A DNA stretch of 64,000 bases. Origin: Hydrocarboniphaga daqingensis. Its GTDB lineage: Bacteria; Pseudomonadota; Gammaproteobacteria; Nevskiales; Nevskiaceae. The notes under the pieces were generated by a model, which was given only the letters and a program-made list of their open reading frames with translations, made no database searches and had not been told where the DNA came from. Shown here piece by piece: positions 1 to 64,000 of the stretch. The stretch covers positions 428,641 to 492,640 of the forward strand of contig NZ_FQWZ01000002.1 of the NCBI RefSeq assembly GCF_900129825.1, written 5' to 3'. Position 1 is the first letter of the stretch, and each line of letters opens with the position of its first letter. The position numbers were made by a program, and so were the translations under genes.

Positions 1-65
1 CCAAGCTCGACGCTCGAACGCCCTCATCCGGCGCTACGCGCCACCTTCTCCCGAGGGGAGAAGGG
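1..65. repeat. REP-like intergenic hairpin repeat at window edge
   Basis: The first bases form a GC-rich intergenic block with a perfect 9-bp hairpin: CCTTCTCCC at 44-52, loop GAG, GGGAGAAGG at 56-64. The wording (CCTCATCCGGCGC...CGCGCCACCTTCTCCCG) resembles short dispersed repeats common between genes in proteobacterial genomes. It lies just downstream of the minus-strand gene ending at 81, so it may also help end transcription. No second copy is visible in this window, so calling it dispersed is from family knowledge. Confidence 0.4.
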
Positions 66-80
66 ATGCAGCGGGCGGAT

Positions 81-1136
81 TCAAACGATCGGCGGTTCGT
101 CGGACTCGATGTCGCGGGTCATCGCTTCGAGTTGGGTAAACGCCAGCGAGGTCACGCGCGGGTCGGCGACTTCGGCGATGTGAAACACCGCGTCGCCCTC
201 GTGGACCAGCGGCAGGCTGAGACGGCCGATCACCAGGCCGTCGTCTGGCGCCACGATCGGCACATCGACGCCGCCGAACGGGTCGCCGACCACGCCGAGT
301 GTCTGGCCGGCGCGGACGTGATCGCCCAGCGCCACCTGGGCGCGCAGGATGCCGCTGGACGGCGAACGCGCCCAGCGGCTGGCGCGTGCCAGCACCGGCG
401 ATGGCGCGGCCGGTGCGCCATCGGGCAATCGCGGCAGCATCTCCAGCTCGCGCATCACGTTGAGCACGCCTTGCACGCCGATACGGATCGCCGTCTCGTC
501 GAAGCGCAGCGCTTCGCTCGATTCGTACAGGATCACCGGGATATTGCGCCGCGTTGTGTACTCGCGCAGCGTGCCGCTGGCCGGCTTGGAGTTCAGGAAC
601 AGCGGCGCGCCAAAGGCCTGCGCCAGCCGCAGATTGACCGGGTTGCGCAGGTCGGTGCGGATCTGGGGCAAGTTCGGACGATGGATCGCGCCGGTATGCA
701 GGTCGATGCCGTAGTCGCTGCGCTCGACCACTTCGCGAATGAACACGTGCGCCAGCCGCGCTGCCAGCGAGCCGCTCTCGCTGCCGGGGAAGCTGCGGTT
801 CAGATCGCGACGGTCGGGCAGATACCGCGACTGGTGCAGGAACGCCATCACGTTGACCACCGGTACCGCCAGCAGTGTGCCGCGCAGCTGTTGCAGCACT
901 GGCAGCTTCAGCAGCCGGCGGATCACCTCCACGCCGATGATTTCGTCGCCATGCAGCGCCGCACTGACGAACAGCGTCGGGCCGGCGACGCTGCCGCGCT
1001 GCACGATCACCGGCAGCGACACCGGTGCGCTGGTGTACAGCGTGGCGATCGGCAGATCGACGTTGCGCCGCTGCCCTGCCATCACGGCGATGTCGCCGAT
1101 CGTGAAAGGCGTAAGGCTGTCGGTGCCGGAACTCAT
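81..1136 (-). CDS. Succinylglutamate desuccinylase/aspartoacylase family protein
   Basis: A 351-residue zinc carboxypeptidase-like hydrolase of the AstE/AspA family. The zinc ligands show as HGDEIIG near residue 63 (His and Glu) and DLHTG further on (second His). A later YESSE segment supplies the expected glutamate region. The C-terminal third (about 255-340) looks like the lipoyl/barrel-type lid seen in these enzymes. No signal peptide is seen, so it should be cytoplasmic. It is the last gene of a minus-strand run, 62 bp after rimK. An AstE-like hydrolase beside RimK and a RimB-type protease is a recurrent proteobacterial arrangement. Its likely substrate is an acylated or gamma-glutamyl amino acid or peptide, but the exact substrate cannot be read from the sequence. 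A true arginine-catabolic AstE role is unlikely because no ast genes are adjacent. Confidence 0.88.
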   Translation of the reverse strand: MSSGTDSLTPFTIGDIAVMAGQRRNVDLPIATLYTSAPVSLPVIVQRGSVAGPTLFVSAALHGDEIIGVEVIRRLLKLPVLQQLRGTLLAVPVVNVMAFLHQSRYLPDRRDLNRSFPGSESGSLAARLAHVFIREVVERSDYGIDLHTGAIHRPNLPQIRTDLRNPVNLRLAQAFGAPLFLNSKPASGTLREYTTRRNIPVILYESSEALRFDETAIRIGVQGVLNVMRELEMLPRLPDGAPAAPSPVLARASRWARSPSSGILRAQVALGDHVRAGQTLGVVGDPFGGVDVPIVAPDDGLVIGRLSLPLVHEGDAVFHIAEVADPRVTSLAFTQLEAMTRDIESDEPPIV

Positions 1137-1198
1137 GTCGGCATGGTAGCGCGCGGTACCGTCATCGGCGCCGTCGTTGGGCTGGCCGATGCCGACGC

Positions 1199-2119
1199 TC
1201 AGCCGCGGCCTCGCGTCCGCGTGCGCCAGGGGCGCGCATTGTTCTCGATGAATTCGATGATCTGCGTGGCGACATCGACCTTGCTGACCCCTTCGATGCC
1301 CTCCAGCCCTGGAGAGGAATTCACCTCCATCACGACCGGTCCGTCGGCGGAGCGCAGCAGATCGACGCCGGCGACGTTGAGTCCCATCGCGCGCGCGGCG
1401 GCCAGCGCCGTGCGGCGCTCTTCAGGCGTGATCTGTACCGGCAGTGCGGTGCCACCGCGATGCAGGTTGGATCGAAACTCGCCCACCTTGGCTTGGCGCA
1501 TCATCGTCGCGACGACCTTCTTGCCGATCACGAAGCAGCGGATGTCGGCACCCTTGGCCTCGGCAATGAAGCGCTGCACCAGAAAATGCGCGTCCAAGCC
1601 GCGGAACGCATCAATCACCGATGCGGCCGCCGGGTCGGTCTCGGCCAGCACGACGCCCTGGCCCTGGGTGCCTTCGATCAGCTTGATCACCAGCGGAGCC
1701 GGACCGACCACCTTCATCAAGTCGCCGGTGTCGTCGGGCGAATGGGCAAAGCCGGTCACCGGCATGCCGATGCCGTGGCGCGCCAGCAGCTGGTGTGCGC
1801 GCAGCTTGTCGCGGGCGCGCGTGATCGCCACCGACTCGTTCAGCGAGTAAGTGCCCATCATCTCGAACTGCCGCACCACCGCGGCGCCGTAGAACGTCAC
1901 CGACGCGCCGATCCGCGGGATCACCGCGTCGAAGCCTTCGAGCTTCTTGCCGCGATAGTGAATCTCGGTGCAGTTGGGCGCGATCTTCATGTAGCAGCGC
2001 AGCACGTCGATCACTTGCACGCTGTGGCCGCGCGCCTTGGCGGCTTCGATCAAGCGGCGCGAGGAATACAGCTTGGCGTTGCGGGACAGCAGAGCGATTT
2101 TCATTGAACGGTGTGCCAT
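1199..2119 (-). CDS. rimK: RimK, ribosomal protein S6 glutamate ligase
   Basis: ATP-grasp ligase that adds glutamate residues to the C terminus of ribosomal protein S6 in E. coli and Pseudomonas. The N-terminal preATP-grasp part starts MKIALLSRN. The ATP-grasp core includes [13 protein letters not shown], and the closing [14 protein letters not shown] carries the Mg-binding Glu/Asn. Its length of about 300 residues is normal. Two starts are possible: ATG at 2119, overlapping the stop of the upstream protease gene by one base (TGATG, coupled translation), or the family-typical ATG at 2104, which gives MKIALL. I list the longer form; 2104 agrees better with homologues. It sits between the RimB-type protease and the aspartoacylase-like gene. 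Confidence 0.95.
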
Positions 2120-2601
2120 CAGCTGGTCCGCCGTGCCGGGCGATGGCCCAGCACGAAGCTGGCGCCGGGGTCGACCTGCACGCGCCCTGCCAGTGCCGAG
2201 CGCCCCAGCAGCATCCTGAAACGCAGGTTGTCGCGCGCCGTCAGCGTCATCTCCATCGGCCAGGTCTGGGTGCCGATCGTCACCGGCGTCAGGATCACCG
2301 GCCGCAGTTCGCGGTGGCCGCCGGAGTCGGTGATCCAGCGCTCATCGAGCAAGTCGGTCTCGCACCACACCGGCGCGTCGCTGAGCTGTACCGGATGGAC
2401 GCCGAAGCGGACGCGGCCCGGCTGCGGCCGCTCGACGGCGAAAGCGTGGATCGTCGACGTGCGCGCACCGGTATCGATCTTGGCCTTGATGTACGGAATC
2501 GACAGTGCCGGCAGTGCCACCCATTCGCGCCAGCCGACCAGAATCCGCTGCGCGGGCACATCGCCGCTGCGGCGGCTGCTTGAGAACGTCGTGGGCTTCA
2601 T
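2119..2601 (-). CDS. rimB: RimB-type retropepsin-like ATP-dependent zinc protease (DUF785)
   Basis: A 160-residue protein of the Zn_protease/DUF785 family with a retropepsin-like fold. The catalytic-type motif is [11 protein letters not shown] near residue 32. The stretch ending LLGRSAL matches the family's C-terminal half. The open frame extends upstream to 2961, but that part overlaps the GAF gene in another frame and reads as arginine-rich nonsense. The start at 2601 (MKPTTF) is therefore preferred. Its stop overlaps the rimK start by one base, so the two are probably co-translated. In Pseudomonas, RimB is reported to act with RimK to control S6 glutamylation; that role here is inferred from the pairing. 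The symbol is by analogy. Confidence 0.88.
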
Positions 2602-2713
2602 GGATCGGGCGGCCGATGGCGGGCGATGACGGGGCCGAAAGCCTAACCGGTCCGCGATGGCCTGCGCGTGAAGCGCGGACCCGCCGGCATCGTCGCCCCG
2701 GCGACGGCGGCGA

Positions 2714-3361
2714 TCAGCGTGGCCGCTGCTGCAGTTGCTGCATCCGTTGCAGCATTGCGCGCAAGCGATCGTCGGCGTCACGCGGCGGCGATGCCCGGCT
2801 GCCACTGCGCGCGGTATTGAGCTCGCGTTCCAGCGTCGCAATCGTCCAGCGAAGCTCGACCTGAACCATGACCTCCCGAGCCAGCGCTCGCAGCGCGCGC
2901 AGCTGATCTTCGCTGAGCTGACGCGGGCGTTGGTCGATCGCGCACAGCGTCCCGATGGCATGACCGCCCGGCGTCACCAGCGGAACGCCGGCATAGAAGC
3001 GGATTCCCGGCGCTGACGTCACCAGCGGGTTGCGGGCAAAACGCTCGTCGAGTCGCGTGTCGGGAACCTGCATCACCGCGTTCGGATCAAGGATCGCGTG
3101 GGCGCAGAACGCGATATCGCGTGGTGTTTCAGTCGCCTCCAGTCCGATCTTGGCCTTGAACCACTGACGGTGTTCGTCGATCAGGCTGACCAGGGCGATC
3201 GGCGTCTGGCAGATCTGCGACGCGATGAACGCCAGGTCGTCGTATACCGCCTCCGGCAGCGTGTCGAGCAAGCGATATTGGTGGAGCGCGGCGAGCCGTT
3301 GGGATTCGCCGGCGGGCAGCGGCGCCGCTTGGACGCCATCGGTGTGGGGGGATGACGGCAC
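2714..3361 (-). CDS. GAF domain protein
   Basis: A 215-residue protein with one GAF domain at about residues 25-170. Family-typical wording includes [13 protein letters not shown] at the N terminus, AFCAHAIL in the middle and [13 protein letters not shown] plus [11 protein letters not shown] later. This is the sub-family often found fused to histidine kinases or GGDEF domains. A short C-terminal helix rich in Gln and Arg follows (about 195-215), possibly a coiled coil. There is no output domain, so it is a stand-alone sensor or an accessory input. It begins only 7 bp after the stop of the hybrid histidine kinase, so the two are almost certainly one transcript and may form one signalling module. 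The ligand is unknown. Confidence 0.85.
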
Positions 3362-3368
3362 GGGATCC

Positions 3369-6320
<2,952 letters not shown>

Positions 6321-6433
6321 GGAGCACGTCCCTGTGGAATGAAACGGTTTATCGGTCGAGACTCGCCGATCTAAAGCGGGCTGTGGCCGCGGGCGGCCGC
6401 TGATAAAATCGCCAACCGCGTCTGATTCCGCAA

Positions 6434-8341
6434 GTGTCCACCATGTCGACTTCCGATCTGCAGTTCGATGTCATCGTCATCGGTGGCGGCCATGCCGGCA
6501 CCGAGGCGGCGCTGGCGTCCGCGCGCAGCGGCGCGCGCACCTTGCTGGTCAGCCAGTCGATCGAGACGCTGGGCCAGATGTCCTGCAACCCGGCCATCGG
6601 TGGAATTGGCAAGGGTCATCTGGTGCGCGAAATCGACGCGCTCGGCGGCTTGATGGCGCAAGCCGCCGACCACGCCGGCATCCAGTTCCGCATGCTCAAT
6701 GCGAGCAAGGGGCCGGCTGTGCGGGCCACGCGCGCGCAGGCCGACCGGGCGCTGTACAAGGCCTATGTCCGCAGCGCGCTCGAAAACCAGCCGGGTCTGC
6801 AGCTGTTCCAGAACGAGGTGGACGACCTGATCGTCGACGGCACGCGCGTCGCCGGCGTGGTCACGCGGATCGGTCTGCGTTTCACGGCCCGTGCGGTGGT
6901 GCTGACGGCTGGCACCTTCCTCGGCGGCCGCGTCCATGTCGGCCTGGCCCACCATCCGGGCGGTCGTGCCGGCGATGCGCCGTCGCTGCCGCTGGCAGCG
7001 CGGCTGCGCGAGCTGATGCCGCGCACCGGCCGGCTCAAGACCGGTACGCCGCCGCGGCTTGACGGCCGGACCATCGATTGGTCGGTGCTGCAGCCGCAGC
7101 CGGGCGACACGCCGACGCCGGTGTTCTCGTTCATCGGCGACGCCGCTCAGCATCCGCGGCAGGTCGATTGCCACATTACGCACACCAACGAGGCGACGCA
7201 CGAGATCATCCGCAGCGGCTTCGACCGCTCGCCGATGTTCACTGGCGTGATCGAGGGCATCGGCCCGCGCTACTGCCCGAGCGTCGAAGACAAGGTCAAC
7301 CGCTTCGCCGACAAGTCCAGCCACCAGATCTTTCTCGAGCCCGAGGGCCTGAGCACGCACGAGATCTATCCCAACGGCATCTCGACGTCGCTGCCGTTCG
7401 ACATTCAGCAGCGCTTCGTGCGCAGCATCAAGGGGCTTGAGCACGCGCAGATCGTGCGTCCTGGCTACGCGATCGAATACGACTACTTCGATCCGCGCGA
7501 CCTGCAGCGCAGCTTGCAGACCAAGGCCGTGCAGGGCTTGTTCTTCGCCGGCCAGATCAACGGCACCACCGGGTACGAGGAAGCCGCTGCACAGGGCTTG
7601 CTCGCCGGCATCAACGCCTCGCGGTATGCGCGCGGCGAAGCGGCCTGGGTGCCGCTGCGTCACGAGGCTTACATCGGCGTGCTGGTCGACGACTTGATCA
7701 CGCTCGGCACCAATGAGCCATACCGGATGTTCACGTCGCGCGCCGAGCACCGGCTGTTGCTGCGTGAAGACAATGCCGACTTGCGGCTGACGCCGGTTGG
7801 CCGCGACATGGGCCTGGTCGACGAGCGGCGCTGGCGGCACTTCAGCGCCAAGTGCGATGCGATTGCCGCCGAGCGCTCGCGATTGGAGTCGCATTGGCTC
7901 AAGCCGGCCGAGTTGGCGGCGCCGGAGATCGTCGCCGTGTTCGGTCCGGCACCGACGTCGAACCGCGTGTCGGCGCTCGATCTGCTGCGCCGCCCCGAAG
8001 GCAGCTATGAGGTGCTGCGTCGCTTGGGCCTGGCGCGCGACGATGTCGACGCGGCTGCCGCCGAACAAGTCGAGATCGACGTCAAGTACGCCGGCTATGT
8101 GACGCGGCAGCAGGCCGACATTGCGCGCGCCGCGCGCTACGAGCAGGCGCCGTTGCCGCCGGACTTCGACTATGCCGCTGTCGCCGGGCTGTCCAACGAA
8201 GTGCGGCAGAAGCTGTTGCAGCATCGGCCGGAGACGCTGGCGCAGGCATCCCGTATCGCCGGCGTCACGCCGGCGGCGGTGTCACTGCTGCTGGTGCATC
8301 TGAAAAAGCAGGGCCTGCTGCGGCTGGCCGCTGCCGGCTAG
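6434..8341 (+). CDS. mnmG: MnmG (GidA), tRNA wobble-uridine carboxymethylaminomethyl synthase subunit
   Basis: FAD-dependent subunit of the MnmE-MnmG complex that makes the cmnm5U modification at position 34 of several tRNAs. The FAD-binding [10 protein letters not shown] is at the N terminus. The conserved DGRT and [13 protein letters not shown] segments and the C-terminal helical domain ending in the [19 protein letters not shown] region are all present. Length is about 632, as in the family. GTG at 6434 and ATG at 6443 are both possible starts; ATG 6443 gives [16 protein letters not shown] and is at least as likely. Oddly, the usual downstream rsmG-parA-parB block does not follow. An orphan parB lies 2.5 kb away on the opposite strand. 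Confidence 0.97.
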
Positions 8342-8357
8342 CCCGGGCCGGCGTCGC

Positions 8358-8786
8358 TCAGACTTCGACGCCCGAGCAGACGTCGCCGATTGCACGCAGC
8401 GCATCGCGCCGCGAAATGATGCCGACGACCTTGCCGCCATCGACGACCGGATAGCGGCGGTGCGATGAGTTGGTGAACAGCGAGCACAAGTGGGTCATGC
8501 TGGTGTCGGGTGACACGCTGACGACTTTGGTGCTCATGAACTGGCTCACCGGCCCGGCGACGCACGTGTCGCTCGATGCAATGAACGCGATCGACAGGCA
8601 GTCGCGCTCCGACAGCATGCCGATCAGGTTGCCCTGAGCGTCGAGCACCGGCGCGCTGGCGATCCGATGGCGGACCAGATCGTGTACCGCCGACATCACT
8701 TCGGTATCCGGGGAGAACGACACCAGCGTGGTCGTCATGTAGCTGCGGACGACGACCGAATCGAGTGTGGCCATGAGCGGTTCCAT
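8358..8786 (-). CDS. Two-CBS-domain protein
   Basis: A 142-residue protein made almost entirely of a CBS pair (Bateman module): about residues 13-70 (SVVVRSYMTT ... GMLSERDCL) and 80-138 (VSQFMSTKVVSVSPD ... GIISRRDAL). Such stand-alone pairs bind adenosyl ligands (AMP, ATP or SAM) and act as regulatory subunits. No catalytic domain is attached. It converges on mnmG with 16 bp between the stops. The start at 8786 is the first ATG; 8774 (MATLDS) is an alternative, and neither has a strong ribosome-binding site. Ligand and partner cannot be told from the sequence. Confidence 0.88.
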   Translation of the reverse strand: MEPLMATLDSVVVRSYMTTTLVSFSPDTEVMSAVHDLVRHRIASAPVLDAQGNLIGMLSERDCLSIAFIASSDTCVAGPVSQFMSTKVVSVSPDTSMTHLCSLFTNSSHRRYPVVDGGKVVGIISRRDALRAIGDVCSGVEV

Positions 8787-8879
8787 TGCAGGGCGGTGCC
8801 GGGCAAGTTACTCCCGACCCCGCGCTGCCACAACCGTCGTTCGGACGAGCCGCGACCCCCGCGGCGCCGGCTGTCGGCC

Positions 8880-9638
8880 TTAGCCGTTCAGATACCAGTG
8901 CAGCCGTTGGCCGTGCTCGCGCAGCCAGCGGCGGTGACGCTCGAAGTCGGGCATGTGGTGCTCGACCAGGCCCCAGAAGCGGTCGGTGTGGTCCATGTGC
9001 ACGCGGTGACACAGTTCGTGGATCACCACGTACCGGAACACCTCGGGCGGCGTCAGCACCAGTCGCCACGACAGGCTGATCAAGCCCGACGGCGCACAGC
9101 TGCCCCACAGCGTCTTTTGATCGGCAATCCGCGGCCCTTCGAAGCTGACGCCGATGCGCGCCGCTTCGACGGTCATCCAGTGCGTCGCGTCATGCAGCGC
9201 TTCTTTCTTCAGCGCATCGCGCAGCAGCTTTTCGAGCTTGGACGGCGTCGACAGCGCCGCGGGCGGGCAGAACAGGCTCAGCGCCTCGGGCTCGATCCGC
9301 AGCATCGGCGCACGCACTTGCGCCGGGATCACGCGCAGCGGTGTCGGCTTGTCGCGCAGCGGCAGGCGGTCGCTGCCGTCCCAGCGCAGCTGCGGCGACG
9401 GACCGGCCTGCGCATCGCGGGCGGCGCGCAGCTTCATCTCGGCGATCTTCTGCCGCACCCAGTCTTCGCGGCTGCGCAGAAACTCGTGCGCCACCGTGCG
9501 CGATACGAATCGCGGAATCACCAGCACCACTTCGGTCGGCGAAATGACTTCGACGCGGATGCTGTGCGACTTGCTGCTGATGCGCTCGGTCACCTGATAG
9601 GCGTCGAACATCAGGTCGAGCTGATTCGTCGGGTTCAC
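8880..9638 (-). CDS. YgjP-like (DUF45/M48-type) metallopeptidase
   Basis: A 252-residue protein of the YgjP-like metallopeptidase family. The zinc-binding HELCHRVHMDHTDRFW is near residue 213 (HExxH followed by a third His and an Asp). Upstream, a WGSCAP segment is typical of the family. The N-terminal half carries the conserved PRFVSRTVAHEFLRSREDW segment. There is no signal peptide. The start at 9638 gives MNPTNQLDLMF; a later ATG (MFDAYQ) would also work. Members are widespread beside DNA-repair or restriction genes, but no such partner is adjacent here. The substrate is unknown. Confidence 0.88.
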   Translation of the reverse strand: MNPTNQLDLMFDAYQVTERISSKSHSIRVEVISPTEVVLVIPRFVSRTVAHEFLRSREDWVRQKIAEMKLRAARDAQAGPSPQLRWDGSDRLPLRDKPTPLRVIPAQVRAPMLRIEPEALSLFCPPAALSTPSKLEKLLRDALKKEALHDATHWMTVEAARIGVSFEGPRIADQKTLWGSCAPSGLISLSWRLVLTPPEVFRYVVIHELCHRVHMDHTDRFWGLVEHHMPDFERHRRWLREHGQRLHWYLNG

Positions 9639-9756
9639 GGGGTCGGGTCAGCGCGCGGGGCGGGGCTTGGAAGCGCTATTGAATCACGCGACAGCCGGCG
9701 GCGTGGAACCGCGCTGCATCGGCGCCGGGCCGAAGTACGACGCGGCGCCAGCGGGA

Positions 9757-10626
9757 CTAGCCCAGGCGATTGAATGCATCCAGCTCGGCCTGGTTTAGCA
9801 GCACGATCTGCTGCTCCGCGGCGTGGCGCTCGATGTCGCCGCGGCCGACGTTCATCAACTTGAGCCAGTACGGCACCAAGGCCAGCCGCAAATGCTTTTC
9901 CAGCGTGCCGTGATGCATGCCGAAGTCGTGCTCGACGACGCGCCGCTGCGGCTCGGTCAGGCCGGGATGCGGGCCGACGCGCACGGTGACGTGGTTGCGC
10001 CAGTCCCAGTCCTGCGCGCTGTCGATGCCGGCACTGTCGCCGAGGCCCGGCAGCCCGATGATCCGTGACAGCAGAAAGTCGCGGAAGCCCTGATGTTCCA
10101 GCGAATAGGCGCGTGCGTGCCAGCGTCCGACGTAGGCCAGAGAATGCGGTGCGATCTGCAGCGCGCGCGGATCGGGTCGGTTCATCGACTGGTATTCGAT
10201 CGACAGCCAGCGCTGTTCGCGGATCGCAGTGCCCAAGCGCTGCAGCACACGCACGTCGAATTCGCGCTGCGGCAGTTCGAGAATCTCGGCAGGCACATGA
10301 CCGGCGGCGGCCATCGCCAGCGGCAGGTCCTGCGCCAGATCGTGATGGCGCAGCACGCTCAGCCATTCCTCGGCGCTGCCGCGCAGGAACGCAGGCTCGA
10401 AGCGATCGCTGGCGCGGTAAACGCCGGTGGCGACGTCCAGATCCAAATTGTCCGGGCAGCGTGCGCGGTACAGCGCAATATCTTTCTCGGCTTTGCGCGT
10501 GCTGATGTCGAATGCGTCGCGCAAGTCGCCCGCGCGAATCAGCCCGTCCCAGATCACGCGTGCTTCGAGCAGCATCAAGCGCTGGCGTTGGTCCCAGGGC
10601 AGACGGGTCGGGCTGAGAGAGTTCAT
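9757..10626 (-). CDS. WYL-domain transcriptional regulator (wHTH-WYL-WCX)
   Basis: A 289-residue protein with an N-terminal winged helix (about 10-70, LEARVIWDGLIRAGDLRDAF then ISTRKAEKDIALY as recognition region). A WYL domain follows at about 135-215 (QRWLSIEYQSMNRPD ... HARAYSLE), then a WCX-like C-terminal extension. The layout and the LEARVIWDG opening resemble the BrxR/CapW family that represses BREX and CBASS phage-defence operons. No defence genes are nearby, so that role is not supported by context. It could instead respond to nucleotides or DNA damage and control distant genes. The 242-bp region upstream holds DnaA-box-like sequences and runs to the parB stop. Confidence 0.85.
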   Translation of the reverse strand: MNSLSPTRLPWDQRQRLMLLEARVIWDGLIRAGDLRDAFDISTRKAEKDIALYRARCPDNLDLDVATGVYRASDRFEPAFLRGSAEEWLSVLRHHDLAQDLPLAMAAAGHVPAEILELPQREFDVRVLQRLGTAIREQRWLSIEYQSMNRPDPRALQIAPHSLAYVGRWHARAYSLEHQGFRDFLLSRIIGLPGLGDSAGIDSAQDWDWRNHVTVRVGPHPGLTEPQRRVVEHDFGMHHGTLEKHLRLALVPYWLKLMNVGRGDIERHAAEQQIVLLNQAELDAFNRLG

Positions 10627-10783
10627 ATCGGCTCGTTGAGCTTGCGAAAAAAAACGGCGGTGTCGGCATTGACAGACGCGCAGTATCGGCGAACACGGTG
10701 CTGACGGTCGTCGAGCGGTAAAAAAATCGTCATCGGGCTGCGCGGCGTTGTTTTACCGTCATTCGCGCGCATCAAGGCGGTGC

Positions 10784-10818
10784 TTATCCACAGGCTTATC
10801 CCCGCGATCTGTCGATAA
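10784..10818. promoter_or_regulatory. Cluster of DnaA-box-like sequences
   Basis: In the gap between the WYL gene and parB there is a perfect DnaA box TTATCCACA (10784-10792) and a second direct copy with two mismatches, TTATCCCCG (10796-10804). An inverted copy with one mismatch, TTATCGACA, is read on the minus strand at 10810-10818. All lie within 35 bp, downstream of the parB stop (10869) and upstream of the WYL gene start. The flanks carry short A-runs (10646-10654 and 10720-10726). It could be a DnaA-binding regulatory or titration site, or the edge of an origin region. dnaA, dnaN and rpmH are not in this window. Confidence 0.5.
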
Positions 10819-10868
10819 CTTTGGCGATGGATCGCAATGCAACATGCGCTCTGGCGCAGTGCCGTTCG

Positions 10869-11669
10869 TCAGTCCGCGCGGTAGCCGATCCGTTCAAGCA
10901 GGCCTTCGAGCTCGTCCAGCGAATGGAACTTGACCTTCAGTTCGCCTTCGCCGCTGCGTTCGGCGCTGACGCTGACCGGATAGCCGAGTTGATCCGACAG
11001 CGCGCGCTCCAGTGCAGTCCAGTCGCTGGCCTTGCCCGCGGGCTTGAACACAATGCGCGCATCGCGCATCGCCGCGATGCGCCGCTCCAGCGCGCGCACC
11101 GTCAGCTTGTGGCGGATCACCTCGTCGGCCATGCCGACCTGGTCGCGCAGTGCCAGGCCCGCCAGCACCTTGGCATGGCCCAGGTGAATGTGGCCTTCGT
11201 TGACCAGTGCGGCCACTTCGGGCGCCAGATGCAGCAGCCGCAAATAGTTGCTGACGTATTCGCGCGACTTGCCGATGCGCTTGCCGATCTGCTCATGCGT
11301 CAGCTCGAACACTTCGCCAAGGCGCTTCATGCCCGCGGCCGCTTCCATCGGCGTCAGCGATTCGCGTTGCAGGTTTTCGATCAGGCCGACGACGAAGGCT
11401 TCGGTGTCGGACAGATCGTCACGGATGATCGCGGGAATCGCGTGCAGCCCCGCGCTCTGCGCGGCGCGCCAGCGGCGCTCTCCGGCCAGCAGCTCGTAGC
11501 CCCAGACGCGAGTGCGCAGTACCACCGGCTGGACCACGCCCGACTCGCGGATCGACTCGGCCAGCTCGGCCAGACTCGCCGCGTCGAAGTGGCGGCGTGC
11601 CTGCTGCGAGCCGGGCCGGATCAAGTCGACCGGAATCGTGCGGATGGTGTCGGCGGGGCGAGTGCTCAT
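10869..11669 (-). CDS. parB: ParB/Spo0J-family chromosome partition protein (no ParA adjacent)
   Basis: A 266-residue ParB. N-terminal CTPase/ParB domain (about 10-105) with ELLAGERRWRAA and the ENLQRESLTP segment. The central helix-turn-helix (about 110-175) covers LTHEQIGKRIGKSREYVSNYLRLL. A linker and a C-terminal dimerisation segment (about 225-262) end in the GELKVKFHSLDELEGLLERIG pattern usual for chromosomal ParBs. ParB binds parS centromere sites and slides on DNA as a CTP clamp. The usual partner parA, and rsmG, are missing from both flanks, which is unusual. I found no clear parS palindrome (TGTTTCACGTGAAACA type) in the window. It is divergent from folE; DnaA-like boxes lie just past its stop. 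Confidence 0.92.
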   Translation of the reverse strand: MSTRPADTIRTIPVDLIRPGSQQARRHFDAASLAELAESIRESGVVQPVVLRTRVWGYELLAGERRWRAAQSAGLHAIPAIIRDDLSDTEAFVVGLIENLQRESLTPMEAAAGMKRLGEVFELTHEQIGKRIGKSREYVSNYLRLLHLAPEVAALVNEGHIHLGHAKVLAGLALRDQVGMADEVIRHKLTVRALERRIAAMRDARIVFKPAGKASDWTALERALSDQLGYPVSVSAERSGEGELKVKFHSLDELEGLLERIGYRAD

Positions 11670-11754
11670 GCTGCAGTGCGGCAGGGAATCCTGATGGTGA
11701 AACGGGGAGCGGGCTGAATCCAGCGGGCCGGCGCGACCGAAAGCCTATGCGACA

Positions 11755-12330
11755 ATGCAGAACAAGCCACCCCAGAAGGGCATTATCGTGGAAGAGCACT
11801 ACCGAGCCATCATCGAGGCTCTGGGCGAGAACCCGGACCGCGAAGGCCTGCTGCGCACGCCGGCCCGTGCCGCCAAGGCCATGCGGTTTCTGACGCAGGG
11901 TTACGAGCAGGATATCGACACCATCGTCAACGGCGCCATTTTCGAGTCGAGCAACGACGAGATGGTCATCGTCCGCGACATCGAGCTGTATTCAATGTGC
12001 GAGCACCATCTGCTGCCGTTCATCGGCAAGGCGCATGTTGCCTACTTGCCGCAGGGCAAGGTCGTCGGCTTGTCGAAGATTTCGCGCATCGTCGACATGT
12101 TCGCGCGGCGCCTGCAGATCCAGGAAAACCTGACCAAGCAGATCGGCGAGTGCATTCAGCAGGTGACCAACGCCGCGGGCGTGGCCGTCGTCATTGAAGC
12201 GAAACACCTGTGCTCGATGATGCGAGGTGTCGAGAAGCAAAACTCGGCGATGGTCACGTCGATGATGATCGGTCGCTTTCGCGAGGATTCGCGCACCCGC
12301 ACCGAGTTTCTGAACCTGGTCCGCGGCTAG
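11755..12330 (+). CDS. folE: GTP cyclohydrolase I
   Basis: A 191-residue enzyme converting GTP to 7,8-dihydroneopterin triphosphate, the first step of folate (and queuosine precursor) synthesis. The active-site and zinc motifs are clear: MCEHHLLPF near residue 82 and KHLCSMMRG near 152 carry the Cys/His ligands and catalytic His. [20 protein letters not shown] is the family signature. The listed start at 11755 (MQNKPP) is a good ATG; GTG at 11788 is less likely. It is followed after 132 bp by the acyl-ACP desaturase gene. An imperfect hairpin lies at 12349-12368 but has no T-run, so separate transcription is likely but not certain. Confidence 0.97.
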
Positions 12331-12462
12331 ACCGACCCCATTCGCTTCCGGCCCGGACGGGCTGGAACGTCAGCTAGAATCCAGGCCGGCGCGCAGGTGC
12401 CGCCACCGCCACCGGCCCTGTCAAACCCACAAGCGCGCGTTACCCACGCTGGAGATTGAATC

Positions 12463-13443
12463 ATGGGAGCTGCACCCGGCATTGCTCTTGAGAACTCGGC
12501 CCAAGTCGAGGTCCTCGCCTCGATGGAGGCTTTCGTTCGTGACGAAATGGAGGCGCACAAGGAGCGCCGCAATCTGTGGTTCCCGAACGAGCTGGTCCAG
12601 GCCGATGCCGACACGGCAGCCGAGTGGGACGAGCAGCTGGTCGAAGTGCGCGCGGGTGCGCGCGAGCTGCCCGACGCCGTGCGCGTCGCCGTGGCGCTGA
12701 ACCTGTTGACCGAAGAAGGCCTGCCGCATTTTCACCGGCTGATCGCGGTGCATTTCGGCGAGGAATCCGCGTGGGGCGACTGGAACAACATGTGGACGGC
12801 CGAAGAAGACCGCCACGGCTGCGCGCTGCGCGACTACGTGCGCGACGCGCGCTTGTTCAACATGGGCGAGCTGGAGCGTCTGCAGTATTCGTACATCGAA
12901 GCCGGCTTCAATCCCGAGTGGGAGAAAGACCCGTACCGTCTGCTGGCTTACACCTCGCTGCAGGAAAAGGCCACGCAGCTGTCGCATGCCAACACCGGCC
13001 GTCTCGGCTCGGGTCGCGAACCGCTGTTGCAGCGCGTGCTGGCGCATCTGGCCGGCGACGAGTCGCGGCACTACGTGTTCTACCGTTCGATGTTTGGCGA
13101 GATCCTGAAGCGCGATCCGAACCGCGCGCTGGTGGCGCTGCAGAAGATCGTCAGCAATTTTTCGATGCCCGGCCATCGCATCGCCGGCTTCGACGACATG
13201 AGCGAAGTCGTGCGCCGCTCCAACATCTTCGGGCCGCGCCAGTTCCAGCGCATCGTCGAAGAAGTGCTCGAGGTCTGGCAGCTGGGCGCGATGAGCGGCC
13301 TGTCGGCCGAGGGCGCCGAGGCGCAGGACAAGCTGATGAACGTGGCGCCGCGTCTCGAAAAGCTCGCCGACCGCGTCGACGCCAAGCAGAAGCCGCGCAC
13401 GTTCCGCTTCGCGTTCGCGTATCACCGCGACATCACGCTGTAG
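12463..13443 (+). CDS. Acyl-ACP (class II, soluble) fatty acid desaturase
   Basis: A 326-residue soluble di-iron desaturase of the FA_desaturase_2 family (plant stearoyl-ACP and mycobacterial DesA types). Both di-iron motifs are present: E115-D-R-H118 in WTAEEDRHG and E200-S-R-H203 in GDESRH, with an outer glutamate around residue 80. It would introduce a cis double bond into an acyl-ACP, using ferredoxin. The start at 12463 (MGAAPG) has a GGAG eight bases upstream. It is followed 10 bp later by an SDR gene and then a Tat subunit and GMC oxidoreductase, all on the plus strand, which suggests a lipid or alcohol oxidation unit. Position specificity cannot be read. Confidence 0.92.
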   Translation: MGAAPGIALENSAQVEVLASMEAFVRDEMEAHKERRNLWFPNELVQADADTAAEWDEQLVEVRAGARELPDAVRVAVALNLLTEEGLPHFHRLIAVHFGEESAWGDWNNMWTAEEDRHGCALRDYVRDARLFNMGELERLQYSYIEAGFNPEWEKDPYRLLAYTSLQEKATQLSHANTGRLGSGREPLLQRVLAHLAGDESRHYVFYRSMFGEILKRDPNRALVALQKIVSNFSMPGHRIAGFDDMSEVVRRSNIFGPRQFQRIVEEVLEVWQLGAMSGLSAEGAEAQDKLMNVAPRLEKLADRVDAKQKPRTFRFAFAYHRDITL

Positions 13444-13453
13444 GCCGCTGCCC

Positions 13454-14296
13454 ATGACGCTCGCCGGCCAGCGGGTCCTGATCACCGGTGCCGGCAGTGG
13501 CCTGGGTCGCGCGCTGGCGCTGCAGTTCGCCAGCGCCGGCGCCCGGGTTGCCTGTACCGACGTCAATTTGGAAAGCGCGCAGCAAACCGCCGCGCTGCTG
13601 CCGCCGCGCGGCGCCGCTGCAACGCTGGCGCTGGCGCTGGCGCTCGACGTCCGATCCGAAGCTGAATTCACCGATGTCGTTGCCGCCGTGCAGCAGGCCT
13701 GGGGCGGCGTCGACGTGCTGGTCAACAACGCCGGCGTGGCCACCGCGGGCACGGTGGCCGAGTCGCCGCTGGACCAGTGGCGCTTCATCATCGACATTAA
13801 TCTGCTCGGCTGCGTGCGCGGCGCGCGCGCGGTGATTCCGCTGATGCAGCAGCAGCGCGCCGGCCACATCGTCAACATCGCCTCGTTCGCCGGCATCGCC
13901 AATCCGCCGGCGCTGGCCAGCTACAACGCGACCAAGGCGGCCGTGATTTCGCTGTCGGAGACGCTGCGCTTCGAGATGGCGCCGCATGGCGTCGGCGTCA
14001 GCGTCGCCTGCCCGTCGTTCTTCCAGACCGCGCTGATGGAAACCTCGCGCGCTGCGGCACCCGCGGCCGGTGGCGATGTGGCGCCGCAGATGAGCCGCAT
14101 CGTCGCCCGGCTGATGCAAAAGGCGACCGTCAGCGCCGACGACGTCGCCGCCGACATCGTCGATGCGGTGCGCCGCCCGCGGTTCCTGGTGATCACGCAT
14201 GCCGATGCCCGACAGCGCTACCACCTGAAGCGGCTGCTGCCGGAGCGCTATTTCCGGATGGCGCGCAAGGCGACCGAGGCGTTTCTGGCGCGTTGA
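13454..14296 (+). CDS. SDR-family oxidoreductase
   Basis: A 280-residue short-chain dehydrogenase/reductase. N-terminal nucleotide motif TGAGSGLGRALAL with a following TDVN (an Asp after strand 2 favours NAD over NADP), then NNAGVA, and the catalytic Ser with SYNATKAAV giving Tyr and Lys. The C-terminal 40 residues (RFLVITHADARQRYHLKRLLPER) match SDRs that act on long-chain acyl or steroid-like substrates. It begins 10 bp after the acyl-ACP desaturase stop, so a shared transcript is likely. The substrate is inferred to be a lipid alcohol or ketone from context only. Confidence 0.92.
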   Translation: MTLAGQRVLITGAGSGLGRALALQFASAGARVACTDVNLESAQQTAALLPPRGAAATLALALALDVRSEAEFTDVVAAVQQAWGGVDVLVNNAGVATAGTVAESPLDQWRFIIDINLLGCVRGARAVIPLMQQQRAGHIVNIASFAGIANPPALASYNATKAAVISLSETLRFEMAPHGVGVSVACPSFFQTALMETSRAAAPAAGGDVAPQMSRIVARLMQKATVSADDVAADIVDAVRRPRFLVITHADARQRYHLKRLLPERYFRMARKATEAFLAR

Positions 14297-14446
14297 TGAG
14301 CCCGTCGCCGTCGTGCCGCGCGGTGCGGCGACTCGACGGTGGCGACGCGGATGGGCCGCCTCCGCGCGGGTAGGGCGCGGCCAGTTGATCGATTGTTTAA
14401 TAACGCGGAGCGGGCTCGCCCCGCGCTCCATTCCGAGGTCGGTCGC

Positions 14447-15025
14447 ATGAGTCGCACGCTGTCGTCACCCGGTACCGGCATCGACCGGCGCCAGTTCCTG
14501 AAGCTGTCGGCTGGCGGCACGGCGACGCTGGCCCTGCTCGGCGCCAGCAGCCAGCTCACCGGCTGCTCGGCGACCGTCATCGCCGCCCCTGGCATGCAGT
14601 TCCTGACGCCGGACGACGTGGCGCTGTTCACCGCGCTGCTGCCGGTGGTCAACGGCACGGCGTATCCGGCGGCTGACGCGGCGGTGCGCGACCGGGCGCT
14701 GCAACGGATCGACGAGGCTTGCGCGCTGCTGCAAGCGCCGGCCCGCGCCGAGCTGCGCAAGCTGATCGGCCTGCTGCATCTGCGCGTGTTCCGCCGGCTG
14801 GTCTGCGGCGTGTCCACTGGCTGGGATCAGGCCAGCGCCGGCGAGCTGACCGCGTTTCTGCAGCGCTGGCGCGACAGCCGCGTCGGCTTGTTCAACGCCG
14901 GCTACCGCGCGCTGACCAAACTCGCAGCGGTGGGTTGGTGGAGCCAAGCCGCGAGCTGGCCCGGTAGCACCTATCCCGGTCCGCCCGCATGGGCGCTGGC
15001 CGCCTTGAACGCGCCGTCCGCCTAG
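14447..15025 (+). CDS. Tat-exported small subunit paired with GMC oxidoreductase
   Basis: A 192-residue protein opening with a twin-arginine signal (DRRQFLKLSAGG) that runs into a hydrophobic stretch and an LTGC lipobox, so it is probably a Tat lipoprotein. The rest is helical and matches the general pattern of gluconate-dehydrogenase-subunit-3-like partners of GMC enzymes. The GMC gene starts 11 bp downstream and has no signal of its own. This protein most likely carries it to the periplasm as a folded complex. The ATG at 14447 is chosen because it places the RR motif about 13 residues in; the frame is open further upstream without signal-like sequence. Confidence 0.8.
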   Translation: MSRTLSSPGTGIDRRQFLKLSAGGTATLALLGASSQLTGCSATVIAAPGMQFLTPDDVALFTALLPVVNGTAYPAADAAVRDRALQRIDEACALLQAPARAELRKLIGLLHLRVFRRLVCGVSTGWDQASAGELTAFLQRWRDSRVGLFNAGYRALTKLAAVGWWSQAASWPGSTYPGPPAWALAALNAPSA

Positions 15026-15036
15026 ACCCCGCCGCC

Positions 15037-16626
15037 ATGTCCACTATCAACGATATTTACGCCGACGGCATCGCCAGCGGCTGGAAGCTGATCAACGCGG
15101 CAACGCTGACCGAGTCGCGCACCTTCGAGGCCGATGTCGTCATCGTCGGCAGCGGCGCCGGTGGCGGCACCGCCGCCGAAATCCTGGTCGAAGCCGGCCT
15201 GAGCGTGCTGATGCTCGAAGAAGGTGCGCTGTACACGGCAGCCGACTTCAAGGACATGGACGAGTGGCGCGGCTACACCACGCTGTATCAGGAAGGCGGC
15301 GGCCGCAGCACGTCCGACGGTGCGGTGGCGATCTTCCAGGGCCGCGCGGTCGGCGGCACGACGACGGTCAACTGGACCACCAGCCTGCGCACGCCGGAGC
15401 AGACGCTGGCGCACTGGTCGCAAGCCTTCGGCGTGCAAGGGGCCGACATGGCGACGATGGGCCCCTGGTTCGAGCGCGCCGAAGCGCGGCTCGGCATCGC
15501 GCCCTGGGCCGCCGAACCCAACCGTAACAACGCGCTGCTGCGCGACGGCTGCGAAAAGCTTGGCTGGAAGTGGAAGACGATCCCGCGCAACGTGCGTGGC
15601 TGCTGGAACCTGGGCTACTGCGGCATGGGCTGCCCGACCAACGCCAAGCAGTCGATGCTGGTGACGACGATCCCCGCTGCGCTGCAAAAAGGCATGACGC
15701 TGCTGCACCACGCGCGCGTCGACCGGCTGCTGCTCGGCCCGGCCGGCGTCGAGGCCTTGAGCATCAGCGCACTGGGCCAGGATGTGCGCACCCCGACCGG
15801 CTTGAAGCTGACCGTGCGCGCACGCCATTACGTGCTCGCGGGCGGCGCGATCAACACGCCTGCGCTGCTGCTGCGATCCAGTGCGCCCGACCCGCACGGC
15901 ACGCTTGGCCGGCGCACCTGTATTCATCCAGTCAACGGCACGCTGGCGCTGTTCGACGACAAGGTCAACGGCTTCCACGGCGCGCCGCAGTCGATCTACT
16001 CGGATCAGTTCCTGTGGCCGGAGCAGGGCGTCGGCTACAAGCTCGAAGTGCCGCCGCTGCAGCCGATGCTGACCACCGGCTTGTTCGGCAGCCATGGCGC
16101 CGATCTGACCCGTGACATGGCGCGGCTCGACCATGCCCAGGTCAACGTCGCCCTGATGCGCGACGGCTTTACCGAGGCCACGGCCGGCGGACGCGTGCGT
16201 ATCGACGATGCCGGCAATCCGCTGCTCGACTACGAGATCAGCGACGAGTTGTGGGCAGCGTTCCAGCGCTCGTTCCTGAGCATGGCCGAAGCCCAGTTCG
16301 CTGCCGGCGCGCGCAGCGTACGGCCCGGACATCTGGACGGCCGCGACTACACCAGCTGGGAACAGGCACGCGAGGCGATCAAGTCGCTGGCGATGCAGAA
16401 GCACCGCGTCACGCTGTACACGGCGCACCTGATGGGTGGCTGCACGATGTCGAGCGACCCGGGGCGTGGCGTCGTCGACAGCAACGGCCAGCATCACCAG
16501 CTGCCGAACCTGTCGGTGCTCGACGGCTCGATCTTCCCGACCAGCATCGGCGCCAATCCGCAGCTGTCGATCTACGCCTTCGTCGGCCGTAACGCCACGC
16601 ATCTGGCGCAGACGCTGAAGGCCTGA
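15037..16626 (+). CDS. GMC-family oxidoreductase
   Basis: A 529-residue FAD-dependent alcohol oxidoreductase. The FAD Rossmann motif VIVGSGAGGGTAAEIL lies at about residues 30-45. The middle part has GRAVGGTTTVNWTTS (flavin binding), and a CWNLGYCGMGCPTNAKQS region has several cysteines. The C-terminal HLMGGCTMSSDPGRGVVD and SVLDGSIFPTSIGANPQLS are GMC hallmarks. It probably oxidises a long-chain or sterol-like alcohol. With the preceding Tat subunit it would work in the periplasm and pass electrons to a quinone or cytochrome. The start at ATG 15037 gives MSTIND. It is the last gene of the desaturase cluster; acylphosphatase converges 13 bp on. Confidence 0.92.
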   Translation: MSTINDIYADGIASGWKLINAATLTESRTFEADVVIVGSGAGGGTAAEILVEAGLSVLMLEEGALYTAADFKDMDEWRGYTTLYQEGGGRSTSDGAVAIFQGRAVGGTTTVNWTTSLRTPEQTLAHWSQAFGVQGADMATMGPWFERAEARLGIAPWAAEPNRNNALLRDGCEKLGWKWKTIPRNVRGCWNLGYCGMGCPTNAKQSMLVTTIPAALQKGMTLLHHARVDRLLLGPAGVEALSISALGQDVRTPTGLKLTVRARHYVLAGGAINTPALLLRSSAPDPHGTLGRRTCIHPVNGTLALFDDKVNGFHGAPQSIYSDQFLWPEQGVGYKLEVPPLQPMLTTGLFGSHGADLTRDMARLDHAQVNVALMRDGFTEATAGGRVRIDDAGNPLLDYEISDELWAAFQRSFLSMAEAQFAAGARSVRPGHLDGRDYTSWEQAREAIKSLAMQKHRVTLYTAHLMGGCTMSSDPGRGVVDSNGQHHQLPNLSVLDGSIFPTSIGANPQLSIYAFVGRNATHLAQTLKA

Positions 16627-16639
16627 CGCCAGGGCGGCG

Positions 16640-16936
16640 CTAGTCGCGCCGCAGCTCGAAGCCCTGGAGTCCGGGCGACGGCTCGGCTGCCTGCCAGTCG
16701 AGGGCATCGACCCGCGCGGCCGGCGGGCCTTGCAGCAGCCATTGGCGCAGTTGATCAAGCGCGGCGGGCGCACCCAGTGCCAGGCCCTCGACACGGCCGT
16801 CGGCGAGGTTGCGCACCCAGCCCTGCAGTCCCAGCCGACGGGCCTGGTCGCAGGTACTCTGGCGGAAGTACACGCCCTGAACCCGGCCGTTCACGCTGAA
16901 GCGGTAACATTCGGTCGCAGGCGGGTTCATCGGCAC
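16640..16936 (-). CDS. acyP: Acylphosphatase
   Basis: A 98-residue acylphosphatase hydrolysing carboxyl-phosphate bonds. The signature GRVQGVYFRQST holds the catalytic Arg, and GWVRNLADGRVEGLALG contains the catalytic Asn. Length and order match the family throughout. Two starts are in frame: GTG at 16936 (MPMNPP) and ATG at 16930 (MNPP); the ATG is my preference although the longer form is listed. It is divergent from the unknown gene at 16958, with only about 20 bp between, so the promoters must overlap the coding ends. Confidence 0.93.
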   Translation of the reverse strand: MPMNPPATECYRFSVNGRVQGVYFRQSTCDQARRLGLQGWVRNLADGRVEGLALGAPAALDQLRQWLLQGPPAARVDALDWQAAEPSPGLQGFELRRD

Positions 16937-16957
16937 AGGGCTCGGCAGGAGTCGGAA

Positions 16958-17632
16958 ATGGGAATGTTAAAGCGCTGGCGTGATCGTCTGGAGCGTCGCA
17001 ACGCATCGTTGACCGGTGACGACGACGCGGCTCAGACCGAGCGGTACCGGTTCTCGGCGGCGATTCCGGTCGCGGGCCTCGGCTCGATCTGCCGCATCGA
17101 CCTGCAGTTGCTGCGCGAGCCGCAGCGCGACGGCGAACGTCTGCATCTGCGTGCCCACCTGCAAACCAACTTCGGCTCGGTGCTGCGCCCGGCGCTGGCC
17201 CAGGCCGCCAGCGCCGAAGTGCTGGACGCGCCGCGCTCGGCGTCGCGGTCGCTGGCGCCGGCCGACCGCGCCGCGCGGCTCGCCACCCGCGGCCTGCAGC
17301 GCGTGCTGGCCACGCCGCTGGCGCAGCGCATCGGCGATTCGCTGGCCACGCATGACTTCAACACCTGGGTCGAGGTGCAAGCCTCGACCGAGCCGCTGAA
17401 CGACGGCGCGCATTCGCTGGTGCCGCAGCAGGACAAGCTCGCGGCGATGGGCATCGTCGCGGCGCGCGGCAGCGGCCCGCAGAACTGGATCACGCGCAGC
17501 GCCCAGGGCTTTGCGCAGCTGTCGCTGCTGCAGCTGGACAAGTCCGACCTGCCGCCGGACCTGTCGCGCCGCTTCGGCGATCAGCCATTCCAGCTGGCCG
17601 CCGCGATCGTCAACACCGCCGAGCGCAAGTAG
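16958..17632 (+). CDS. Conserved-looking hypothetical protein, 224 aa
   Basis: I do not recognise a family. The protein is soluble with no signal peptide or membrane segment. It opens basic (MGMLKRWRDRLERRN) and is followed by an alternating beta-like region around residues 30-75 (RYRFSAAIPVAGLGSICRIDLQLL). A helical middle and a C-terminal GPQNWITRSAQGFAQLSLLQLDK segment complete it. The AGGAG about eight bases before ATG 16958 supports this start. Codon use looks like its neighbours. It stands between acylphosphatase (divergent) and the PAEY-repeat genes (convergent, 12 bp). Confidence 0.75.
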   Translation: MGMLKRWRDRLERRNASLTGDDDAAQTERYRFSAAIPVAGLGSICRIDLQLLREPQRDGERLHLRAHLQTNFGSVLRPALAQAASAEVLDAPRSASRSLAPADRAARLATRGLQRVLATPLAQRIGDSLATHDFNTWVEVQASTEPLNDGAHSLVPQQDKLAAMGIVAARGSGPQNWITRSAQGFAQLSLLQLDKSDLPPDLSRRFGDQPFQLAAAIVNTAERK

Positions 17633-17644
17633 CGCCCGCCACCG

Positions 17645-18592
17645 TCAGCGCTCGGCCACACCGAGCGCTTGCAGCGTCTCCACGGTGAGCCCGGCCGGCG
17701 TCAGCCCAGCCGCGCGTTGATACGCCCCCAGCGCCTGTGACGAGCGCCGTCCCCAGCGACCGTCGCGCGTGCCCGGATCGTGACCGGCGGCGCCCAGCGC
17801 GGTCTGGACGCGGCGCAGCAGTTCGGGCGTGGCGTTGGTGTCGCAGATCACGCTGACCCAGCGCTGCTGCGCCGGCGCGACCTGCACCAGGCGCTCGCGC
17901 ATCTCGTAGACCGCCGGGACCGGCACGCTGATTTGTCGCTCGGGCTCAACCAACTGGCGCACGCGGCGCATCACAGTGCGCTCCGGTACGTTGACCCAGC
18001 GTGTTTCGGCCGGCGTTACCAAGCGCCGCTGGCGCACGGTGCGGGTCACGGCCGCCACCGGCTCGCTGACGCGTTCGGCCGGCGTGATCTGCCGCTGACG
18101 GCGGACGATCTGGTACTCCACCGGGCCTTCGACGGCACACAGCTCGCCGGTGATCGGGTCTGGCTTGAGCACGGTGCCGGTGCGCGTCGCGACGCGTTCT
18201 TCGACCGTCTCGTACTGCGCCGGGCGCAGCGTGCGCTGACGGCTGCCGGCCGGCGTGACGTCGACGGTTTGCTCGGTGATCTCGTATTCGGCCGGCCGCA
18301 CGACGACGCGGCGTCTGCCGGCGGGCCGGCGCTCCGGCTGCTCGACCCACTCGTAACGCGCCGGAATCGTCTGCAAGCGCGTGGTTTCGGGCGTCACCAG
18401 CACCGATTCGCTATGCCGCTCGAATCGCGCCGGCTCCACCCACTGCGCCCAGCATTCACCGGGCCGCGCTTGCGGCGGCTCGGCCAGCTGCAGCGCATCG
18501 GGGAGCGGCTCGGCCATCGCCAGCGGCGCGGCCCAGCACAGCCACCACCACCAGCGCGCGCGCGGCAGCCGGCTGGCGTGCTGGGGCGTCAT
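17645..18592 (-). CDS. Secreted PAEY-repeat protein with C-terminal peptidoglycan-binding domain (paralogue 2)
   Basis: A 315-residue exported protein: signal peptide (Trp-rich RARWWWWLCWAAPLAMA), an RPGECWAQWV segment, then about six or seven degenerate repeats of roughly 23 residues beginning PAEY/PARY/PAVY (e.g. PAEYEITEQTVDV, PAQYETVEER). A C-terminal PG_binding_1-like domain covers about 255-312 (ATPELLRRVQTALGAAGH ... TVETLQALGV). The repeats carry many Arg/Glu and alternate hydrophobics, suggesting extended beta structure. It is a tandem paralogue of the upstream gene, whose stop overlaps its ATG by four bases (ATGA), so translation is coupled. Likely periplasmic and bound to cell wall; enzymatic activity is not evident. 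Confidence 0.82.
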   Translation of the reverse strand: MTPQHASRLPRARWWWWLCWAAPLAMAEPLPDALQLAEPPQARPGECWAQWVEPARFERHSESVLVTPETTRLQTIPARYEWVEQPERRPAGRRRVVVRPAEYEITEQTVDVTPAGSRQRTLRPAQYETVEERVATRTGTVLKPDPITGELCAVEGPVEYQIVRRQRQITPAERVSEPVAAVTRTVRQRRLVTPAETRWVNVPERTVMRRVRQLVEPERQISVPVPAVYEMRERLVQVAPAQQRWVSVICDTNATPELLRRVQTALGAAGHDPGTRDGRWGRRSSQALGAYQRAAGLTPAGLTVETLQALGVAER

Positions 18593-19572
18593 CGGCCGTC
18601 GCGGCCGTCGGCGAGGCGGACGCCGAGGCCCTGCAGCGTCTCCAGCGTGATGCCGCCCTGAGCCAGGCCGTTGGCGGCCTGGTAGCGGCGCACGCCGTCG
18701 ACAGTGCCCGAGCCGATCCGCCCGTCGATCGGGCCGCTGTAGAACCCGGCACTCTTGAGCGCGTTCTGCAGCGCGCGGACGGTGTCGGGCGTGGCGTTGG
18801 TCTGGCACAGCACGCCGCGCCATTCCATGCGGCCGTCACTGATTTTTTCTTCGCGGCTGACGGTCTGATACTCGGCCGGCACCGCGATCCGCTGCTCACG
18901 CGCCGGCTCGACGAGCTTGCGCACTTTGACGGTCTGGTACTGCGCCGGCACGGTCTCGCGACGCACCTCGGCCTCCTTGACCAGCACCTGGCGGCGCACG
19001 GTCTGGTATTCGGCCGGCACCGTCACGCGCCGCGTCGTGGCCGGCTGATCGACTTCGCTGCGGGTTACGTCGCGGTATTCGGCCGGCGTTTCGACCAGGC
19101 ACATGATGTCGCCGGTCAGGTTGTCGACTTTCTCGACCAGGCCGCGGCCGCGCTGCCATTGCTGGCTGGCCGGACGCACCAGCTGGCGCTCGGTCACGTT
19201 GCGATAGGTCGCCGGCACCTGCTCGATCCGTTCGGATTCAGGCTTGACCAGCACCGACTGTTCTTCCCAGCGGTATTCGGCCGGCACGACTTCGACGATG
19301 CGCTCCGAGGCCGGCTTGACCATCACCGTCTCCTCGGCCCACTCGTAGCGTTCGGGGACGATCTCGATGCGCTCCGACGCCGCTTTGCGCAGCACCGACT
19401 CGGTGACGGTCTTGAACTGTGGCGGCGTGTAGACGCGCGCATAGCATTCGCCAGGGCGTGCCAGCAGCGGCAGGCTGGCGTCGTAGGCGGTGGTGGTCTG
19501 CTGCGCCAAGGCGAGCGGGCTTGCGATCAGCGCTGCCAGCAGCAGGCCGGCATGGATGCGATGCCCCGACAT
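18589..19572 (-). CDS. Secreted PAEY-repeat protein with C-terminal peptidoglycan-binding domain (paralogue 1)
   Basis: A 327-residue exported protein. Signal peptide MSGHRIHAGLLLAALI... with cleavage after LALA. Next comes LARPGECYARVY, then about eight repeats near 23 residues long starting PAEY/PERY/PATY/PAQY, each with a TV.. segment, a V.PA turn and a basic end. A PG_binding_1-like domain lies at about 265-320 (TPDTVRALQNALKSAGFYSGPIDGRIGSGT). A Cys pair (GECY and GVLCQTN) is shared with the downstream paralogue and may form a disulfide. It is the first gene of a two-gene operon with a GA-rich ribosome-binding site. The role is probably cell-envelope structure; I know no characterised member. 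Confidence 0.82.
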   Translation of the reverse strand: MSGHRIHAGLLLAALIASPLALAQQTTTAYDASLPLLARPGECYARVYTPPQFKTVTESVLRKAASERIEIVPERYEWAEETVMVKPASERIVEVVPAEYRWEEQSVLVKPESERIEQVPATYRNVTERQLVRPASQQWQRGRGLVEKVDNLTGDIMCLVETPAEYRDVTRSEVDQPATTRRVTVPAEYQTVRRQVLVKEAEVRRETVPAQYQTVKVRKLVEPAREQRIAVPAEYQTVSREEKISDGRMEWRGVLCQTNATPDTVRALQNALKSAGFYSGPIDGRIGSGTVDGVRRYQAANGLAQGGITLETLQGLGVRLADGRDGR

Positions 19573-19685
19573 GAAGATCCCCCCAGGTAAGTCGTCAGCC
19601 TATCGACGCACGCGGCGCAAGCCAAGCCAAGCCAACAATCCATACCGTTGCCCGGTCGGCGTCGGATCGGCGCCGGTGCGGCCGG

Positions 19686-20936
19686 TCAGCTCAGGCGCAG
19701 CTTGAACAGATCGCGCGACCGCGCCCAGATGTAGCTGACGATGCCCAGCGTCGCCACGCCGCCGGCCAGCACCGACGGCACCGTGCCCATCAGCCGCGCC
19801 GCCAGCCCCGACTCGAACGCGCCAAGCTCGTTGGACGCGGAGATGAAGATGCTGTTGACCGACGACACGCGCCCGCGCATGTGCTCGGCCGGCAGCGTCT
19901 GCATGATCGTGTTGCGGATCACCACGCTGACGCTGTCGAAAGCGCCGGTGGCAAACAGCGCGGCCGCCGACAGCCAGAACACCTCCGACACGGCAAACAC
20001 CAGCGTCGATACGCCGAAGCCGGCGACGACGATCAGCAGCGTGCGCCAGGGCCGGCGCGTTGGCGGATACCAGTTGCAGATGATCACCGTGATCAGCGCG
20101 CCGGCCGCGGGTGCCGAACGCAGCAAGCCCAGCCCCTGCGGCCCGACCTTGAGAATGTCTTCGGCGAAGATCGGCAGGATCGCGACCACGCCGCCAAACA
20201 GAACCGAAAACATGTCCAGCGAGATCGCGTACAGGATGATCCGCGTCTTCCAGACGTAGGCGATGCCCTCCCGCAAACTCGCCCACAGCGCTACGCCCGG
20301 CGGCGCCGGCGGCACCGGCTGACGCGGAATGCGGCCGATCAGCACGATGTTGGCGATCACCATGCCGAGCACGACCCACAGCGTGCCGGTCAGTCCGAAC
20401 AGCACGTACAAAAAACCGGCGATCGCCGGCCCGGCGATCGCGCCGGCCTGGAAGAACGTCGCCGCCCAACTCGCCGCGCTGGAATAGGCGTCGCGCGGAA
20501 TCAGGAACGGCCGCAGCGCGCCGGCCGTGGGCGAGTAGATGCCGCGCGCCAGGCCGAGCATGAAGATCGAGCCGTAGACGATGCCCAGCATCGTGTTCTG
20601 CGGCAGCGCGGCCTGCGTTGATGGCAGCGTGGCCCAGATCAGCAGCAGCGAACCGGCGACGATCACGGCGCCGGCCATCTGCATCAGCCCGGTTTTTTCG
20701 CGCCGGTCGGCCAGATGCCCGCCAAACAGCGCCAAGCCGATGAACGGCAGCGCCTCGGCAAGCCCGACCAGCCCGAGTGCCAGTGGGTCGTGCGTCAGCC
20801 GGTACAGCTCGTAGCCGACGATCACCTCCTGGATCAGCAAGGCCGTCGACAGCAGCAGATTGGCGGTGATCAGCCGGCGAAACGCCGGAAAACGAAGCGC
20901 CGCGTAGGCGTCGTGTCGAGAAGTGGGGGTGCTCAT
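19686..20936 (-). CDS. MFS transporter, EntS/TetA-like exporter
   Basis: A 416-residue major facilitator with about 12 membrane segments. The loop-2 motif LFGGHLADRREKTGLM is the MFS motif A. LGLARGIYSPTAGALRPFLIP and AGAIAGPAIAGFLY are typical of the EntS/DHA3 family that exports enterobactin, macrolides or other hydrophobics. The start at 20936 (MSTPTSRHDAYAALRFPAFRRL) gives a standard short cytoplasmic N terminus; a longer frame from 20981 overlaps the terminator region and is rejected. Substrate unknown; no siderophore genes adjoin. It lies downstream of the OmpA gene but behind that gene's terminator. Confidence 0.9.
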   Translation of the reverse strand: MSTPTSRHDAYAALRFPAFRRLITANLLLSTALLIQEVIVGYELYRLTHDPLALGLVGLAEALPFIGLALFGGHLADRREKTGLMQMAGAVIVAGSLLLIWATLPSTQAALPQNTMLGIVYGSIFMLGLARGIYSPTAGALRPFLIPRDAYSSAASWAATFFQAGAIAGPAIAGFLYVLFGLTGTLWVVLGMVIANIVLIGRIPRQPVPPAPPGVALWASLREGIAYVWKTRIILYAISLDMFSVLFGGVVAILPIFAEDILKVGPQGLGLLRSAPAAGALITVIICNWYPPTRRPWRTLLIVVAGFGVSTLVFAVSEVFWLSAAALFATGAFDSVSVVIRNTIMQTLPAEHMRGRVSSVNSIFISASNELGAFESGLAARLMGTVPSVLAGGVATLGIVSYIWARSRDLFKLRLS

Positions 20937-20982
20937 GGAGGCGCGCAGCGTAGCGAGAGCCGCGCTGGCTGTCGCGTCCACG

Positions 20983-21013
20983 AAAAAGGCCGGACGGCTT
21001 GCGCCGTCCGGCC
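20983..21013 (-). terminator. Rho-independent terminator of the OmpA-family gene
   Basis: An 11-bp perfect stem, GGCCGGACGGC (20988-20998) with GCCGTCCGGCC (21003-21013) and loop TTGC. On the minus strand the stem is followed by a run of T (the plus-strand A-run 20983-20987). It lies 25 bp after the OmpA gene's stop (21039). Confidence 0.9.
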
Positions 21014-21038
21014 CTGATTCAACGTGCTGCGGTGAGGC

Positions 21039-22322
21039 TTACTTGCTTAGCACGCGGAACTCGACGCGGCGGTTCTGCGCACGGCCGTCGTCGGTGTCGT
21101 TGCTGGCCACCGGAGCGACCTCGCCGTAACCCTTGGCGACCAGGCGGGTCGAGGCGACACCCTGGCTGACCAGATAGGCCTTGACCGAGTCGGCGCGGCT
21201 CTGCGACAGCTTCTTGTTGTACGCATCGCTGCCCTTGCTGTCGGTGTGACCGGCCAGCTCGACCCGCATGTCGGGGTCGCTCTTGAGGCCGGCGGCAACG
21301 CCGTCGAGCACGGTCTTGCTGTCAGCGGTCAGCGTCGACTTGTTGAACTCGAAGTTGACGTTCTGCAGCACGATGGTCTGGGCTTCGCGGACACAGCCGG
21401 TGGCGTCGACCTTCAAGCCGTACGGCGTGTTCGGGCACTTGTCGGCAAAGTCCGGCACGCCGTCGCGATCGCTGTCGAGCGGGCAACCGCTGGCATCGAC
21501 CGAGGCACCCTTGGGGGTGTTCGGGCACTTGTCGAGGTAGTCGGCCACGCCGTCACCGTCGGAGTCGACCGGGCAGCCCTGAGCGTTGACCGGCGCGCCC
21601 TTGGGCGTGTTCGGGCACTTGTCGAGGTAGTCCGGCACGCCGTCGCCGTCCGCGTCGAGCGGGCAGCCGCGGGTGTCAACCGACACGCCAGCCGGCGTGT
21701 TCGGGCAGGCATCGTTCGGGTCGACGACGCCGTCACCGTCGGCGTCGAGCGGCTTGCGCTTGCCGATGTCGGCTTGCAGCGCCAGGCCAACCTGCACGTC
21801 GTACAGCGGGTCGTCGCCATTGGTGGAGGCGAAATCGTTGAACACGGCTACATAGCGGCCTTCGGTGCGCAGCTTCAGGCCTTCCATCAGCGGCACGAAG
21901 AAGCCGACGCCTGCATTGGCGTAGCCGGCGCCTTCATTGCTGCCGTTGACCTTCTCGTCGACATAACCGCCGCCGGCCAGCACGAACGGCTGGAAGCCGC
22001 CGGTGGTGAACGGGAACAGGAAGTCGCCGCCAACGCCCCAGGACGAATCCTTGCCGTTGCCGACCTGGCGCTCGCCCTGCAGGCCGAACAGGTTGCCTTC
22101 GAACATCAGGCCGCTGTTCAGACGCGTGCCGAGGTAGACGCGAGAGCCCCAGCCATCGTCCATGTTGCGGTTCGAGTCGGGCTTGTTCCAGAACGCACCG
22201 CCGCCGACATAGGCCTTGGGTTCTTCGTAGCCTTCGGTTTGGGCAGCAGCTTTTTGCGAGAAACCGGCAACCGCGCAGAACGCGGCGGCCGAGAGCGCAA
22301 GACAACGCAGTCGGGACGACAT
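21039..22322 (-). CDS. OmpA-family outer-membrane protein with TSP type-3 repeats
   Basis: A 427-residue OprF/OmpA-type protein. Signal peptide (MSSRLRCLALSAAAFCAVAG..., cleavage near AAAQ). An N-terminal beta-barrel spans about 30-200. Four thrombospondin type-3 calcium repeats follow (DADGDGVVDPNDACPNTP type), then an OmpA peptidoglycan-binding domain at about 305-425 with NVNFEFNKSTLT and the ELAGHTDSKGSDAYNKKLSQ signature. The start at 22322 is preceded by AGGAGG seven bases away, a strong ribosome-binding site. The frame continues upstream to 22421 without sense. It ties the outer membrane to the cell wall. A long leader (about 120 bp) precedes it and an intrinsic terminator follows. Confidence 0.95.
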   Translation of the reverse strand: MSSRLRCLALSAAAFCAVAGFSQKAAAQTEGYEEPKAYVGGGAFWNKPDSNRNMDDGWGSRVYLGTRLNSGLMFEGNLFGLQGERQVGNGKDSSWGVGGDFLFPFTTGGFQPFVLAGGGYVDEKVNGSNEGAGYANAGVGFFVPLMEGLKLRTEGRYVAVFNDFASTNGDDPLYDVQVGLALQADIGKRKPLDADGDGVVDPNDACPNTPAGVSVDTRGCPLDADGDGVPDYLDKCPNTPKGAPVNAQGCPVDSDGDGVADYLDKCPNTPKGASVDASGCPLDSDRDGVPDFADKCPNTPYGLKVDATGCVREAQTIVLQNVNFEFNKSTLTADSKTVLDGVAAGLKSDPDMRVELAGHTDSKGSDAYNKKLSQSRADSVKAYLVSQGVASTRLVAKGYGEVAPVASNDTDDGRAQNRRVEFRVLSK

Positions 22323-22520
22323 GAGCAACCTCCTGTTAGGGGAAAATCCCACAGCAATAATTTGTTCGAACGGTTTCGCCGCCCATCCGGGAGTCCCCCC
22401 GATGCTGCGCCGACCCATCAAGCAGGCGCTATGGTTGGCTGAACCAATTAACTCAACCTGAACGTCAGTGATGTAAGCCCAAGTAAAAAGAGCATTTTTT
22501 GCTCTTGGGAGCGTTCTATA
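22323..22520. other. Intergenic region with OmpA leader and prfC 3' end
   Basis: A 198-bp gap between two minus-strand genes. The AGGAGG ribosome-binding site of the OmpA gene is at the left edge. A GC-rich stretch follows (22375-22425) with short G-runs that could fold, then an A/T-richer part around 22441-22510 that holds the prfC terminator. No open reading frame or riboswitch family is recognisable. Confidence 0.6.
22484..22506 (-). terminator. Terminator-like hairpin after prfC
   Basis: On the minus strand, AAGAGC pairs with GCTCTT (stem 22488-22493 with 22501-22506), followed by a T-run. It sits 15 bp past the prfC stop. The stem is short, so strength is moderate; outer CCCAAG/CTTGGG arms may extend it. 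Confidence 0.6.
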
Positions 22521-24107
<1,587 letters not shown>

Positions 24108-24237
24108 GTCGGGGCGGCTTTCCTGAAGGGCGCCGATTGTAGCCCCTCGACGCTGATGGCCGTTGACGGGATTGTCTGACAGGGCCGCGCCAGGCCTTGG
24201 GCTAGACTGGTGGCGATTGGGGGCGGGGGCCATCAAT

Positions 24238-27200
24238 ATGAGTTTGCAGCACGACCTGCCTCGCGGCCGGGTCACGTTTGTGATGACCGACATCGAAGGA
24301 TCGACGGCCTTGATGCGCCACCTTGGCGAAGCCGGTGCGCCGTTGGTGATGCGGCAGCGCGCGATCATCACCGAAGCGGTGTCGCGTTACGTTGGCGTCG
24401 TGTTTGGTCACGAGGGCGACGCCTGCTTTTGCGCCTTTGCCGACCCCTTGCTGGCAATGCTGGCCTGCGTCGACATCCAGCGGGCGTTGCTGGCCGAGCC
24501 CTGGCCAGATGGTGCGGCGCTGCGCGTTCGGATCGGCGTGCACACCGGCCTGGCCCAGCCTTATGGCGACAACTACATCGCACTGGCCGTGCACCAGGCC
24601 GCCCGCGTTGCAGCGGCGGCACACGGTGGCCAGGTGCTGGTGTCGCACGAGACGGTCGATGCGGTCCATGGTCGTCTGCCGCCGGCGCTGTCGCTGGCCG
24701 ACCTGGGGACTTATCAGCTCAAGGATTTCCCCGAGCCGCAGCGACTGATGCAGTTGCTGCACGCCGACCTGCCGCTCGACTTTGCGCCGGTGCGCAGCCT
24801 GTCGCTGACGCGCCATAACCTGCCAAGGACCACGACCTCGTTCATCGGCCGCAGTGCCGAGCGCGCCGAGCTCGGCCGCTTGGTCAGCGACAGCGCGCTG
24901 GTCTGCGTCGTCGGCCCGCCCGGGATCGGCAAGACCCGCCTGGCGCTGGAGCTGGCGGCTGATGTGCTGCCGCACTATGCCGACGGCGTGTGGCTGGTCG
25001 ATCTGGCCAGCTGCGATGACCGCGATTCGTCGCTGGCGGCACTGGCCAGCGCGCTGGGCGTGCTCGATTCACCCGCACTGCCACTCGATCTGGCGGTGCA
25101 GGCGTTCGTCGCCTCGAAAGTGATGCTGGTTTGGATTGATCGCTGCGACCACCTCGATGCCGAGGTCGACTCGCTGGTCGAGGTGCTGTTGCACAACCCG
25201 GCCTGCCGCGTCGTCGTGACGCGTTGCGAGCCGCTGCGGCGGGTCAACGCCCGCCTGCTGCGGCTAGGGCCGCTGCCGGTCGAAGCCGGTAGCGGCGGCG
25301 AGTTGTCGGATGCCGAGCGGCTGTTCGTCGAGCGCGTACAGGAACGCCGCCCGGCATTTCGGCTGGATGCGGTCCAGGCGCGGGCCGTTGCCGATATCTG
25401 TCGCGGGCTCAGCGGCACGCCGCTCAAGCTGGAACAGGCGGCGGCCAGCGCGCGGGCGCTGCCGATGGATCAACTCGCGGCGAAACTGCGGCAGGAGGGA
25501 TTGGAAGGACTGATCCGCAGCGACCGCCGTCGCCGTCTGCTGCAGCGCGCGGCATGGGCCGCCGGTGTCGCCCTGGCCGCGGTCGTGGTGGTGAGCCTGC
25601 TGAACGTCCAGCAGCGCCGCTTCACCAGCCGCGAGCAGGCCGAGCAACGCGTCCGGCTGATGGAAGCCGGACGCCAAGAGCTGCTGGCCGGCTCGCAAAT
25701 GCGCGCAGCAGTGTTCTTGTCGGAAGCTTATCGCCGCGGCGTCGACACGCCGGCGCTGCGGCTGATGTTGCGCCAGGCGATGCAGCCGATCGACGCACTA
25801 TCGCAGGTGATCAACACCGGCTCGGTGCTGCGCACGATGGAGCTGAGCGCCGACGACCGGACGCTGGTGGCGCTGTCGTCGACCGGTGACGTCAGCGCCT
25901 GGGAGCTGCCCAGCGGACGACAGCTTGCGAGCTTTCACGGCTTTGATCTGGAGCAGACGCAATCCTTCTGCGGCCCGACGTTGAGCAACGACGGCCGCTG
26001 GCTGTCGCTGTCGTATATGCCGACATCCGGCGGCGACGGCACGCTGCGCGTCTGGCAACTGCCCGAGGGCGTGCTGCGGCTGGAAACGCCGATCGACAGC
26101 ACCAACTGCACGATTGCCGTGCCGTTCACGCCGGACGGCGAACACATCGTCGCCGTCGCCCCAGACGGCCGGCCGCAGCTTTACCCGATGGCGGGCGGCG
26201 CGCCGTTTTCACCGGCCGACGCCGCGCCGGGGCAGGCGACGGTCGCCACGCTGAGTCGTGATGGTCGCTGGCTTGCGGCCGGGGGGCGCGACGGCCAAGT
26301 GCTGGCCTGGCGCCTCGGCGAACCGGGCCCAGCGCTGCGCTTGATCGGGCTGGGTCAGCCGGTGACCGCGCTCGATGTGCATCCCGACGGCAGCTTGCTG
26401 GTGGCCAGTGGCGCCGCGGGTGCGCTGCGCGCCTGGAGCCTGCCTGAGGGCCGCGTCGCATTTGCCGGCGGCCACGCCCAGCCGATCTACCAGTTGCAGT
26501 TCGCGTCGGCGGGCCGCCGCTTGCTGACGCTGGGCGCGGACGGCGAGCGCGTCTGGAGCACCGACAACGGCGCGCTGGTCTATGCGGGGCCCAGCAGCAG
26601 CCGTTATGCGTTCAGCTCGCTGCGCGCTGACGGCGAGAAGCTCGGCCGCGTCGATTGGCGCCAGACGCTGGTGTCCGACGTGCTCAGCTCGCGGCCGCTG
26701 TTTGCGTTCAGCATCGACACGATCGTGGCGCTGTTCACGCGCCACGGGTCGCAGCTGGTGAGTGCCGACCAGAACGGGCAAGTCGCCGTCTGGGACGAGC
26801 GCTTCCGGCCGTTGTCGAGCGCGCGCCATGGTGCGCAGGTCGGTGAGGCGCCCGGCTGGTGGTCGCCGGCCGTCAACTTCACGCAGTTGCCAGACGGCGA
26901 GGTGATCAGCGGCGGCCCTGACGGCCGGGTGCGGCGCTGGACGCCGCGCCGGCTGGAGCCGGTTGGCGAGCTGGCCCGGCTCGATGCGCCCATCAGCGCG
27001 GTCACCAGTACCCCTGATGGCCGCCGCGTAGCCGCGGCGACGGCGCAAGGCGACCTGGCCGTGTGGGACCTGCCCAGCGGCCAGGTGGTGCAGCGCCTGG
27101 CGGTGCCGGGGCGGTTCTTCTCGGTCGTTCGGTTGAGCCCGGACGGGCAGCATCTGTTTGCCGCCGAGCGATCCAACATCGGCCGACTGTGGCGGCTCGA

Positions 27201-27975
27201 CACCGGCGCACTGCGAGCCGAGTGGGCGCTCGATTCGCGCTTCGCATTCGACTTCAGCCCCGACGGCCAGCACATCGCGATCGGCCTTGGGCACCAGGTA
27301 CAGGTGCTCGATCTGGCCACGCTCACCGTTCGCGAGCAGGCGCCGCTGTCGGCCGACGCGCCGCCGGTGGGCTGCATGCGGTTTGCGCACGATTCACGGC
27401 AGCTCGTCGCGATGGCCGATGACGACAGCGGAGCCGCGGCCTGGTATCTGCTGGGCAGCGGGCTGCGCCATTCGCGAACCATCGAAAGCACCTACGGCTG
27501 CGTCTATGCCGAGTTCAACGGCGACGACCGGCGCGTGCTGTTGATGCAGGGCGGGTCATCGGCCGTTGTCTGGGAGCCGAGCGCCAGCGAGGGCGGCAGC
27601 GTGATCAACATGGGCGAGCACAACGGCACCGTGTTCACAGCCCGCTGGAGCCCGGACGGCAACTTTGTTGCCACGGCCGGCAGCGATGGCGTGGCGGCGC
27701 TGTCCGACAGCCACGACGGCCGTCTGCTGCAAACACTCGCCGTGCACGCCGGGCAGGTGGTGAATGTGGCGTTTTCGCGCAATGGCGACACGCTCTATAG
27801 CGGCGGCGACGACAGCCGCTTGCAGGCCTGGGAAGCCGCGCTGGAAACCCGCAGCGCCGACGACATTGCCCGGCGCGTGGCCTGCGTGACACCGTGGCGG
27901 CTGGTCGGCATGGAACTGCAACCAGCGCCCGTCGACCTGCGCCGCTGCGTCGCGCCGACGGCCGGCGGCAGCTGA
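24238..27975 (+). CDS. Class III cyclase-domain / STAND ATPase / transmembrane / WD40 signalling protein
   Basis: A 1245-residue multidomain protein. Residues 10-165 resemble a class III adenylate/guanylate cyclase ([23 protein letters not shown]; the second metal-Asp is kept), but the catalytic Asn position reads AVHQAARV, so activity may be changed. Residues about 205-430 are an ATPase with P-loop [13 protein letters not shown] (Lys232) and Walker [13 protein letters not shown]. One membrane span lies at about 438-460, preceded by an Arg-rich stretch. The remaining 700 residues form WD40-type propellers ([35 protein letters not shown]). With the N terminus inside, the propeller would face the periplasm. 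No partner gene is adjacent; the next gene converges without a gap. Confidence 0.88.
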
Positions 27976-28722
27976 TCAGCCCGGCCGCGATCCCAGCAGC
28001 ACGCCGCGCTCCAGCAGCTGCCGCAGCAGCTGCGTGCCGGCTTCGACGACGGCACCGGCGTCGGCATGACCGAGTTCGTCGGCCAGCGTCGCGAGCAGGT
28101 CGGCCGCAGCGACGTCGGGCTGGCTGTCGATCGCACGCAACAGCAACAGTGTCAGCGCGTTGATCTCCATGAAACGCACCGCGTCGCTGCGGTCGCGGTA
28201 GGCGATCAGATAGGTCGGTTGCGCCGGCGGCTCGCCGGGGATCGCGTCGGGGCCGATCTGGTGGACGGCGTAGCGGTAGCTCAGCGGCCAAGCCAGCGGC
28301 GATACCAGCGGCGGGCGGTTCATCGCAAACGCAGCCGCCTTGGGCAGCGGCGTGGTGTCGTCGCCGAGCGCGCGCTCCACCCATTCGTAATGACACAGCT
28401 CGGCCAGCCAGGGCGGATCCTGCTGCCGTGCCTCGTCGCTGCGGCCATCGAGCCAGGCGATGAACACCTCGGCCAACTTGCGCAGCTGCGGCTCGTCGAT
28501 GCCGTGTTCGGCGACAAAGGCGTCGACGCGCGCCGCCCATGCGGCGTCGTCACTGATCGCGCGCAACACCGGGAACGCCCGCGTCAGCGCGCGATCGATG
28601 TTGCCGCGCAGCAGCTGCCGGTACAGCGCCAGCGTTGCATCGGGTACGCCGTCGGGCGCTGGCGCTTGCGGGTTGCGCAGTGCCGCCGTCAGCGCGCGCT
28701 GGGCCGCTTCCAGCGGGCTCAT
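27976..28722 (-). CDS. hvfC: HvfC/BufC (DUF2063) partner protein of the MNIO enzyme
   Basis: A 248-residue protein of the DUF2063 (HvfC/BufC) family. N-terminal helical domain (about 10-95) with LYRQLLRGNIDRALTRAFPVL and VDAFVAEHGIDEPQLRKLAEVF typical of the family. A second domain begins at about 115, with LAELCHYEWVERAL. It acts as the partner that delivers the precursor peptide to the iron enzyme HvfB in the maturation of an oxazolone/thioamide-modified metallophore. Its ATG (28722) overlaps the hvfB stop by four bases (ATGA), so translation is coupled. The stop abuts the stop of the cyclase/STAND gene. Confidence 0.92.
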   Translation of the reverse strand: MSPLEAAQRALTAALRNPQAPAPDGVPDATLALYRQLLRGNIDRALTRAFPVLRAISDDAAWAARVDAFVAEHGIDEPQLRKLAEVFIAWLDGRSDEARQQDPPWLAELCHYEWVERALGDDTTPLPKAAAFAMNRPPLVSPLAWPLSYRYAVHQIGPDAIPGEPPAQPTYLIAYRDRSDAVRFMEINALTLLLLRAIDSQPDVAAADLLATLADELGHADAGAVVEAGTQLLRQLLERGVLLGSRPG

Positions 28723-29591
28723 GCCGCCACTCGCGCAGCGGCGTGATGCGCAGCGACGCGCTGCAATTCCTGCATCAGCTCGCTCCAGGGCGGCAAGTTG
28801 AAGTCGCGTTCCAGCACCGTCGGCAGCGTGCCGAAGCGCGCATAAGCGTGGTCGAGCAGCGACCACACCGGGTCGATCACCGGCTCGCCGTGCGTGTCGA
28901 TGCGCAGGCCGTCGTTGTGGCGCTGCCAATGCCCGGCGACATGGATCGCGCGGACGCGTCCGGCCGGTAACGAGTCGATCAGCGCAAGCGCGTCTTCGCC
29001 GTGATTCATCGCATTGACGTAGACGTTGTTGACGTCGAGCAGCAGATCACAGCCGGCACGGTCGAGCACCGCGTTGATGAACTGCGCTTCGCTCAGCGGC
29101 GCGGGCCAGCGCAGATAGGCGCTGATGTTTTCCAGCGCGATCGTGCGTTCCAGTACGTCTTGCACGATCGCGACGCGCTGCGCGACGTGCTCGACCGCTT
29201 CGTCGGTGAACGGCAGCGGCAACAACTCGTGCAGATAACCTTCGTCGCCGCAAAACGACAGATGGTCGCTGTAGTCGTCGATATCGTGCGCGTCGAGAAA
29301 CACGCGCACGCGGCGCAGCCATTCGAGGTCCAGCGGCGCCGGGCCGCCGATCGACAGCGACAGGCCGTGTGCGCGCAGCGGATAGCGCTCGGCCAGTGCC
29401 GCGAACTGCCGGCCTTGCGCGCCGCCGATGTCGATCCAGTTTTCCGGCGCGACTTCCAGATGCCCAGGCACCGGGCCGGCCGCCGCACGATCGTCGGCGG
29501 CGCTCAGCAAGGGCGCCAGCAGCGCGCGGCGCAGGCCCAGGCCGATATCGCCGTCCAGCGACGGCGACGCGCTGCTTGGCGGCGGGTTCAG
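28719..29591 (-). CDS. hvfB: HvfB/BufB (DUF692) multinuclear iron-dependent oxidative enzyme
   Basis: DUF692/MNIO enzyme that modifies cysteines in the HvfA-type precursor, with HvfC as partner. Family residues visible: HLEVAPENWID, HGLSLSIGG, YSDHLSFCGDEGYLHELLPLPFT, LENISAYLRW, LLLDVNNVYVNAMNHGED, IHVAGHW and LERDFNLPPW, giving the His/Asp/Glu metal ligands. The start is a problem. The conserved opening DIGLGLRRALLAPLL lies upstream of the first ordinary start (TTG at 29510). In frame back to the hvfA stop (29595-29597) only CTG codons occur. CTG at 29591, with GAAGAG seven bases before it, is proposed (290 aa, family-normal). TTG 29510 would give 263 aa and lose conserved residues. Confidence 0.88.
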   Translation of the reverse strand: MNPPPSSASPSLDGDIGLGLRRALLAPLLSAADDRAAAGPVPGHLEVAPENWIDIGGAQGRQFAALAERYPLRAHGLSLSIGGPAPLDLEWLRRVRVFLDAHDIDDYSDHLSFCGDEGYLHELLPLPFTDEAVEHVAQRVAIVQDVLERTIALENISAYLRWPAPLSEAQFINAVLDRAGCDLLLDVNNVYVNAMNHGEDALALIDSLPAGRVRAIHVAGHWQRHNDGLRIDTHGEPVIDPVWSLLDHAYARFGTLPTVLERDFNLPPWSELMQELQRVAAHHAAARVAA

Positions 29592-29594
29592 CGC

Positions 29595-29897
29595 TTAGCT
29601 CTTCGGCGCCGGAGCCGGGGCCGGCTTGCCGCTCTTGTCGGCGTCGGTCTTCTTGCCGTCGTCCTTGCCGGTGTCGCCGCCCATCGCGCCGCAACCACCT
29701 TCGCCGCAGGCGTGCTCGCCGCCGGTCTTGCCGTCACCGGCCATCGCCACCGCGTAGCCCGAGGCCAGATCGCGCGCTTCAAACAACGACGTGCTGCCGG
29801 CCTGCGCCGCACCGATCACCGACAGGCTCAGGCCCGCGCCGACCAGCAACTGCTGCAGCGACAGGTTCGACTTGCTGCTGCGATTGGAAGCATTCAT
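29595..29897 (-). CDS. hvfA: HvfA-family oxazolone/thioamide-modified RiPP metallophore precursor
   Basis: A 100-residue precursor. It opens with a signal peptide (MNASNRSSKSNLSLQQLLVG..., cleavage near AAQA), followed by SLFEARDLASGYAVAMAG, the family leader wording, and then a Cys motif HACGEGGCGAMGGD. The EGxCG motif is what the MNIO enzyme modifies in characterised HvfA/bufferins, where the products bind copper. Only one CGEGGCG unit is present; many homologues have several. The C terminus is low-complexity (Asp/Lys then PAPAPAPKS). It is the first gene of hvfABC, with GGAG eight bases before the ATG at 29897. The 224-bp upstream region likely holds its promoter. No DoxX-like hvfD follows hvfC here. 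Confidence 0.85.
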   Translation of the reverse strand: MNASNRSSKSNLSLQQLLVGAGLSLSVIGAAQAGSTSLFEARDLASGYAVAMAGDGKTGGEHACGEGGCGAMGGDTGKDDGKKTDADKSGKPAPAPAPKS

Positions 29898-30121
29898 GGA
29901 ATCAACTCCGTAGAGAACGAGTGACAAAACCGTCGTCGGCAATACCGCCACGGCCCAAAAAAGGATGCGCCACCGGCCGCGCCCGGCGCCGGGGCAGTTT
30001 ACCGACCCGAGCCCGCGCCGCGCAGCGCCCGCCTGCCCCCGCCGCCGCAAGCCGGCCCGCCCCCGCGATCGTTTATCATCGCCTCGCTCCCGCCACCCGC
30101 GCGGCGAGCCCATCTGCGCCA

Positions 30122-30198
<77 letters not shown>

Positions 30199-30315
30199 AT
30201 GGTTGGTTCGGCGTTTCTGACGGTACTCCCGCCTTTTGCAGCCTTCCGTTTCAGAGCCCGCACCTGTTACGCGCGGCATCGCGTCTACCGTGACACTCGC
30301 GTTGTACGCACGCCG

Positions 30316-31317
30316 CTAGCCCGCACCGCCGCCCCGACGTCGTCCGATCCACGCTCGATACGCTGACGGGGTCATGCCGGTGTGGCGGACGAAGGCGCGG
30401 CGGAAGCTGCCTTCGTCGCGCCAGCCGCAATCCTGTGCGACGGCCTTGACCGCTGCGCTGCCGGTTTCCAGCAGCGTGCGGGCGGTTTCCAGCTGTACGC
30501 GGGCGATGAAGCCTTTCGGTGATTCTTGCCCCAGGCTTTTCAGGCGCCGGTGCAGCGTGCGCTCGCTGGTGGCGAGCTGGGCGGCCAAGGTCTGCGGTGT
30601 CAGCGGCGTGTCGCCGCGGTGATTGCGTACCGCCTTCTCTGCCGCCAGCAGAAAGGGGTTGTGGGCCTGCATATGGCGGGGCGGCACGTAGACGCTCTGG
30701 GTCAACGGCGCGGTATCCACCACGGCAAAGTCGGCGGCGATGCGCGCGGCTTCCGGCCCGACCAGGGTGCGGATCGTGTGCAGCGCCAGATCGATCCATG
30801 ACAGCGGTCCGCCAGTGGTGACGACGCGGCCGTCTTCGATCAGCGCACTGCCCCAGGCGGCGTCGGCCTTCGGAAACCGGCGCCTCAGTTCGTCGTGAAG
30901 CCACCAGGTCGTGGTGCAGCGACGGCCGTTGAGCAGGCCGGCTTCGCCCATGACGAACACACCGGCGCAGCTGCCGCCGATCAGGGCGCCGTGTGCATGC
31001 TGGCGGCGCAACCAGGCCGCTGCTTTGGCGGTCTGCGCGGTCTGCGGCGGCAGGCCGTCACTCGCGGGCATCAGTCCCGGGATCAGTACCGCACTGGCTT
31101 TGACCACGTCCTCCATCGCCGCATCCACGGGCAGCTTGCGACCACGCCCATCGGTGACGGGCTTGCCGTTGGCGCTGGCCACGATCACGTCGCACAGCGG
31201 CCAGCTCTGCGCCTTGGGCTGGCTCTGGCTGGCCTGCGCTGCCAGCCAGAACACGTCGGCAAGGCCGACGAGGCCGGACGGCAGGTTGCCATCGAGGGCG
31301 AGCAGGACGATGTGCAT
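30316..31317 (-). CDS. GlxA-family AraC-type transcriptional regulator (DJ-1/PfpI-like N domain)
   Basis: A 333-residue regulator with a GATase1/DJ-1/PfpI-type N domain (about 3-200; IGGSCAGVFVMGEAG contains the cysteine-elbow equivalent) and an AraC helix-turn-helix pair at about 225-325 (PLTPQTLAAQLATSERTLHRRLKSLGQ ... DCGWRDEGSFRRAFVRHTGMTPSAYR). Start at 31317 (MHIVLLALDGN). It is divergent from the secreted GlcG/HbpS-like gene across 131 bp and may control it. Such regulators respond to small molecules such as choline, carnitine or amino-acid derivatives; the ligand is unknown here. Confidence 0.9.
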   Translation of the reverse strand: MHIVLLALDGNLPSGLVGLADVFWLAAQASQSQPKAQSWPLCDVIVASANGKPVTDGRGRKLPVDAAMEDVVKASAVLIPGLMPASDGLPPQTAQTAKAAAWLRRQHAHGALIGGSCAGVFVMGEAGLLNGRRCTTTWWLHDELRRRFPKADAAWGSALIEDGRVVTTGGPLSWIDLALHTIRTLVGPEAARIAADFAVVDTAPLTQSVYVPPRHMQAHNPFLLAAEKAVRNHRGDTPLTPQTLAAQLATSERTLHRRLKSLGQESPKGFIARVQLETARTLLETGSAAVKAVAQDCGWRDEGSFRRAFVRHTGMTPSAYRAWIGRRRGGGAG

Positions 31318-31448
31318 GCAGTCGGACCGGCTTGGACGATTGGCGGATTTTGCCTGTTCCTTGTCTTGCCTGCCACGCAATATCTGCCGCCCGTGGCCAC
31401 ACACTCTCGCCCCGTCAGTCGCACTCCCACGACGTTACCGAGATCGCC

Positions 31449-32222
31449 ATGAAGCACACGCTCACCTTTGCTGCCCTTACGTTTGCCGCCGCTGCTGTCA
31501 CCGCGCAGGCGGCCCCGGCCGACAAGTCCACCGCCGCTCTGCTGGCCGCCGACCAGTCCTGCGCCGGTCTGCCGACCCATGCCGAGTTCAAGGCGGCGCT
31601 GCAGGCCGCTCAGAAGGAAAAGAACGCCGCATTCGGACTCAACATGTGGGGCGCCGTGGTCAATCGCGCGGGCATCGTCTGCGCAGTGGCGTTCACCGGC
31701 GACAATTGGGGCGACCAGTGGCCCGGCAGCCGCATCATCGCCGCGCAGAAGGCCGGCACCAGCAACAACTTCAGCCTGCCGAAGCTGGCGATGGCCACTG
31801 CGAATCTGTACAGCATCGCGCAGCCCGGCGGTTTTGCTTTCGGCATCCAGGAAGCCAACCCGATCGTGCCCGAGCATGTTTACGCCGGCCCGACGGCCTA
31901 CTGGGGCCAGGCCAACGACCCGATGGTCGGTGAGCGCGTCGGCGGCTTCAACGTGTTCGGCGGCGGCCTGCCGCTGTACAACGCCAAGGGTGAGCTGCTG
32001 GGCGCGCTCGGCACCTCGGGCGACAGTTCCTGCGCCGATCACTACATCAGCTGGCGCACGCGCAACACGCTGAAGCTCGACTACGTGCCGGCCGGGCTCG
32101 GGCCCAATGGCGTGGATCAGATTGCGTTCAGCGGCCCTTGGAGTCAGCCAGTCTGCGGCGAGCTCAAGGCGCACGAAGCCGTCGTGAACAGCCTGCCGCC
32201 GACCCGCAAAGTCGCTCCGTGA
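31449..32222 (+). CDS. Secreted GlcG/HbpS-like heme-binding family protein
   Basis: A 257-residue exported protein. Signal peptide (MKHTLTFAALTFAAAAVTAQA, cleavage near QAAPA). The mature part carries GlcG/HbpS-type wording: VVNRAGIVCAVAFTGDNW, RIIAAQKAGTSNNFSLPKLAMATANLY, GGLPLYNAKGELLGALGTSGDSSCADHYISW. These proteins bind heme or small molecules and can act as oxidative-stress sensors. It is divergent from the GlxA-type regulator. A precise function cannot be assigned. Confidence 0.82.
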   Translation: MKHTLTFAALTFAAAAVTAQAAPADKSTAALLAADQSCAGLPTHAEFKAALQAAQKEKNAAFGLNMWGAVVNRAGIVCAVAFTGDNWGDQWPGSRIIAAQKAGTSNNFSLPKLAMATANLYSIAQPGGFAFGIQEANPIVPEHVYAGPTAYWGQANDPMVGERVGGFNVFGGGLPLYNAKGELLGALGTSGDSSCADHYISWRTRNTLKLDYVPAGLGPNGVDQIAFSGPWSQPVCGELKAHEAVVNSLPPTRKVAP

Positions 32223-32364
32223 TCCGCTGATCGCCACCGAAGCACCGTGCCACGGCCCCGATGGACGATGACCAGTCCACCGGGGCTTGTAGCGTGGCGC
32301 GGGCGCGTCGCATGCGGGCCCGAAACCTCCAAGCGCATCCATCACCCTTAACGAGAGAATCACC

Positions 32365-32592
32365 ATGATGATCCCGAATGGTTCGTTGATCACGGCCACA
32401 CCCGAAGAAGGCCGACAGCTCGCGATGACGATGGCGAGACTCGTCATCAAGGCCACACAACCCGACGAGGCAGTGCGATCGCGGCTGCGCGATGTCTACG
32501 CCAATGACGCGATGGCCTTGCTGCAGGTCGGGCAGACCGTCGCGATCGAATTCGCCACGATTGCGGCCGCTAACGGCTACTGGAGAACCTGA
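32365..32592 (+). CDS. Small hypothetical protein, 75 aa
   Basis: A short ORF with ATG-ATG start and GAGAG about eight bases upstream. Protein is helical and soluble (MMIPNGSLITATPEEGRQL ..., ending ANGYWRT), with no signal, Cys or membrane span. Codon use fits the genome. It follows the HbpS-like gene by 143 bp and precedes a minus-strand AraC gene. No family recognised. Confidence 0.45.
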   Translation: MMIPNGSLITATPEEGRQLAMTMARLVIKATQPDEAVRSRLRDVYANDAMALLQVGQTVAIEFATIAAANGYWRT

Positions 32593-32710
32593 GCGCGCGC
32601 CGTATGCGCAGCGCTCGCTGACGCAGCGCATCAGCGTGGTCGGCGCCGTTTAGCGCCGCTGCTCCCGAGCCGCCATTGATCGAACGGAGCCGTCTCGGCC
32701 GTCGCCTCGC

Positions 32711-33730
32711 TCAACCGCTGCCGCTGCGCCATTGCTGAGGCGATACGCCGGTCCAGCGCCGGAACGCGCGGGTGAATGCGCTGTGTTCCGAATAGCCGAG
32801 CAGCCACGCGACCTCGGCCAGCGACAGCCGCGGATCACGCAAGTGGTTTTCGGCCAGTTGGCGGCGCGTGTCATCGCACAGTTGGCGGAACTGCAGGCCG
32901 CGATCGCTTAAGCGGCGATGCAGCGTGCGCGGCGTGATGTGCATGGCGGTCGCGATCGGCTCCAGGCTCGGCTCGCCGCTCTGCAGTTGCCGCGTGATCG
33001 CCTGCCGCACCTCGCGTTCCAGCTCGTCACCGGCCGGCAATTGCGCCAGCAGCGTGCGCGCCTGCTGTTCCATCAAGTCGAGCAGTGCGTCGTCGGGCTG
33101 GCGCAGCGGTTGTTGCAGCAAGTCGGCGGCGAAGCGCACGCCCGGCAGCGGTTGGTCGAACAGAACCGGGCAGCCGAAATACGCTTCGTACGGCGTCACG
33201 TCGGCCGGGCGTGGATGCGGAAAGCGCACGGCTTCGATTTGCGGCGCGCCAACCGTGATGTTGCGAGCGAACTGCACCAGCGCGGTCAGCGCGGTTTCGT
33301 CGACCAGCGCGCCCATCGATTCCGGCGCGTTGCGCCATTCGATGGTCACCGTGTGCGGCTCGACGCGCACGTCCATCTGCGCCACATGCGCGATCAGCCG
33401 GTCGTATTGCTGCCAGCGCAGCAGCGCGGCGCCGACGTCGCGGCAGGCATGCAGCACATACCCGAGCACGCCCAGATGCGCAGTGCGAATCTGCTGGCCC
33501 AGGTGCAAGCCGAGCAGCGGGTCCTGCAGCGCCGCCGCTGCGCGCTCCAGCATCTGCCGCCAGTGGCGGCCGGCGTAGCGGCCCAGGCCGCGGTCAGCAT
33601 CGGCCGGCCGCGCCTCTCCCAGCACTTGCTGCGCGTCGAGCCCTTGCAACGACAGGTAGTCGAACAGCAGCCGAACATAGGTGCTGGAGTAGTAGACGTC
33701 GTGGATCGTCGTCGGCGAAGGCGTGGCCAT
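32711..33730 (-). CDS. AraC-family transcriptional regulator (Arabinose_bd-like N domain)
   Basis: A 339-residue regulator. The N-terminal ligand domain (about 20-215) has the OruR/ArgR-like layout (YVRLLFDYLSLQGLD..., GVLGYVLHACRDVGAALLRW) and the C-terminal AraC HTH is at about 240-338 (LEPIATAMHITPRTLHRRLSDRGLQF ... LLGYSEHSAFTRAFRRWTG). Start at 33730 (MATPSP). It is divergent from the sterol-desaturase-family gene with about 95 bp between, so it likely controls that gene. The ligand is inferred to be an oxidised lipid or alkane-type signal, from the neighbour alone. Confidence 0.9.
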   Translation of the reverse strand: MATPSPTTIHDVYYSSTYVRLLFDYLSLQGLDAQQVLGEARPADADRGLGRYAGRHWRQMLERAAAALQDPLLGLHLGQQIRTAHLGVLGYVLHACRDVGAALLRWQQYDRLIAHVAQMDVRVEPHTVTIEWRNAPESMGALVDETALTALVQFARNITVGAPQIEAVRFPHPRPADVTPYEAYFGCPVLFDQPLPGVRFAADLLQQPLRQPDDALLDLMEQQARTLLAQLPAGDELEREVRQAITRQLQSGEPSLEPIATAMHITPRTLHRRLSDRGLQFRQLCDDTRRQLAENHLRDPRLSLAEVAWLLGYSEHSAFTRAFRRWTGVSPQQWRSGSG

Positions 33731-33825
33731 GTCCGAAAATGTCAAGCGATTGGCTCCCGCTGTCAACGCGGTGGCGCTGGTGCCGCGGCAAGCTGTCGGC
33801 ACTGAAACAGTGCGGGGAGCCGATG

Positions 33826-34854
33826 ATGGCATTCGAAACCGTGGGGTCGTTGATGGCGGATCTGTGGGCCGGGCTGCGCCCGCTGCTCGGTGACGACGTC
33901 GATTGGAAGCAGGTGTTTCTGATCGGTATGACGCCGCTGTTTCTGCTGGCGTTCATGACCGAGTTCGTCGTCGAGCGTCGCCGTGGTCGCCGCGCTGCGT
34001 TCCATTGGAAGGAGATCGCCGCCAACCTGTCGCTCGGCGCCGGCTACCAAGTGGCCGAAGTGCTGATGTGGACGCTGCTGACCGGTGGCATCTTTGCCTG
34101 GGTGTATCAGCACCGGCTGTTCACGGTGCCGGTCAACGGCTGGACGATCCTGCCGATCTTCGTGCTGGTGGAGCTGTGCTATTACGCGTTCCATCGCAGC
34201 TCGCATCGCGTGCGCTGGTTCTGGGCCGCGCATGTGCCGCATCACAGCGGCCAGGTGATGAACTTCACCACGGCAATGCGCCAGTCGGTGCTCAACGCGT
34301 TCGTCGGCACGTTCGTGTTCATGCTGCCGCCGGTGTGGCTCGGCGTGCCGCCGGCGGTGGTGATGTTCCTGCTTGCGGTGGACTTGGCGTACCAGTACTT
34401 CGTGCACACCGAAGCGGTCGGACGCTTTCCGCGCTGGTACGAATACTGGTTCGACACGCCGTCGAATCACCGCGTCCATCACGGCCGCAACCCGCAGTAC
34501 ATCGACCGCAACTATGGCGGCGTGCTGATCGTGTTCGACCGCTGGTTCGGCACCTACGCCGAAGAACGCGAGCCGGTCGACTACGGCATCACGCGGCAGA
34601 TCCGCTCATACAACGTGTTTGTGCTCAACTTCCACGAGTTCGTCGATATGTGGCGCGACGTGCTGGCGCCTGGCCCGCTGCGGCAGCGGCTGCGCCACTT
34701 GTGGATGCCGCCCGAATGGCAGCGTGAAGGACACACGCCGCTGCACACTTGGACGGTCGAGTCGGTATCGTCGCCGTCGTCTTCAGCGACAGCGACGACG
34801 ACCGTAGCATCCGCTGCATCACCATCGGGCGGCGCCATGCCGGCAGCGTCCTGA
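33826..34854 (+). CDS. Sterol desaturase / fatty acid hydroxylase superfamily protein
   Basis: A 342-residue integral membrane non-heme di-iron oxygenase. Four or five membrane segments precede the His clusters: HRSSHR (HxxxH), HVPHHSG (HxxHH) and NHRVHHGRN (HxxHH), the eight-His set of the family. The C-terminal tail is low-complexity Ser/Thr/Ala. The start at 33826 is preceded by GGGGAG six bases away; ATG 33823 is an alternative. The enzyme hydroxylates or desaturates lipid substrates such as sterols, fatty acids or carotenoids. A divergent AraC regulator is adjacent; a DUF4345 gene follows. Confidence 0.9.
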   Translation: MAFETVGSLMADLWAGLRPLLGDDVDWKQVFLIGMTPLFLLAFMTEFVVERRRGRRAAFHWKEIAANLSLGAGYQVAEVLMWTLLTGGIFAWVYQHRLFTVPVNGWTILPIFVLVELCYYAFHRSSHRVRWFWAAHVPHHSGQVMNFTTAMRQSVLNAFVGTFVFMLPPVWLGVPPAVVMFLLAVDLAYQYFVHTEAVGRFPRWYEYWFDTPSNHRVHHGRNPQYIDRNYGGVLIVFDRWFGTYAEEREPVDYGITRQIRSYNVFVLNFHEFVDMWRDVLAPGPLRQRLRHLWMPPEWQREGHTPLHTWTVESVSSPSSSATATTTVASAASPSGGAMPAAS

Positions 34855-34884
34855 GCCCCGCTCCAACACGTTCACGAGGCTTGC

Positions 34885-35274
34885 ATGCTCACTTTCACCC
34901 GTGTCTTTCTGGCGCTGTCGGCGCTGGCCTTTCTGCTGATCGGGCTCAACACGTTTCACGACCCGGTCGCGGCGATGGCCGGCATTGACCTGGTGCCGGC
35001 CTCCGCCAGCGCGCTGAACGAAGTGCGCGCCAATTACGGCAGCCTGCAGATCGCATTCGGTGCGCTGTTGCTGGCCGGCGCGCTGTCGGCGTCGTTCCTG
35101 CGGCCGGCGTTATGGATTTATTTCGCGATTTGCGGCGGCCTCGTCGCGGGCCGCATCGTCGGGCTGGTCGTCGATGGCTTGCCCAACCACGTGATCCTGA
35201 CGCTGATGGCCACCGAAGTCGTCACCGCGCTGGTATCGGCGCTGCTGTTGTGGCGTCTGCCGCGCGCGGCTTGA
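34885..35274 (+). CDS. DUF4345 family membrane protein
   Basis: A 129-residue protein with four hydrophobic segments and the family motif NEVRANYGSLQIAFG. Small integral membrane protein of unknown role. It starts 30 bp after the sterol-desaturase stop and is probably co-transcribed. It converges on the alpha/beta hydrolase gene with 6 bp between the stops. Confidence 0.85.
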   Translation: MLTFTRVFLALSALAFLLIGLNTFHDPVAAMAGIDLVPASASALNEVRANYGSLQIAFGALLLAGALSASFLRPALWIYFAICGGLVAGRIVGLVVDGLPNHVILTLMATEVVTALVSALLLWRLPRAA

Positions 35275-35280
35275 GCTGGC

Positions 35281-36093
35281 TCAGCCGTTGGGCGTCGCGT
35301 CGATGAAGCGGCGGATCGCATCGGCCACCGTCTGCGGCTGTTCCACGGCAAGCCAATGGCCGGCGTCCGGCACGGCCACGATCTGGCGCGCGCCGAAGCG
35401 GTCGGCAAACTGGCGCGGCAGATAAGGATCGCGTTCGCCCCATAGCACCAGCGTTGGCACGCGCTGTGTCAGTGCCAGCAGCTGATCTTCCCAGCCGCGG
35501 AAGTTGGCCGGGTCCGACTTGCGGTACAGCGCCAGCACCATGCGCCGCATCGATGGCGTCATCAGCGCGTAGGCGGCGTCCAGATGCGCGTCGCTGATGT
35601 GTGGCGAGCCGCGCCGCGTTTCCAGCGCGAGTATCCAGCGGTTCATCAGCCGCATCGACAACTCGCCGAGCCACGGCGTGCGCCACACGCGGCCCCAGAA
35701 ATGCCAGCGGTAGTCGGAGAAAAACAGCGTGTTGTTGACGACGATGCGCCGCACCTTGTGCGGATGGCGCACCGCCCAGGCCATGCCGTAGGGGCCGCCG
35801 AAGTCGTGCATCACCAGCGTCAGCGGTTGATCGATGCCGGCTTGCGTCACCGCGTGGTCGACGAAGGCCGCCATGTGCTCCAGCGAATAATCAAAGCCGG
35901 GCGGCACTGGCGTGGCGCCGAAGCCGGGCAGGTCGGGCGCAACGCAGCGCAGCGTCGGCGCCAGCCGGTCGATCACCGGCTGCCACATCGCCGACGAGTC
36001 GGGGTTGCCGTGCAATAGCAGCACCGGCTCGCCGTGACCAACGTCGATGCGGTGTACCGGGGCGTTGCGCAGCAGCGGAGCGGAGGCGGTCAT
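35281..36093 (-). CDS. Alpha/beta hydrolase with Asp nucleophile (haloalkane-dehalogenase-like)
   Basis: A 270-residue alpha/beta-hydrolase. The oxyanion-hole motif HGNPDSS is near residue 28, and the nucleophile elbow is MHDFGGPYG, so the nucleophile is Asp97 and not Ser. The catalytic His is in DAGHWLAVEQP near the C terminus. An Asp nucleophile with HGNP is the pattern of haloalkane and haloacetate dehalogenases and epoxide hydrolases. Start at 36093 (MTASAP); the frame extends to 36117 without obvious reason. No halogen-metabolism genes adjoin, so the substrate is open. Confidence 0.88.
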   Translation of the reverse strand: MTASAPLLRNAPVHRIDVGHGEPVLLLHGNPDSSAMWQPVIDRLAPTLRCVAPDLPGFGATPVPPGFDYSLEHMAAFVDHAVTQAGIDQPLTLVMHDFGGPYGMAWAVRHPHKVRRIVVNNTLFFSDYRWHFWGRVWRTPWLGELSMRLMNRWILALETRRGSPHISDAHLDAAYALMTPSMRRMVLALYRKSDPANFRGWEDQLLALTQRVPTLVLWGERDPYLPRQFADRFGARQIVAVPDAGHWLAVEQPQTVADAIRRFIDATPNG

Positions 36094-36222
36094 GGCGAGG
36101 GCCAATAGCAGGGGCAAGCGAGGTTATGCGCTGACCAACGGCGCGGCACCACCCGGCGCAGGCTCGGGCTATGCTCGCCGCGCCGGGCGCAGGGCCCGGA
36201 TACCCTGGGGAGGGGTTCAATC

Positions 36223-36561
36223 ATGATGACGAGCAAGCAGTGCATGGCGGCTCTGATCGGGCTGGCCGCGTCGGTCGTAGCGACGCAAGCAGCGGCGACC
36301 GACGATCTGGAGTTCGTGCTGAAGAACAAGACGTCGGAGGCGCTGACCGAGTTCTACGCATCGCCTCCGGGCACCGACGACTGGGAAGAGGACATTCTCG
36401 GCCGCGACGTGCTCGAGCCCGGCGAGAAGGTCACGATCACGATCGCCGACAAGCGCGAAGACTGCCGCTACGACTTGAAAGCCGTGTTCGAAGGCGGCGA
36501 AGAAGTCGAACAGCGCAAAGTCGACCTGTGCGACACCGAGGTCTACGAGTTCACCGAGTAA
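36223..36561 (+). CDS. Small secreted conserved protein, 112 aa
   Basis: Signal peptide (MMTSKQCMAALIGLAASVVA, cleavage near TQAAA). The mature part is acidic with ELKNKT-like opening, EFYASPPGTDDWEEDILGRDVL, a central DCRYDLKAVFEGG and VDLCDTEVYEFTE. Two Cys residues may pair. Homologues with the pattern of SP...DW..D.LG...L are common secreted proteins, sometimes mislabelled as argininosuccinate lyase. Function unknown. The GGGGAGGGG before ATG 36223 supports the start. A 14-bp hairpin follows. Confidence 0.78.
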   Translation: MMTSKQCMAALIGLAASVVATQAAATDDLEFVLKNKTSEALTEFYASPPGTDDWEEDILGRDVLEPGEKVTITIADKREDCRYDLKAVFEGGEEVEQRKVDLCDTEVYEFTE

Positions 36562-36574
36562 GCGCGCATCCACT

Positions 36575-36610
36575 CGCGGCGACCGTGCACGGTTGCGCAC
36601 GGTCGCCGCG
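36575..36610. terminator. Hairpin shared by two convergent genes
   Basis: A 14-bp perfect inverted repeat CGCGGCGACCGTGC (36575-36588) with its complement at 36597-36610, loop 8 bases. It lies between the small secreted protein gene and the convergent alanine symporter gene, fitting a bidirectional terminator, although no long T-run follows on either strand. Confidence 0.6.
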
Positions 36611-36628
36611 ATTCGTGCATCACCGCGA

Positions 36629-38068
36629 TCAGCCGCGCAGCTTGTCGCGCCACAGCGTGGCGTTGGCGATGCCCAAGGCGTCGGGGTCGAACACTGGTGA
36701 TTGGCCGGCCTTCTTCTGCGCTTCGTAATCCTTCAGCGCGATCAGCGCCGGCTTTTGCAGAATCAGAATCGCGATCACGTTGAGCCAGGCCATCAGGCCT
36801 ACGCCGATGTCACCGAGCGCCCATGCCGTTTCGGCGCTGCGCACGGTGCCGTAGCCCACCGCCAGCAACAGGCCGACCCGCAGCACTTGCGTCATCCAGG
36901 GCCGATGCACTTTGCGGTTGATGTACGCGATGTTGGTTTCGGCCATGTAGTAGTAGGCGACGATCGTCGTGAAAGCGAAGAACAGAATCGCGATCGCAAC
37001 GAAGCCGGCGCCATAGCCGGGCATGATCGATTCAACGGCCGCCTGAGCGTAGCCGGGGCCAGGCGACACGCCGGGCAGCGCTTCGGTGATCATGCCGCCG
37101 GCCGGGTGGATCACGTTGTACAAGCCGGTCGACAGGATCATGAACGCGGTCGCCGAGCAGACCATCAGCGTGTCGACGTAGATCGAAAACGCCTGCACGT
37201 ATCCCTGCTGCGCCGGATGCGCCACTTCGGCCGCCGCGGCCGGATGCGGCCCGGTGCCCTGGCCGGCTTCGTTGGAATAGATGCCGCGCTTGACGCCCCA
37301 TTCGATCGCCAGGCCCAGCACCGCGCCAAACGCCGCGTTGGCGCCGAACGCGCTGCCGATGATCAAGCCGAACACTTCGGGCACTTTCGACACGTTGCTG
37401 AACATGATCGCGAACGCCACCAGAATGTAGGCCCCGGCCATGAACGGCACCACCAGCTCGGCAAAGCGCGCAATGCGGCGCACGCCGCCGTAGATGATCA
37501 CGGCCAGCGCCACCACCAGGCCGCCGGCCGTCACCGCCGGCGCGACGCCCCAGGCGGTGTTCAGGCTCGCCGCGATGCCGTTGGCCTGCACGCCCGGCAG
37601 CAGCAAGCCGGTGGCGATCACGGTGGCGATCGCGAACGTCCACGCGTACCACTTCTGGTTCATCGCCTTTTCGATGTAGTAAGCGGGCCCGCCGCGATAC
37701 TGGCCTTGCTCATCGCGCTCTTTGTAGATCTGCGCCAGCGTCGACTCGACATAGGCCGTCGACGCACCGAGGAAGGCCACCATCCACATCCAGAACACCG
37801 CGCCGGGCCCGCCATAGGCGATCGCCGTGGCGACGCCGGCGATGTTGCCGATGCCGACGCGCCCCGACAGCGACATCGCCAGCGCCTGGAACGCCGACAC
37901 GCCCGACGCGGATTTTTCGCTATGTGCCATCAACCGCAGCATCTCGCCCAGGCCGCGCACCTGCATGAAGCGCGTGCGGATCGAAAAGTACAGGCCGGCG
38001 CCCAGGCACAGCGCGATCAGCGCCCGGCTCCAGACGAGGTTGTTGATGGCGCCGATAATGGCATCCAC
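36629..38068 (-). CDS. Alanine/glycine:cation symporter (AGCS family)
   Basis: A 479-residue sodium- or proton-coupled alanine/glycine carrier. About 11 membrane segments. The family signature GPGAVFWMWMVAFLGASTAYVESTLAQIYK is visible, as is EWGVKRGIYSNEAGQGTGPHPAAA (substrate and cation region). The start at 38068 is a GTG (MDAIIGAINNLVW) with GGAG ten bases upstream. The open frame to 38158 precedes it without family-like sequence. It is divergent from a TetA-like MFS across 142 bp. Confidence 0.93.
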   Translation of the reverse strand: MDAIIGAINNLVWSRALIALCLGAGLYFSIRTRFMQVRGLGEMLRLMAHSEKSASGVSAFQALAMSLSGRVGIGNIAGVATAIAYGGPGAVFWMWMVAFLGASTAYVESTLAQIYKERDEQGQYRGGPAYYIEKAMNQKWYAWTFAIATVIATGLLLPGVQANGIAASLNTAWGVAPAVTAGGLVVALAVIIYGGVRRIARFAELVVPFMAGAYILVAFAIMFSNVSKVPEVFGLIIGSAFGANAAFGAVLGLAIEWGVKRGIYSNEAGQGTGPHPAAAAEVAHPAQQGYVQAFSIYVDTLMVCSATAFMILSTGLYNVIHPAGGMITEALPGVSPGPGYAQAAVESIMPGYGAGFVAIAILFFAFTTIVAYYYMAETNIAYINRKVHRPWMTQVLRVGLLLAVGYGTVRSAETAWALGDIGVGLMAWLNVIAILILQKPALIALKDYEAQKKAGQSPVFDPDALGIANATLWRDKLRG

Positions 38069-38210
38069 GATGAGGGTTCTCCTTGGGGGCAGGGACGGCG
38101 TCGGCGCTGACAAGCAAGATCCGGCGCAGGCGGGCGCCGGCCGATTCGCGCCGGTCACCGTCAGCGGCGATGATGCGCGGCCTCCATGCTACCGGCCTGA
38201 CGCCGTCCCG

Positions 38211-39395
38211 ATGAACTCGCGCCTGAACCTGCGCCTGAGCTTGATCCTGTTCACCGTCGTGCTCGACACCGCCGGCATCGGCCTGATCATGCCGGTGCTG
38301 CCGCGGCTGCTGCGCGAACTGATGCAGGCTGCCGACGTCAGCGCCGTCTACGGCCTGCTGCTGGCGCTGTACGCGCTGATGCAGTTCGTGTTTTCGCCGA
38401 TCCTGGGCGCGCTCAGCGACCGCTACGGTCGCCGGCCGGTGCTGCTGGTGTCGATCGGCGGTGCCGCGCTCGACTATCTGGTGATGGCGTCGAGCACGAC
38501 GCTGAGCCTGCTGGTGATCGGCCGGCTGGTCGCCGGCATCACCGGCGCCAACGTCGCCGTGGCCACGGCCTACATCGCCGACATCACGCCCGAATCGCAA
38601 CGCGCGCAACGCTACGGCTGGTTCAATGCTTGTTTCGGTCTGGGCTTCATCGCCGGGCCGATGCTCGGTGGCCTGCTCGGCGAATGGTCGCCGCGCTACC
38701 CGTTCGTCGCAGCGGCCGTGCTAAACGGCCTCAACTTCCTGATGGCGCTGCTGGTGCTGCCCGAGTCGCGCAGCGGCGCGCCGCGCTCGCTGAGTTGGGC
38801 GGCGATCAACCCGCTGGCGGCCTTCACGCGGCTGGCCGCGATGCCGGCGCTGCTGCCGATGATCGCGATCTACTTCGTGATCTACCTGATCGGCCAGTTG
38901 CCGGGCTCGCTGTGGGTCATCTACGGCGAGGACCGCTTCGCGTGGACGCCGCGGCTGATCGGCATCACCTTGGCCGGCTTCGGCCTGCTGCATGCGCTGG
39001 TACAGGCGCTGGTCACTGGGCCGATGACGCGCTGGCTCGGCGAACGCCGCGCGATCATCGTCGGCATCGTCTGCGACGGCAGCGCCTATGCGGCGATGGC
39101 CTTCGTTACCGGCACCGGCGCGGTGCTGGCGCTGATGCCGCTGTTCGCGCTCGGCGGCGTCGCGCTGCCAGCGCTGCAGGCGCTGATCTCCTCGCAGGTC
39201 GATGAGAGCCGCCAGGGCCAGCTGCAGGGCACGCTGGTGAGCCTGGTCAGCTTGAGCGCGATCATCGGGCCGCTGGCGGCAACGGCCGCTTATGCCGCCA
39301 GTCGCGACGCGTTTCCGGGGCTGGTGTGGCTGGCCGCGGCCTCGCTGTACCTGCTGTGCATTCCCTTGCTGCGCTATCGCGCCGGCGGCCACTGA
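38211..39395 (+). CDS. TetA-like MFS exporter
   Basis: A 394-residue 12-segment major facilitator. The opening NLRLSLILFTVVLDTAGIGLIMPVLPRLLREL and the loop-2 motif GALSDRYGRRPVLL match the TetA tetracycline/H+ antiporter group. A TetR partner is not adjacent, so the role may be general drug efflux and not tetracycline resistance. Start ATG 38211. It is divergent from the alanine symporter and followed 75 bp later by an OPT transporter. Confidence 0.88.
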   Translation: MNSRLNLRLSLILFTVVLDTAGIGLIMPVLPRLLRELMQAADVSAVYGLLLALYALMQFVFSPILGALSDRYGRRPVLLVSIGGAALDYLVMASSTTLSLLVIGRLVAGITGANVAVATAYIADITPESQRAQRYGWFNACFGLGFIAGPMLGGLLGEWSPRYPFVAAAVLNGLNFLMALLVLPESRSGAPRSLSWAAINPLAAFTRLAAMPALLPMIAIYFVIYLIGQLPGSLWVIYGEDRFAWTPRLIGITLAGFGLLHALVQALVTGPMTRWLGERRAIIVGIVCDGSAYAAMAFVTGTGAVLALMPLFALGGVALPALQALISSQVDESRQGQLQGTLVSLVSLSAIIGPLAATAAYAASRDAFPGLVWLAAASLYLLCIPLLRYRAGGH

Positions 39396-39470
39396 GGGTT
39401 TTGCAGGTTTGCGCGGCGGCGAGCGCCACGCTGACAATGCGGCGCTCGTCATACCAGGGGTCTCCAAGCC

Positions 39471-41405
39471 GTGAACGCAGCCCAACCTGCCGTCCGCCAG
39501 CTGTCGCTGCGCGCCGTGATCCTGTCGATGGTGCTGGCGATGATCCTCGCCGCCGCCAACGCCTACCTCGGCTTGTTTGCCGGCTTGACGATCGCCACGG
39601 CGATTCCGGCGGCCGTGGTGTCGATGGCCGTGCTGCGGTTGTTCGGCGGCGGCAGCATTCTGGAAAACAACATCGTGCAGACCGGCGCCTCGGCCGGCTC
39701 GTCGATCGCGGCGGGCGTGATTTTTACGATTCCGGCGCTGGTGATCCTCGGTTACTGGCAGGACTTCCGCTACAGCTGGGTGCTGGCCATTGCCGGCCTC
39801 GGCGGCCTGCTCGGCGTGCTGTTCTCGGTGCCGCTGCGGCGCACGATGATCGTCGAAGAGCCGCTGGCTTTTCCCGAAGGCAAGGCCGCGGCCGAAGTGC
39901 TGAAGGCCGGCGAAAACCCCGGTGACGGCGTCAAGACGCTGGCCTTTGCCGGCGCGCTCGGTGCGGTGATCAAGCTTGCCGCGGCCAGCGGCCTGCGACT
40001 GATTCCGGATGCCGCGATCGGCGCGACGTTCTTCGGCCGCTACTTCGCGTTCATGGGCACCAATCTGTCGCCGGCGCTGCTCGGCGTCGGCTACATCGTC
40101 GGGCTCAACGTCGGCATCGTCGTCGTCGCCGGCAGCATCCTGTCGTGGAACATCGCGATCCCGCTGTATCACGCGTTCTTCCTCGACAGCGATCCGACGC
40201 TGGCCGCGAAGATCGCCGGCGCGGGTGCCGAAGATATCGGCTACGCGATCTGGTCGGCCAAGATCCGCTATCTGGGCGTCGGCGCGATGTTGATCGGCGG
40301 CGTGTGGACGCTGTTCTCGCTGCGCAAGTCGCTGGCCAGCGGAATCAAGAGCGGCCTGGCGGCGGCGCGCAAGAACGTCGGCGGGGTGGCCGTGGCCGAG
40401 GTGGATCGCGACCTGCCGATGAAGTGGATGCTGATCGCGCTGGTGGTGTTCACGATCCCGCTGGCGCTGCTGTATCAGGCCATCGTCGGCAGCTGGCTGG
40501 TCGCGATCCCGATGACGATCATCATGATCGTCGCCGGCTTTCTGTTCGTGTCGGTGTCGGGTTATCTGGCCGGCCTGGTCGGCTCGTCAAACAACCCGGT
40601 GTCCGGCATCACAATCGCGACGATCCTATTCGCGTCGCTGGTGCTGATTCTGCTGCTGGGCCGCGACTCGCCGATCGGCGCCGTCGCCGCGATCATGATC
40701 GGCGCCGTGGTCTGTTGCGCGGCGGCGGTCGGCGGCGACAACCTGCAGGATTTAAAGGCCGGCTACATCGTCGGCGCGACACCGTGGAAACAGCAGCTGA
40801 TGCTCGGCATCGGCGCGTTTTCGTGCGCGCTGGTGATGGCGCCGGTGCTCAATCTGCTGGCCGCAGCCTACGGCATCGGCGCGCCGACGCCAGAGCATCC
40901 CAATGCGCTGGCCGCACCGCAGGCAAACCTGATGGCCTCGGTTGCCCAGGGCATGTTTGGCGGCCAGTTGCCGTGGTCGATGATCGCCATCGGTTCCGGT
41001 ATCGGCGCCGCTGTGATCGCACTCGACGAATGGCTCAAGGCGCGTCGCAGCAGCTTCCGCGTGCCGGTGCTCGGCGCGGCGATCGGCATTTACCTGCCGC
41101 TGGAACTGATGGTGCCGATCTTCGTCGGCGGTCTGCTGGCGTACATCGTCGAGCGTCGCCACGGTGTGCTCGGCGCCGCCGAAGAAGAGCGCGAGCGCGT
41201 GCATCGCCCCGGCGTGCTGTTCTCGGCCGGCTTGATCACCGGCGAGGCCCTGATGGGCATCTTCATGGCGATTCCGATCGTGGTGTCCGGCAGCGCCGAG
41301 GTGCTGGCGCTGCCGGAGAGCTTCCAGTTCGGCAAGTTCGTTGGCTTGGTGGTGCTGGCGCTGATCGCGGTGCTACTGGTGCGCGCAGCGGGCAAGCGCG
41401 CCTGA
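39471..41405 (+). CDS. OPT-family oligopeptide transporter
   Basis: A 644-residue polytopic transporter of the oligopeptide transporter family. It has the family opening LSLRAVILSMVLAMILAAANAYLGLFAGLT, FGGGSILENNIVQTGASAGSSIAAGVIFT and the EEPLAFPEGKAAAEVLKAG segment. It imports short peptides or metal-chelate complexes. Start is a GTG at 39471 (MNAAQP). A prokaryotic member of moderate length; the EmrB gene converges 27 bp on with an imperfect hairpin between. Confidence 0.92.
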   Translation: MNAAQPAVRQLSLRAVILSMVLAMILAAANAYLGLFAGLTIATAIPAAVVSMAVLRLFGGGSILENNIVQTGASAGSSIAAGVIFTIPALVILGYWQDFRYSWVLAIAGLGGLLGVLFSVPLRRTMIVEEPLAFPEGKAAAEVLKAGENPGDGVKTLAFAGALGAVIKLAAASGLRLIPDAAIGATFFGRYFAFMGTNLSPALLGVGYIVGLNVGIVVVAGSILSWNIAIPLYHAFFLDSDPTLAAKIAGAGAEDIGYAIWSAKIRYLGVGAMLIGGVWTLFSLRKSLASGIKSGLAAARKNVGGVAVAEVDRDLPMKWMLIALVVFTIPLALLYQAIVGSWLVAIPMTIIMIVAGFLFVSVSGYLAGLVGSSNNPVSGITIATILFASLVLILLLGRDSPIGAVAAIMIGAVVCCAAAVGGDNLQDLKAGYIVGATPWKQQLMLGIGAFSCALVMAPVLNLLAAAYGIGAPTPEHPNALAAPQANLMASVAQGMFGGQLPWSMIAIGSGIGAAVIALDEWLKARRSSFRVPVLGAAIGIYLPLELMVPIFVGGLLAYIVERRHGVLGAAEEERERVHRPGVLFSAGLITGEALMGIFMAIPIVVSGSAEVLALPESFQFGKFVGLVVLALIAVLLVRAAGKRA

Positions 41406-41431
41406 CGCACGCGCTCAGCGCGCGCTGCGTC
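41404..41431. terminator. Imperfect hairpin between convergent OPT and emrB genes
   Basis: GACGCA (41404-41409) pairs with TGCGTC (41426-41431), with GCGC repeats inside that can extend the stem. It lies exactly between the two convergent stops. No T-run, so a weak bidirectional terminator. Confidence 0.4.
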
Positions 41432-41432
41432 G

Positions 41433-42986
41433 CTAGTCGGCCGCGACCGCGTGCGCGGCACCGCGCGGCCGCCGCGTCAGCCAGACGATGCCGGCGACCG
41501 AGAAGCTGATCCAGCCGCAGATCCAGAAGAAGTCCAGCGCCGACATCAGATAGGCCTGGCTGCTCATCGTGCGCGTGATCGCGCCAAGCGCCTGCGTCGG
41601 GTTGAGCCCTAGATCGCGCAAGCCGCCCAGCGACTGCTGCAGGCGCGGATCGTAGACGCTGGTGGCTTCGGCCAGGCGTGACTGGTGCAAGGCCGCGTGG
41701 CGGTCCCAGAACGTGGTCGTGATCGACGTCGAGAACGAGCCGGCCGTGATCCGCAGGAAGTTCGACAAGCCCGACGCGGCGGGTACGCGCGCATCGGGCA
41801 CGCCGTCGAGCAGTATCGTCAGCATCGCCACGAAGAACATCGACATGCCGATGCCCTGCACCAGCAGCGGCAGCATGTAGGTCACATAGCTGGCGTCGGC
41901 CGTGTAGTTCGAGCGCATGAAGTACGAGATGCCGAACACGATGAACGACGCGGTCGCGAACCAGCGCGGGTCGAAGCGGCCGATGTTCTTGCCCACCAGC
42001 GGCGACAGCAGCACGGCGACCATGCCGCTGGGCGCGGCGACGAGGCCGGCCCAGGTCGCGGTGTAGCCCAGCCAGGTCTGCATCCACAGCGGCTGCAGTA
42101 CGACCGAGCCGAAGAACAGCGCGTAGCCGATGCAGAACGCGAGCACGCCGAAGCTGAAGTTGCGGTTGCGGAACAGCGACAGGTCGATGATCGGGTTCTT
42201 CTCGCCCAGCTCCCAGATCATGAACGCAATGAAGCCGACGCCGGCGACGATGGCTTCGACGACGATCGCCGGCGACGAAAACCAGTCGGCGTCCTTGCCG
42301 GTGTCGAGCATGATCTGCAGGGCGCCGACCCAGACCACGAGCAGGCTCAGCCCGATGCCGTCGATCGGGATCTTGCGCGTCGGCGTCTCGCGGCCTTTCA
42401 AGCCACTCCAGCAGATCGCCGCGCAGAACAGGCCGACCGGCACGTTGATCAGGAAGATCCACGGCCATGAATAGTTGTCGGAGATGTGGCCGCCGAGCAG
42501 CGGTCCGCAGATCGGCGCCACCAGCGTCGTCATCGACCAGATCGCCAGCGCCATCCCTTTCTTGTGTGGCGGGAAGATCGAGATCAGCAGTGCTTGCGAT
42601 CCGGGAATCATCGGGCCGCTGACGGCGCCTTGCAGCACGCGAAACAGAATCAGCGACGGCAAGCTCCAGGCGATGCCGCACAGAAACGATGCGATCGTGA
42701 ACGCCAGCACCGACAGCACGAAGACGCGCACCACGCCGAAGCGCTGCATCAGCCAGCCGGTCAGCGGCACCGAGATGCCGTTGGCCACAGCGAACGAGGT
42801 GATGACCCACGTGCCTTGGTCGTTGGCCACGCCCAAGTTGCCGGAGATCGTCGGGATCGACACATTGGCGATCGTCGTGTCGAGCACCTGCATGAACGTG
42901 CCGACCGCCAGCGCGGTCGCCACCAGCGCATGCGAGCCTTTGACCGGCGGCATCGCCGGCGCGGCCGACGCCGCAGCGGCGCTCAT
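41433..42986 (-). CDS. emrB: EmrB/QacA-type DHA2 MFS multidrug transporter
   Basis: A 517-residue 14-segment MFS drug:H+ antiporter. The family wording AVGTFMQVLDTTIANVSIPTISGNLGV at the N terminus and SFLCGIAWSLPSLILFRVLQGAVSGPMIPGSQALL are DHA2 hallmarks. Its ATG (42986) overlaps the stop of the upstream HlyD gene by four bases (ATGA). With that gene and the outer-membrane channel gene it forms a tripartite EmrAB-type efflux system under a MarR repressor. Named by family; substrates unknown. Confidence 0.92.
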   Translation of the reverse strand: MSAAAASAAPAMPPVKGSHALVATALAVGTFMQVLDTTIANVSIPTISGNLGVANDQGTWVITSFAVANGISVPLTGWLMQRFGVVRVFVLSVLAFTIASFLCGIAWSLPSLILFRVLQGAVSGPMIPGSQALLISIFPPHKKGMALAIWSMTTLVAPICGPLLGGHISDNYSWPWIFLINVPVGLFCAAICWSGLKGRETPTRKIPIDGIGLSLLVVWVGALQIMLDTGKDADWFSSPAIVVEAIVAGVGFIAFMIWELGEKNPIIDLSLFRNRNFSFGVLAFCIGYALFFGSVVLQPLWMQTWLGYTATWAGLVAAPSGMVAVLLSPLVGKNIGRFDPRWFATASFIVFGISYFMRSNYTADASYVTYMLPLLVQGIGMSMFFVAMLTILLDGVPDARVPAASGLSNFLRITAGSFSTSITTTFWDRHAALHQSRLAEATSVYDPRLQQSLGGLRDLGLNPTQALGAITRTMSSQAYLMSALDFFWICGWISFSVAGIVWLTRRPRGAAHAVAAD

Positions 42987-44155
42987 GGCGCCGCGTGAGG
43001 CGCGCGTGCGGCGCCGCCGCGATGCGCGGCGATGATCCGCGCGATGCGCGCATCAACGTCGGCATCATTGCCGTCGGCAGTGATCGTGCGCGGCGGCAGC
43101 GCGCGCACCGTGTTGCTGGCCACGCGCGAGCCGCTGGTGTCGTGCAGGTCGATCTCGGCCTTCATCGACAAGCCAATTCGCAGCGGATTGCGTTGCAGCG
43201 CCTCGGGGTCGAGCGCGATGCGCACCGGCACGCGCTGCACGATCTTGATCCAGTTGCCGCTGGCGTTCTGCGCCGGCAGCAGCGCAAACGCGCTGCCGCT
43301 GCCGGCGCCGAGGCCGACGACGCGCCCGTCGTACTCGACGCGGCTGCCGTACAGGTCAGCCTGCAGCTTCACCGGCTGGCCGATGCGGATATCGGCCAGC
43401 TGCACTTCCTTGAAGTTGGCGTCGACCCAAGCCTGATCCAGCGGCACGACCGCCATCAGCGGCGCACCGGCCGCGATCCGCGCACCGATCTGCACACTGC
43501 GCCGCGCCACCGTACCGCTGACCGGCGCAACGATGCGCGTGCGCTTCAGCGCCAGCGCCGCTTCGCGCAGCCGGGCTGCCGCGGCGAGCACCTGCGGATG
43601 CGTGTCGATATCGGTATCGGCGATTTGCGCCTGCGTCGTCACCAGTTGCTCCTGGCTGACGGCCAGTGCCGCGCCCAGCTGCGCGACCTGATCGCGCGCG
43701 TGCTGCAGCTCTTCAGCCGACACGCCGCCGTCACTTGCGGCGTCGATACGACGCTTCAGGTCGGCGCGTGCTGCGGCCAGCGCGATCTCGCGTTCGCGAA
43801 TCTGCGCGCGAATGCCGTCAGCCTGCGAAAACGCACCGCGAACCTGGCGCACGCTGCGCGCCAGCTCCGCTTCGGCCGCGGCCAGCGCGACGTTGGCGTC
43901 GGCCGGATCGAGTTGCAGCAGCGTCTGGCCGCGCTCGACGTGTTGCGTGTCGTCGACATTCAGCGCGACGACCGTGCCGGCGACGTCGCTGGTGATCTGC
44001 ACCAGATCGCCGGCGACGTAGGCATCGTCGGTTTCGACGAAGTAGCGCGCATGCAGGCTCCAGTACGCGGCGTAGGCGCCGACTGCAACGATGACCAGCA
44101 GTGCCAGCGCGATCAGCCGGGCACGACGCGGATTGGGGGGGACGGTCTGGTTCAT
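42983..44155 (-). CDS. emrA: EmrA-type HlyD/membrane-fusion protein
   Basis: A 390-residue periplasmic adaptor. One N-terminal membrane span (about 12-30, RLIALALLVIVAVGAYAAYW). Then a barrel-sandwich start VETDDAYVAGDLVQITSDVAGTV, a long coiled coil (about 85-205), and a return half with RTRIVAPVSGTVARRSVQIGARI. The pattern matches EmrA/FarA. The stop overlaps emrB by four bases, and the start overlaps the channel gene stop (44152-44155) by four. The three are tightly coupled. Confidence 0.93.
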   Translation of the reverse strand: MNQTVPPNPRRARLIALALLVIVAVGAYAAYWSLHARYFVETDDAYVAGDLVQITSDVAGTVVALNVDDTQHVERGQTLLQLDPADANVALAAAEAELARSVRQVRGAFSQADGIRAQIREREIALAAARADLKRRIDAASDGGVSAEELQHARDQVAQLGAALAVSQEQLVTTQAQIADTDIDTHPQVLAAAARLREAALALKRTRIVAPVSGTVARRSVQIGARIAAGAPLMAVVPLDQAWVDANFKEVQLADIRIGQPVKLQADLYGSRVEYDGRVVGLGAGSGSAFALLPAQNASGNWIKIVQRVPVRIALDPEALQRNPLRIGLSMKAEIDLHDTSGSRVASNTVRALPPRTITADGNDADVDARIARIIAAHRGGAARAPHAAP

Positions 44156-45672
44156 GAAGCAGCTCCGGCAACCGCTGCCGCGGAAGAAAGGGAAGAAGGT
44201 GAGGGCGCAGCGTCATCCGCCACGGCGTCGGCAGGCGGCTCGAAGCTGCCGCCGAGCGTCAGCAGCAGCGATACGCGAGCGATCACCAGCGCCGACTCGA
44301 CGCTGATCAGGTCACGCTCGCTGCTCAGCACTTGCGACTCGGCATCGAGTGCGGCGCGTTGTGTCGCAAGCCCGGCGCGATAGCGGCTGCTGGCCAGTGC
44401 CAGCGCCTTGCGTGCCGCTTGCAAGGTCTGCTGCGCTTGCTCGCGCTGCAGCAACAGCGAATCACGCCGACTGAGTTGGTCGCTGACGTCGTGCACGGCG
44501 CCGAGCACGGCGTCGTTGTATGCGGCCACGGCGGCGTCGAGGTCCGCCGTGGCGCCGTGGTACTTCGCTTTCAAACGCTGCGAATCGAAGATCGGCAGGT
44601 GCAGCGTCGGCCCGGCGCCATAGACGCGGCTGCCGGCGTCGAACAACTGATCCAAGCCGACCGACTGGAAGCCGGCAAACGCATTCAGGCTAATGTCCGG
44701 ATAGAACGCGGCGCGCGCGGCCTCGCTGCCGGCGCGCGTCGCATCGACGCGGGCGCGGGCGGCCAGCACGTCGGGACGGTGCGCCAGCAAGTCGATCGGC
44801 AATGCGTCCGGCAGCGGCAGCGCGGTATCGAGTTGAATCTGCGGGCGCTGGATCTGCGCGTAATAGTCGGCGCCGTGGCCGGCGAGCGCGGCGAGTCGGT
44901 GTACCGCCAGTTCGCGTGCATCGTCAGCCTGCAAGCGCGCCAGCTTGGCCTGCGGCAGCAGCGCTTCGGCCGTGCGTTGGTCGAGCTCGTTATCGAGTCC
45001 GGCGCGAACGCGGCTCTGCGCCAACTTCAGCAGGGCTTGGCGCTGCGCGATGGCAGCGTCCGCCACGTCGGCGAGCGCATAGGCGCGATACAGGTCGACA
45101 TAGGCTTGTGCAATCGCGCCCGACAGCGCCAGGCGTGCGGCGGCGACGTCGAGGTCGGCCGCACGCTGCTGCGCTTGCGACGCTTTCAGCAGGCTGGCCT
45201 GACGGCCCCAGAAGTCCAGATCCCAGTTCAGATTCACTGCGAGCTGACCGACCCAGTACGTGCCGCCGCCACCCGCCGGGAAGCCGAGCGAACGCGGTGG
45301 CGCCGTGTAGTTTTCCGACAAACGCTGACGCACTTCCTGGCCGTCGAGCGTCAGGCCCGGACGCAGCGGCGCGCCGACGGCCTGTGCTTGCGCTTGCGCG
45401 GCGCGAACGCGGCTGAGCGCTTCGTCGAGCGTCGGGTTGTGCGCCAGCGCTTCGTCGATCAAGGCATCGAGCTGGCGGTCGCCGAAGCCCTTCCACCATT
45501 GCGGATCAACCGGCGCGCGCGCTGCACTGCCCAGGCCGAGCGTTTCCTCAGCGACTGTTTCGACGGTGGGTGCCGACGTGGGTGCGGTCACGCAACCACC
45601 AGCGAGCAGTGCGAGTGAAGCGCCGAGCGCGATCCGCGGCCCGTGTGCGGACAAACGGCGTGGGACGTGCAT
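44152..45672 (-). CDS. NodT-family outer-membrane efflux channel lipoprotein
   Basis: A 506-residue TolC/NodT-type channel. Lipoprotein signal with lipobox LLAGGC at about residues 22-27. Two outer-membrane-efflux halves (about 65-265 and 280-480): LIDEALAHNPTLDEALSRVRAAQAQ and VNLNWDLDFWGRQ are typical. The start at 45672 (MHVPRRL) overlaps the stop of the marR gene by one base (TGATG). The open frame from 46011 runs antisense to the marR code and is rejected. It completes the tripartite pump. Confidence 0.92.
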   Translation of the reverse strand: MHVPRRLSAHGPRIALGASLALLAGGCVTAPTSAPTVETVAEETLGLGSAARAPVDPQWWKGFGDRQLDALIDEALAHNPTLDEALSRVRAAQAQAQAVGAPLRPGLTLDGQEVRQRLSENYTAPPRSLGFPAGGGGTYWVGQLAVNLNWDLDFWGRQASLLKASQAQQRAADLDVAAARLALSGAIAQAYVDLYRAYALADVADAAIAQRQALLKLAQSRVRAGLDNELDQRTAEALLPQAKLARLQADDARELAVHRLAALAGHGADYYAQIQRPQIQLDTALPLPDALPIDLLAHRPDVLAARARVDATRAGSEAARAAFYPDISLNAFAGFQSVGLDQLFDAGSRVYGAGPTLHLPIFDSQRLKAKYHGATADLDAAVAAYNDAVLGAVHDVSDQLSRRDSLLLQREQAQQTLQAARKALALASSRYRAGLATQRAALDAESQVLSSERDLISVESALVIARVSLLLTLGGSFEPPADAVADDAAPSPSSLSSAAAVAGAAS

Positions 45673-46145
45673 CAGTCGGCTCCTTCGATTGGCGTCTTGC
45701 GGATCGTGTCGATCAGCTTGTTCAGCAGACGCGACAGTTCGTTGAACTCTTCTTTGCTGAAGTCCGCAAGCGCTGCGTTGAGCTTGTCGACGATGATCGG
45801 CGTCAGCTCGCTGCATTTGCCGGCGCCGGCCTCGGTCAGTTGCAGGTGCACCACGCGTCGGTCGTCGCGGCTGCGCTGGCGGCTGATGTAGCCGCGTTCT
45901 TCGAGCTGGTCGAGCAAGCGCGTCAGGGCGCCGGTGTCGTGTCGTAGCGTGCGGCACAGGTCGCTGGCGGTCAGCTCGCGGCCTTCCTTCAGGCGCAACA
46001 GCACCAGCCATTGCTGAAACGTCACATCGTGGCCGGCAAAAGCGGCCGTTGCGTGATCGTGCATCAGCATGTGCGCCATCTTGGCGAGGTAGCCGATGCT
46101 GGTCGCGGACTTGAAGTTGCGGGCGGTGTAGTGGCGAACCGTCAT
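45672..46145 (-). CDS. MarR-family repressor of the efflux operon
   Basis: A 157-residue winged-helix MarR regulator. DNA-binding region at about 45-110 (LVLLRLKEGRELTASDLCRTL then TGALTRLLDQLEERGYISRQRSRDDRR, the wing). It is the first gene of the marR-nodT-emrA-emrB operon, as in emrRAB, and likely represses it until a drug is bound. The palindrome CTGCCTAGGCAG lies 10 bp upstream of its start. The divergent TetR gene lies behind it. Confidence 0.93.
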   Translation of the reverse strand: MTVRHYTARNFKSATSIGYLAKMAHMLMHDHATAAFAGHDVTFQQWLVLLRLKEGRELTASDLCRTLRHDTGALTRLLDQLEERGYISRQRSRDDRRVVHLQLTEAGAGKCSELTPIIVDKLNAALADFSKEEFNELSRLLNKLIDTIRKTPIEGAD

Positions 46146-46154
46146 TGATTATCG

Positions 46155-46166
46155 CTGCCTAGGCAG
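46155..46166. promoter_or_regulatory. Palindromic operator of the MarR-type regulator
   Basis: A perfect 12-bp palindrome CTGCCTAGGCAG centred between 46160 and 46161, with AT-rich flanks. It sits 10 bp upstream of the marR start and in front of the divergent TetR gene, as expected for a MarR dimer site that shuts its own promoter. Confidence 0.75.
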
Positions 46167-46280
46167 ATATTGCGCGGGCAGATGCTGCTCGCACAGAAAA
46201 AGCCTGTCAAGCGGGTGCACGCGCCGCTGCTAGTCCGTGCGGGGTATGCAATTCGGTGGGCGATTCTCGAAACTCTGAAC

Positions 46281-46997
46281 ATGAGCCCGGATGCCGCCGA
46301 TACGCCGTCCCAGGCCCCGAGCGCGGCTCCGCGCGTGGGTCGTCCGCCGCGCGTCAATCTGCAGCGCATCGTCGATGCGGCGCTGGAGATCGGCTTGGAC
46401 CGCGTCAGCCTGCCGATGGTCGCCGACAAGCTCGGCGTCGGCTCGTCGACGCTGTATCGCCACGTGCGCAATCGCGACGAGTTGTTGCGGCTTGCCACGG
46501 TCAAGGTGGCGCTGGAGCGGCGCTTGCCGAGTGCACCGCAGACGCACTGGTCGGCGTTGGCGATGCGCTACGCGCAGAGCTTGTTCGACTCCTTGTCACG
46601 CGAACCTTTGGTGATCCAGGAGTTGATGCGCGGCCGCTTGGGTCCCGACGTCGAAGTCGATTATCTGGAGCCGTTTCTGCTGGCGATGAGCCAGCATGGC
46701 TTTACCCCGGCCGAAGGTCTGCACTTGTTTCGCGCGATCGGCATGGTCACCGTCGGCGCTGCTGTGGGTGCGACCGCCGTGCAGGCGCGCGTTGCTGCTG
46801 GCGACAAAGATGGCGCCGACGCGTTTGCTCGCGTGCTCGCCGAGCGCGCGCCCTCCGAATTGCCGCTGATCCGCGCTGCGCTGGCCGAGCGTGTTGATCT
46901 GGTCGGCAACCAGTGGCCAGGCTTGCTGCATTTGTTGCTGGCCGGCATCGCCGCGACCCGTGGCGAGGTTCTGCCGCCGCTGGAACCTGCCGGCTGA
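46281..46997 (+). CDS. TetR-family transcriptional regulator
   Basis: A 238-residue regulator. TetR_N helix-turn-helix at about 20-80 (NLQRIVDAALEIGLDRVSLPMVADKLGVGSSTLYRHVRNRDELL) with a longer C-terminal ligand domain that ends GNQWPGLLHLLLAGIAATRG. The C domain resembles the TetR_C/TetR_C_11 group. Start ATG 46281 (MSPDAADT); the frame is open to 46170 but the added part is the operator region. It is divergent from the efflux operon; a target could be that operon or the DUF1329-ALDH pair downstream. Confidence 0.88.
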   Translation: MSPDAADTPSQAPSAAPRVGRPPRVNLQRIVDAALEIGLDRVSLPMVADKLGVGSSTLYRHVRNRDELLRLATVKVALERRLPSAPQTHWSALAMRYAQSLFDSLSREPLVIQELMRGRLGPDVEVDYLEPFLLAMSQHGFTPAEGLHLFRAIGMVTVGAAVGATAVQARVAAGDKDGADAFARVLAERAPSELPLIRAALAERVDLVGNQWPGLLHLLLAGIAATRGEVLPPLEPAG

Positions 46998-47182
46998 AGC
47001 GTCGTCCAAGCCATTGTCGATACCGATCGACCAAATACTTAACTTGGATGAGGTGAGCTTGTGGCGGCCGTCGGACGATGTCGCCCTAAGCACCCCGCCA
47101 ATATGACAGGCCTACACAGCGGCGATCGACGATCACCCGTCGACACCAGCGCCGGGCCAATGCGACAAACGAGGAGAACTGT

Positions 47183-48553
47183 ATGAAGCGTGCATTCCGG
47201 TTAGGTAGCGGCCTGGCCCTGTTGGGCGCATTGCTGCTGCCGGCCGCCGCGATGGCGAAAGTCAGTGCCGACAAGGCGGCCGAACTCGACGGCCCCAAGC
47301 TGACCTGCGTCGGCGCCGAGCGCGCAGGGACGCCCAGCGGCGTCGCCGAGTTCACCGGCAAGTGGGTTGGCAAGTGGCCCGGCATGAAGGGCGAATACGG
47401 CTATGAACCCGGCCCCTATGCCGACGAGAAGCCCAAGTTCACGATCACCGCCGCCAACATGGCGCAGTACGCCGCCAATCTGACCGAAGGCCAGAAGGCG
47501 ATGCTGAAGAAGTACCCCAACTACAAGATGAACGTGTACCCGAGCCATCGCGACTTCGGCGTGCCGTCGTGGGTCTGCGATACCGCCAAGAAGAACGCGA
47601 CGACCGGCGAGCTGGTCGACGATGGTCGCGGCGCAACCGGCATCGGTGGCGCATCGTCGTTCCCGATTCCGCAGAGCGGCCTGGAAGTGATCTGGAACAC
47701 GACGACCTCGTTCCGCCCGAGCACCGAAAAGGCGGTTTGCGATATCGCCAACGTCTACGCCAACGGCAGCGTTGCGTGGGGCCGCAACAAGTTCATGACG
47801 TACAACTTGATGAACGACCCGAAGAAGCGTCTGTCGTTCGCCGAGCAGCGCATCAACGCTTACTTCTACACCGGCTACTCGCTGCCGGAGCGCGACAAGG
47901 GTTACGTCGCGGTCGGCTTCCAGCCAAACAACTTCGCCAAGGATCACACGCAGGCCTGGCAGTATCTGCCCGGTACGCGCCGCGTTCGCCAGGCGCCGGA
48001 AATCGGCTTTGACTATCCGGTGCCGCCGGCGGGCGCGCGTACGATCGACGACGACTATGGCTTCAACGGCTCGCCTGAGCGCTACACGTGGAAGCTGGTC
48101 GGCAAGAAGGAAATGTACATCCCGTACCACAACTTCAAGATCAACGATCCGTCGCTCAAGTACGCCGACATCATCAAGCCGGGCGTGCCGAACTCCGACC
48201 TGATCCGCTACGAATTGCACCGCGTCTGGGTGCTGGAAGCCACGCTCAAGGACGGTGTCCGCCACATCTACAAGAAGCGTCAGATCTACGTCGACGAGGA
48301 CAACTGGCAGGTGATGTGGGCCGACAACTACGACGGCCGTGACCAGCTGTGGCGCATCAGCATGATCACGTACCACTACTCGCAGGAATCGGCGAGCTTC
48401 CACCGCGGTGCGTCGTTCTACGTCGACCTGATCGCCGGCGGCTACGAAGCGGGCTATCTGGTCAACGAGCGTGGCAACGATTGGTGGCGGATCAACCAGC
48501 CGATGTCGCCGTCGCAGTTCACGCCGGAAGCCGCCGGCCGCGCCGGTCACTGA
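47183..48553 (+). CDS. DUF1329 domain secreted protein
   Basis: A 456-residue exported protein. Signal peptide MKRAFRLGSGLALLGALLLPAAAMA. The DUF1329 domain covers most of the rest, with GIGGASSFPIPQSGLEVIWNTTTSFRP, YLPGTRRVRQAPEIGFDYPVPP and LQVMWADNYDGRDQLWRISM-like wording. Such proteins have an outer-membrane lipoprotein-sorting-like fold and often sit with DUF1302 channels and oxidation enzymes for hydrophobic compounds. Good AGGAG ribosome-binding site. It precedes an aldehyde dehydrogenase by 36 bp, probably the same transcript. Confidence 0.9.
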   Translation: MKRAFRLGSGLALLGALLLPAAAMAKVSADKAAELDGPKLTCVGAERAGTPSGVAEFTGKWVGKWPGMKGEYGYEPGPYADEKPKFTITAANMAQYAANLTEGQKAMLKKYPNYKMNVYPSHRDFGVPSWVCDTAKKNATTGELVDDGRGATGIGGASSFPIPQSGLEVIWNTTTSFRPSTEKAVCDIANVYANGSVAWGRNKFMTYNLMNDPKKRLSFAEQRINAYFYTGYSLPERDKGYVAVGFQPNNFAKDHTQAWQYLPGTRRVRQAPEIGFDYPVPPAGARTIDDDYGFNGSPERYTWKLVGKKEMYIPYHNFKINDPSLKYADIIKPGVPNSDLIRYELHRVWVLEATLKDGVRHIYKKRQIYVDEDNWQVMWADNYDGRDQLWRISMITYHYSQESASFHRGASFYVDLIAGGYEAGYLVNERGNDWWRINQPMSPSQFTPEAAGRAGH

Positions 48554-48589
48554 CGCCGCCGCGCAGCCGCAATCAACAGGATCGATGCG

Positions 48590-50098
48590 ATGAACACAGC
48601 CACTGACATGCCGATGCCCACCGCATCGATCCGCGCCACGTTCGACCGCGTGCGGGCGCTGGCGCCGCCGTTGGTCGACACCACGGCCGACCAGCGCATC
48701 GCCAAGATTCAGCGGCTGATGAAGACGCTGATGAAGTACCGTCAGCAGATCTACGAGACCGGCAAGCTGGAGCGGGGCCTGTCGCCGCCGGACATGGATG
48801 GCGAGTTGGTGATGCTCAAGTTCGAGGCGGAGTTCATCGCCAAGAACCTGCACGACTGGATGACGCCCAAGCCGGCCGAACCGTCGCTGATGACGCTGGG
48901 CAAGAAGTGCTACGTCCGCTACGAGCCCAAGGGCACGGTGCTGGTGTTGCCGAGTTGGAACGCGCCCTACGTGATCGGCTTTCTGCCGGTGCTTGGCGCG
49001 ATCGCTGCCGGTAATTCGATCATCCTCAAGCCCAGCGAGCTGTCGCCGCATTCGTCGGCGCTGTGCGCACGGATCGTCAAGGAAGCGTTCCCGGACGGCG
49101 AGGTCAGCTGCATCGAAGGGGGTGCCGAAGCGGCGCAGGCGCTGCTGGCCTGCCCGTTCAATCACATCTTCTACATCGGCAACAATCACGTCGGCCGCAT
49201 TGTGATGAAGGCGGCGGCGGATCACTTCGCGTCAGTGACGCTGGAGATGGGCGGCAAGAATCCGTCGATCATCGACAAGAGTGCCGACGTCGAAGACGCG
49301 GCACTGAAGACCAGCTGGGGCCGCATGTGCAATGCCGGCCAGGCCTGCATCGCACCTGATTACGTGCTGGTGCACGAATCGGTGGCGCAGCGCTTCACCG
49401 AGGCGCTGGTGCGGGAAATCAAGGCGATGTACAACCCGAAAGGCACGGGCTTCGAGAACAACCCCGAGTTTCCGCGGATCATCAACACGCGGCATTTCGA
49501 GCGCATCAAGGGTTTGATCGAAGATGCACGCGCCAAGGGTGCGCGCTTCGAGATCGGTGGTGAGTACCGCGCCGAGGATCGCTACATCGCGCCGACCGTC
49601 GTCACCCAGGTGAATGACGACATGCGGCTGATGAAGGAAGAAATCTTCGGGCCGATGATCGCTGTGGTGCCGTATCGCACCCGCGAAGAAGTCGTCGAAT
49701 ACATCGCCGCTCGCGACAAGCCGCTGGCGCTGTATGTGTTTTCCAAGGATGCCGACGCAACCGAATACTTCATCCGCCACACCACGTCCGGCAGTTCGGT
49801 GGTCAACCACAATGTGGTCCAGTCGGGTACCAATCCGCATCTGCCGTTCGGTGGCGTCAACTCCAGCGGCATCGGTCGCATGGTTGGCTTCGCGACGTTC
49901 AACGAATGCAGCAACGGCCGCGCGATTGTCGAAGAAGGTCCGCCGCTGATGGACCCGCGCGAGATGTTTCCGCCGTTGACCGACAAGTACAAGAAGCAGC
50001 TCAGCGACTTGCTGGACCGCGAAAAGCCGATTCCGGGCTTCGTCGTGCCGATGGTGTCGGCGATCATCAAGCTGCGGACGATGTTCTCTCGCCGCTGA
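48590..50098 (+). CDS. Coniferyl/long-chain aldehyde dehydrogenase family protein
   Basis: A 502-residue ALDH class-3-like enzyme. Motifs: PSWNAPYVIGFLPVLGAIAAGN (cofactor), VTLEMGGKNPSIID (general-base Glu), and GRMCNAGQACIAPDYVLV (catalytic Cys in AGQAC). The C-terminal SSVVNHNVVQSGTNPHLPFGGVNSSGIG and a hydrophobic tail resemble coniferyl and fatty aldehyde dehydrogenases. It oxidises an aromatic or long-chain aldehyde to the acid with NAD(P). It follows the DUF1329 gene and so likely acts in the breakdown of hydrophobic substrates. Confidence 0.92.
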   Translation: MNTATDMPMPTASIRATFDRVRALAPPLVDTTADQRIAKIQRLMKTLMKYRQQIYETGKLERGLSPPDMDGELVMLKFEAEFIAKNLHDWMTPKPAEPSLMTLGKKCYVRYEPKGTVLVLPSWNAPYVIGFLPVLGAIAAGNSIILKPSELSPHSSALCARIVKEAFPDGEVSCIEGGAEAAQALLACPFNHIFYIGNNHVGRIVMKAAADHFASVTLEMGGKNPSIIDKSADVEDAALKTSWGRMCNAGQACIAPDYVLVHESVAQRFTEALVREIKAMYNPKGTGFENNPEFPRIINTRHFERIKGLIEDARAKGARFEIGGEYRAEDRYIAPTVVTQVNDDMRLMKEEIFGPMIAVVPYRTREEVVEYIAARDKPLALYVFSKDADATEYFIRHTTSGSSVVNHNVVQSGTNPHLPFGGVNSSGIGRMVGFATFNECSNGRAIVEEGPPLMDPREMFPPLTDKYKKQLSDLLDREKPIPGFVVPMVSAIIKLRTMFSRR

Positions 50099-50162
50099 TC
50101 GCCTTGCGGCACGTCGTGCCGCGTCGCGACGCCTCAGTGCGACGCTCAGATGTAGCGCGCTG

Positions 50163-50185
50163 AGGCGGCCCTGTCGGGTCCGCCT
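50163..50185. terminator. Hairpin downstream of aldehyde dehydrogenase
   Basis: AGGCGGCCC (50163-50171) pairs with GGG and CCGCCT (to 50185) around a short loop. A second palindrome GCGGCAC-GTC-GTGCCGC lies at 50106-50122. Both are in the 92-bp space after the plus-strand dehydrogenase. No clear T-run, so a hairpin with probable terminator function. Confidence 0.45.
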
Positions 50186-50190
50186 AAGTT

Positions 50191-50397
50191 TCAGCCAGCG
50201 CGGTTTAGCATCGGCGCCGATCGGTCGATCGCGCCGCCGGTGGGGCGTGACAGCTCGGCCGCACTCTGCAGGCCGAGCAGGATCAGCGTCAGCGCCGCGA
50301 GAACGATCAGCACCGGCGTCAGCATTGACGGCTCGCGGTCGTCGGCCCGGCGATCGAGGCCGTGGTCGTCGGGTATCGAAGTCAGTGTGTCGTCCAT
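50191..50397 (-). CDS. Small hypothetical membrane protein, 68 aa
   Basis: A short ORF with an acidic N terminus and one membrane span (MLTPVLIVLAALTLILLGLQ). ATG at 50397; no strong ribosome-binding site. Ends in ...NRAG. No family recognised and could be spurious, but the hydrophobic span on an otherwise empty stretch argues for a real gene. It lies between the aldehyde dehydrogenase (convergent) and the Old Yellow Enzyme gene, with an empty gap of 166 bp (50398-50563) on its right. Confidence 0.4.
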   Translation of the reverse strand: MDDTLTSIPDDHGLDRRADDREPSMLTPVLIVLAALTLILLGLQSAAELSRPTGGAIDRSAPMLNRAG

Positions 50398-50563
50398 GAT
50401 GGGGGTACCGGCGGGTTGCTCAGGACGCTGGCATGCGCGAACCATGCCGCCGCCGGCACGCGGCGTCGTGGTCGACGCCACTGTCCGCCAACGGTATTGG
50501 AACCGGCGACGAGCGGACGGTGGCGGCGCACAAGCCGCCACCGGATTCACCGCGCAGCAGGCC

Positions 50564-51688
50564 TCAGGCCGTGGCATCGGCCGTGACCGCCGCTGCCGAC
50601 GCCGACAGACGGGGGTAGTCGACATAGCCCGATGCACCACCGGCGTACAGCTTGCTGAAATCGACGTCATTCAGTGGTGCACGCAGGGCGAAGCGCTCGA
50701 CCAGATCCGGATTGGCGATGTACGGCTTGCCATAGACGATCGCATCGGCGACGCCACTGGCGATGTCGGCTTCGCCGGCCTCGCGGGTATAGCCGCCATT
50801 GAGCAGCAGCGGCACGCGCTTGAGGATGCCGCGCGCCAATTGGGCCAGCTCGCGCTCGGCCGCGTCGTCGAACTGGTTGTGACGCAGTTCGAAGAACGCA
50901 GCGCCACGCGCTTCGAACTGCTCGGCGACGTAGCGCACCAGCGCAACCGGGTCGGAGTCGCTGATGTCGTTGTAGGCCACCAGCGGCGAAATCCGCAGGC
51001 CGACGCGGTCGGCGCCGTACACCTCGATCACCGCGTCGACGATCTCGAACAGCAGACGGGCGCGATTCTCGATCGAGCCGCCGTATTCATCCTGGCGATC
51101 GTTGACGCTGTCGCGCAGGAACTGGTCGATCAGATAACCGTGGGCGCCATGCACCTGCACCGCGTCGAAACCAGCGCGCTGGGCGTTGACCGCGGCCGCG
51201 CGGAACTGCGCGACGATGCCGGGCAGTTCGTCGAGGCGCAGCCGGCGCGGTGCGACTTGCGGCACCGTGCCCTGCAGCGTCGGAATGCCATCGTCCTTGA
51301 TCGCGCGATCGGTCGACGACACGGTCTCGGCGCCGTCGTTGTTGAACGGGTGCGCCGCCCGCCCCGGATGCCAGATCTGCAGGGCGATCAAGCCGCCTTC
51401 GGCGTGTACGGCGTCGGTGACCTTGCGCCACTGCGCGACTTGTTCGTCGGAATAGATGCCCGGATCGGTGATGAATGCCGATGCCTTGGGTGCGACCATC
51501 GCGCACTCGGTGATGATCAAGCCGGCGCTGGCGCGCTGGCGGTAGTAGTCGACCATCAGCTCAGTCGGCACGTGGTCGAACGTGGCGCGGGTGCGCGTCA
51601 TCGGCGACATCACGATGCGGTTGCGCAGCGTCAGCGCGCCGAGGCGGGTCGGGGTCAGCAGGGAATCGTGGCTAGGCATGGGGCTCAT
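50564..51688 (-). CDS. Old Yellow Enzyme-family alkene reductase
   Basis: A 374-residue FMN-dependent NADH/NADPH:flavin oxidoreductase (OYE/NemA). N-terminal LGALTLRNRIVMSPMTRTRA, the LIALQIWHPGRAAHP segment, the AGFDAVQVHGAHGYLIDQFLRDSVNDRQDEYGGSIENRARLLFEIVDA family signature and the C-terminal ADAIVYGKPYIANPDLVERF are all clear. It reduces activated alkenes (enones, maleimides, nitro compounds). ATG at 51688 has AGGAC upstream. It follows an SDR gene by 47 bp on the same strand, both likely under the divergent TetR gene. Confidence 0.95.
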   Translation of the reverse strand: MSPMPSHDSLLTPTRLGALTLRNRIVMSPMTRTRATFDHVPTELMVDYYRQRASAGLIITECAMVAPKASAFITDPGIYSDEQVAQWRKVTDAVHAEGGLIALQIWHPGRAAHPFNNDGAETVSSTDRAIKDDGIPTLQGTVPQVAPRRLRLDELPGIVAQFRAAAVNAQRAGFDAVQVHGAHGYLIDQFLRDSVNDRQDEYGGSIENRARLLFEIVDAVIEVYGADRVGLRISPLVAYNDISDSDPVALVRYVAEQFEARGAAFFELRHNQFDDAAERELAQLARGILKRVPLLLNGGYTREAGEADIASGVADAIVYGKPYIANPDLVERFALRAPLNDVDFSKLYAGGASGYVDYPRLSASAAAVTADATA

Positions 51689-51735
51689 TCGAAAAAGGTC
51701 CTTTCGGATCGGATTTGGGATTCAGAAATCGAGAA

Positions 51736-52464
51736 CTACCAGGGCAGGGTTTCGCCCAGGTGAGTGAAGCTGCCGCTGGGGCCGTCGTCGGCGATCAGTG
51801 CCATCGCCACGCTGGTGCGCGCGCCTTCGGGCACTTCGAGTTCGCCGCCGCCTCGGTTCATTTCGGTCTTCACATAGCCGGGATGAATCGTGTTGACCTT
51901 GATACGCGACGCTTTCAGCTCGTAGGCCAGCTGTACGGTCCACGCATTCACGGCGCTCTTGGAGACGTTGTACGCGGGTATGCCTTTCATCTCGTAGATC
52001 GGTGATCCCGGCTGGCCGTGCAACGCGATCGAGCCCAGCACGCTGGACACGTTGACGATGCGGCCGGCGTCGGACCGATGCAGCAGCGGCAGCATGGCCT
52101 GGGTCACCTCGATCAGGCCGAACAGATTGGTGTCGAACACCTCGCGCCACTGCGCCAAGGTCTGCGCAGACGGTCCGGCGACCATCTCGCCGAGCACGCC
52201 GGCGTTGTTGACCAGAATGTCGAGCCGGCCATGGCGGGCGTCGATCGCCGCGGCCGCCGCGTGCACGCTGGCGCTATCGGCCACGTCGATCACCACGGAT
52301 TCGGCGGCCACGCCCTCGGCTTTCAGCGTGGCGGCAGCCTGCTCGCCGGCCGCCGCCCCGCGCGCACCGACGATCACATGGACGCCCTGCTGGCCGAGCT
52401 GTCGCGCGGTTTCCAGTCCGATGCCGCGATTGCCGCCGGTGATCAGTGCAATGCGAGTGCTCAT
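51736..52464 (-). CDS. SDR-family oxidoreductase
   Basis: A 242-residue short-chain dehydrogenase. TGGNRGIGLETARQL and NNAGVLGE motifs, catalytic Ser in NVSSVLG and Tyr/Lys in AYNVSKSAVNAW. The wording resembles the carbonyl-reductase-like (CBR) group, which pairs well with OYE in detoxifying enones. Start at 52464 with AGGAG before it. First gene of the SDR-OYE operon; the operator region lies upstream between it and the TetR gene. Confidence 0.92.
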   Translation of the reverse strand: MSTRIALITGGNRGIGLETARQLGQQGVHVIVGARGAAAGEQAAATLKAEGVAAESVVIDVADSASVHAAAAAIDARHGRLDILVNNAGVLGEMVAGPSAQTLAQWREVFDTNLFGLIEVTQAMLPLLHRSDAGRIVNVSSVLGSIALHGQPGSPIYEMKGIPAYNVSKSAVNAWTVQLAYELKASRIKVNTIHPGYVKTEMNRGGGELEVPEGARTSVAMALIADDGPSGSFTHLGETLPW

Positions 52465-52490
52465 GTTCGACTCCTGCTGAAATAGAGAAC

Positions 52491-52592
52491 GACCGGTCTG
52501 CGCTGGGCTTTGACGAAGCCGGGTGCAGCGGAGAGAATGCCGTCCGTGTGTTACCGGTCAGTAACGATGAGTTATAGTTACTGACCGGTCAC
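52491..52592. promoter_or_regulatory. TetR-type operator array in the SDR/TetR intergenic region
   Basis: Two inverted copies face each other: GTTACCGGTCAGTAAC (52550-52565) and GTTACTGACCGGTCAC (52577-52592), separated by 11 bases. The second matches the reverse complement of the first at 14 of 16 positions. A further palindrome GACCGGTC occurs at 52491-52498 near the SDR start. This is the expected pattern for a TetR regulator controlling both divergent promoters. Confidence 0.7.
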
Positions 52593-52612
52593 ACCCCTGT
52601 CAAGAGGTTGCG

Positions 52613-53278
52613 ATGATCCCGAACAACGCCGTTACGACGACCGAAATCGAGCCTGGTTCCTCGCTGTGCGATGGCGATACGGCGCCGGGCGCTGCCGCCT
52701 GTGCGGCCAAGGTGCGGGTACGCGACCGCATCTTCGACACCGCCTGCGAGTTGTTCTATCGCCAGGGCATCCGCGGCGTCGGCGTCGACGCGATCGCCAG
52801 CGAGGCCGGTACCAACAAGATGAGCTTCTATCGAAGCTTTCCGTCCAAGGACGAGTTGGTCGCCGAATACGTGCGCGAGGCCGCGCGGCAGTTCGACGCC
52901 TGGTGGCAGCAGACGATCGCGCCGCACGCCGGCGATCCGCGCCGTCAGGCCGAAGCATTGTTCGAAGCCACCGTCGACCGGCCGACGCAGCACTGCGACC
53001 GCGGCTGCGCAATGGCCAATGTGATGGTCGAAATCCACGAGCAGGACCACGCTGCGTTGCAGGTCGTGCGCGAGCACAAGGCCGATGTGCGCCAGCGCTT
53101 GCGCCGTCTGGCCGCCGATATGGGCGCTCGCGAGCCCGAGCAGCTCGGCGATGCGCTGATGCTATTGCTCGGCGGTACCCATCAAACACGGATGATGTTC
53201 GCGGCCAATGACTCGCCGGTGGCGGTCGCCGCCTGCGCCGCCAAGACGCTGATCGAAGCGCATTTGCGCCGCGGCTGA
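52613..53278 (+). CDS. TetR-family transcriptional regulator
   Basis: A 221-residue TetR protein. HTH at about 35-85 (VRDRIFDTACELFYRQGIRGVGVDAIASEAGTNKMSFYRSFPSKDELV). The C domain carries PTQHCDRGCAMANVMVEI, seen in TetRs near OYE/SDR detoxification genes. Cys residues may sense electrophiles. AGAGG precedes ATG 52613. It is divergent from the SDR-OYE pair across the operator array and most likely represses it. Confidence 0.9.
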   Translation: MIPNNAVTTTEIEPGSSLCDGDTAPGAAACAAKVRVRDRIFDTACELFYRQGIRGVGVDAIASEAGTNKMSFYRSFPSKDELVAEYVREAARQFDAWWQQTIAPHAGDPRRQAEALFEATVDRPTQHCDRGCAMANVMVEIHEQDHAALQVVREHKADVRQRLRRLAADMGAREPEQLGDALMLLLGGTHQTRMMFAANDSPVAVAACAAKTLIEAHLRRG

Positions 53279-53413
53279 GGCATTTCGCTCGGTTGATGGC
53301 CTATCGGCGGACGCCGTTGCGGCGCCCGGGACCTGGCCGGACGGAAGCCCATCGATGTGTGGCGGGCCTCGCCGGCGTCGAGCGACGTCACCGGCGGGTC
53401 TTGCCGGCCTGGA

Positions 53414-53839
53414 TCACAGCACGGTCAGCTTGACGTCGAGATTGCCGCGCGTGGCATTCGAGTACGGGCAGACCTGGTGCGCTTTTTCGACCAGCGCGAC
53501 CGCCGCGTCGCGCTCGACGCCCGGCAGCTTGATCGCCAGCGCCACGTCGAGGCCGAAGCCGCCCTCAGAGCGCGGGCCGATGCCGACCGTAGCCTGGACC
53601 GTCGTGTCGGCCGGCACTTTGGGGCCGCCCTGCGATGCGACGAACTTCATCGCGCCGAGGAAGCAGGCCGAGTAGCCCGCCGCGAACAACTGCTCCGGAT
53701 TGTTGCCGGGGCCGCCGGCGCCGCCGAGTTCGCGCGGGGTGGCGAGGCGGACGGCAAGGCTGCCATCGTCGACGGCGGACTGGCCATCACGGCCGCCATT
53801 GGCGGTGGCGCTGGTGCGATACAGGACATTGGTCGGCAT
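53414..53839 (-). CDS. ohr: Ohr, organic hydroperoxide resistance protein
   Basis: A 141-residue thiol peroxidase of the Ohr/OsmC family. The redox cysteines are Cys59 (AAGYSACFLGAM) and Cys124 (HQVCPYSNATRGN). It reduces organic hydroperoxides with lipoylated electron donors. AAGGAG sits before the ATG at 53839; the upstream open frame to 53980 is the regulatory gap. It is divergent from ohrR with two matching operators between them. Confidence 0.96.
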   Translation of the reverse strand: MPTNVLYRTSATANGGRDGQSAVDDGSLAVRLATPRELGGAGGPGNNPEQLFAAGYSACFLGAMKFVASQGGPKVPADTTVQATVGIGPRSEGGFGLDVALAIKLPGVERDAAVALVEKAHQVCPYSNATRGNLDVKLTVL

Positions 53840-53885
53840 TGGAATCTCCTTGGAGTGGGTGGGTTCAACAGCGGCCACGTTAGCG

Positions 53886-53898
53886 GCAATTAGATTGC
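53886..53898. promoter_or_regulatory. OhrR operator box 1 (ohr-proximal)
   Basis: GCAAT-TAG-ATTGC, a perfect 5-3-5 inverted repeat, 47 bp upstream of the ohr start and in an A/T-richer stretch. An identical half-site arrangement recurs at 53954. Confidence 0.7.
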
Positions 53899-53953
53899 AC
53901 ACAAAGTATTTATTCGGACTGAGCCGGTCGGTTCTTATGCCATTCGATGCCGT

Positions 53954-53966
53954 GCAATCGAATTGC
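53954..53966. promoter_or_regulatory. OhrR operator box 2 (ohrR-proximal)
   Basis: GCAAT-CGA-ATTGC, the same 5-3-5 inverted repeat as box 1, 41 bp upstream of the ohrR start. The two boxes are 68 bp apart centre to centre, so both divergent promoters could be covered by OhrR. Confidence 0.7.
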
Positions 53967-54006
53967 GCACAATCGTTCATACTCAGGCGTCTGATCCGGA
54001 GTCCCG

Positions 54007-54495
54007 ATGCCCAAGTCCGCCCCTGCGTTCGACGCGCCGCTGCCGCTGGCCGACAACCTGTGCTTTGCGGTCTATTCCACGGCGCTGGCGTTCAACGCGG
54101 TCTACAAGCCGATCCTGGATCGGTTGCATCTGACCTATCCGCAGTACCTGGTGATGTTGGTGCTGTGGCAGCAGGACGATGTGCCGGTCAAGGACATCGG
54201 ACGTCTGCTGCATCTGGATTCGGGGACGCTGACGCCGCTGCTGAAGCGGCTGGAGGCGATCGGCTACCTGGCGCGCCGCCGCCATGCGGCCGACGAGCGC
54301 CAGCTGCGGATCACGTTGACCGATGCGGGTCGCGCGCTGGCCGACCAGGCGCGGTCGATTCCGCAGGGGATCGGCGCGGCCTGCGGCCTCGGTTGGGACG
54401 AGCTGGGCAAGCTGCGCGATCAGCTGACGCAGTTGCGTGAGCAACTCGATCGCGCCGCCGAGGCTTCGCGCCCGGCGCCCGCCGCCGTCCGCTAG
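54007..54495 (+). CDS. ohrR: OhrR, MarR-family organic-hydroperoxide-sensing repressor
   Basis: A 162-residue MarR/OhrR regulator. The conserved sensing cysteine is Cys19 in [16 protein letters not shown]. Winged-helix region about 45-110 ([35 protein letters not shown]). Oxidation of this Cys by organic peroxides releases it from DNA and turns on ohr. It is divergent from ohr, with the twin operators between. Confidence 0.95.
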
Positions 54496-54840
54496 CGCAT
54501 CGCAGGCGGCCGCTGGCGCCGGGGCTATCGATCGTGCCGATCGCGTTGCCCGGTGCTGCCCTGATGTCCGCCGTGCTCGGGCCGGCGGCGATGCGGGTCG
54601 TCACACGCGGCGCCATCGGCCCCTCGTGGTGCATCCTGCGGCGGCGGCGTGGCCGAATCGGTGTGGGTGGTGATGGCGCGCGGCGCCTTGTTCCGGGTGG
54701 CTTTCATGGACGGACTCCGGTTCCAACGTGGAGGCCCAGCGTGGTCGCCGGCCCCAGCACCGTCGATGAACGAATGCGCGCACGGAATCGCGATGCCGAG
54801 GTCTTACACTGCGGCCATCCTGACCGTGTTGCCTTTTCGC
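54496..54840. other. 345-bp region without a confident gene
   Basis: GC-rich sequence between ohrR and the EF-hand lipoprotein. It holds one possible minus-strand small ORF (54525-54707, 60 aa, opening MKATRNKAPRAITTH, with GGAG before its ATG), arginine- and proline-rich and not convincing. No clear terminator, repeat or RNA family recognised. Confidence 0.5.
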
Positions 54841-55155
54841 ATGCCGACCCTGCCTTTCCGATTGCCAGCCGCCACGTTGCTGCTCAGCCTGTGGCTCGGC
54901 GGCTGTGCCAGTGACGATCTGTCGCCGTCTCACGACCGCAGCCGGTCGCCGATCCCGTTCCAGGCTTTCGAAGACGCCGACACCAATCACGACGGTCGGC
55001 TCGACCGCGATGAAGTGGCGGCCGTGCCGGACATCGAACCCTTGTCGCGGGTGTTCGAGCGGATCGACGCCGATCACAGCGGCTACTTGTCGTGGAACGA
55101 GGTCCGCGCCGGCCGGTTCCCGTTCTACCGATTGCCGCCGCTGCCGAAGCAGTGA
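54841..55155 (+). CDS. EF-hand lipoprotein
   Basis: A 104-residue lipoprotein. Signal MPTLPFRLPAATLLLSLWLGGC with lipobox LGGC. Two EF-hand calcium loops: DADTNHDGRLDRDE and DADHSGYLSWNE. A small envelope calcium-binding protein of unknown partner. Start ATG 54841; a frame extends upstream to 54649 but the first part does not read as a signal. Followed closely by the gene at 55207. Confidence 0.8.
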   Translation: MPTLPFRLPAATLLLSLWLGGCASDDLSPSHDRSRSPIPFQAFEDADTNHDGRLDRDEVAAVPDIEPLSRVFERIDADHSGYLSWNEVRAGRFPFYRLPPLPKQ

Positions 55156-55162
55156 ACAAAAA

Positions 55163-55177
55163 TAAACTAATAGTTTA
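55163..55177. promoter_or_regulatory. AT-rich inverted repeat upstream of the 55207 gene
   Basis: TAAACTA-A-TAGTTTA, a perfect 7-1-7 palindrome inside a 40-bp A/T-rich island (55156-55193) that stands out from the GC-rich genome. A second pair TTAAT/ATTAA overlaps it. It lies just before the gene at 55207, so a promoter with an operator is plausible. Confidence 0.45.
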
Positions 55178-55206
55178 ATGATCAATATTAAATCTCGGCT
55201 GTCCCG

Positions 55207-56040
55207 ATGACCCTGGCCCTTTCGCTGATCGTCTTGATCGATGTGCTGCTGCTGGTCGCGGTCGTGGCCGGCCGCTGGCCTCGCCCGGGCGACGGCCGCT
55301 GGATGCCGATGTCACCCAGCTTGCGCGCTGGTCTGGTCGCCGTTGCGCTGGCACTGGCCTGTGCGGGTTTTGCAGCGCGGCAGGGCTGGCTCGGCGCCGC
55401 GCCGTCGAGCGCGCCAGCGCTGGTCTACAGCAGCCCCGGCGTCCCGCGGCCCGTGGCGCCGCTGTGGGATGAATCACAGGCCAACGCGGTGCCGTCGACT
55501 CAAGCCGAGCCGGCGGCGTCGGGCGCGGCGCCGCTGCTGCCGCGCTCGGCGCTGGCGCCGATGCCCGAGCCAACGCCGTTACCCGCGTCGATCGATCGCC
55601 CGGCCTTGCCGGATCCGCCGGCCAAGCCCGCGCCGATGCCACCATCGGCCCGGCCGAACAACACGGAGGCGGCACCGCGTCGCGGCAACGAAGCGGCTGG
55701 CGATTGCCCGTCGCCGCTGCCCGCCAACGGCGAGCCGATGACCATCGTCCGTATTGCGGATCGTCTCGGACCCGGCCAGCGTCGCGAGCGTTTGAACATC
55801 ACAGTCGAAGGCTGCGGCACGCTGCGCATGGAGCTGAGCCGTGCGCGCCCCCGCGCCGAGCTTCGGGTGCGGGTGCCGCCGTCCGGCGCCATGTACCGGC
55901 TCGATGGCGACACCGACTACGACGATGGTCGACGGCTGACGATCGCCGGCGACGGCTGGCTGGACGCAGAAGCGGCGCGTTACGAACTGCGCCTGCTCGA
56001 CGAGTACAGCGGGGTTTATCAGCTGGAGCCGCAGTATTGA
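55207..56040 (+). CDS. Hypothetical membrane-anchored protein, 277 aa
   Basis: Two N-terminal hydrophobic stretches (about 3-22 and 42-58), then a Pro/Ala/Ser-rich linker (about 65-160). A compact C-terminal domain (about 165-277) contains a Cys pair (GDCPSPLP and VEGCGTLRMEL) and repeated beta strands (RAELRVRVPPSG, RLTIAGDGWLDAEAARYELRLLD). Probably a periplasmic domain tethered to the inner membrane. No family recognised. Start ATG 55207 has no strong ribosome-binding site. Confidence 0.72.
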   Translation: MTLALSLIVLIDVLLLVAVVAGRWPRPGDGRWMPMSPSLRAGLVAVALALACAGFAARQGWLGAAPSSAPALVYSSPGVPRPVAPLWDESQANAVPSTQAEPAASGAAPLLPRSALAPMPEPTPLPASIDRPALPDPPAKPAPMPPSARPNNTEAAPRRGNEAAGDCPSPLPANGEPMTIVRIADRLGPGQRRERLNITVEGCGTLRMELSRARPRAELRVRVPPSGAMYRLDGDTDYDDGRRLTIAGDGWLDAEAARYELRLLDEYSGVYQLEPQY

Positions 56041-56102
56041 GCCGCGGCTGAGTCGCGCGTGGCGCACGACTACAATGGTGGCACTGGCAGCGGAGGGTTG
56101 AG

Positions 56103-56393
56103 ATGAAGATGCGGTCTTGCTTGCAGGCGGTGTTGATTGGCGCCGCCGCGTTGCTGGCGACAGCTTGTGCGTCGAACAAGGCCGTTGATGCGCGGTCGCC
56201 GCAGGCGGTCATTGACGCCGTCAACATCGGCGACGAAGTCGACATCAACACCAAGGGCGGCCAGCACTATCGGTTCGCGGTGACCAAGATCACCAACAAG
56301 GCGCTCTACGGCGACGGTTACCGCGTCGGCTACGGCGAGATCGAGCGCGTCGGCGTCAAGCGCAAGGACTCGGGCTCCTTCTTGTTCGACTGA
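56103..56393 (+). CDS. Small hypothetical lipoprotein, 96 aa
   Basis: Signal MKMRSCLQAVLIGAAALLATAC with a lipobox-like TAC at Cys22. The mature part has a beta-like pattern, GDEVDINTKGGQHYRFAVTKITNKALYG. Good GGAGGG before ATG 56103. It follows the 55207 gene by 62 bp, and both may be envelope genes of one group. Unknown function. Confidence 0.75.
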   Translation: MKMRSCLQAVLIGAAALLATACASNKAVDARSPQAVIDAVNIGDEVDINTKGGQHYRFAVTKITNKALYGDGYRVGYGEIERVGVKRKDSGSFLFD

Positions 56394-56428
56394 CTGCCGC
56401 GCAGGACGCGCCGCTTCGATCGGCGCTG

Positions 56429-57841
56429 TTACGCCAAGGCGGCGACCGCGGTCGGTGCCGTGGTCAGCGAGCGCAGCAGCACGCCGGCCAGCGCCGACAC
56501 ATGGCGGCGCAATTCCGGGACCGCCGTGGCTTCCCACAGCTGTGCACGCAAGAACGGTCCGACGTAATGCAGCGTCGTCGACGAATGCCCTTGGCGGTCG
56601 ACGAGCCGGTATTCGTGGTCGACGATCAGGCCCAGGCCCAGCTCATCGGGCGTCAGTAGGCCGGCGTCGCGCAGCTGGGCGATCAGCGGTTCGCGCACGC
56701 TGCGCGTGTCGCTCTCCGGCCCGGTGCAATTGATCACGGTGCCGGCGGCGGTGCGTTCGATGCGATTGCTGCCGCGCGGGCGCCACAGCACCTCGACCCC
56801 ATCTTGGGTTTCGTCGTAGCCGACCACGCGACCGGCGTGGATGCTCAAACTGCCATCGGCGCGCTCGGCATCCAGCAACCGGCCCAGCGCTGGCGCGCAG
56901 CGGTGACGATGCGTGTCCCAGAACGTGCGCAGATGCCGCAGGAAACGCTGCCGCTCGCGTAGCGACAACGATTTCCACAGCGCGGGCGTGGCGCCGCGCA
57001 GGCCGCCGATGATGTCGCGCCAGTCGACGTCTTCGGTACGCGCCAACTCCAGTTCGTGACGCAGCGCATGCAGCCAGTCGTGCACGTTCGGCGTGGCCGG
57101 CAGCCGTTGCGGCAGGCCGGTGGTGTAGACCGGCCGGATTTCGAGTTCGCGGTGCGCTTGCGGGAGCAGGCCGCGCCGCGACAGCGCATGGATCGGCGCG
57201 TGATGTCCGCGCGCCCGCAAGCTGAGCAGCGTGTCGAGCATCGTCAGGCCGGTGCCGATTAGAAACACCGGCTCGTCGGGACGCGCGACCCACAGCGCAT
57301 CGGCACGCCAAGGGTCGCGGACGTAGCGCGGGCTGCCGTAGAAGTCGCCGCTGCCGGTCTCGACGCGAGGGTCGGCAGGCGCGAAGTTGCCGAGTGCCAA
57401 CACGACGCGATCGGCCTCGATTTGCTGACCCCCGGCCAGGCGGACCCGAGCGCCAGCGGCCAGCGGTTGGATCTGTTCGACGTCGCCCACGATCGGGCGA
57501 TAGCGGCTGCCGGCCGGAGCCCGCCGGGCGGCTTCGCGGGTGATCCACTCCAGGTAGTCGCCAAACAGCCGGCGCGATACGAAACTGTTGGCCGATACGT
57601 CGGCGTCGAAGCGCTGCGCGTATCGCAAGAAGCTGTCTTCGTCGTCTGGGAACGCACTCATGCGGCCCGCTGGCACGTTGAGCACGTGCTCGTCGGTACG
57701 CGTGCCGTAGGCCAGCCCGCGGGCCATCAAGCCGGACCGGTTCAGCAGCACCACGTTGATCGGTTCGGTGGTCCCGCGCAGCAACTGCGCGGCGGTCACA
57801 GCACCGCAGAAACCTGCACCGATGATGACGACGGTTTTCAT
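56429..57841 (-). CDS. FAD/NAD(P)-binding oxidoreductase (YdhS-like, FAD_NAD_binding_9)
   Basis: A 470-residue flavoprotein. MKTVVIIGAGFCGAVTAAQLL opens an FAD Rossmann fold; GLAYGTRTDEHVLNVPAGRMSAF is the YdhS/FAD_NAD_binding_9 signature. A second nucleotide fold is seen around PVFLIGTGLTMLDTLLSLRARG, and VINCTGPESD is further on. Cytoplasmic, probably a hydroxyacylglutathione/ornithine-type monooxygenase or regulator; the substrate is unknown. Its upstream space holds the 18-bp terminator of the prolyl iminopeptidase gene. Confidence 0.88.
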   Translation of the reverse strand: MKTVVIIGAGFCGAVTAAQLLRGTTEPINVVLLNRSGLMARGLAYGTRTDEHVLNVPAGRMSAFPDDEDSFLRYAQRFDADVSANSFVSRRLFGDYLEWITREAARRAPAGSRYRPIVGDVEQIQPLAAGARVRLAGGQQIEADRVVLALGNFAPADPRVETGSGDFYGSPRYVRDPWRADALWVARPDEPVFLIGTGLTMLDTLLSLRARGHHAPIHALSRRGLLPQAHRELEIRPVYTTGLPQRLPATPNVHDWLHALRHELELARTEDVDWRDIIGGLRGATPALWKSLSLRERQRFLRHLRTFWDTHRHRCAPALGRLLDAERADGSLSIHAGRVVGYDETQDGVEVLWRPRGSNRIERTAAGTVINCTGPESDTRSVREPLIAQLRDAGLLTPDELGLGLIVDHEYRLVDRQGHSSTTLHYVGPFLRAQLWEATAVPELRRHVSALAGVLLRSLTTAPTAVAALA

Positions 57842-57926
57842 GGCAGACGGACCGGTTGGGCGTCGGAAAGACGGTCACCCAAGGCTATCGGTCTGAAGAG
57901 CGCATCGACCAATAGCCAGTGCGTCT

Positions 57927-57978
57927 AAAAAATACGGCCAACCTGGCGTGTAAGAAAACGCTTACACGCCAGGTTGGC
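57927..57978 (-). terminator. Strong intrinsic terminator of the prolyl iminopeptidase gene
   Basis: A perfect 18-bp stem GCCAACCTGGCGTGTAAG (57937-57954) pairs with 57961-57978 around a six-base loop. On the minus strand it is followed by a run of six T (plus-strand 57927-57932). It lies 14 bp past the gene's stop. Confidence 0.9.
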
Positions 57979-57991
57979 GTCGTGATGCGCC

Positions 57992-58942
57992 TCAGTTCAA
58001 GTCTGCAAATCGATCCGTTGCCGCAACCAGACGCGACAGGATGCCCGGCTCGCTGGCCGCATGGCCGGCGTCGGCGACGATTTGAAGGTCTGCCTCGGGC
58101 CAGGCGCGGTGCAGGTCCCAGGCCGACCGTAGTGGACAGACCACGTCGTAGCGGCCTTGCACGATCACCCCCGGAATGTGACGGATGCGGTAGGCATCTT
58201 CCAGCAACTGGTCGGGCGAGCGGAAGAAGCCGCCGTTGACGAAGTAGTGACATTCGATGCGCGCGAATGCCTCCGCAAACCGGTCTTCACCGAAGCGCTG
58301 CACCATGTCGCGACTCGGCAGCAGCTTGCTGGTCGCGCCCTCCCAGATGCTCCAGGCGCGTGCGGCTTCGCGACGCTCGTCGACGCGTTCGCTGGTCAGT
58401 CGGCGGTGGTAGGCGCTGACCATGTCGCCGCGTTCTTCCTTCGGAATCGGCCGCAGGAAATGCTCCCAGGCATCGGGGAAGATCCAGCTGGCACCCTCCT
58501 GATAAAACCAGCGAATTTCGGCCGGGCGGAGCAGGAAGATGCCGCGCAGGATCAGCGCCCGAGTGTGGTCGGGATGGGTCTGCGCATAGGCCAGCGCCAG
58601 CGTCGAACCCCAGGAGCCGCCGAACACGACCCAGCGGTCAATCCCCAGCAGCTTGCGGATTTGCTCCATGTCGCTGACCAGATCCCAAGTCGTGTTCTCG
58701 GCCAGCTCGGCGTGCGGCGTCGACCGGCCGCAGCCGCGCTGGTCGAACAGCACGATCCGATAGGCTTGCGGATTGAAAAACTGACGATGCCAGGGCTCGG
58801 TGCCGCCACCAGGGCCGCCGTGGACGAAGATCACTGGTTTGCCGCGCGGATTGCCGCATTCCTCGACATGGATTTCGTGCAGATCGGAGACTTTGAGGCG
58901 GTGAGTCTTGTACGGCTCGATCGCGGGGTAGGGCTGGGCCAT
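57992..58942 (-). CDS. pip: Prolyl iminopeptidase
   Basis: A 316-residue serine peptidase of the alpha/beta-hydrolase S33 family that removes N-terminal proline. Oxyanion motif VHGGPGGG, DQRGCGRS (Asp/Arg signature) and nucleophile elbow GGSWGSTLAL with the active Ser. Catalytic Asp and His are in GRYDVVCP and DAGHAASEPG near the C terminus. Start ATG 58942 (MAQPYPAIEPY) is the standard form; the upstream frame to 59086 is not family-like. Divergent from mltD. Confidence 0.96.
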   Translation of the reverse strand: MAQPYPAIEPYKTHRLKVSDLHEIHVEECGNPRGKPVIFVHGGPGGGTEPWHRQFFNPQAYRIVLFDQRGCGRSTPHAELAENTTWDLVSDMEQIRKLLGIDRWVVFGGSWGSTLALAYAQTHPDHTRALILRGIFLLRPAEIRWFYQEGASWIFPDAWEHFLRPIPKEERGDMVSAYHRRLTSERVDERREAARAWSIWEGATSKLLPSRDMVQRFGEDRFAEAFARIECHYFVNGGFFRSPDQLLEDAYRIRHIPGVIVQGRYDVVCPLRSAWDLHRAWPEADLQIVADAGHAASEPGILSRLVAATDRFADLN

Positions 58943-59149
58943 CGTCGAAGATCCTGTTGTCGTGCGTGACAGTTGCAATCGGGTCGCGAGCGCGCGCTGC
59001 GCCGGGTCGCGAGTAGCGTAGCGTACCCGGCCGATGAACTTGCGATCGTCGCGGCCTGCGCGTCGACGGCTTGAGTTTGAGTGCACACTGACCGTGGGCT
59101 AGCATCGGTCGTCCCGACGTCAATTTTGTTCGTGAGTGCGGAGTTCGTA

Positions 59150-60898
59150 GTGGCTGCTCAGTTTGTGCGTGTTTTGACGATTTCGGCACTGTTGGCTGCG
59201 GTCGGAGTGGCAGCGGCGCAGTCGCCGGATCAAGAGCCGTCGGCCGTTATGGCGCCGGCTGAATCTCCGTCGCCCGCTGCCGATGCGCCCGACGCCCCAG
59301 CGTCACCGACGACGACGGCTCCCGCTCCGATCGACGAGCACTTGTTCCCACGCTACGAGGTGCTCAAGCCCAACGTTGCGTTCTGGACCAAGGTGTTCAG
59401 CCAATGGTCGGAGCATCAGAGCGCGGTGCATTCGACGCAGTACCCGAACAAGGTGTTCGAGCTGCTGGACTTCCGCGGCGAAGCGCGGGAGCTGAGCGCC
59501 GGCCAGCTGGCGCGATACAAGGCCGACGCCGAATCCGATGCCAAGGCGCGCGTCGACCGGCTGCTGCGCCAGGTGCACGAGTTGCGCAACGCGCCTGACC
59601 AGATGAACGAGCAACAGCGTCGCGTCTACCAGATGTTTGCCGACGTGCGCAGCGACAACCGCTTTCTCGATGCGGTCGGTACGTTCCGCGCCCAGCGAGG
59701 GCTCAAGGAACGCACCGCCGTGGCGCTGGAAACCTCGGGCAGCTACCTGCCGGAGATGGAAAGCATCTTCGGCCGCTATCGCCTGCCGCTGCAGCTGACG
59801 CGCCTGCCGCTGGTGGAATCGAGCTTCAACGTTGATGCGTATTCTAAGGTCGGCGCCGCTGGGCTTTGGCAGTTCATTCCGTCGAGCGCCAAGATCTACA
59901 TGCGGCTCAACGAGCTGGTCGACGATCGCCGTGATCCGTGGACCAGCACCGACGCTGCTGCGCGTCACTTGCGCGACGACTACGCAGCGCTCGGTAGCTG
60001 GCCGCTCGCGCTGACCGCCTACAACCACGGCCGCGGCGGGATCGCGCGCGGCTTGCGCGAAACCGGCGGCTCGGCGCTGCCTGACCTGATCGCGCGCTAC
60101 GACGCCAAGAGCTTTGGCTTTGCGTCGCGCAACTTCTACGCGGAGTTCCTGGCTGCTACCGACGTGGAACGCAACTGGAAGCAGCATTTCGGCGAGATCC
60201 GTCGCCGCGACGCGTTGCGCTTCGACACGGTCGAAACCAAGAACTATGTTCCGTATGACACCTTGCGCCGCTTGTGCGATGCCGACGACGAGGTATTCCG
60301 CCGTTTGAATCCGGCATATCGCCCCGAGGTGATTGAAGGCAAGTTGTACGTGCCTCCGGGCCATGTGATTCGCGTGCCGGCAGGCCGCGCCGACGCGTTC
60401 AACGTGGCCTACGCCAAGCTCGGCAGTTCAGAACGCTTTGATGCGCAGCGCAGCTTTTTCCTGCTGCATAAAGTCGGCAAGGGCGACAGCCTCGGCAAGA
60501 TCGCGCGTCGCTACGGCGTGCCGCAGGCCGCGATCAAGAGCGCCAACGGGCTGAAGGATGCGTCCAAGCTCAAGCTCGGCCAGGTGCTGAAAGTGCCGCC
60601 GCGCGAAGAAAGCCGGCCGGGCCCGGTGGTCGTCGCCGTCGGCGAATCCAAGCCGACGCTGACTCGCGACCAGACCGTCGCTGCCGTCACCGAGCGGGTC
60701 CGCAGCGAGGCTGCTGTATCGTCGCCGCGCGGCAAGCGCGTGGCCGTGGCGCGCTTGCACAAGGTGCGCAGCGGACAGACGCTCGGCGAGATTGCCAAGC
60801 GCTACAAGGTCAGTGTCGCGGAGCTGCGCTCGGCCAACGGCCTGAACGAGAAGGGGCACATCCGCGTCGGGCAGCAGCTGAAGATTCCGGCCAGCTGA
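59150..60898 (+). CDS. mltD: MltD, membrane-bound lytic murein transglycosylase with LysM repeats
   Basis: A 582-residue cell-wall lytic enzyme. Signal peptide near the N terminus (FVRVLTISALLAAVGVAAAQ). SLT domain at about 200-330: LPLVESSFNVDAYSKVGAAG has the catalytic Glu near residue 223, and GLWQFIPSSA follows. Two LysM domains at about 440-485 (KVGKGDSLGKIARRYGVPQAAIKSANGL) and 538-582 (KVRSGQTLGEIAKRYKVSVAELRSANGL). A GTG at 59150 with GGAG eight bases upstream gives a sensible N terminus; an ATG at 59081 is open but without signal. Divergent from pip. Confidence 0.93.
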   Translation: MAAQFVRVLTISALLAAVGVAAAQSPDQEPSAVMAPAESPSPAADAPDAPASPTTTAPAPIDEHLFPRYEVLKPNVAFWTKVFSQWSEHQSAVHSTQYPNKVFELLDFRGEARELSAGQLARYKADAESDAKARVDRLLRQVHELRNAPDQMNEQQRRVYQMFADVRSDNRFLDAVGTFRAQRGLKERTAVALETSGSYLPEMESIFGRYRLPLQLTRLPLVESSFNVDAYSKVGAAGLWQFIPSSAKIYMRLNELVDDRRDPWTSTDAAARHLRDDYAALGSWPLALTAYNHGRGGIARGLRETGGSALPDLIARYDAKSFGFASRNFYAEFLAATDVERNWKQHFGEIRRRDALRFDTVETKNYVPYDTLRRLCDADDEVFRRLNPAYRPEVIEGKLYVPPGHVIRVPAGRADAFNVAYAKLGSSERFDAQRSFFLLHKVGKGDSLGKIARRYGVPQAAIKSANGLKDASKLKLGQVLKVPPREESRPGPVVVAVGESKPTLTRDQTVAAVTERVRSEAAVSSPRGKRVAVARLHKVRSGQTLGEIAKRYKVSVAELRSANGLNEKGHIRVGQQLKIPAS

Positions 60899-60926
60899 CG
60901 CCGACCGCGCCGATCGCCTGACGCGG

Positions 60927-61061
60927 CTAGCGCAGCAGGCCGATCACGCCGACGGCGATCAGATACAGCGCCACGACGTAGTTCAGTAGCTTGGGGCGGA
61001 TCAGGATCAAGACGCCGGCCAGCAGCGACAGCGTCGGAATCGGGTCGAGGTGCAGGGTCAT
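60927..61061 (-). CDS. DUF3096 small membrane protein, 44 aa
   Basis: A 44-residue ORF too short for standard tracks. It reads MTLHLDPIPTLSLLAGVLIL then IRPKLLNYVVALYLIAVGVI, two hydrophobic segments and the family wording LHLDPIPTLSLLAG of DUF3096. It is the last gene of the mprF-acvB-DUF456 run, 39 bp after the DUF456 stop. Confidence 0.85.
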   Translation of the reverse strand: MTLHLDPIPTLSLLAGVLILIRPKLLNYVVALYLIAVGVIGLLR

Positions 61062-61100
61062 TGTTTGCGTCCTTGCAGCAACAGCATCGTGGCGCCTGGC

Positions 61101-61592
61101 TTACACCAGCCAGGCGAAGGCGAACACGCCGATCATCGCCAGGCCAATGGCGAGCTTGGCGATCGTACCGAGCAGCAGGCCGACCCAGGTGGCAACGCCC
61201 GAAGCAGCAGCCTGATCGAGCCCGCGACGTGCGCCCAGTTCGCCGATGACGGCGCCGATGAACGGCCCGAGTATCAGTCCGGGCAAGCCGAAGAAGATAC
61301 CCACCACGCTGCCCAGCGTGGCGCCGAGCACAGCCTTGGGGCTGGCGCCGACGCGCTTGGCACCCAGGCTGCCGGCAATGAAGTCGAGCGCCATGCCGAC
61401 GGCCAGCATCACGCCGAGGATGCCGAGCGTCCATTTGCCGACATGGACAAAGCCGTCGACCCAGGCGCCGAGCAGCAGCCCGCCGAATAGCATCGGCAGT
61501 CCGGGCAGCAACGGCAGCACGGCGCCGGCAAGGCCGCCGAGCACCAGCGCGATCGCCAGCAGTCCGAGCACCATCTGCAAGGTCGGGTCCAT
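61101..61592 (-). CDS. DUF456 membrane protein
   Basis: A 163-residue protein with about four membrane segments and the DUF456 pattern AVLPLLPGLPMLFGGLLLGAWVDGF and GSVVGIFFGLPGLILGPFIGA. Its ATG overlaps the acvB stop by one base (TGATG). Membrane protein of unknown function; it may help handle lipids with its operon partners. Confidence 0.87.
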   Translation of the reverse strand: MDPTLQMVLGLLAIALVLGGLAGAVLPLLPGLPMLFGGLLLGAWVDGFVHVGKWTLGILGVMLAVGMALDFIAGSLGAKRVGASPKAVLGATLGSVVGIFFGLPGLILGPFIGAVIGELGARRGLDQAAASGVATWVGLLLGTIAKLAIGLAMIGVFAFAWLV

Positions 61593-63013
61593 CAGCGCGC
61601 CTCCGGTGCTGACAGGCCGTCGATCAGCGTCTTGGCCAGCAGCGCGTAATTGCCCTCGAAATGATGGCTGCCCGGCAGAATCCGCATCCGATGACGCGCT
61701 GGGTCAAGCTCGGGACAGATTGCAGCATCGTCGTTCTGGCCGCAGATGATCAGCAGGTCCTGTGCGCCCGCAAGCTGATCGACTTCTGGTCGCGTCTCGA
61801 AGTCGCCGGCCTGGCCGGCCCAGGCGCCGACATGGAACTCGAAGGCCGCATGTTTCGACAGCGCGATGGCGGCCGTCAGCGTGATCTGCTGACGCAGGCT
61901 CGGCGGCATCCGGTTCAGCGCAAACGGCAGCACGTCCGCTCCCTGCGAGTAGCCGATCAGCATCACGCGAGGGCGCTTCCAGGTCTCGACGTAATGGTGG
62001 ATCAGCCGCCCGAGATCCAGCGCCACGTCGTCCGGCTTGCGCTCGGTCCAGAAGTAGCGGAGCGAGTCCAGCCCGACCACCGGGATGCCCTCGGCTGCGA
62101 GCCGGTCGGCGATCTCTTCATCCAGGCCGGCCCAGCCTCCGTCGCCCGACAGCAGCACCGCCAACAGGTCGCGATGGCTTGGATCATCACGGCTGGCGGC
62201 GACCTCGACCAGCGGCAGATCGGGTAAAGCCTCGGGCTTGCGATGGGCCGGGGCGATATTGGCTGCCAGTGTGCCGTAGGCCAGCAGCGCAGCACCGACC
62301 GCGCTCGGCGCGCCGGCTTGACGGCGAACCGGCCACCGCAGCTCGGCGCCGTCGACGCGGTTGGTGAAGTCGCGCGCGCCGCAGGCTTCGCTCGCTGGCG
62401 TCGCCACGGCAAAGAAGGGCGACTGCAAACGCGACGTTGGCAGGATCGTGCTGCCGCCGCCCGGCTCGTGACGCTGGCGCAGTCCAGTGCCCGCGCACAA
62501 AGGCGGCCGCAGCGGGCTGAACGGGCAAAAGCCCACGCCGACGCCGCCCGAAAAGCTCTTCGGCGGCGCTTGCGACAGCGCCCCGAACACCAGTGCGGCG
62601 GACTCGTCCAAGCCCATCAGCAGCGGCGGACGGTAGTCGTCCTGGCGTGTGTACGCCTGAACGAATCGGCTCAGGTTGTCGAGGTCGCCGTCGAGAAACT
62701 CGCAGTTGTCGCCGTCCTGCGCCAGCACCTTTAGCAACGCCGGCGTGTCGATGCCGGCGACCAGCGTTTTGCTGCTGCGCAGCGCCCTGGCATAAGCGTC
62801 CGCTTCGCGGTCCCAGCCCCGCTGGCTGGAAAACAGCAAGGCCGTGCTGCGCGCCGGGCCTTCGGGTTTGTACAGATACAGTGGCTTGAAGCGGCCGTGT
62901 TCGATGCGCTCGTCGCGGGCCGGGTCGGGTGGGCGTGACGCCAGTGCTGGCAGTGCCAGCAAGCCGGCAGCCAACGCCAGCGCGATGGCGGCAACCGAAG
63001 CCAAGCACTTCAT
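61592..63013 (-). CDS. acvB: AcvB/VirJ-family hydrolase (putative lysyl-phosphatidylglycerol hydrolase)
   Basis: A 473-residue exported hydrolase. Signal MKCLASVAAIALALAAGLLALPALA. The C-terminal VirJ domain (about 265-470) has LLSGDGGWAGLDEEIADRLAAEGIPVVGLDSLRYFW and the nucleophile elbow LIGYSQGADVLPF, plus LPGSHHFEGNYALLA with a catalytic-type His. In Agrobacterium, AcvB hydrolyses lysyl-phosphatidylglycerol. Its ATG overlaps the mprF stop by four bases (ATGA), so the synthase and hydrolase are co-made. Confidence 0.88.
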   Translation of the reverse strand: MKCLASVAAIALALAAGLLALPALASRPPDPARDERIEHGRFKPLYLYKPEGPARSTALLFSSQRGWDREADAYARALRSSKTLVAGIDTPALLKVLAQDGDNCEFLDGDLDNLSRFVQAYTRQDDYRPPLLMGLDESAALVFGALSQAPPKSFSGGVGVGFCPFSPLRPPLCAGTGLRQRHEPGGGSTILPTSRLQSPFFAVATPASEACGARDFTNRVDGAELRWPVRRQAGAPSAVGAALLAYGTLAANIAPAHRKPEALPDLPLVEVAASRDDPSHRDLLAVLLSGDGGWAGLDEEIADRLAAEGIPVVGLDSLRYFWTERKPDDVALDLGRLIHHYVETWKRPRVMLIGYSQGADVLPFALNRMPPSLRQQITLTAAIALSKHAAFEFHVGAWAGQAGDFETRPEVDQLAGAQDLLIICGQNDDAAICPELDPARHRMRILPGSHHFEGNYALLAKTLIDGLSAPEAR

Positions 63014-64000
63014 TTACGCACCATCTCGCGCATGCCACCGGCAATCAAGGTTGCGGTGTCGAGCATGATCCGCGGCAGAGCCAAGCCGCCGGGCGATGCC
63101 AGGTAACGGGGCCGCCATACCGGCTGATATTTGTCCTTGTACTTGCGCAAGCCGTCGAAGTTGTAGAACGGCCCCCCGTAGCGGTGCACCAGCAGACCCA
63201 GACGGTGCCATAGCGGCGCCAGCGGATGTTGTTCCAGCCCGGCCAGCGGCGCCATGCCGAGGTTGAACCACTGATAGCCGCGCGCCTTGCCCCATAGCAG
63301 CAACTCGACGAACAGATAATCCATGACGCCCTTGGGTGCGTCCTGGCCGTAACGCATCAGGTCCACCGACAGCTCGGTTCCGTCGCCCGATTGCCACAGA
63401 TTGGCGAAGGCCACGATCTGGTCGCCGCGCCGCGCGACCGCGCATGGAAAGTTCGCCAGATAGGCCGGGTCGAAGCGGCCGACCGAAAAGCTCTTTTCGG
63501 CCGCCGACTTGTCTGCAAGCCAAGCCGAGGAGACGCGTTCAAGCTCGTCGGCGCGCGCCGCGACTTGCCCCGGCTCTAGCACATCGAACACCAGGCCTTC
63601 GCGCGCGCCCTTGCGCTGCGACGTGCGCAATTCGCCACGGGCCTTGCCCTCCAGCGAGAACGTGGTCAGCGGCACTCGCGCTTCTTCGCCCAGCTTCGAC
63701 AGCGACAGGCCGAGATCCAGATAAAGCGGAAGCTTGTCGGCGGTGACCTGATAGAACACGCACCAACCGCTGTGTTTGTCGCAGAGTTCGCGGAAACGCC
63801 ATGCCAGTTCGGCATGACGGGCCGGGTTGCCGACCGGGTTGCCCATCGCGATCCAGCTGCGTCCCGATCGCCGATACATGATGAAGGCATCGCGCTGGTC
63901 GCTGAACAGCAGCTGCTTGTCGCCGAGCAACACCAGGTTGGGCACGCTGTCGGTGCCGTGGCCGAGACATTGACGCGCAGCTTCGATGTCATCGGCAGTC
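63010..64000 (-). CDS. mprF: MprF/LpiA-type phosphatidylglycerol lysyltransferase, C-terminal part (runs off the edge)
   Basis: The catalytic C-terminal domain of MprF, which transfers lysine (or alanine) from charged tRNA to phosphatidylglycerol. Family wording: FIMYRRSGRSWIAMGNPVG, RTSQRKGAREGLVFDVL, SSAWLADKSAAEKSFSVGRFD, GVMDYLFVELLLWGKARGYQWFNLGMAPLAGLE and FYNFDGLRKYKDKYQPVW. The 5' part, including membrane segments, lies outside the window. The frame remains open to the edge at 64000. It overlaps acvB by four bases at its 3' end. Confidence 0.9.
   Translation of the reverse strand, partial: TADDIEAARQCLGHGTDSVPNLVLLGDKQLLFSDQRDAFIMYRRSGRSWIAMGNPVGNPARHAELAWRFRELCDKHSGWCVFYQVTADKLPLYLDLGLSLSKLGEEARVPLTTFSLEGKARGELRTSQRKGAREGLVFDVLEPGQVAARADELERVSSAWLADKSAAEKSFSVGRFDPAYLANFPCAVARRGDQIVAFANLWQSGDGTELSVDLMRYGQDAPKGVMDYLFVELLLWGKARGYQWFNLGMAPLAGLEQHPLAPLWHRLGLLVHRYGGPFYNFDGLRKYKDKYQPVWRPRYLASPGGLALPRIMLDTATLIAGGMREMVRK

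Follow-up and report, generated by a model that had tools for sequence, protein, structure and literature searches.

The PA0920-PA0919 gene pair of Pseudomonas aeruginosa encodes an alanyl-phosphatidylglycerol (alanyl-PG) synthase and hydrolase, and the primary paper on this pair is reportedly that of Arendt et al. from 2013. In Agrobacterium tumefaciens, an MprF-type synthase/flippase is followed by the AcvB hydrolase in the lpiA-acvB operon, according to the available parts of two papers (PMC13197417, PMC13135905). These two proteins are described as a lysyl-PG synthase and hydrolase that touch each other and act in a coupled way (available text of PMC13197417). In the same text, as far as it is available, Asp370 of Agrobacterium AcvB is assigned to recognition of the lysine side chain, and alanyl-PG producers, including the Pseudomonas homologues, carry Thr or Ser in its place (PMC13197417). 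For the DUF456 and DUF3096 families, a literature search found no paper tying either of them to mprF-acvB. YqgC, a DUF456 protein of Bacillus subtilis, is linked to manganese tolerance together with sodA, and the double deletion is manganese-sensitive (available portion of PMC11332163). RPA1050, a DUF3096 protein, appears in the available portion of PMC13343836 as the product of a gene lowered by ppGpp, with no function assigned.

In this study, we analysed a window of 64,000 nucleotides from Hydrocarboniphaga daqingensis. On its minus strand, mprF, acvB, a DUF456 gene and a 44-aa DUF3096 gene are transcribed in this order. The 3' part of mprF lies at 63010-64000 (Pfam LPG_synthase_C, E 6.7e-97; NCBIfam bifunc_MprF, model positions 522-840 of 841); the gene crosses the window edge, and in the assembly it is complete at L003:5651-8215 with 854 aa. 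The acvB/virJ-type gene at 61592-63013 encodes a predicted aminoacyl-PG hydrolase of 473 aa (Pfam VirJ PF06057, E 7.5e-62). It is followed at 61101-61592 by the gene for a DUF456 membrane protein of 163 aa with five predicted helices (Pfam PF04306, E 2.7e-35; 122.1 bits against a gathering cut-off of 29.4) and at 60927-61061 by that for the small hydrophobic DUF3096 protein (Pfam PF11295, E 5.5e-17; 61.6 bits against a gathering cut-off of 23.3). The mprF and acvB genes overlap by 4 bp (ATGA, 63010-63013) and the acvB and DUF456 genes by 1 bp (position 61592), while 39 bp separate the DUF456 and DUF3096 genes. Coordinates and Pfam matches confirmed the four-gene order with its two overlaps, on which the sequence-only reading of this DNA had been built. 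Judging by position, the DUF456 and DUF3096 genes are probably co-transcribed with acvB. The convergent flank is a gene for an MltD-like lytic transglycosylase with LysM repeats (59150-60898, plus strand; Pfam SLT and LysM), and the next flank is pip, encoding prolyl aminopeptidase (57992-58942, minus strand; NCBIfam pro_imino_pep_1, E 9.3e-136), with the starts of both genes as given by gene calling. A TetR-type regulator gene and a fatty-acid desaturase gene adjoin mprF in the window genome. A search of genome contigs with AcvB gave three loci, all from Hydrocarboniphaga, and the gene order recurs in H. effusa AP103 (L067). The 4-bp overlap was found again in many relatives. The 1-bp overlap was found in the window genome and G149 only, and a gap of 7-98 bp lies between acvB and the DUF456 gene in the four other loci in which both genes were called.

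The window pair resembles lpiA-acvB in its make-up, and sequence and structure alignments indicate that it is of a known kind, a predicted aminoacyl-PG synthase/flippase with a periplasmic hydrolase. Residues 16-853 of the full 854-aa MprF align with full-length MprF structures (9w50, 9goe, 7f47, 6lvf), and the protein is predicted to unite a C-terminal aminoacyl-PG synthase domain and an N-terminal membrane flippase region. AcvB has the VirJ domain and the two-domain architecture, and its residues 38-468 align with the AcvB structure 9xhm (E 9.3e-57). With 52 homologues aligned to the 9xhn domain, the window protein is seen to retain the catalytic residues Ser336, Asp271, Asp340 and His433 as well as Trp378, the membrane-loop residue of Agrobacterium AcvB. 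A hydrophobic, signal-like segment lies inside residues 1-27, judged from hydrophobicity only. Among 85 genomes of the order, 50 carry both mprF and acvB, one carries acvB alone, none carries mprF alone and 34 carry neither; in 45 of the genomes with both, they lie side by side on one strand. Co-occurrence and adjacency thus support the proposed pairing of the two genes as synthase and hydrolase. Within the class, an evenly drawn set of 143 genomes contained only three with VirJ.

Which aminoacyl-PG this pair would make and hydrolyse is a separate question. The lipid had been taken to be lysyl-PG, as in Agrobacterium. Family membership is consistent with this, and so is the alignment with Agrobacterium AcvB, which spans the full mature protein and includes the catalytic residues. 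However, in Agrobacterium numbering, the window protein has Ala in place of the lysine-selecting Asp370, His in place of Glu368 and Ala in place of Leu379. Asp370 was found in none of the 30 copies from the conserved locus described below and in 8 of 51 readable homologues (one truncated row, G169, having been dropped), and six of these eight come from genus g151, which has Asn in place of Asp340. PA0920-PA0919, a pair with the same two functions as are predicted here, likewise lacks Asp at residue 370, although this position is Thr or Ser in the Pseudomonas homologues, as the available text of PMC13197417 describes for alanyl-PG makers, and Ala in the window protein. The window MprF scored higher with the alanyl-PG synthase 4v34 (322 bits) than with LpiA 6lv0 (286 bits) or the lysyl-PG synthase 4v36 (206 bits), all three being PDB structures of isolated synthase domains. 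Since Asp370 is absent and the closest synthase domain is of the alanyl-PG type, lysyl-PG is an assumption, and its assignment as the lipid is not established. These residues and scores make it doubtful that the pair acts on lysyl-PG; alanine or another residue would be at least as likely an aminoacyl group as lysine. The lipid of this lineage should be taken from measurement and not be presumed to be lysyl-PG.

The window pair differs from lpiA-acvB in being followed by the DUF456 and DUF3096 genes, neither of which is mentioned for Agrobacterium in the available text of PMC13197417 and PMC13135905. Profile searches mapped 85 loci and revealed an order-wide arrangement of tetR, a gene for a DUF3336-patatin phospholipase, a slot, DUF456/DUF3096, the convergent mltD, and pip. 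The slot, scored as filled when at least one flank gene was in view, holds mprF-acvB in 30 loci of six genera (g1, g147, g150, g152, g153 and g154). It is empty in 13 loci, where the patatin gene or tetR directly adjoins the DUF456 gene (three in g148, one in g149 and nine in g151). These 13 empty-slot loci are those of G172, G173, G174 and G176 and of nine g151 genomes. In two further g151 loci (L142 and L218), the DUF456 gene adjoins mltD, and the patatin gene was not found. Among the genomes with an empty slot or with these two loci, G174, G176, G182, G186 and G187 have no acvB, and the remainder carry mprF-acvB elsewhere. In the filled slots, the DUF456 gene adjoins acvB in 9 of 30 and DUF3096 lies downstream on the same side in 13 of 30; in G193, acvB and DUF456 are separated by other genes. 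The mltD gene beyond DUF456/DUF3096 is common to relatives with and without mprF-acvB, and pip is also kept. Each half of the arrangement is thus found on its own in relatives, which suggests that the small proteins are neighbours of long standing and not new parts of the lipid system. Adjacency of acvB to DUF456 occurs in three genera and adjacency of acvB to DUF3096 in three genera, and every linkage found has the same strand and the direction acvB, DUF456, DUF3096. Such a uniform downstream, same-strand linkage is what one ancestral order predicts.

Co-occurrence within the order gave no sign of a bond between the small genes and acvB. Across the 85 genomes, DUF456 was present in 20 of 51 with acvB and 16 of 34 without it (p 0.51), and DUF3096 in 25 of 51 and 16 of 34 (p 1.0). 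At the level of the phylum (397 genomes), uncorrected for lineage and genome size, DUF456 was found in 8/48 genomes with acvB versus 8/349 without it (p 1.6e-4; genera, 5/24 versus 8/208), and DUF3096 in 12/48 versus 34/349 (p 0.006; genera, 10/24 versus 14/208). A genus was scored positive if any of its genomes was positive. Four of the eight phylum genomes with both DUF456 and acvB are of one genus. In this 48-genome version, 8 of 56 VirJ matches were weak and were set to be without acvB (G387, G467, G392, G403, G441, G450, G470 and G602); with all 56 counted as positive, the values were p 5e-4 for DUF456 and 1.2e-4 for DUF3096, again uncorrected for lineage and genome size. Outside the order, the 55 VirJ-family genomes contained 22 co-occurrences over the cut-off (15 of DUF3096 and 7 of DUF456), and none was adjacent when coordinates were compared by eye; the genes lay on different contigs or distant on one contig. 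Linkage of DUF456/DUF3096 to mprF-acvB beyond one lineage was thus not found among these 55 genomes.

The small proteins themselves say little about function. The AlphaFold2 model of the DUF456 protein (mean pLDDT 91.5) has five helices, and the family has invariant Gly and Pro positions. A Foldseek comparison of this model with solved structures gave no match with E < 0.001, and its sequence gave no match to solved structures up to E 10. Fold matches from a second structure comparison had Z of at most 7.2, the chance range for helical bundles, so that no function can be read from them. YqgC, like the window protein, belongs to the DUF456 membrane proteins and has a length of about 160 aa, and it shares a transcript with a gene whose function differs, as is probable for the window protein; its partner, however, is sodA, and the available text of PMC11332163 holds no link to aminoacyl-PG. 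RPA1050 and the window DUF3096 protein share their family, and the former is known from the available text of PMC13343836 only as the ppGpp-lowered gene.

Gene trees point to different histories for the slot and its flanks. The RpoB tree was ((g145,g144),(g153,((g147,g150),(g154,(g1,g148)),(g149,(g152,g151))))), and did not resolve the three-way split; it covers 23 of 30 genomes, and G150, G177, G178, G198, G201, G168 and G203 were left out as they gave no RpoB match. The patatin tree agrees with it, grouping g152 (filled slot) with g151 (empty slot) at 100/99. The DUF456 tree is compatible with RpoB over most genera, with the exception of g145, which is placed among g151. In contrast, the MprF tree (59 rows) conflicts with RpoB in that the slot copies split into two lineages. 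One contains the slot copies of g1, g147, g150 and g154, with the non-slot copies of G178 and G185 inside; the other contains the slot copies of g152 and g153 with non-slot copies of g151 and g148. A single clade of slot copies was rejected (p-AU 2.3e-47; 18 of the 30 rows were slot copies), a value that is indicative as the rows were picked after the tree had been seen. G195 was placed in the trees without its upstream flank, and its tag 'else' there is not a slot-state result. The flanks therefore look vertically inherited in these trees and mprF-acvB does not, and since the MprF lineages conflict with the flanks, the pair would have been replaced or have reached this one site on more than one occasion. 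Local recombination via shared flanks, shared regulation and selection for neighbours all fit the presence of two MprF lineages at one slot.

How the neighbourhood is to be read depends on the weight given to these patterns. The DUF456 and DUF3096 proteins had been proposed as new parts of the lipid system. In its narrower form, one or both of them would be lineage-specific modulators of aminoacyl-PG turnover, recruited in Hydrocarboniphaga and its relatives, for example by docking AcvB or tuning MprF. The tight operon, with its 1-bp overlap shared by the window genome and G149, fits this proposal, as do the adjacencies in three genera each, always on the same strand and downstream, the positive phylum-level co-occurrence (uncorrected for lineage) and the two MprF lineages in the slot. 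However, 21 of the 30 filled slots have no DUF456 gene beside acvB, DUF456 loci exist without mprF-acvB, and there is neither co-occurrence in the order nor adjacency in the 55 VirJ-family genomes outside it, which makes such modulators quite unlikely. It is very unlikely that the slot is a functional home, where two mprF-acvB lineages settled as DUF456, and perhaps DUF3096, helped to place or tune aminoacyl-PG as lineage-specific membrane-charge accessories; still, the two lineages in one slot could reflect selection for the neighbourhood. What is left of the earlier proposal is the uncorrected phylum co-occurrence; the resident locus without mprF-acvB, the pair there without DUF456, the lack of co-occurrence in the order and the lack of adjacency in the 55 genomes outside it leave the small proteins unsupported as new parts, and their candidacy as accessories of the lipid system is weakened.

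The slot may instead be a regulatory home, in which the pair is kept or re-inserted for a promoter or a TetR-type regulator shared with envelope-lipid genes, so that co-expression and not contact would be the tie. The TetR-type regulator and desaturase genes beside mprF in the window genome, the DUF3336-patatin phospholipase in relatives and the two MprF lineages in one slot are in keeping with this. On the other hand, intergenic regions of filled versus empty slots contained no recurring inverted repeat with exact arms of at least 6, and the pattern is also accounted for by vertical retention combined with local replacement. We regard this reading as unlikely; it is compatible with that of an ordinary pair in a resident locus. 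Our preferred explanation, which we hold to be likely, is that an ordinary aminoacyl-PG pair occupies the slot of an older envelope-gene locus, and that the DUF456 and DUF3096 genes are residents of this locus without a dedicated role in the lipid system. The phylum co-occurrence, the two MprF lineages in one slot and the uniform direction of linkage are observations on the other side.

According to this resident-locus explanation, MprF would charge phosphatidylglycerol with an amino acid taken from aminoacyl-tRNA and move the lipid to the outer leaflet, and AcvB would remove the amino acid again in the periplasm. Translational coupling through the ATGA overlap may hold the two proteins in proportion. 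The pair would sit in the slot of a locus composed of tetR, a patatin-like phospholipase gene, the slot, DUF456, DUF3096, mltD and pip, and the DUF456 and DUF3096 proteins would have a membrane job of their own, separate from the lipid system.

In conclusion, the mprF-acvB pair itself is already known, and the puzzle is the presence of two MprF lineages at the same slot. The overlaps seen in a single genome point to a system of four parts; however, the filled and empty slots show each half appearing and disappearing without the other, which corrects this tempting inference. If the slot is selected rather than merely inherited, it would provide a first handle on two orphan membrane families.

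Just past the window, beside the mprF gene, which encodes the putative aminoacyl-PG synthase/flippase, come a gene for a TetR-type regulator, oriented divergently from mprF, and then a fatty-acid desaturase gene (L003, the locus of this genome in assembly coordinates, 8457-10499). Since these two genes lie beside mprF, the neighborhood of mprF is rich in membrane-lipid genes.

MprF is encoded by two frames, joined by an ATGA overlap, at four loci (L139, L158, L159 and L213; genomes G170, G155, G167 and G165, respectively). One frame encodes the membrane part at the N-terminus, about 308 aa long, and the other encodes the remaining 547 aa. Because the split is present in four genomes, all of one genus, a sequencing error is unlikely to be its source. 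At L201 and L202 (G196 and G198), mprF is full-length, and immediately upstream of it lies a separate open frame, flippase-like and about 317-323 aa long. H. effusa (G149) has an additional mprF copy, which is divergent and has no adjoining acvB (L204).

The arrangement of mprF and acvB is unusual at two loci: acvB precedes mprF on one strand at L211 (G091), and the two genes are on opposite strands, facing each other, at L223 (G363). In genome G193 (L129, L130), acvB and the DUF456 gene are about 19 kb apart, and the intervening stretch holds repeated gene families; the two genes adjoin in its sister genomes.

In the genus g151, position 340 of AcvB (Agrobacterium numbering), the putative aminoacyl-PG hydrolase, is Asn instead of the recognition Asp in all eight copies (L126, L127, L128, L195, L196, L197, L198 and L199), and position 370, the lysine-selecting residue in Agrobacterium, is Asp in six of them. 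The paired 340/370 change could point to a different head group.
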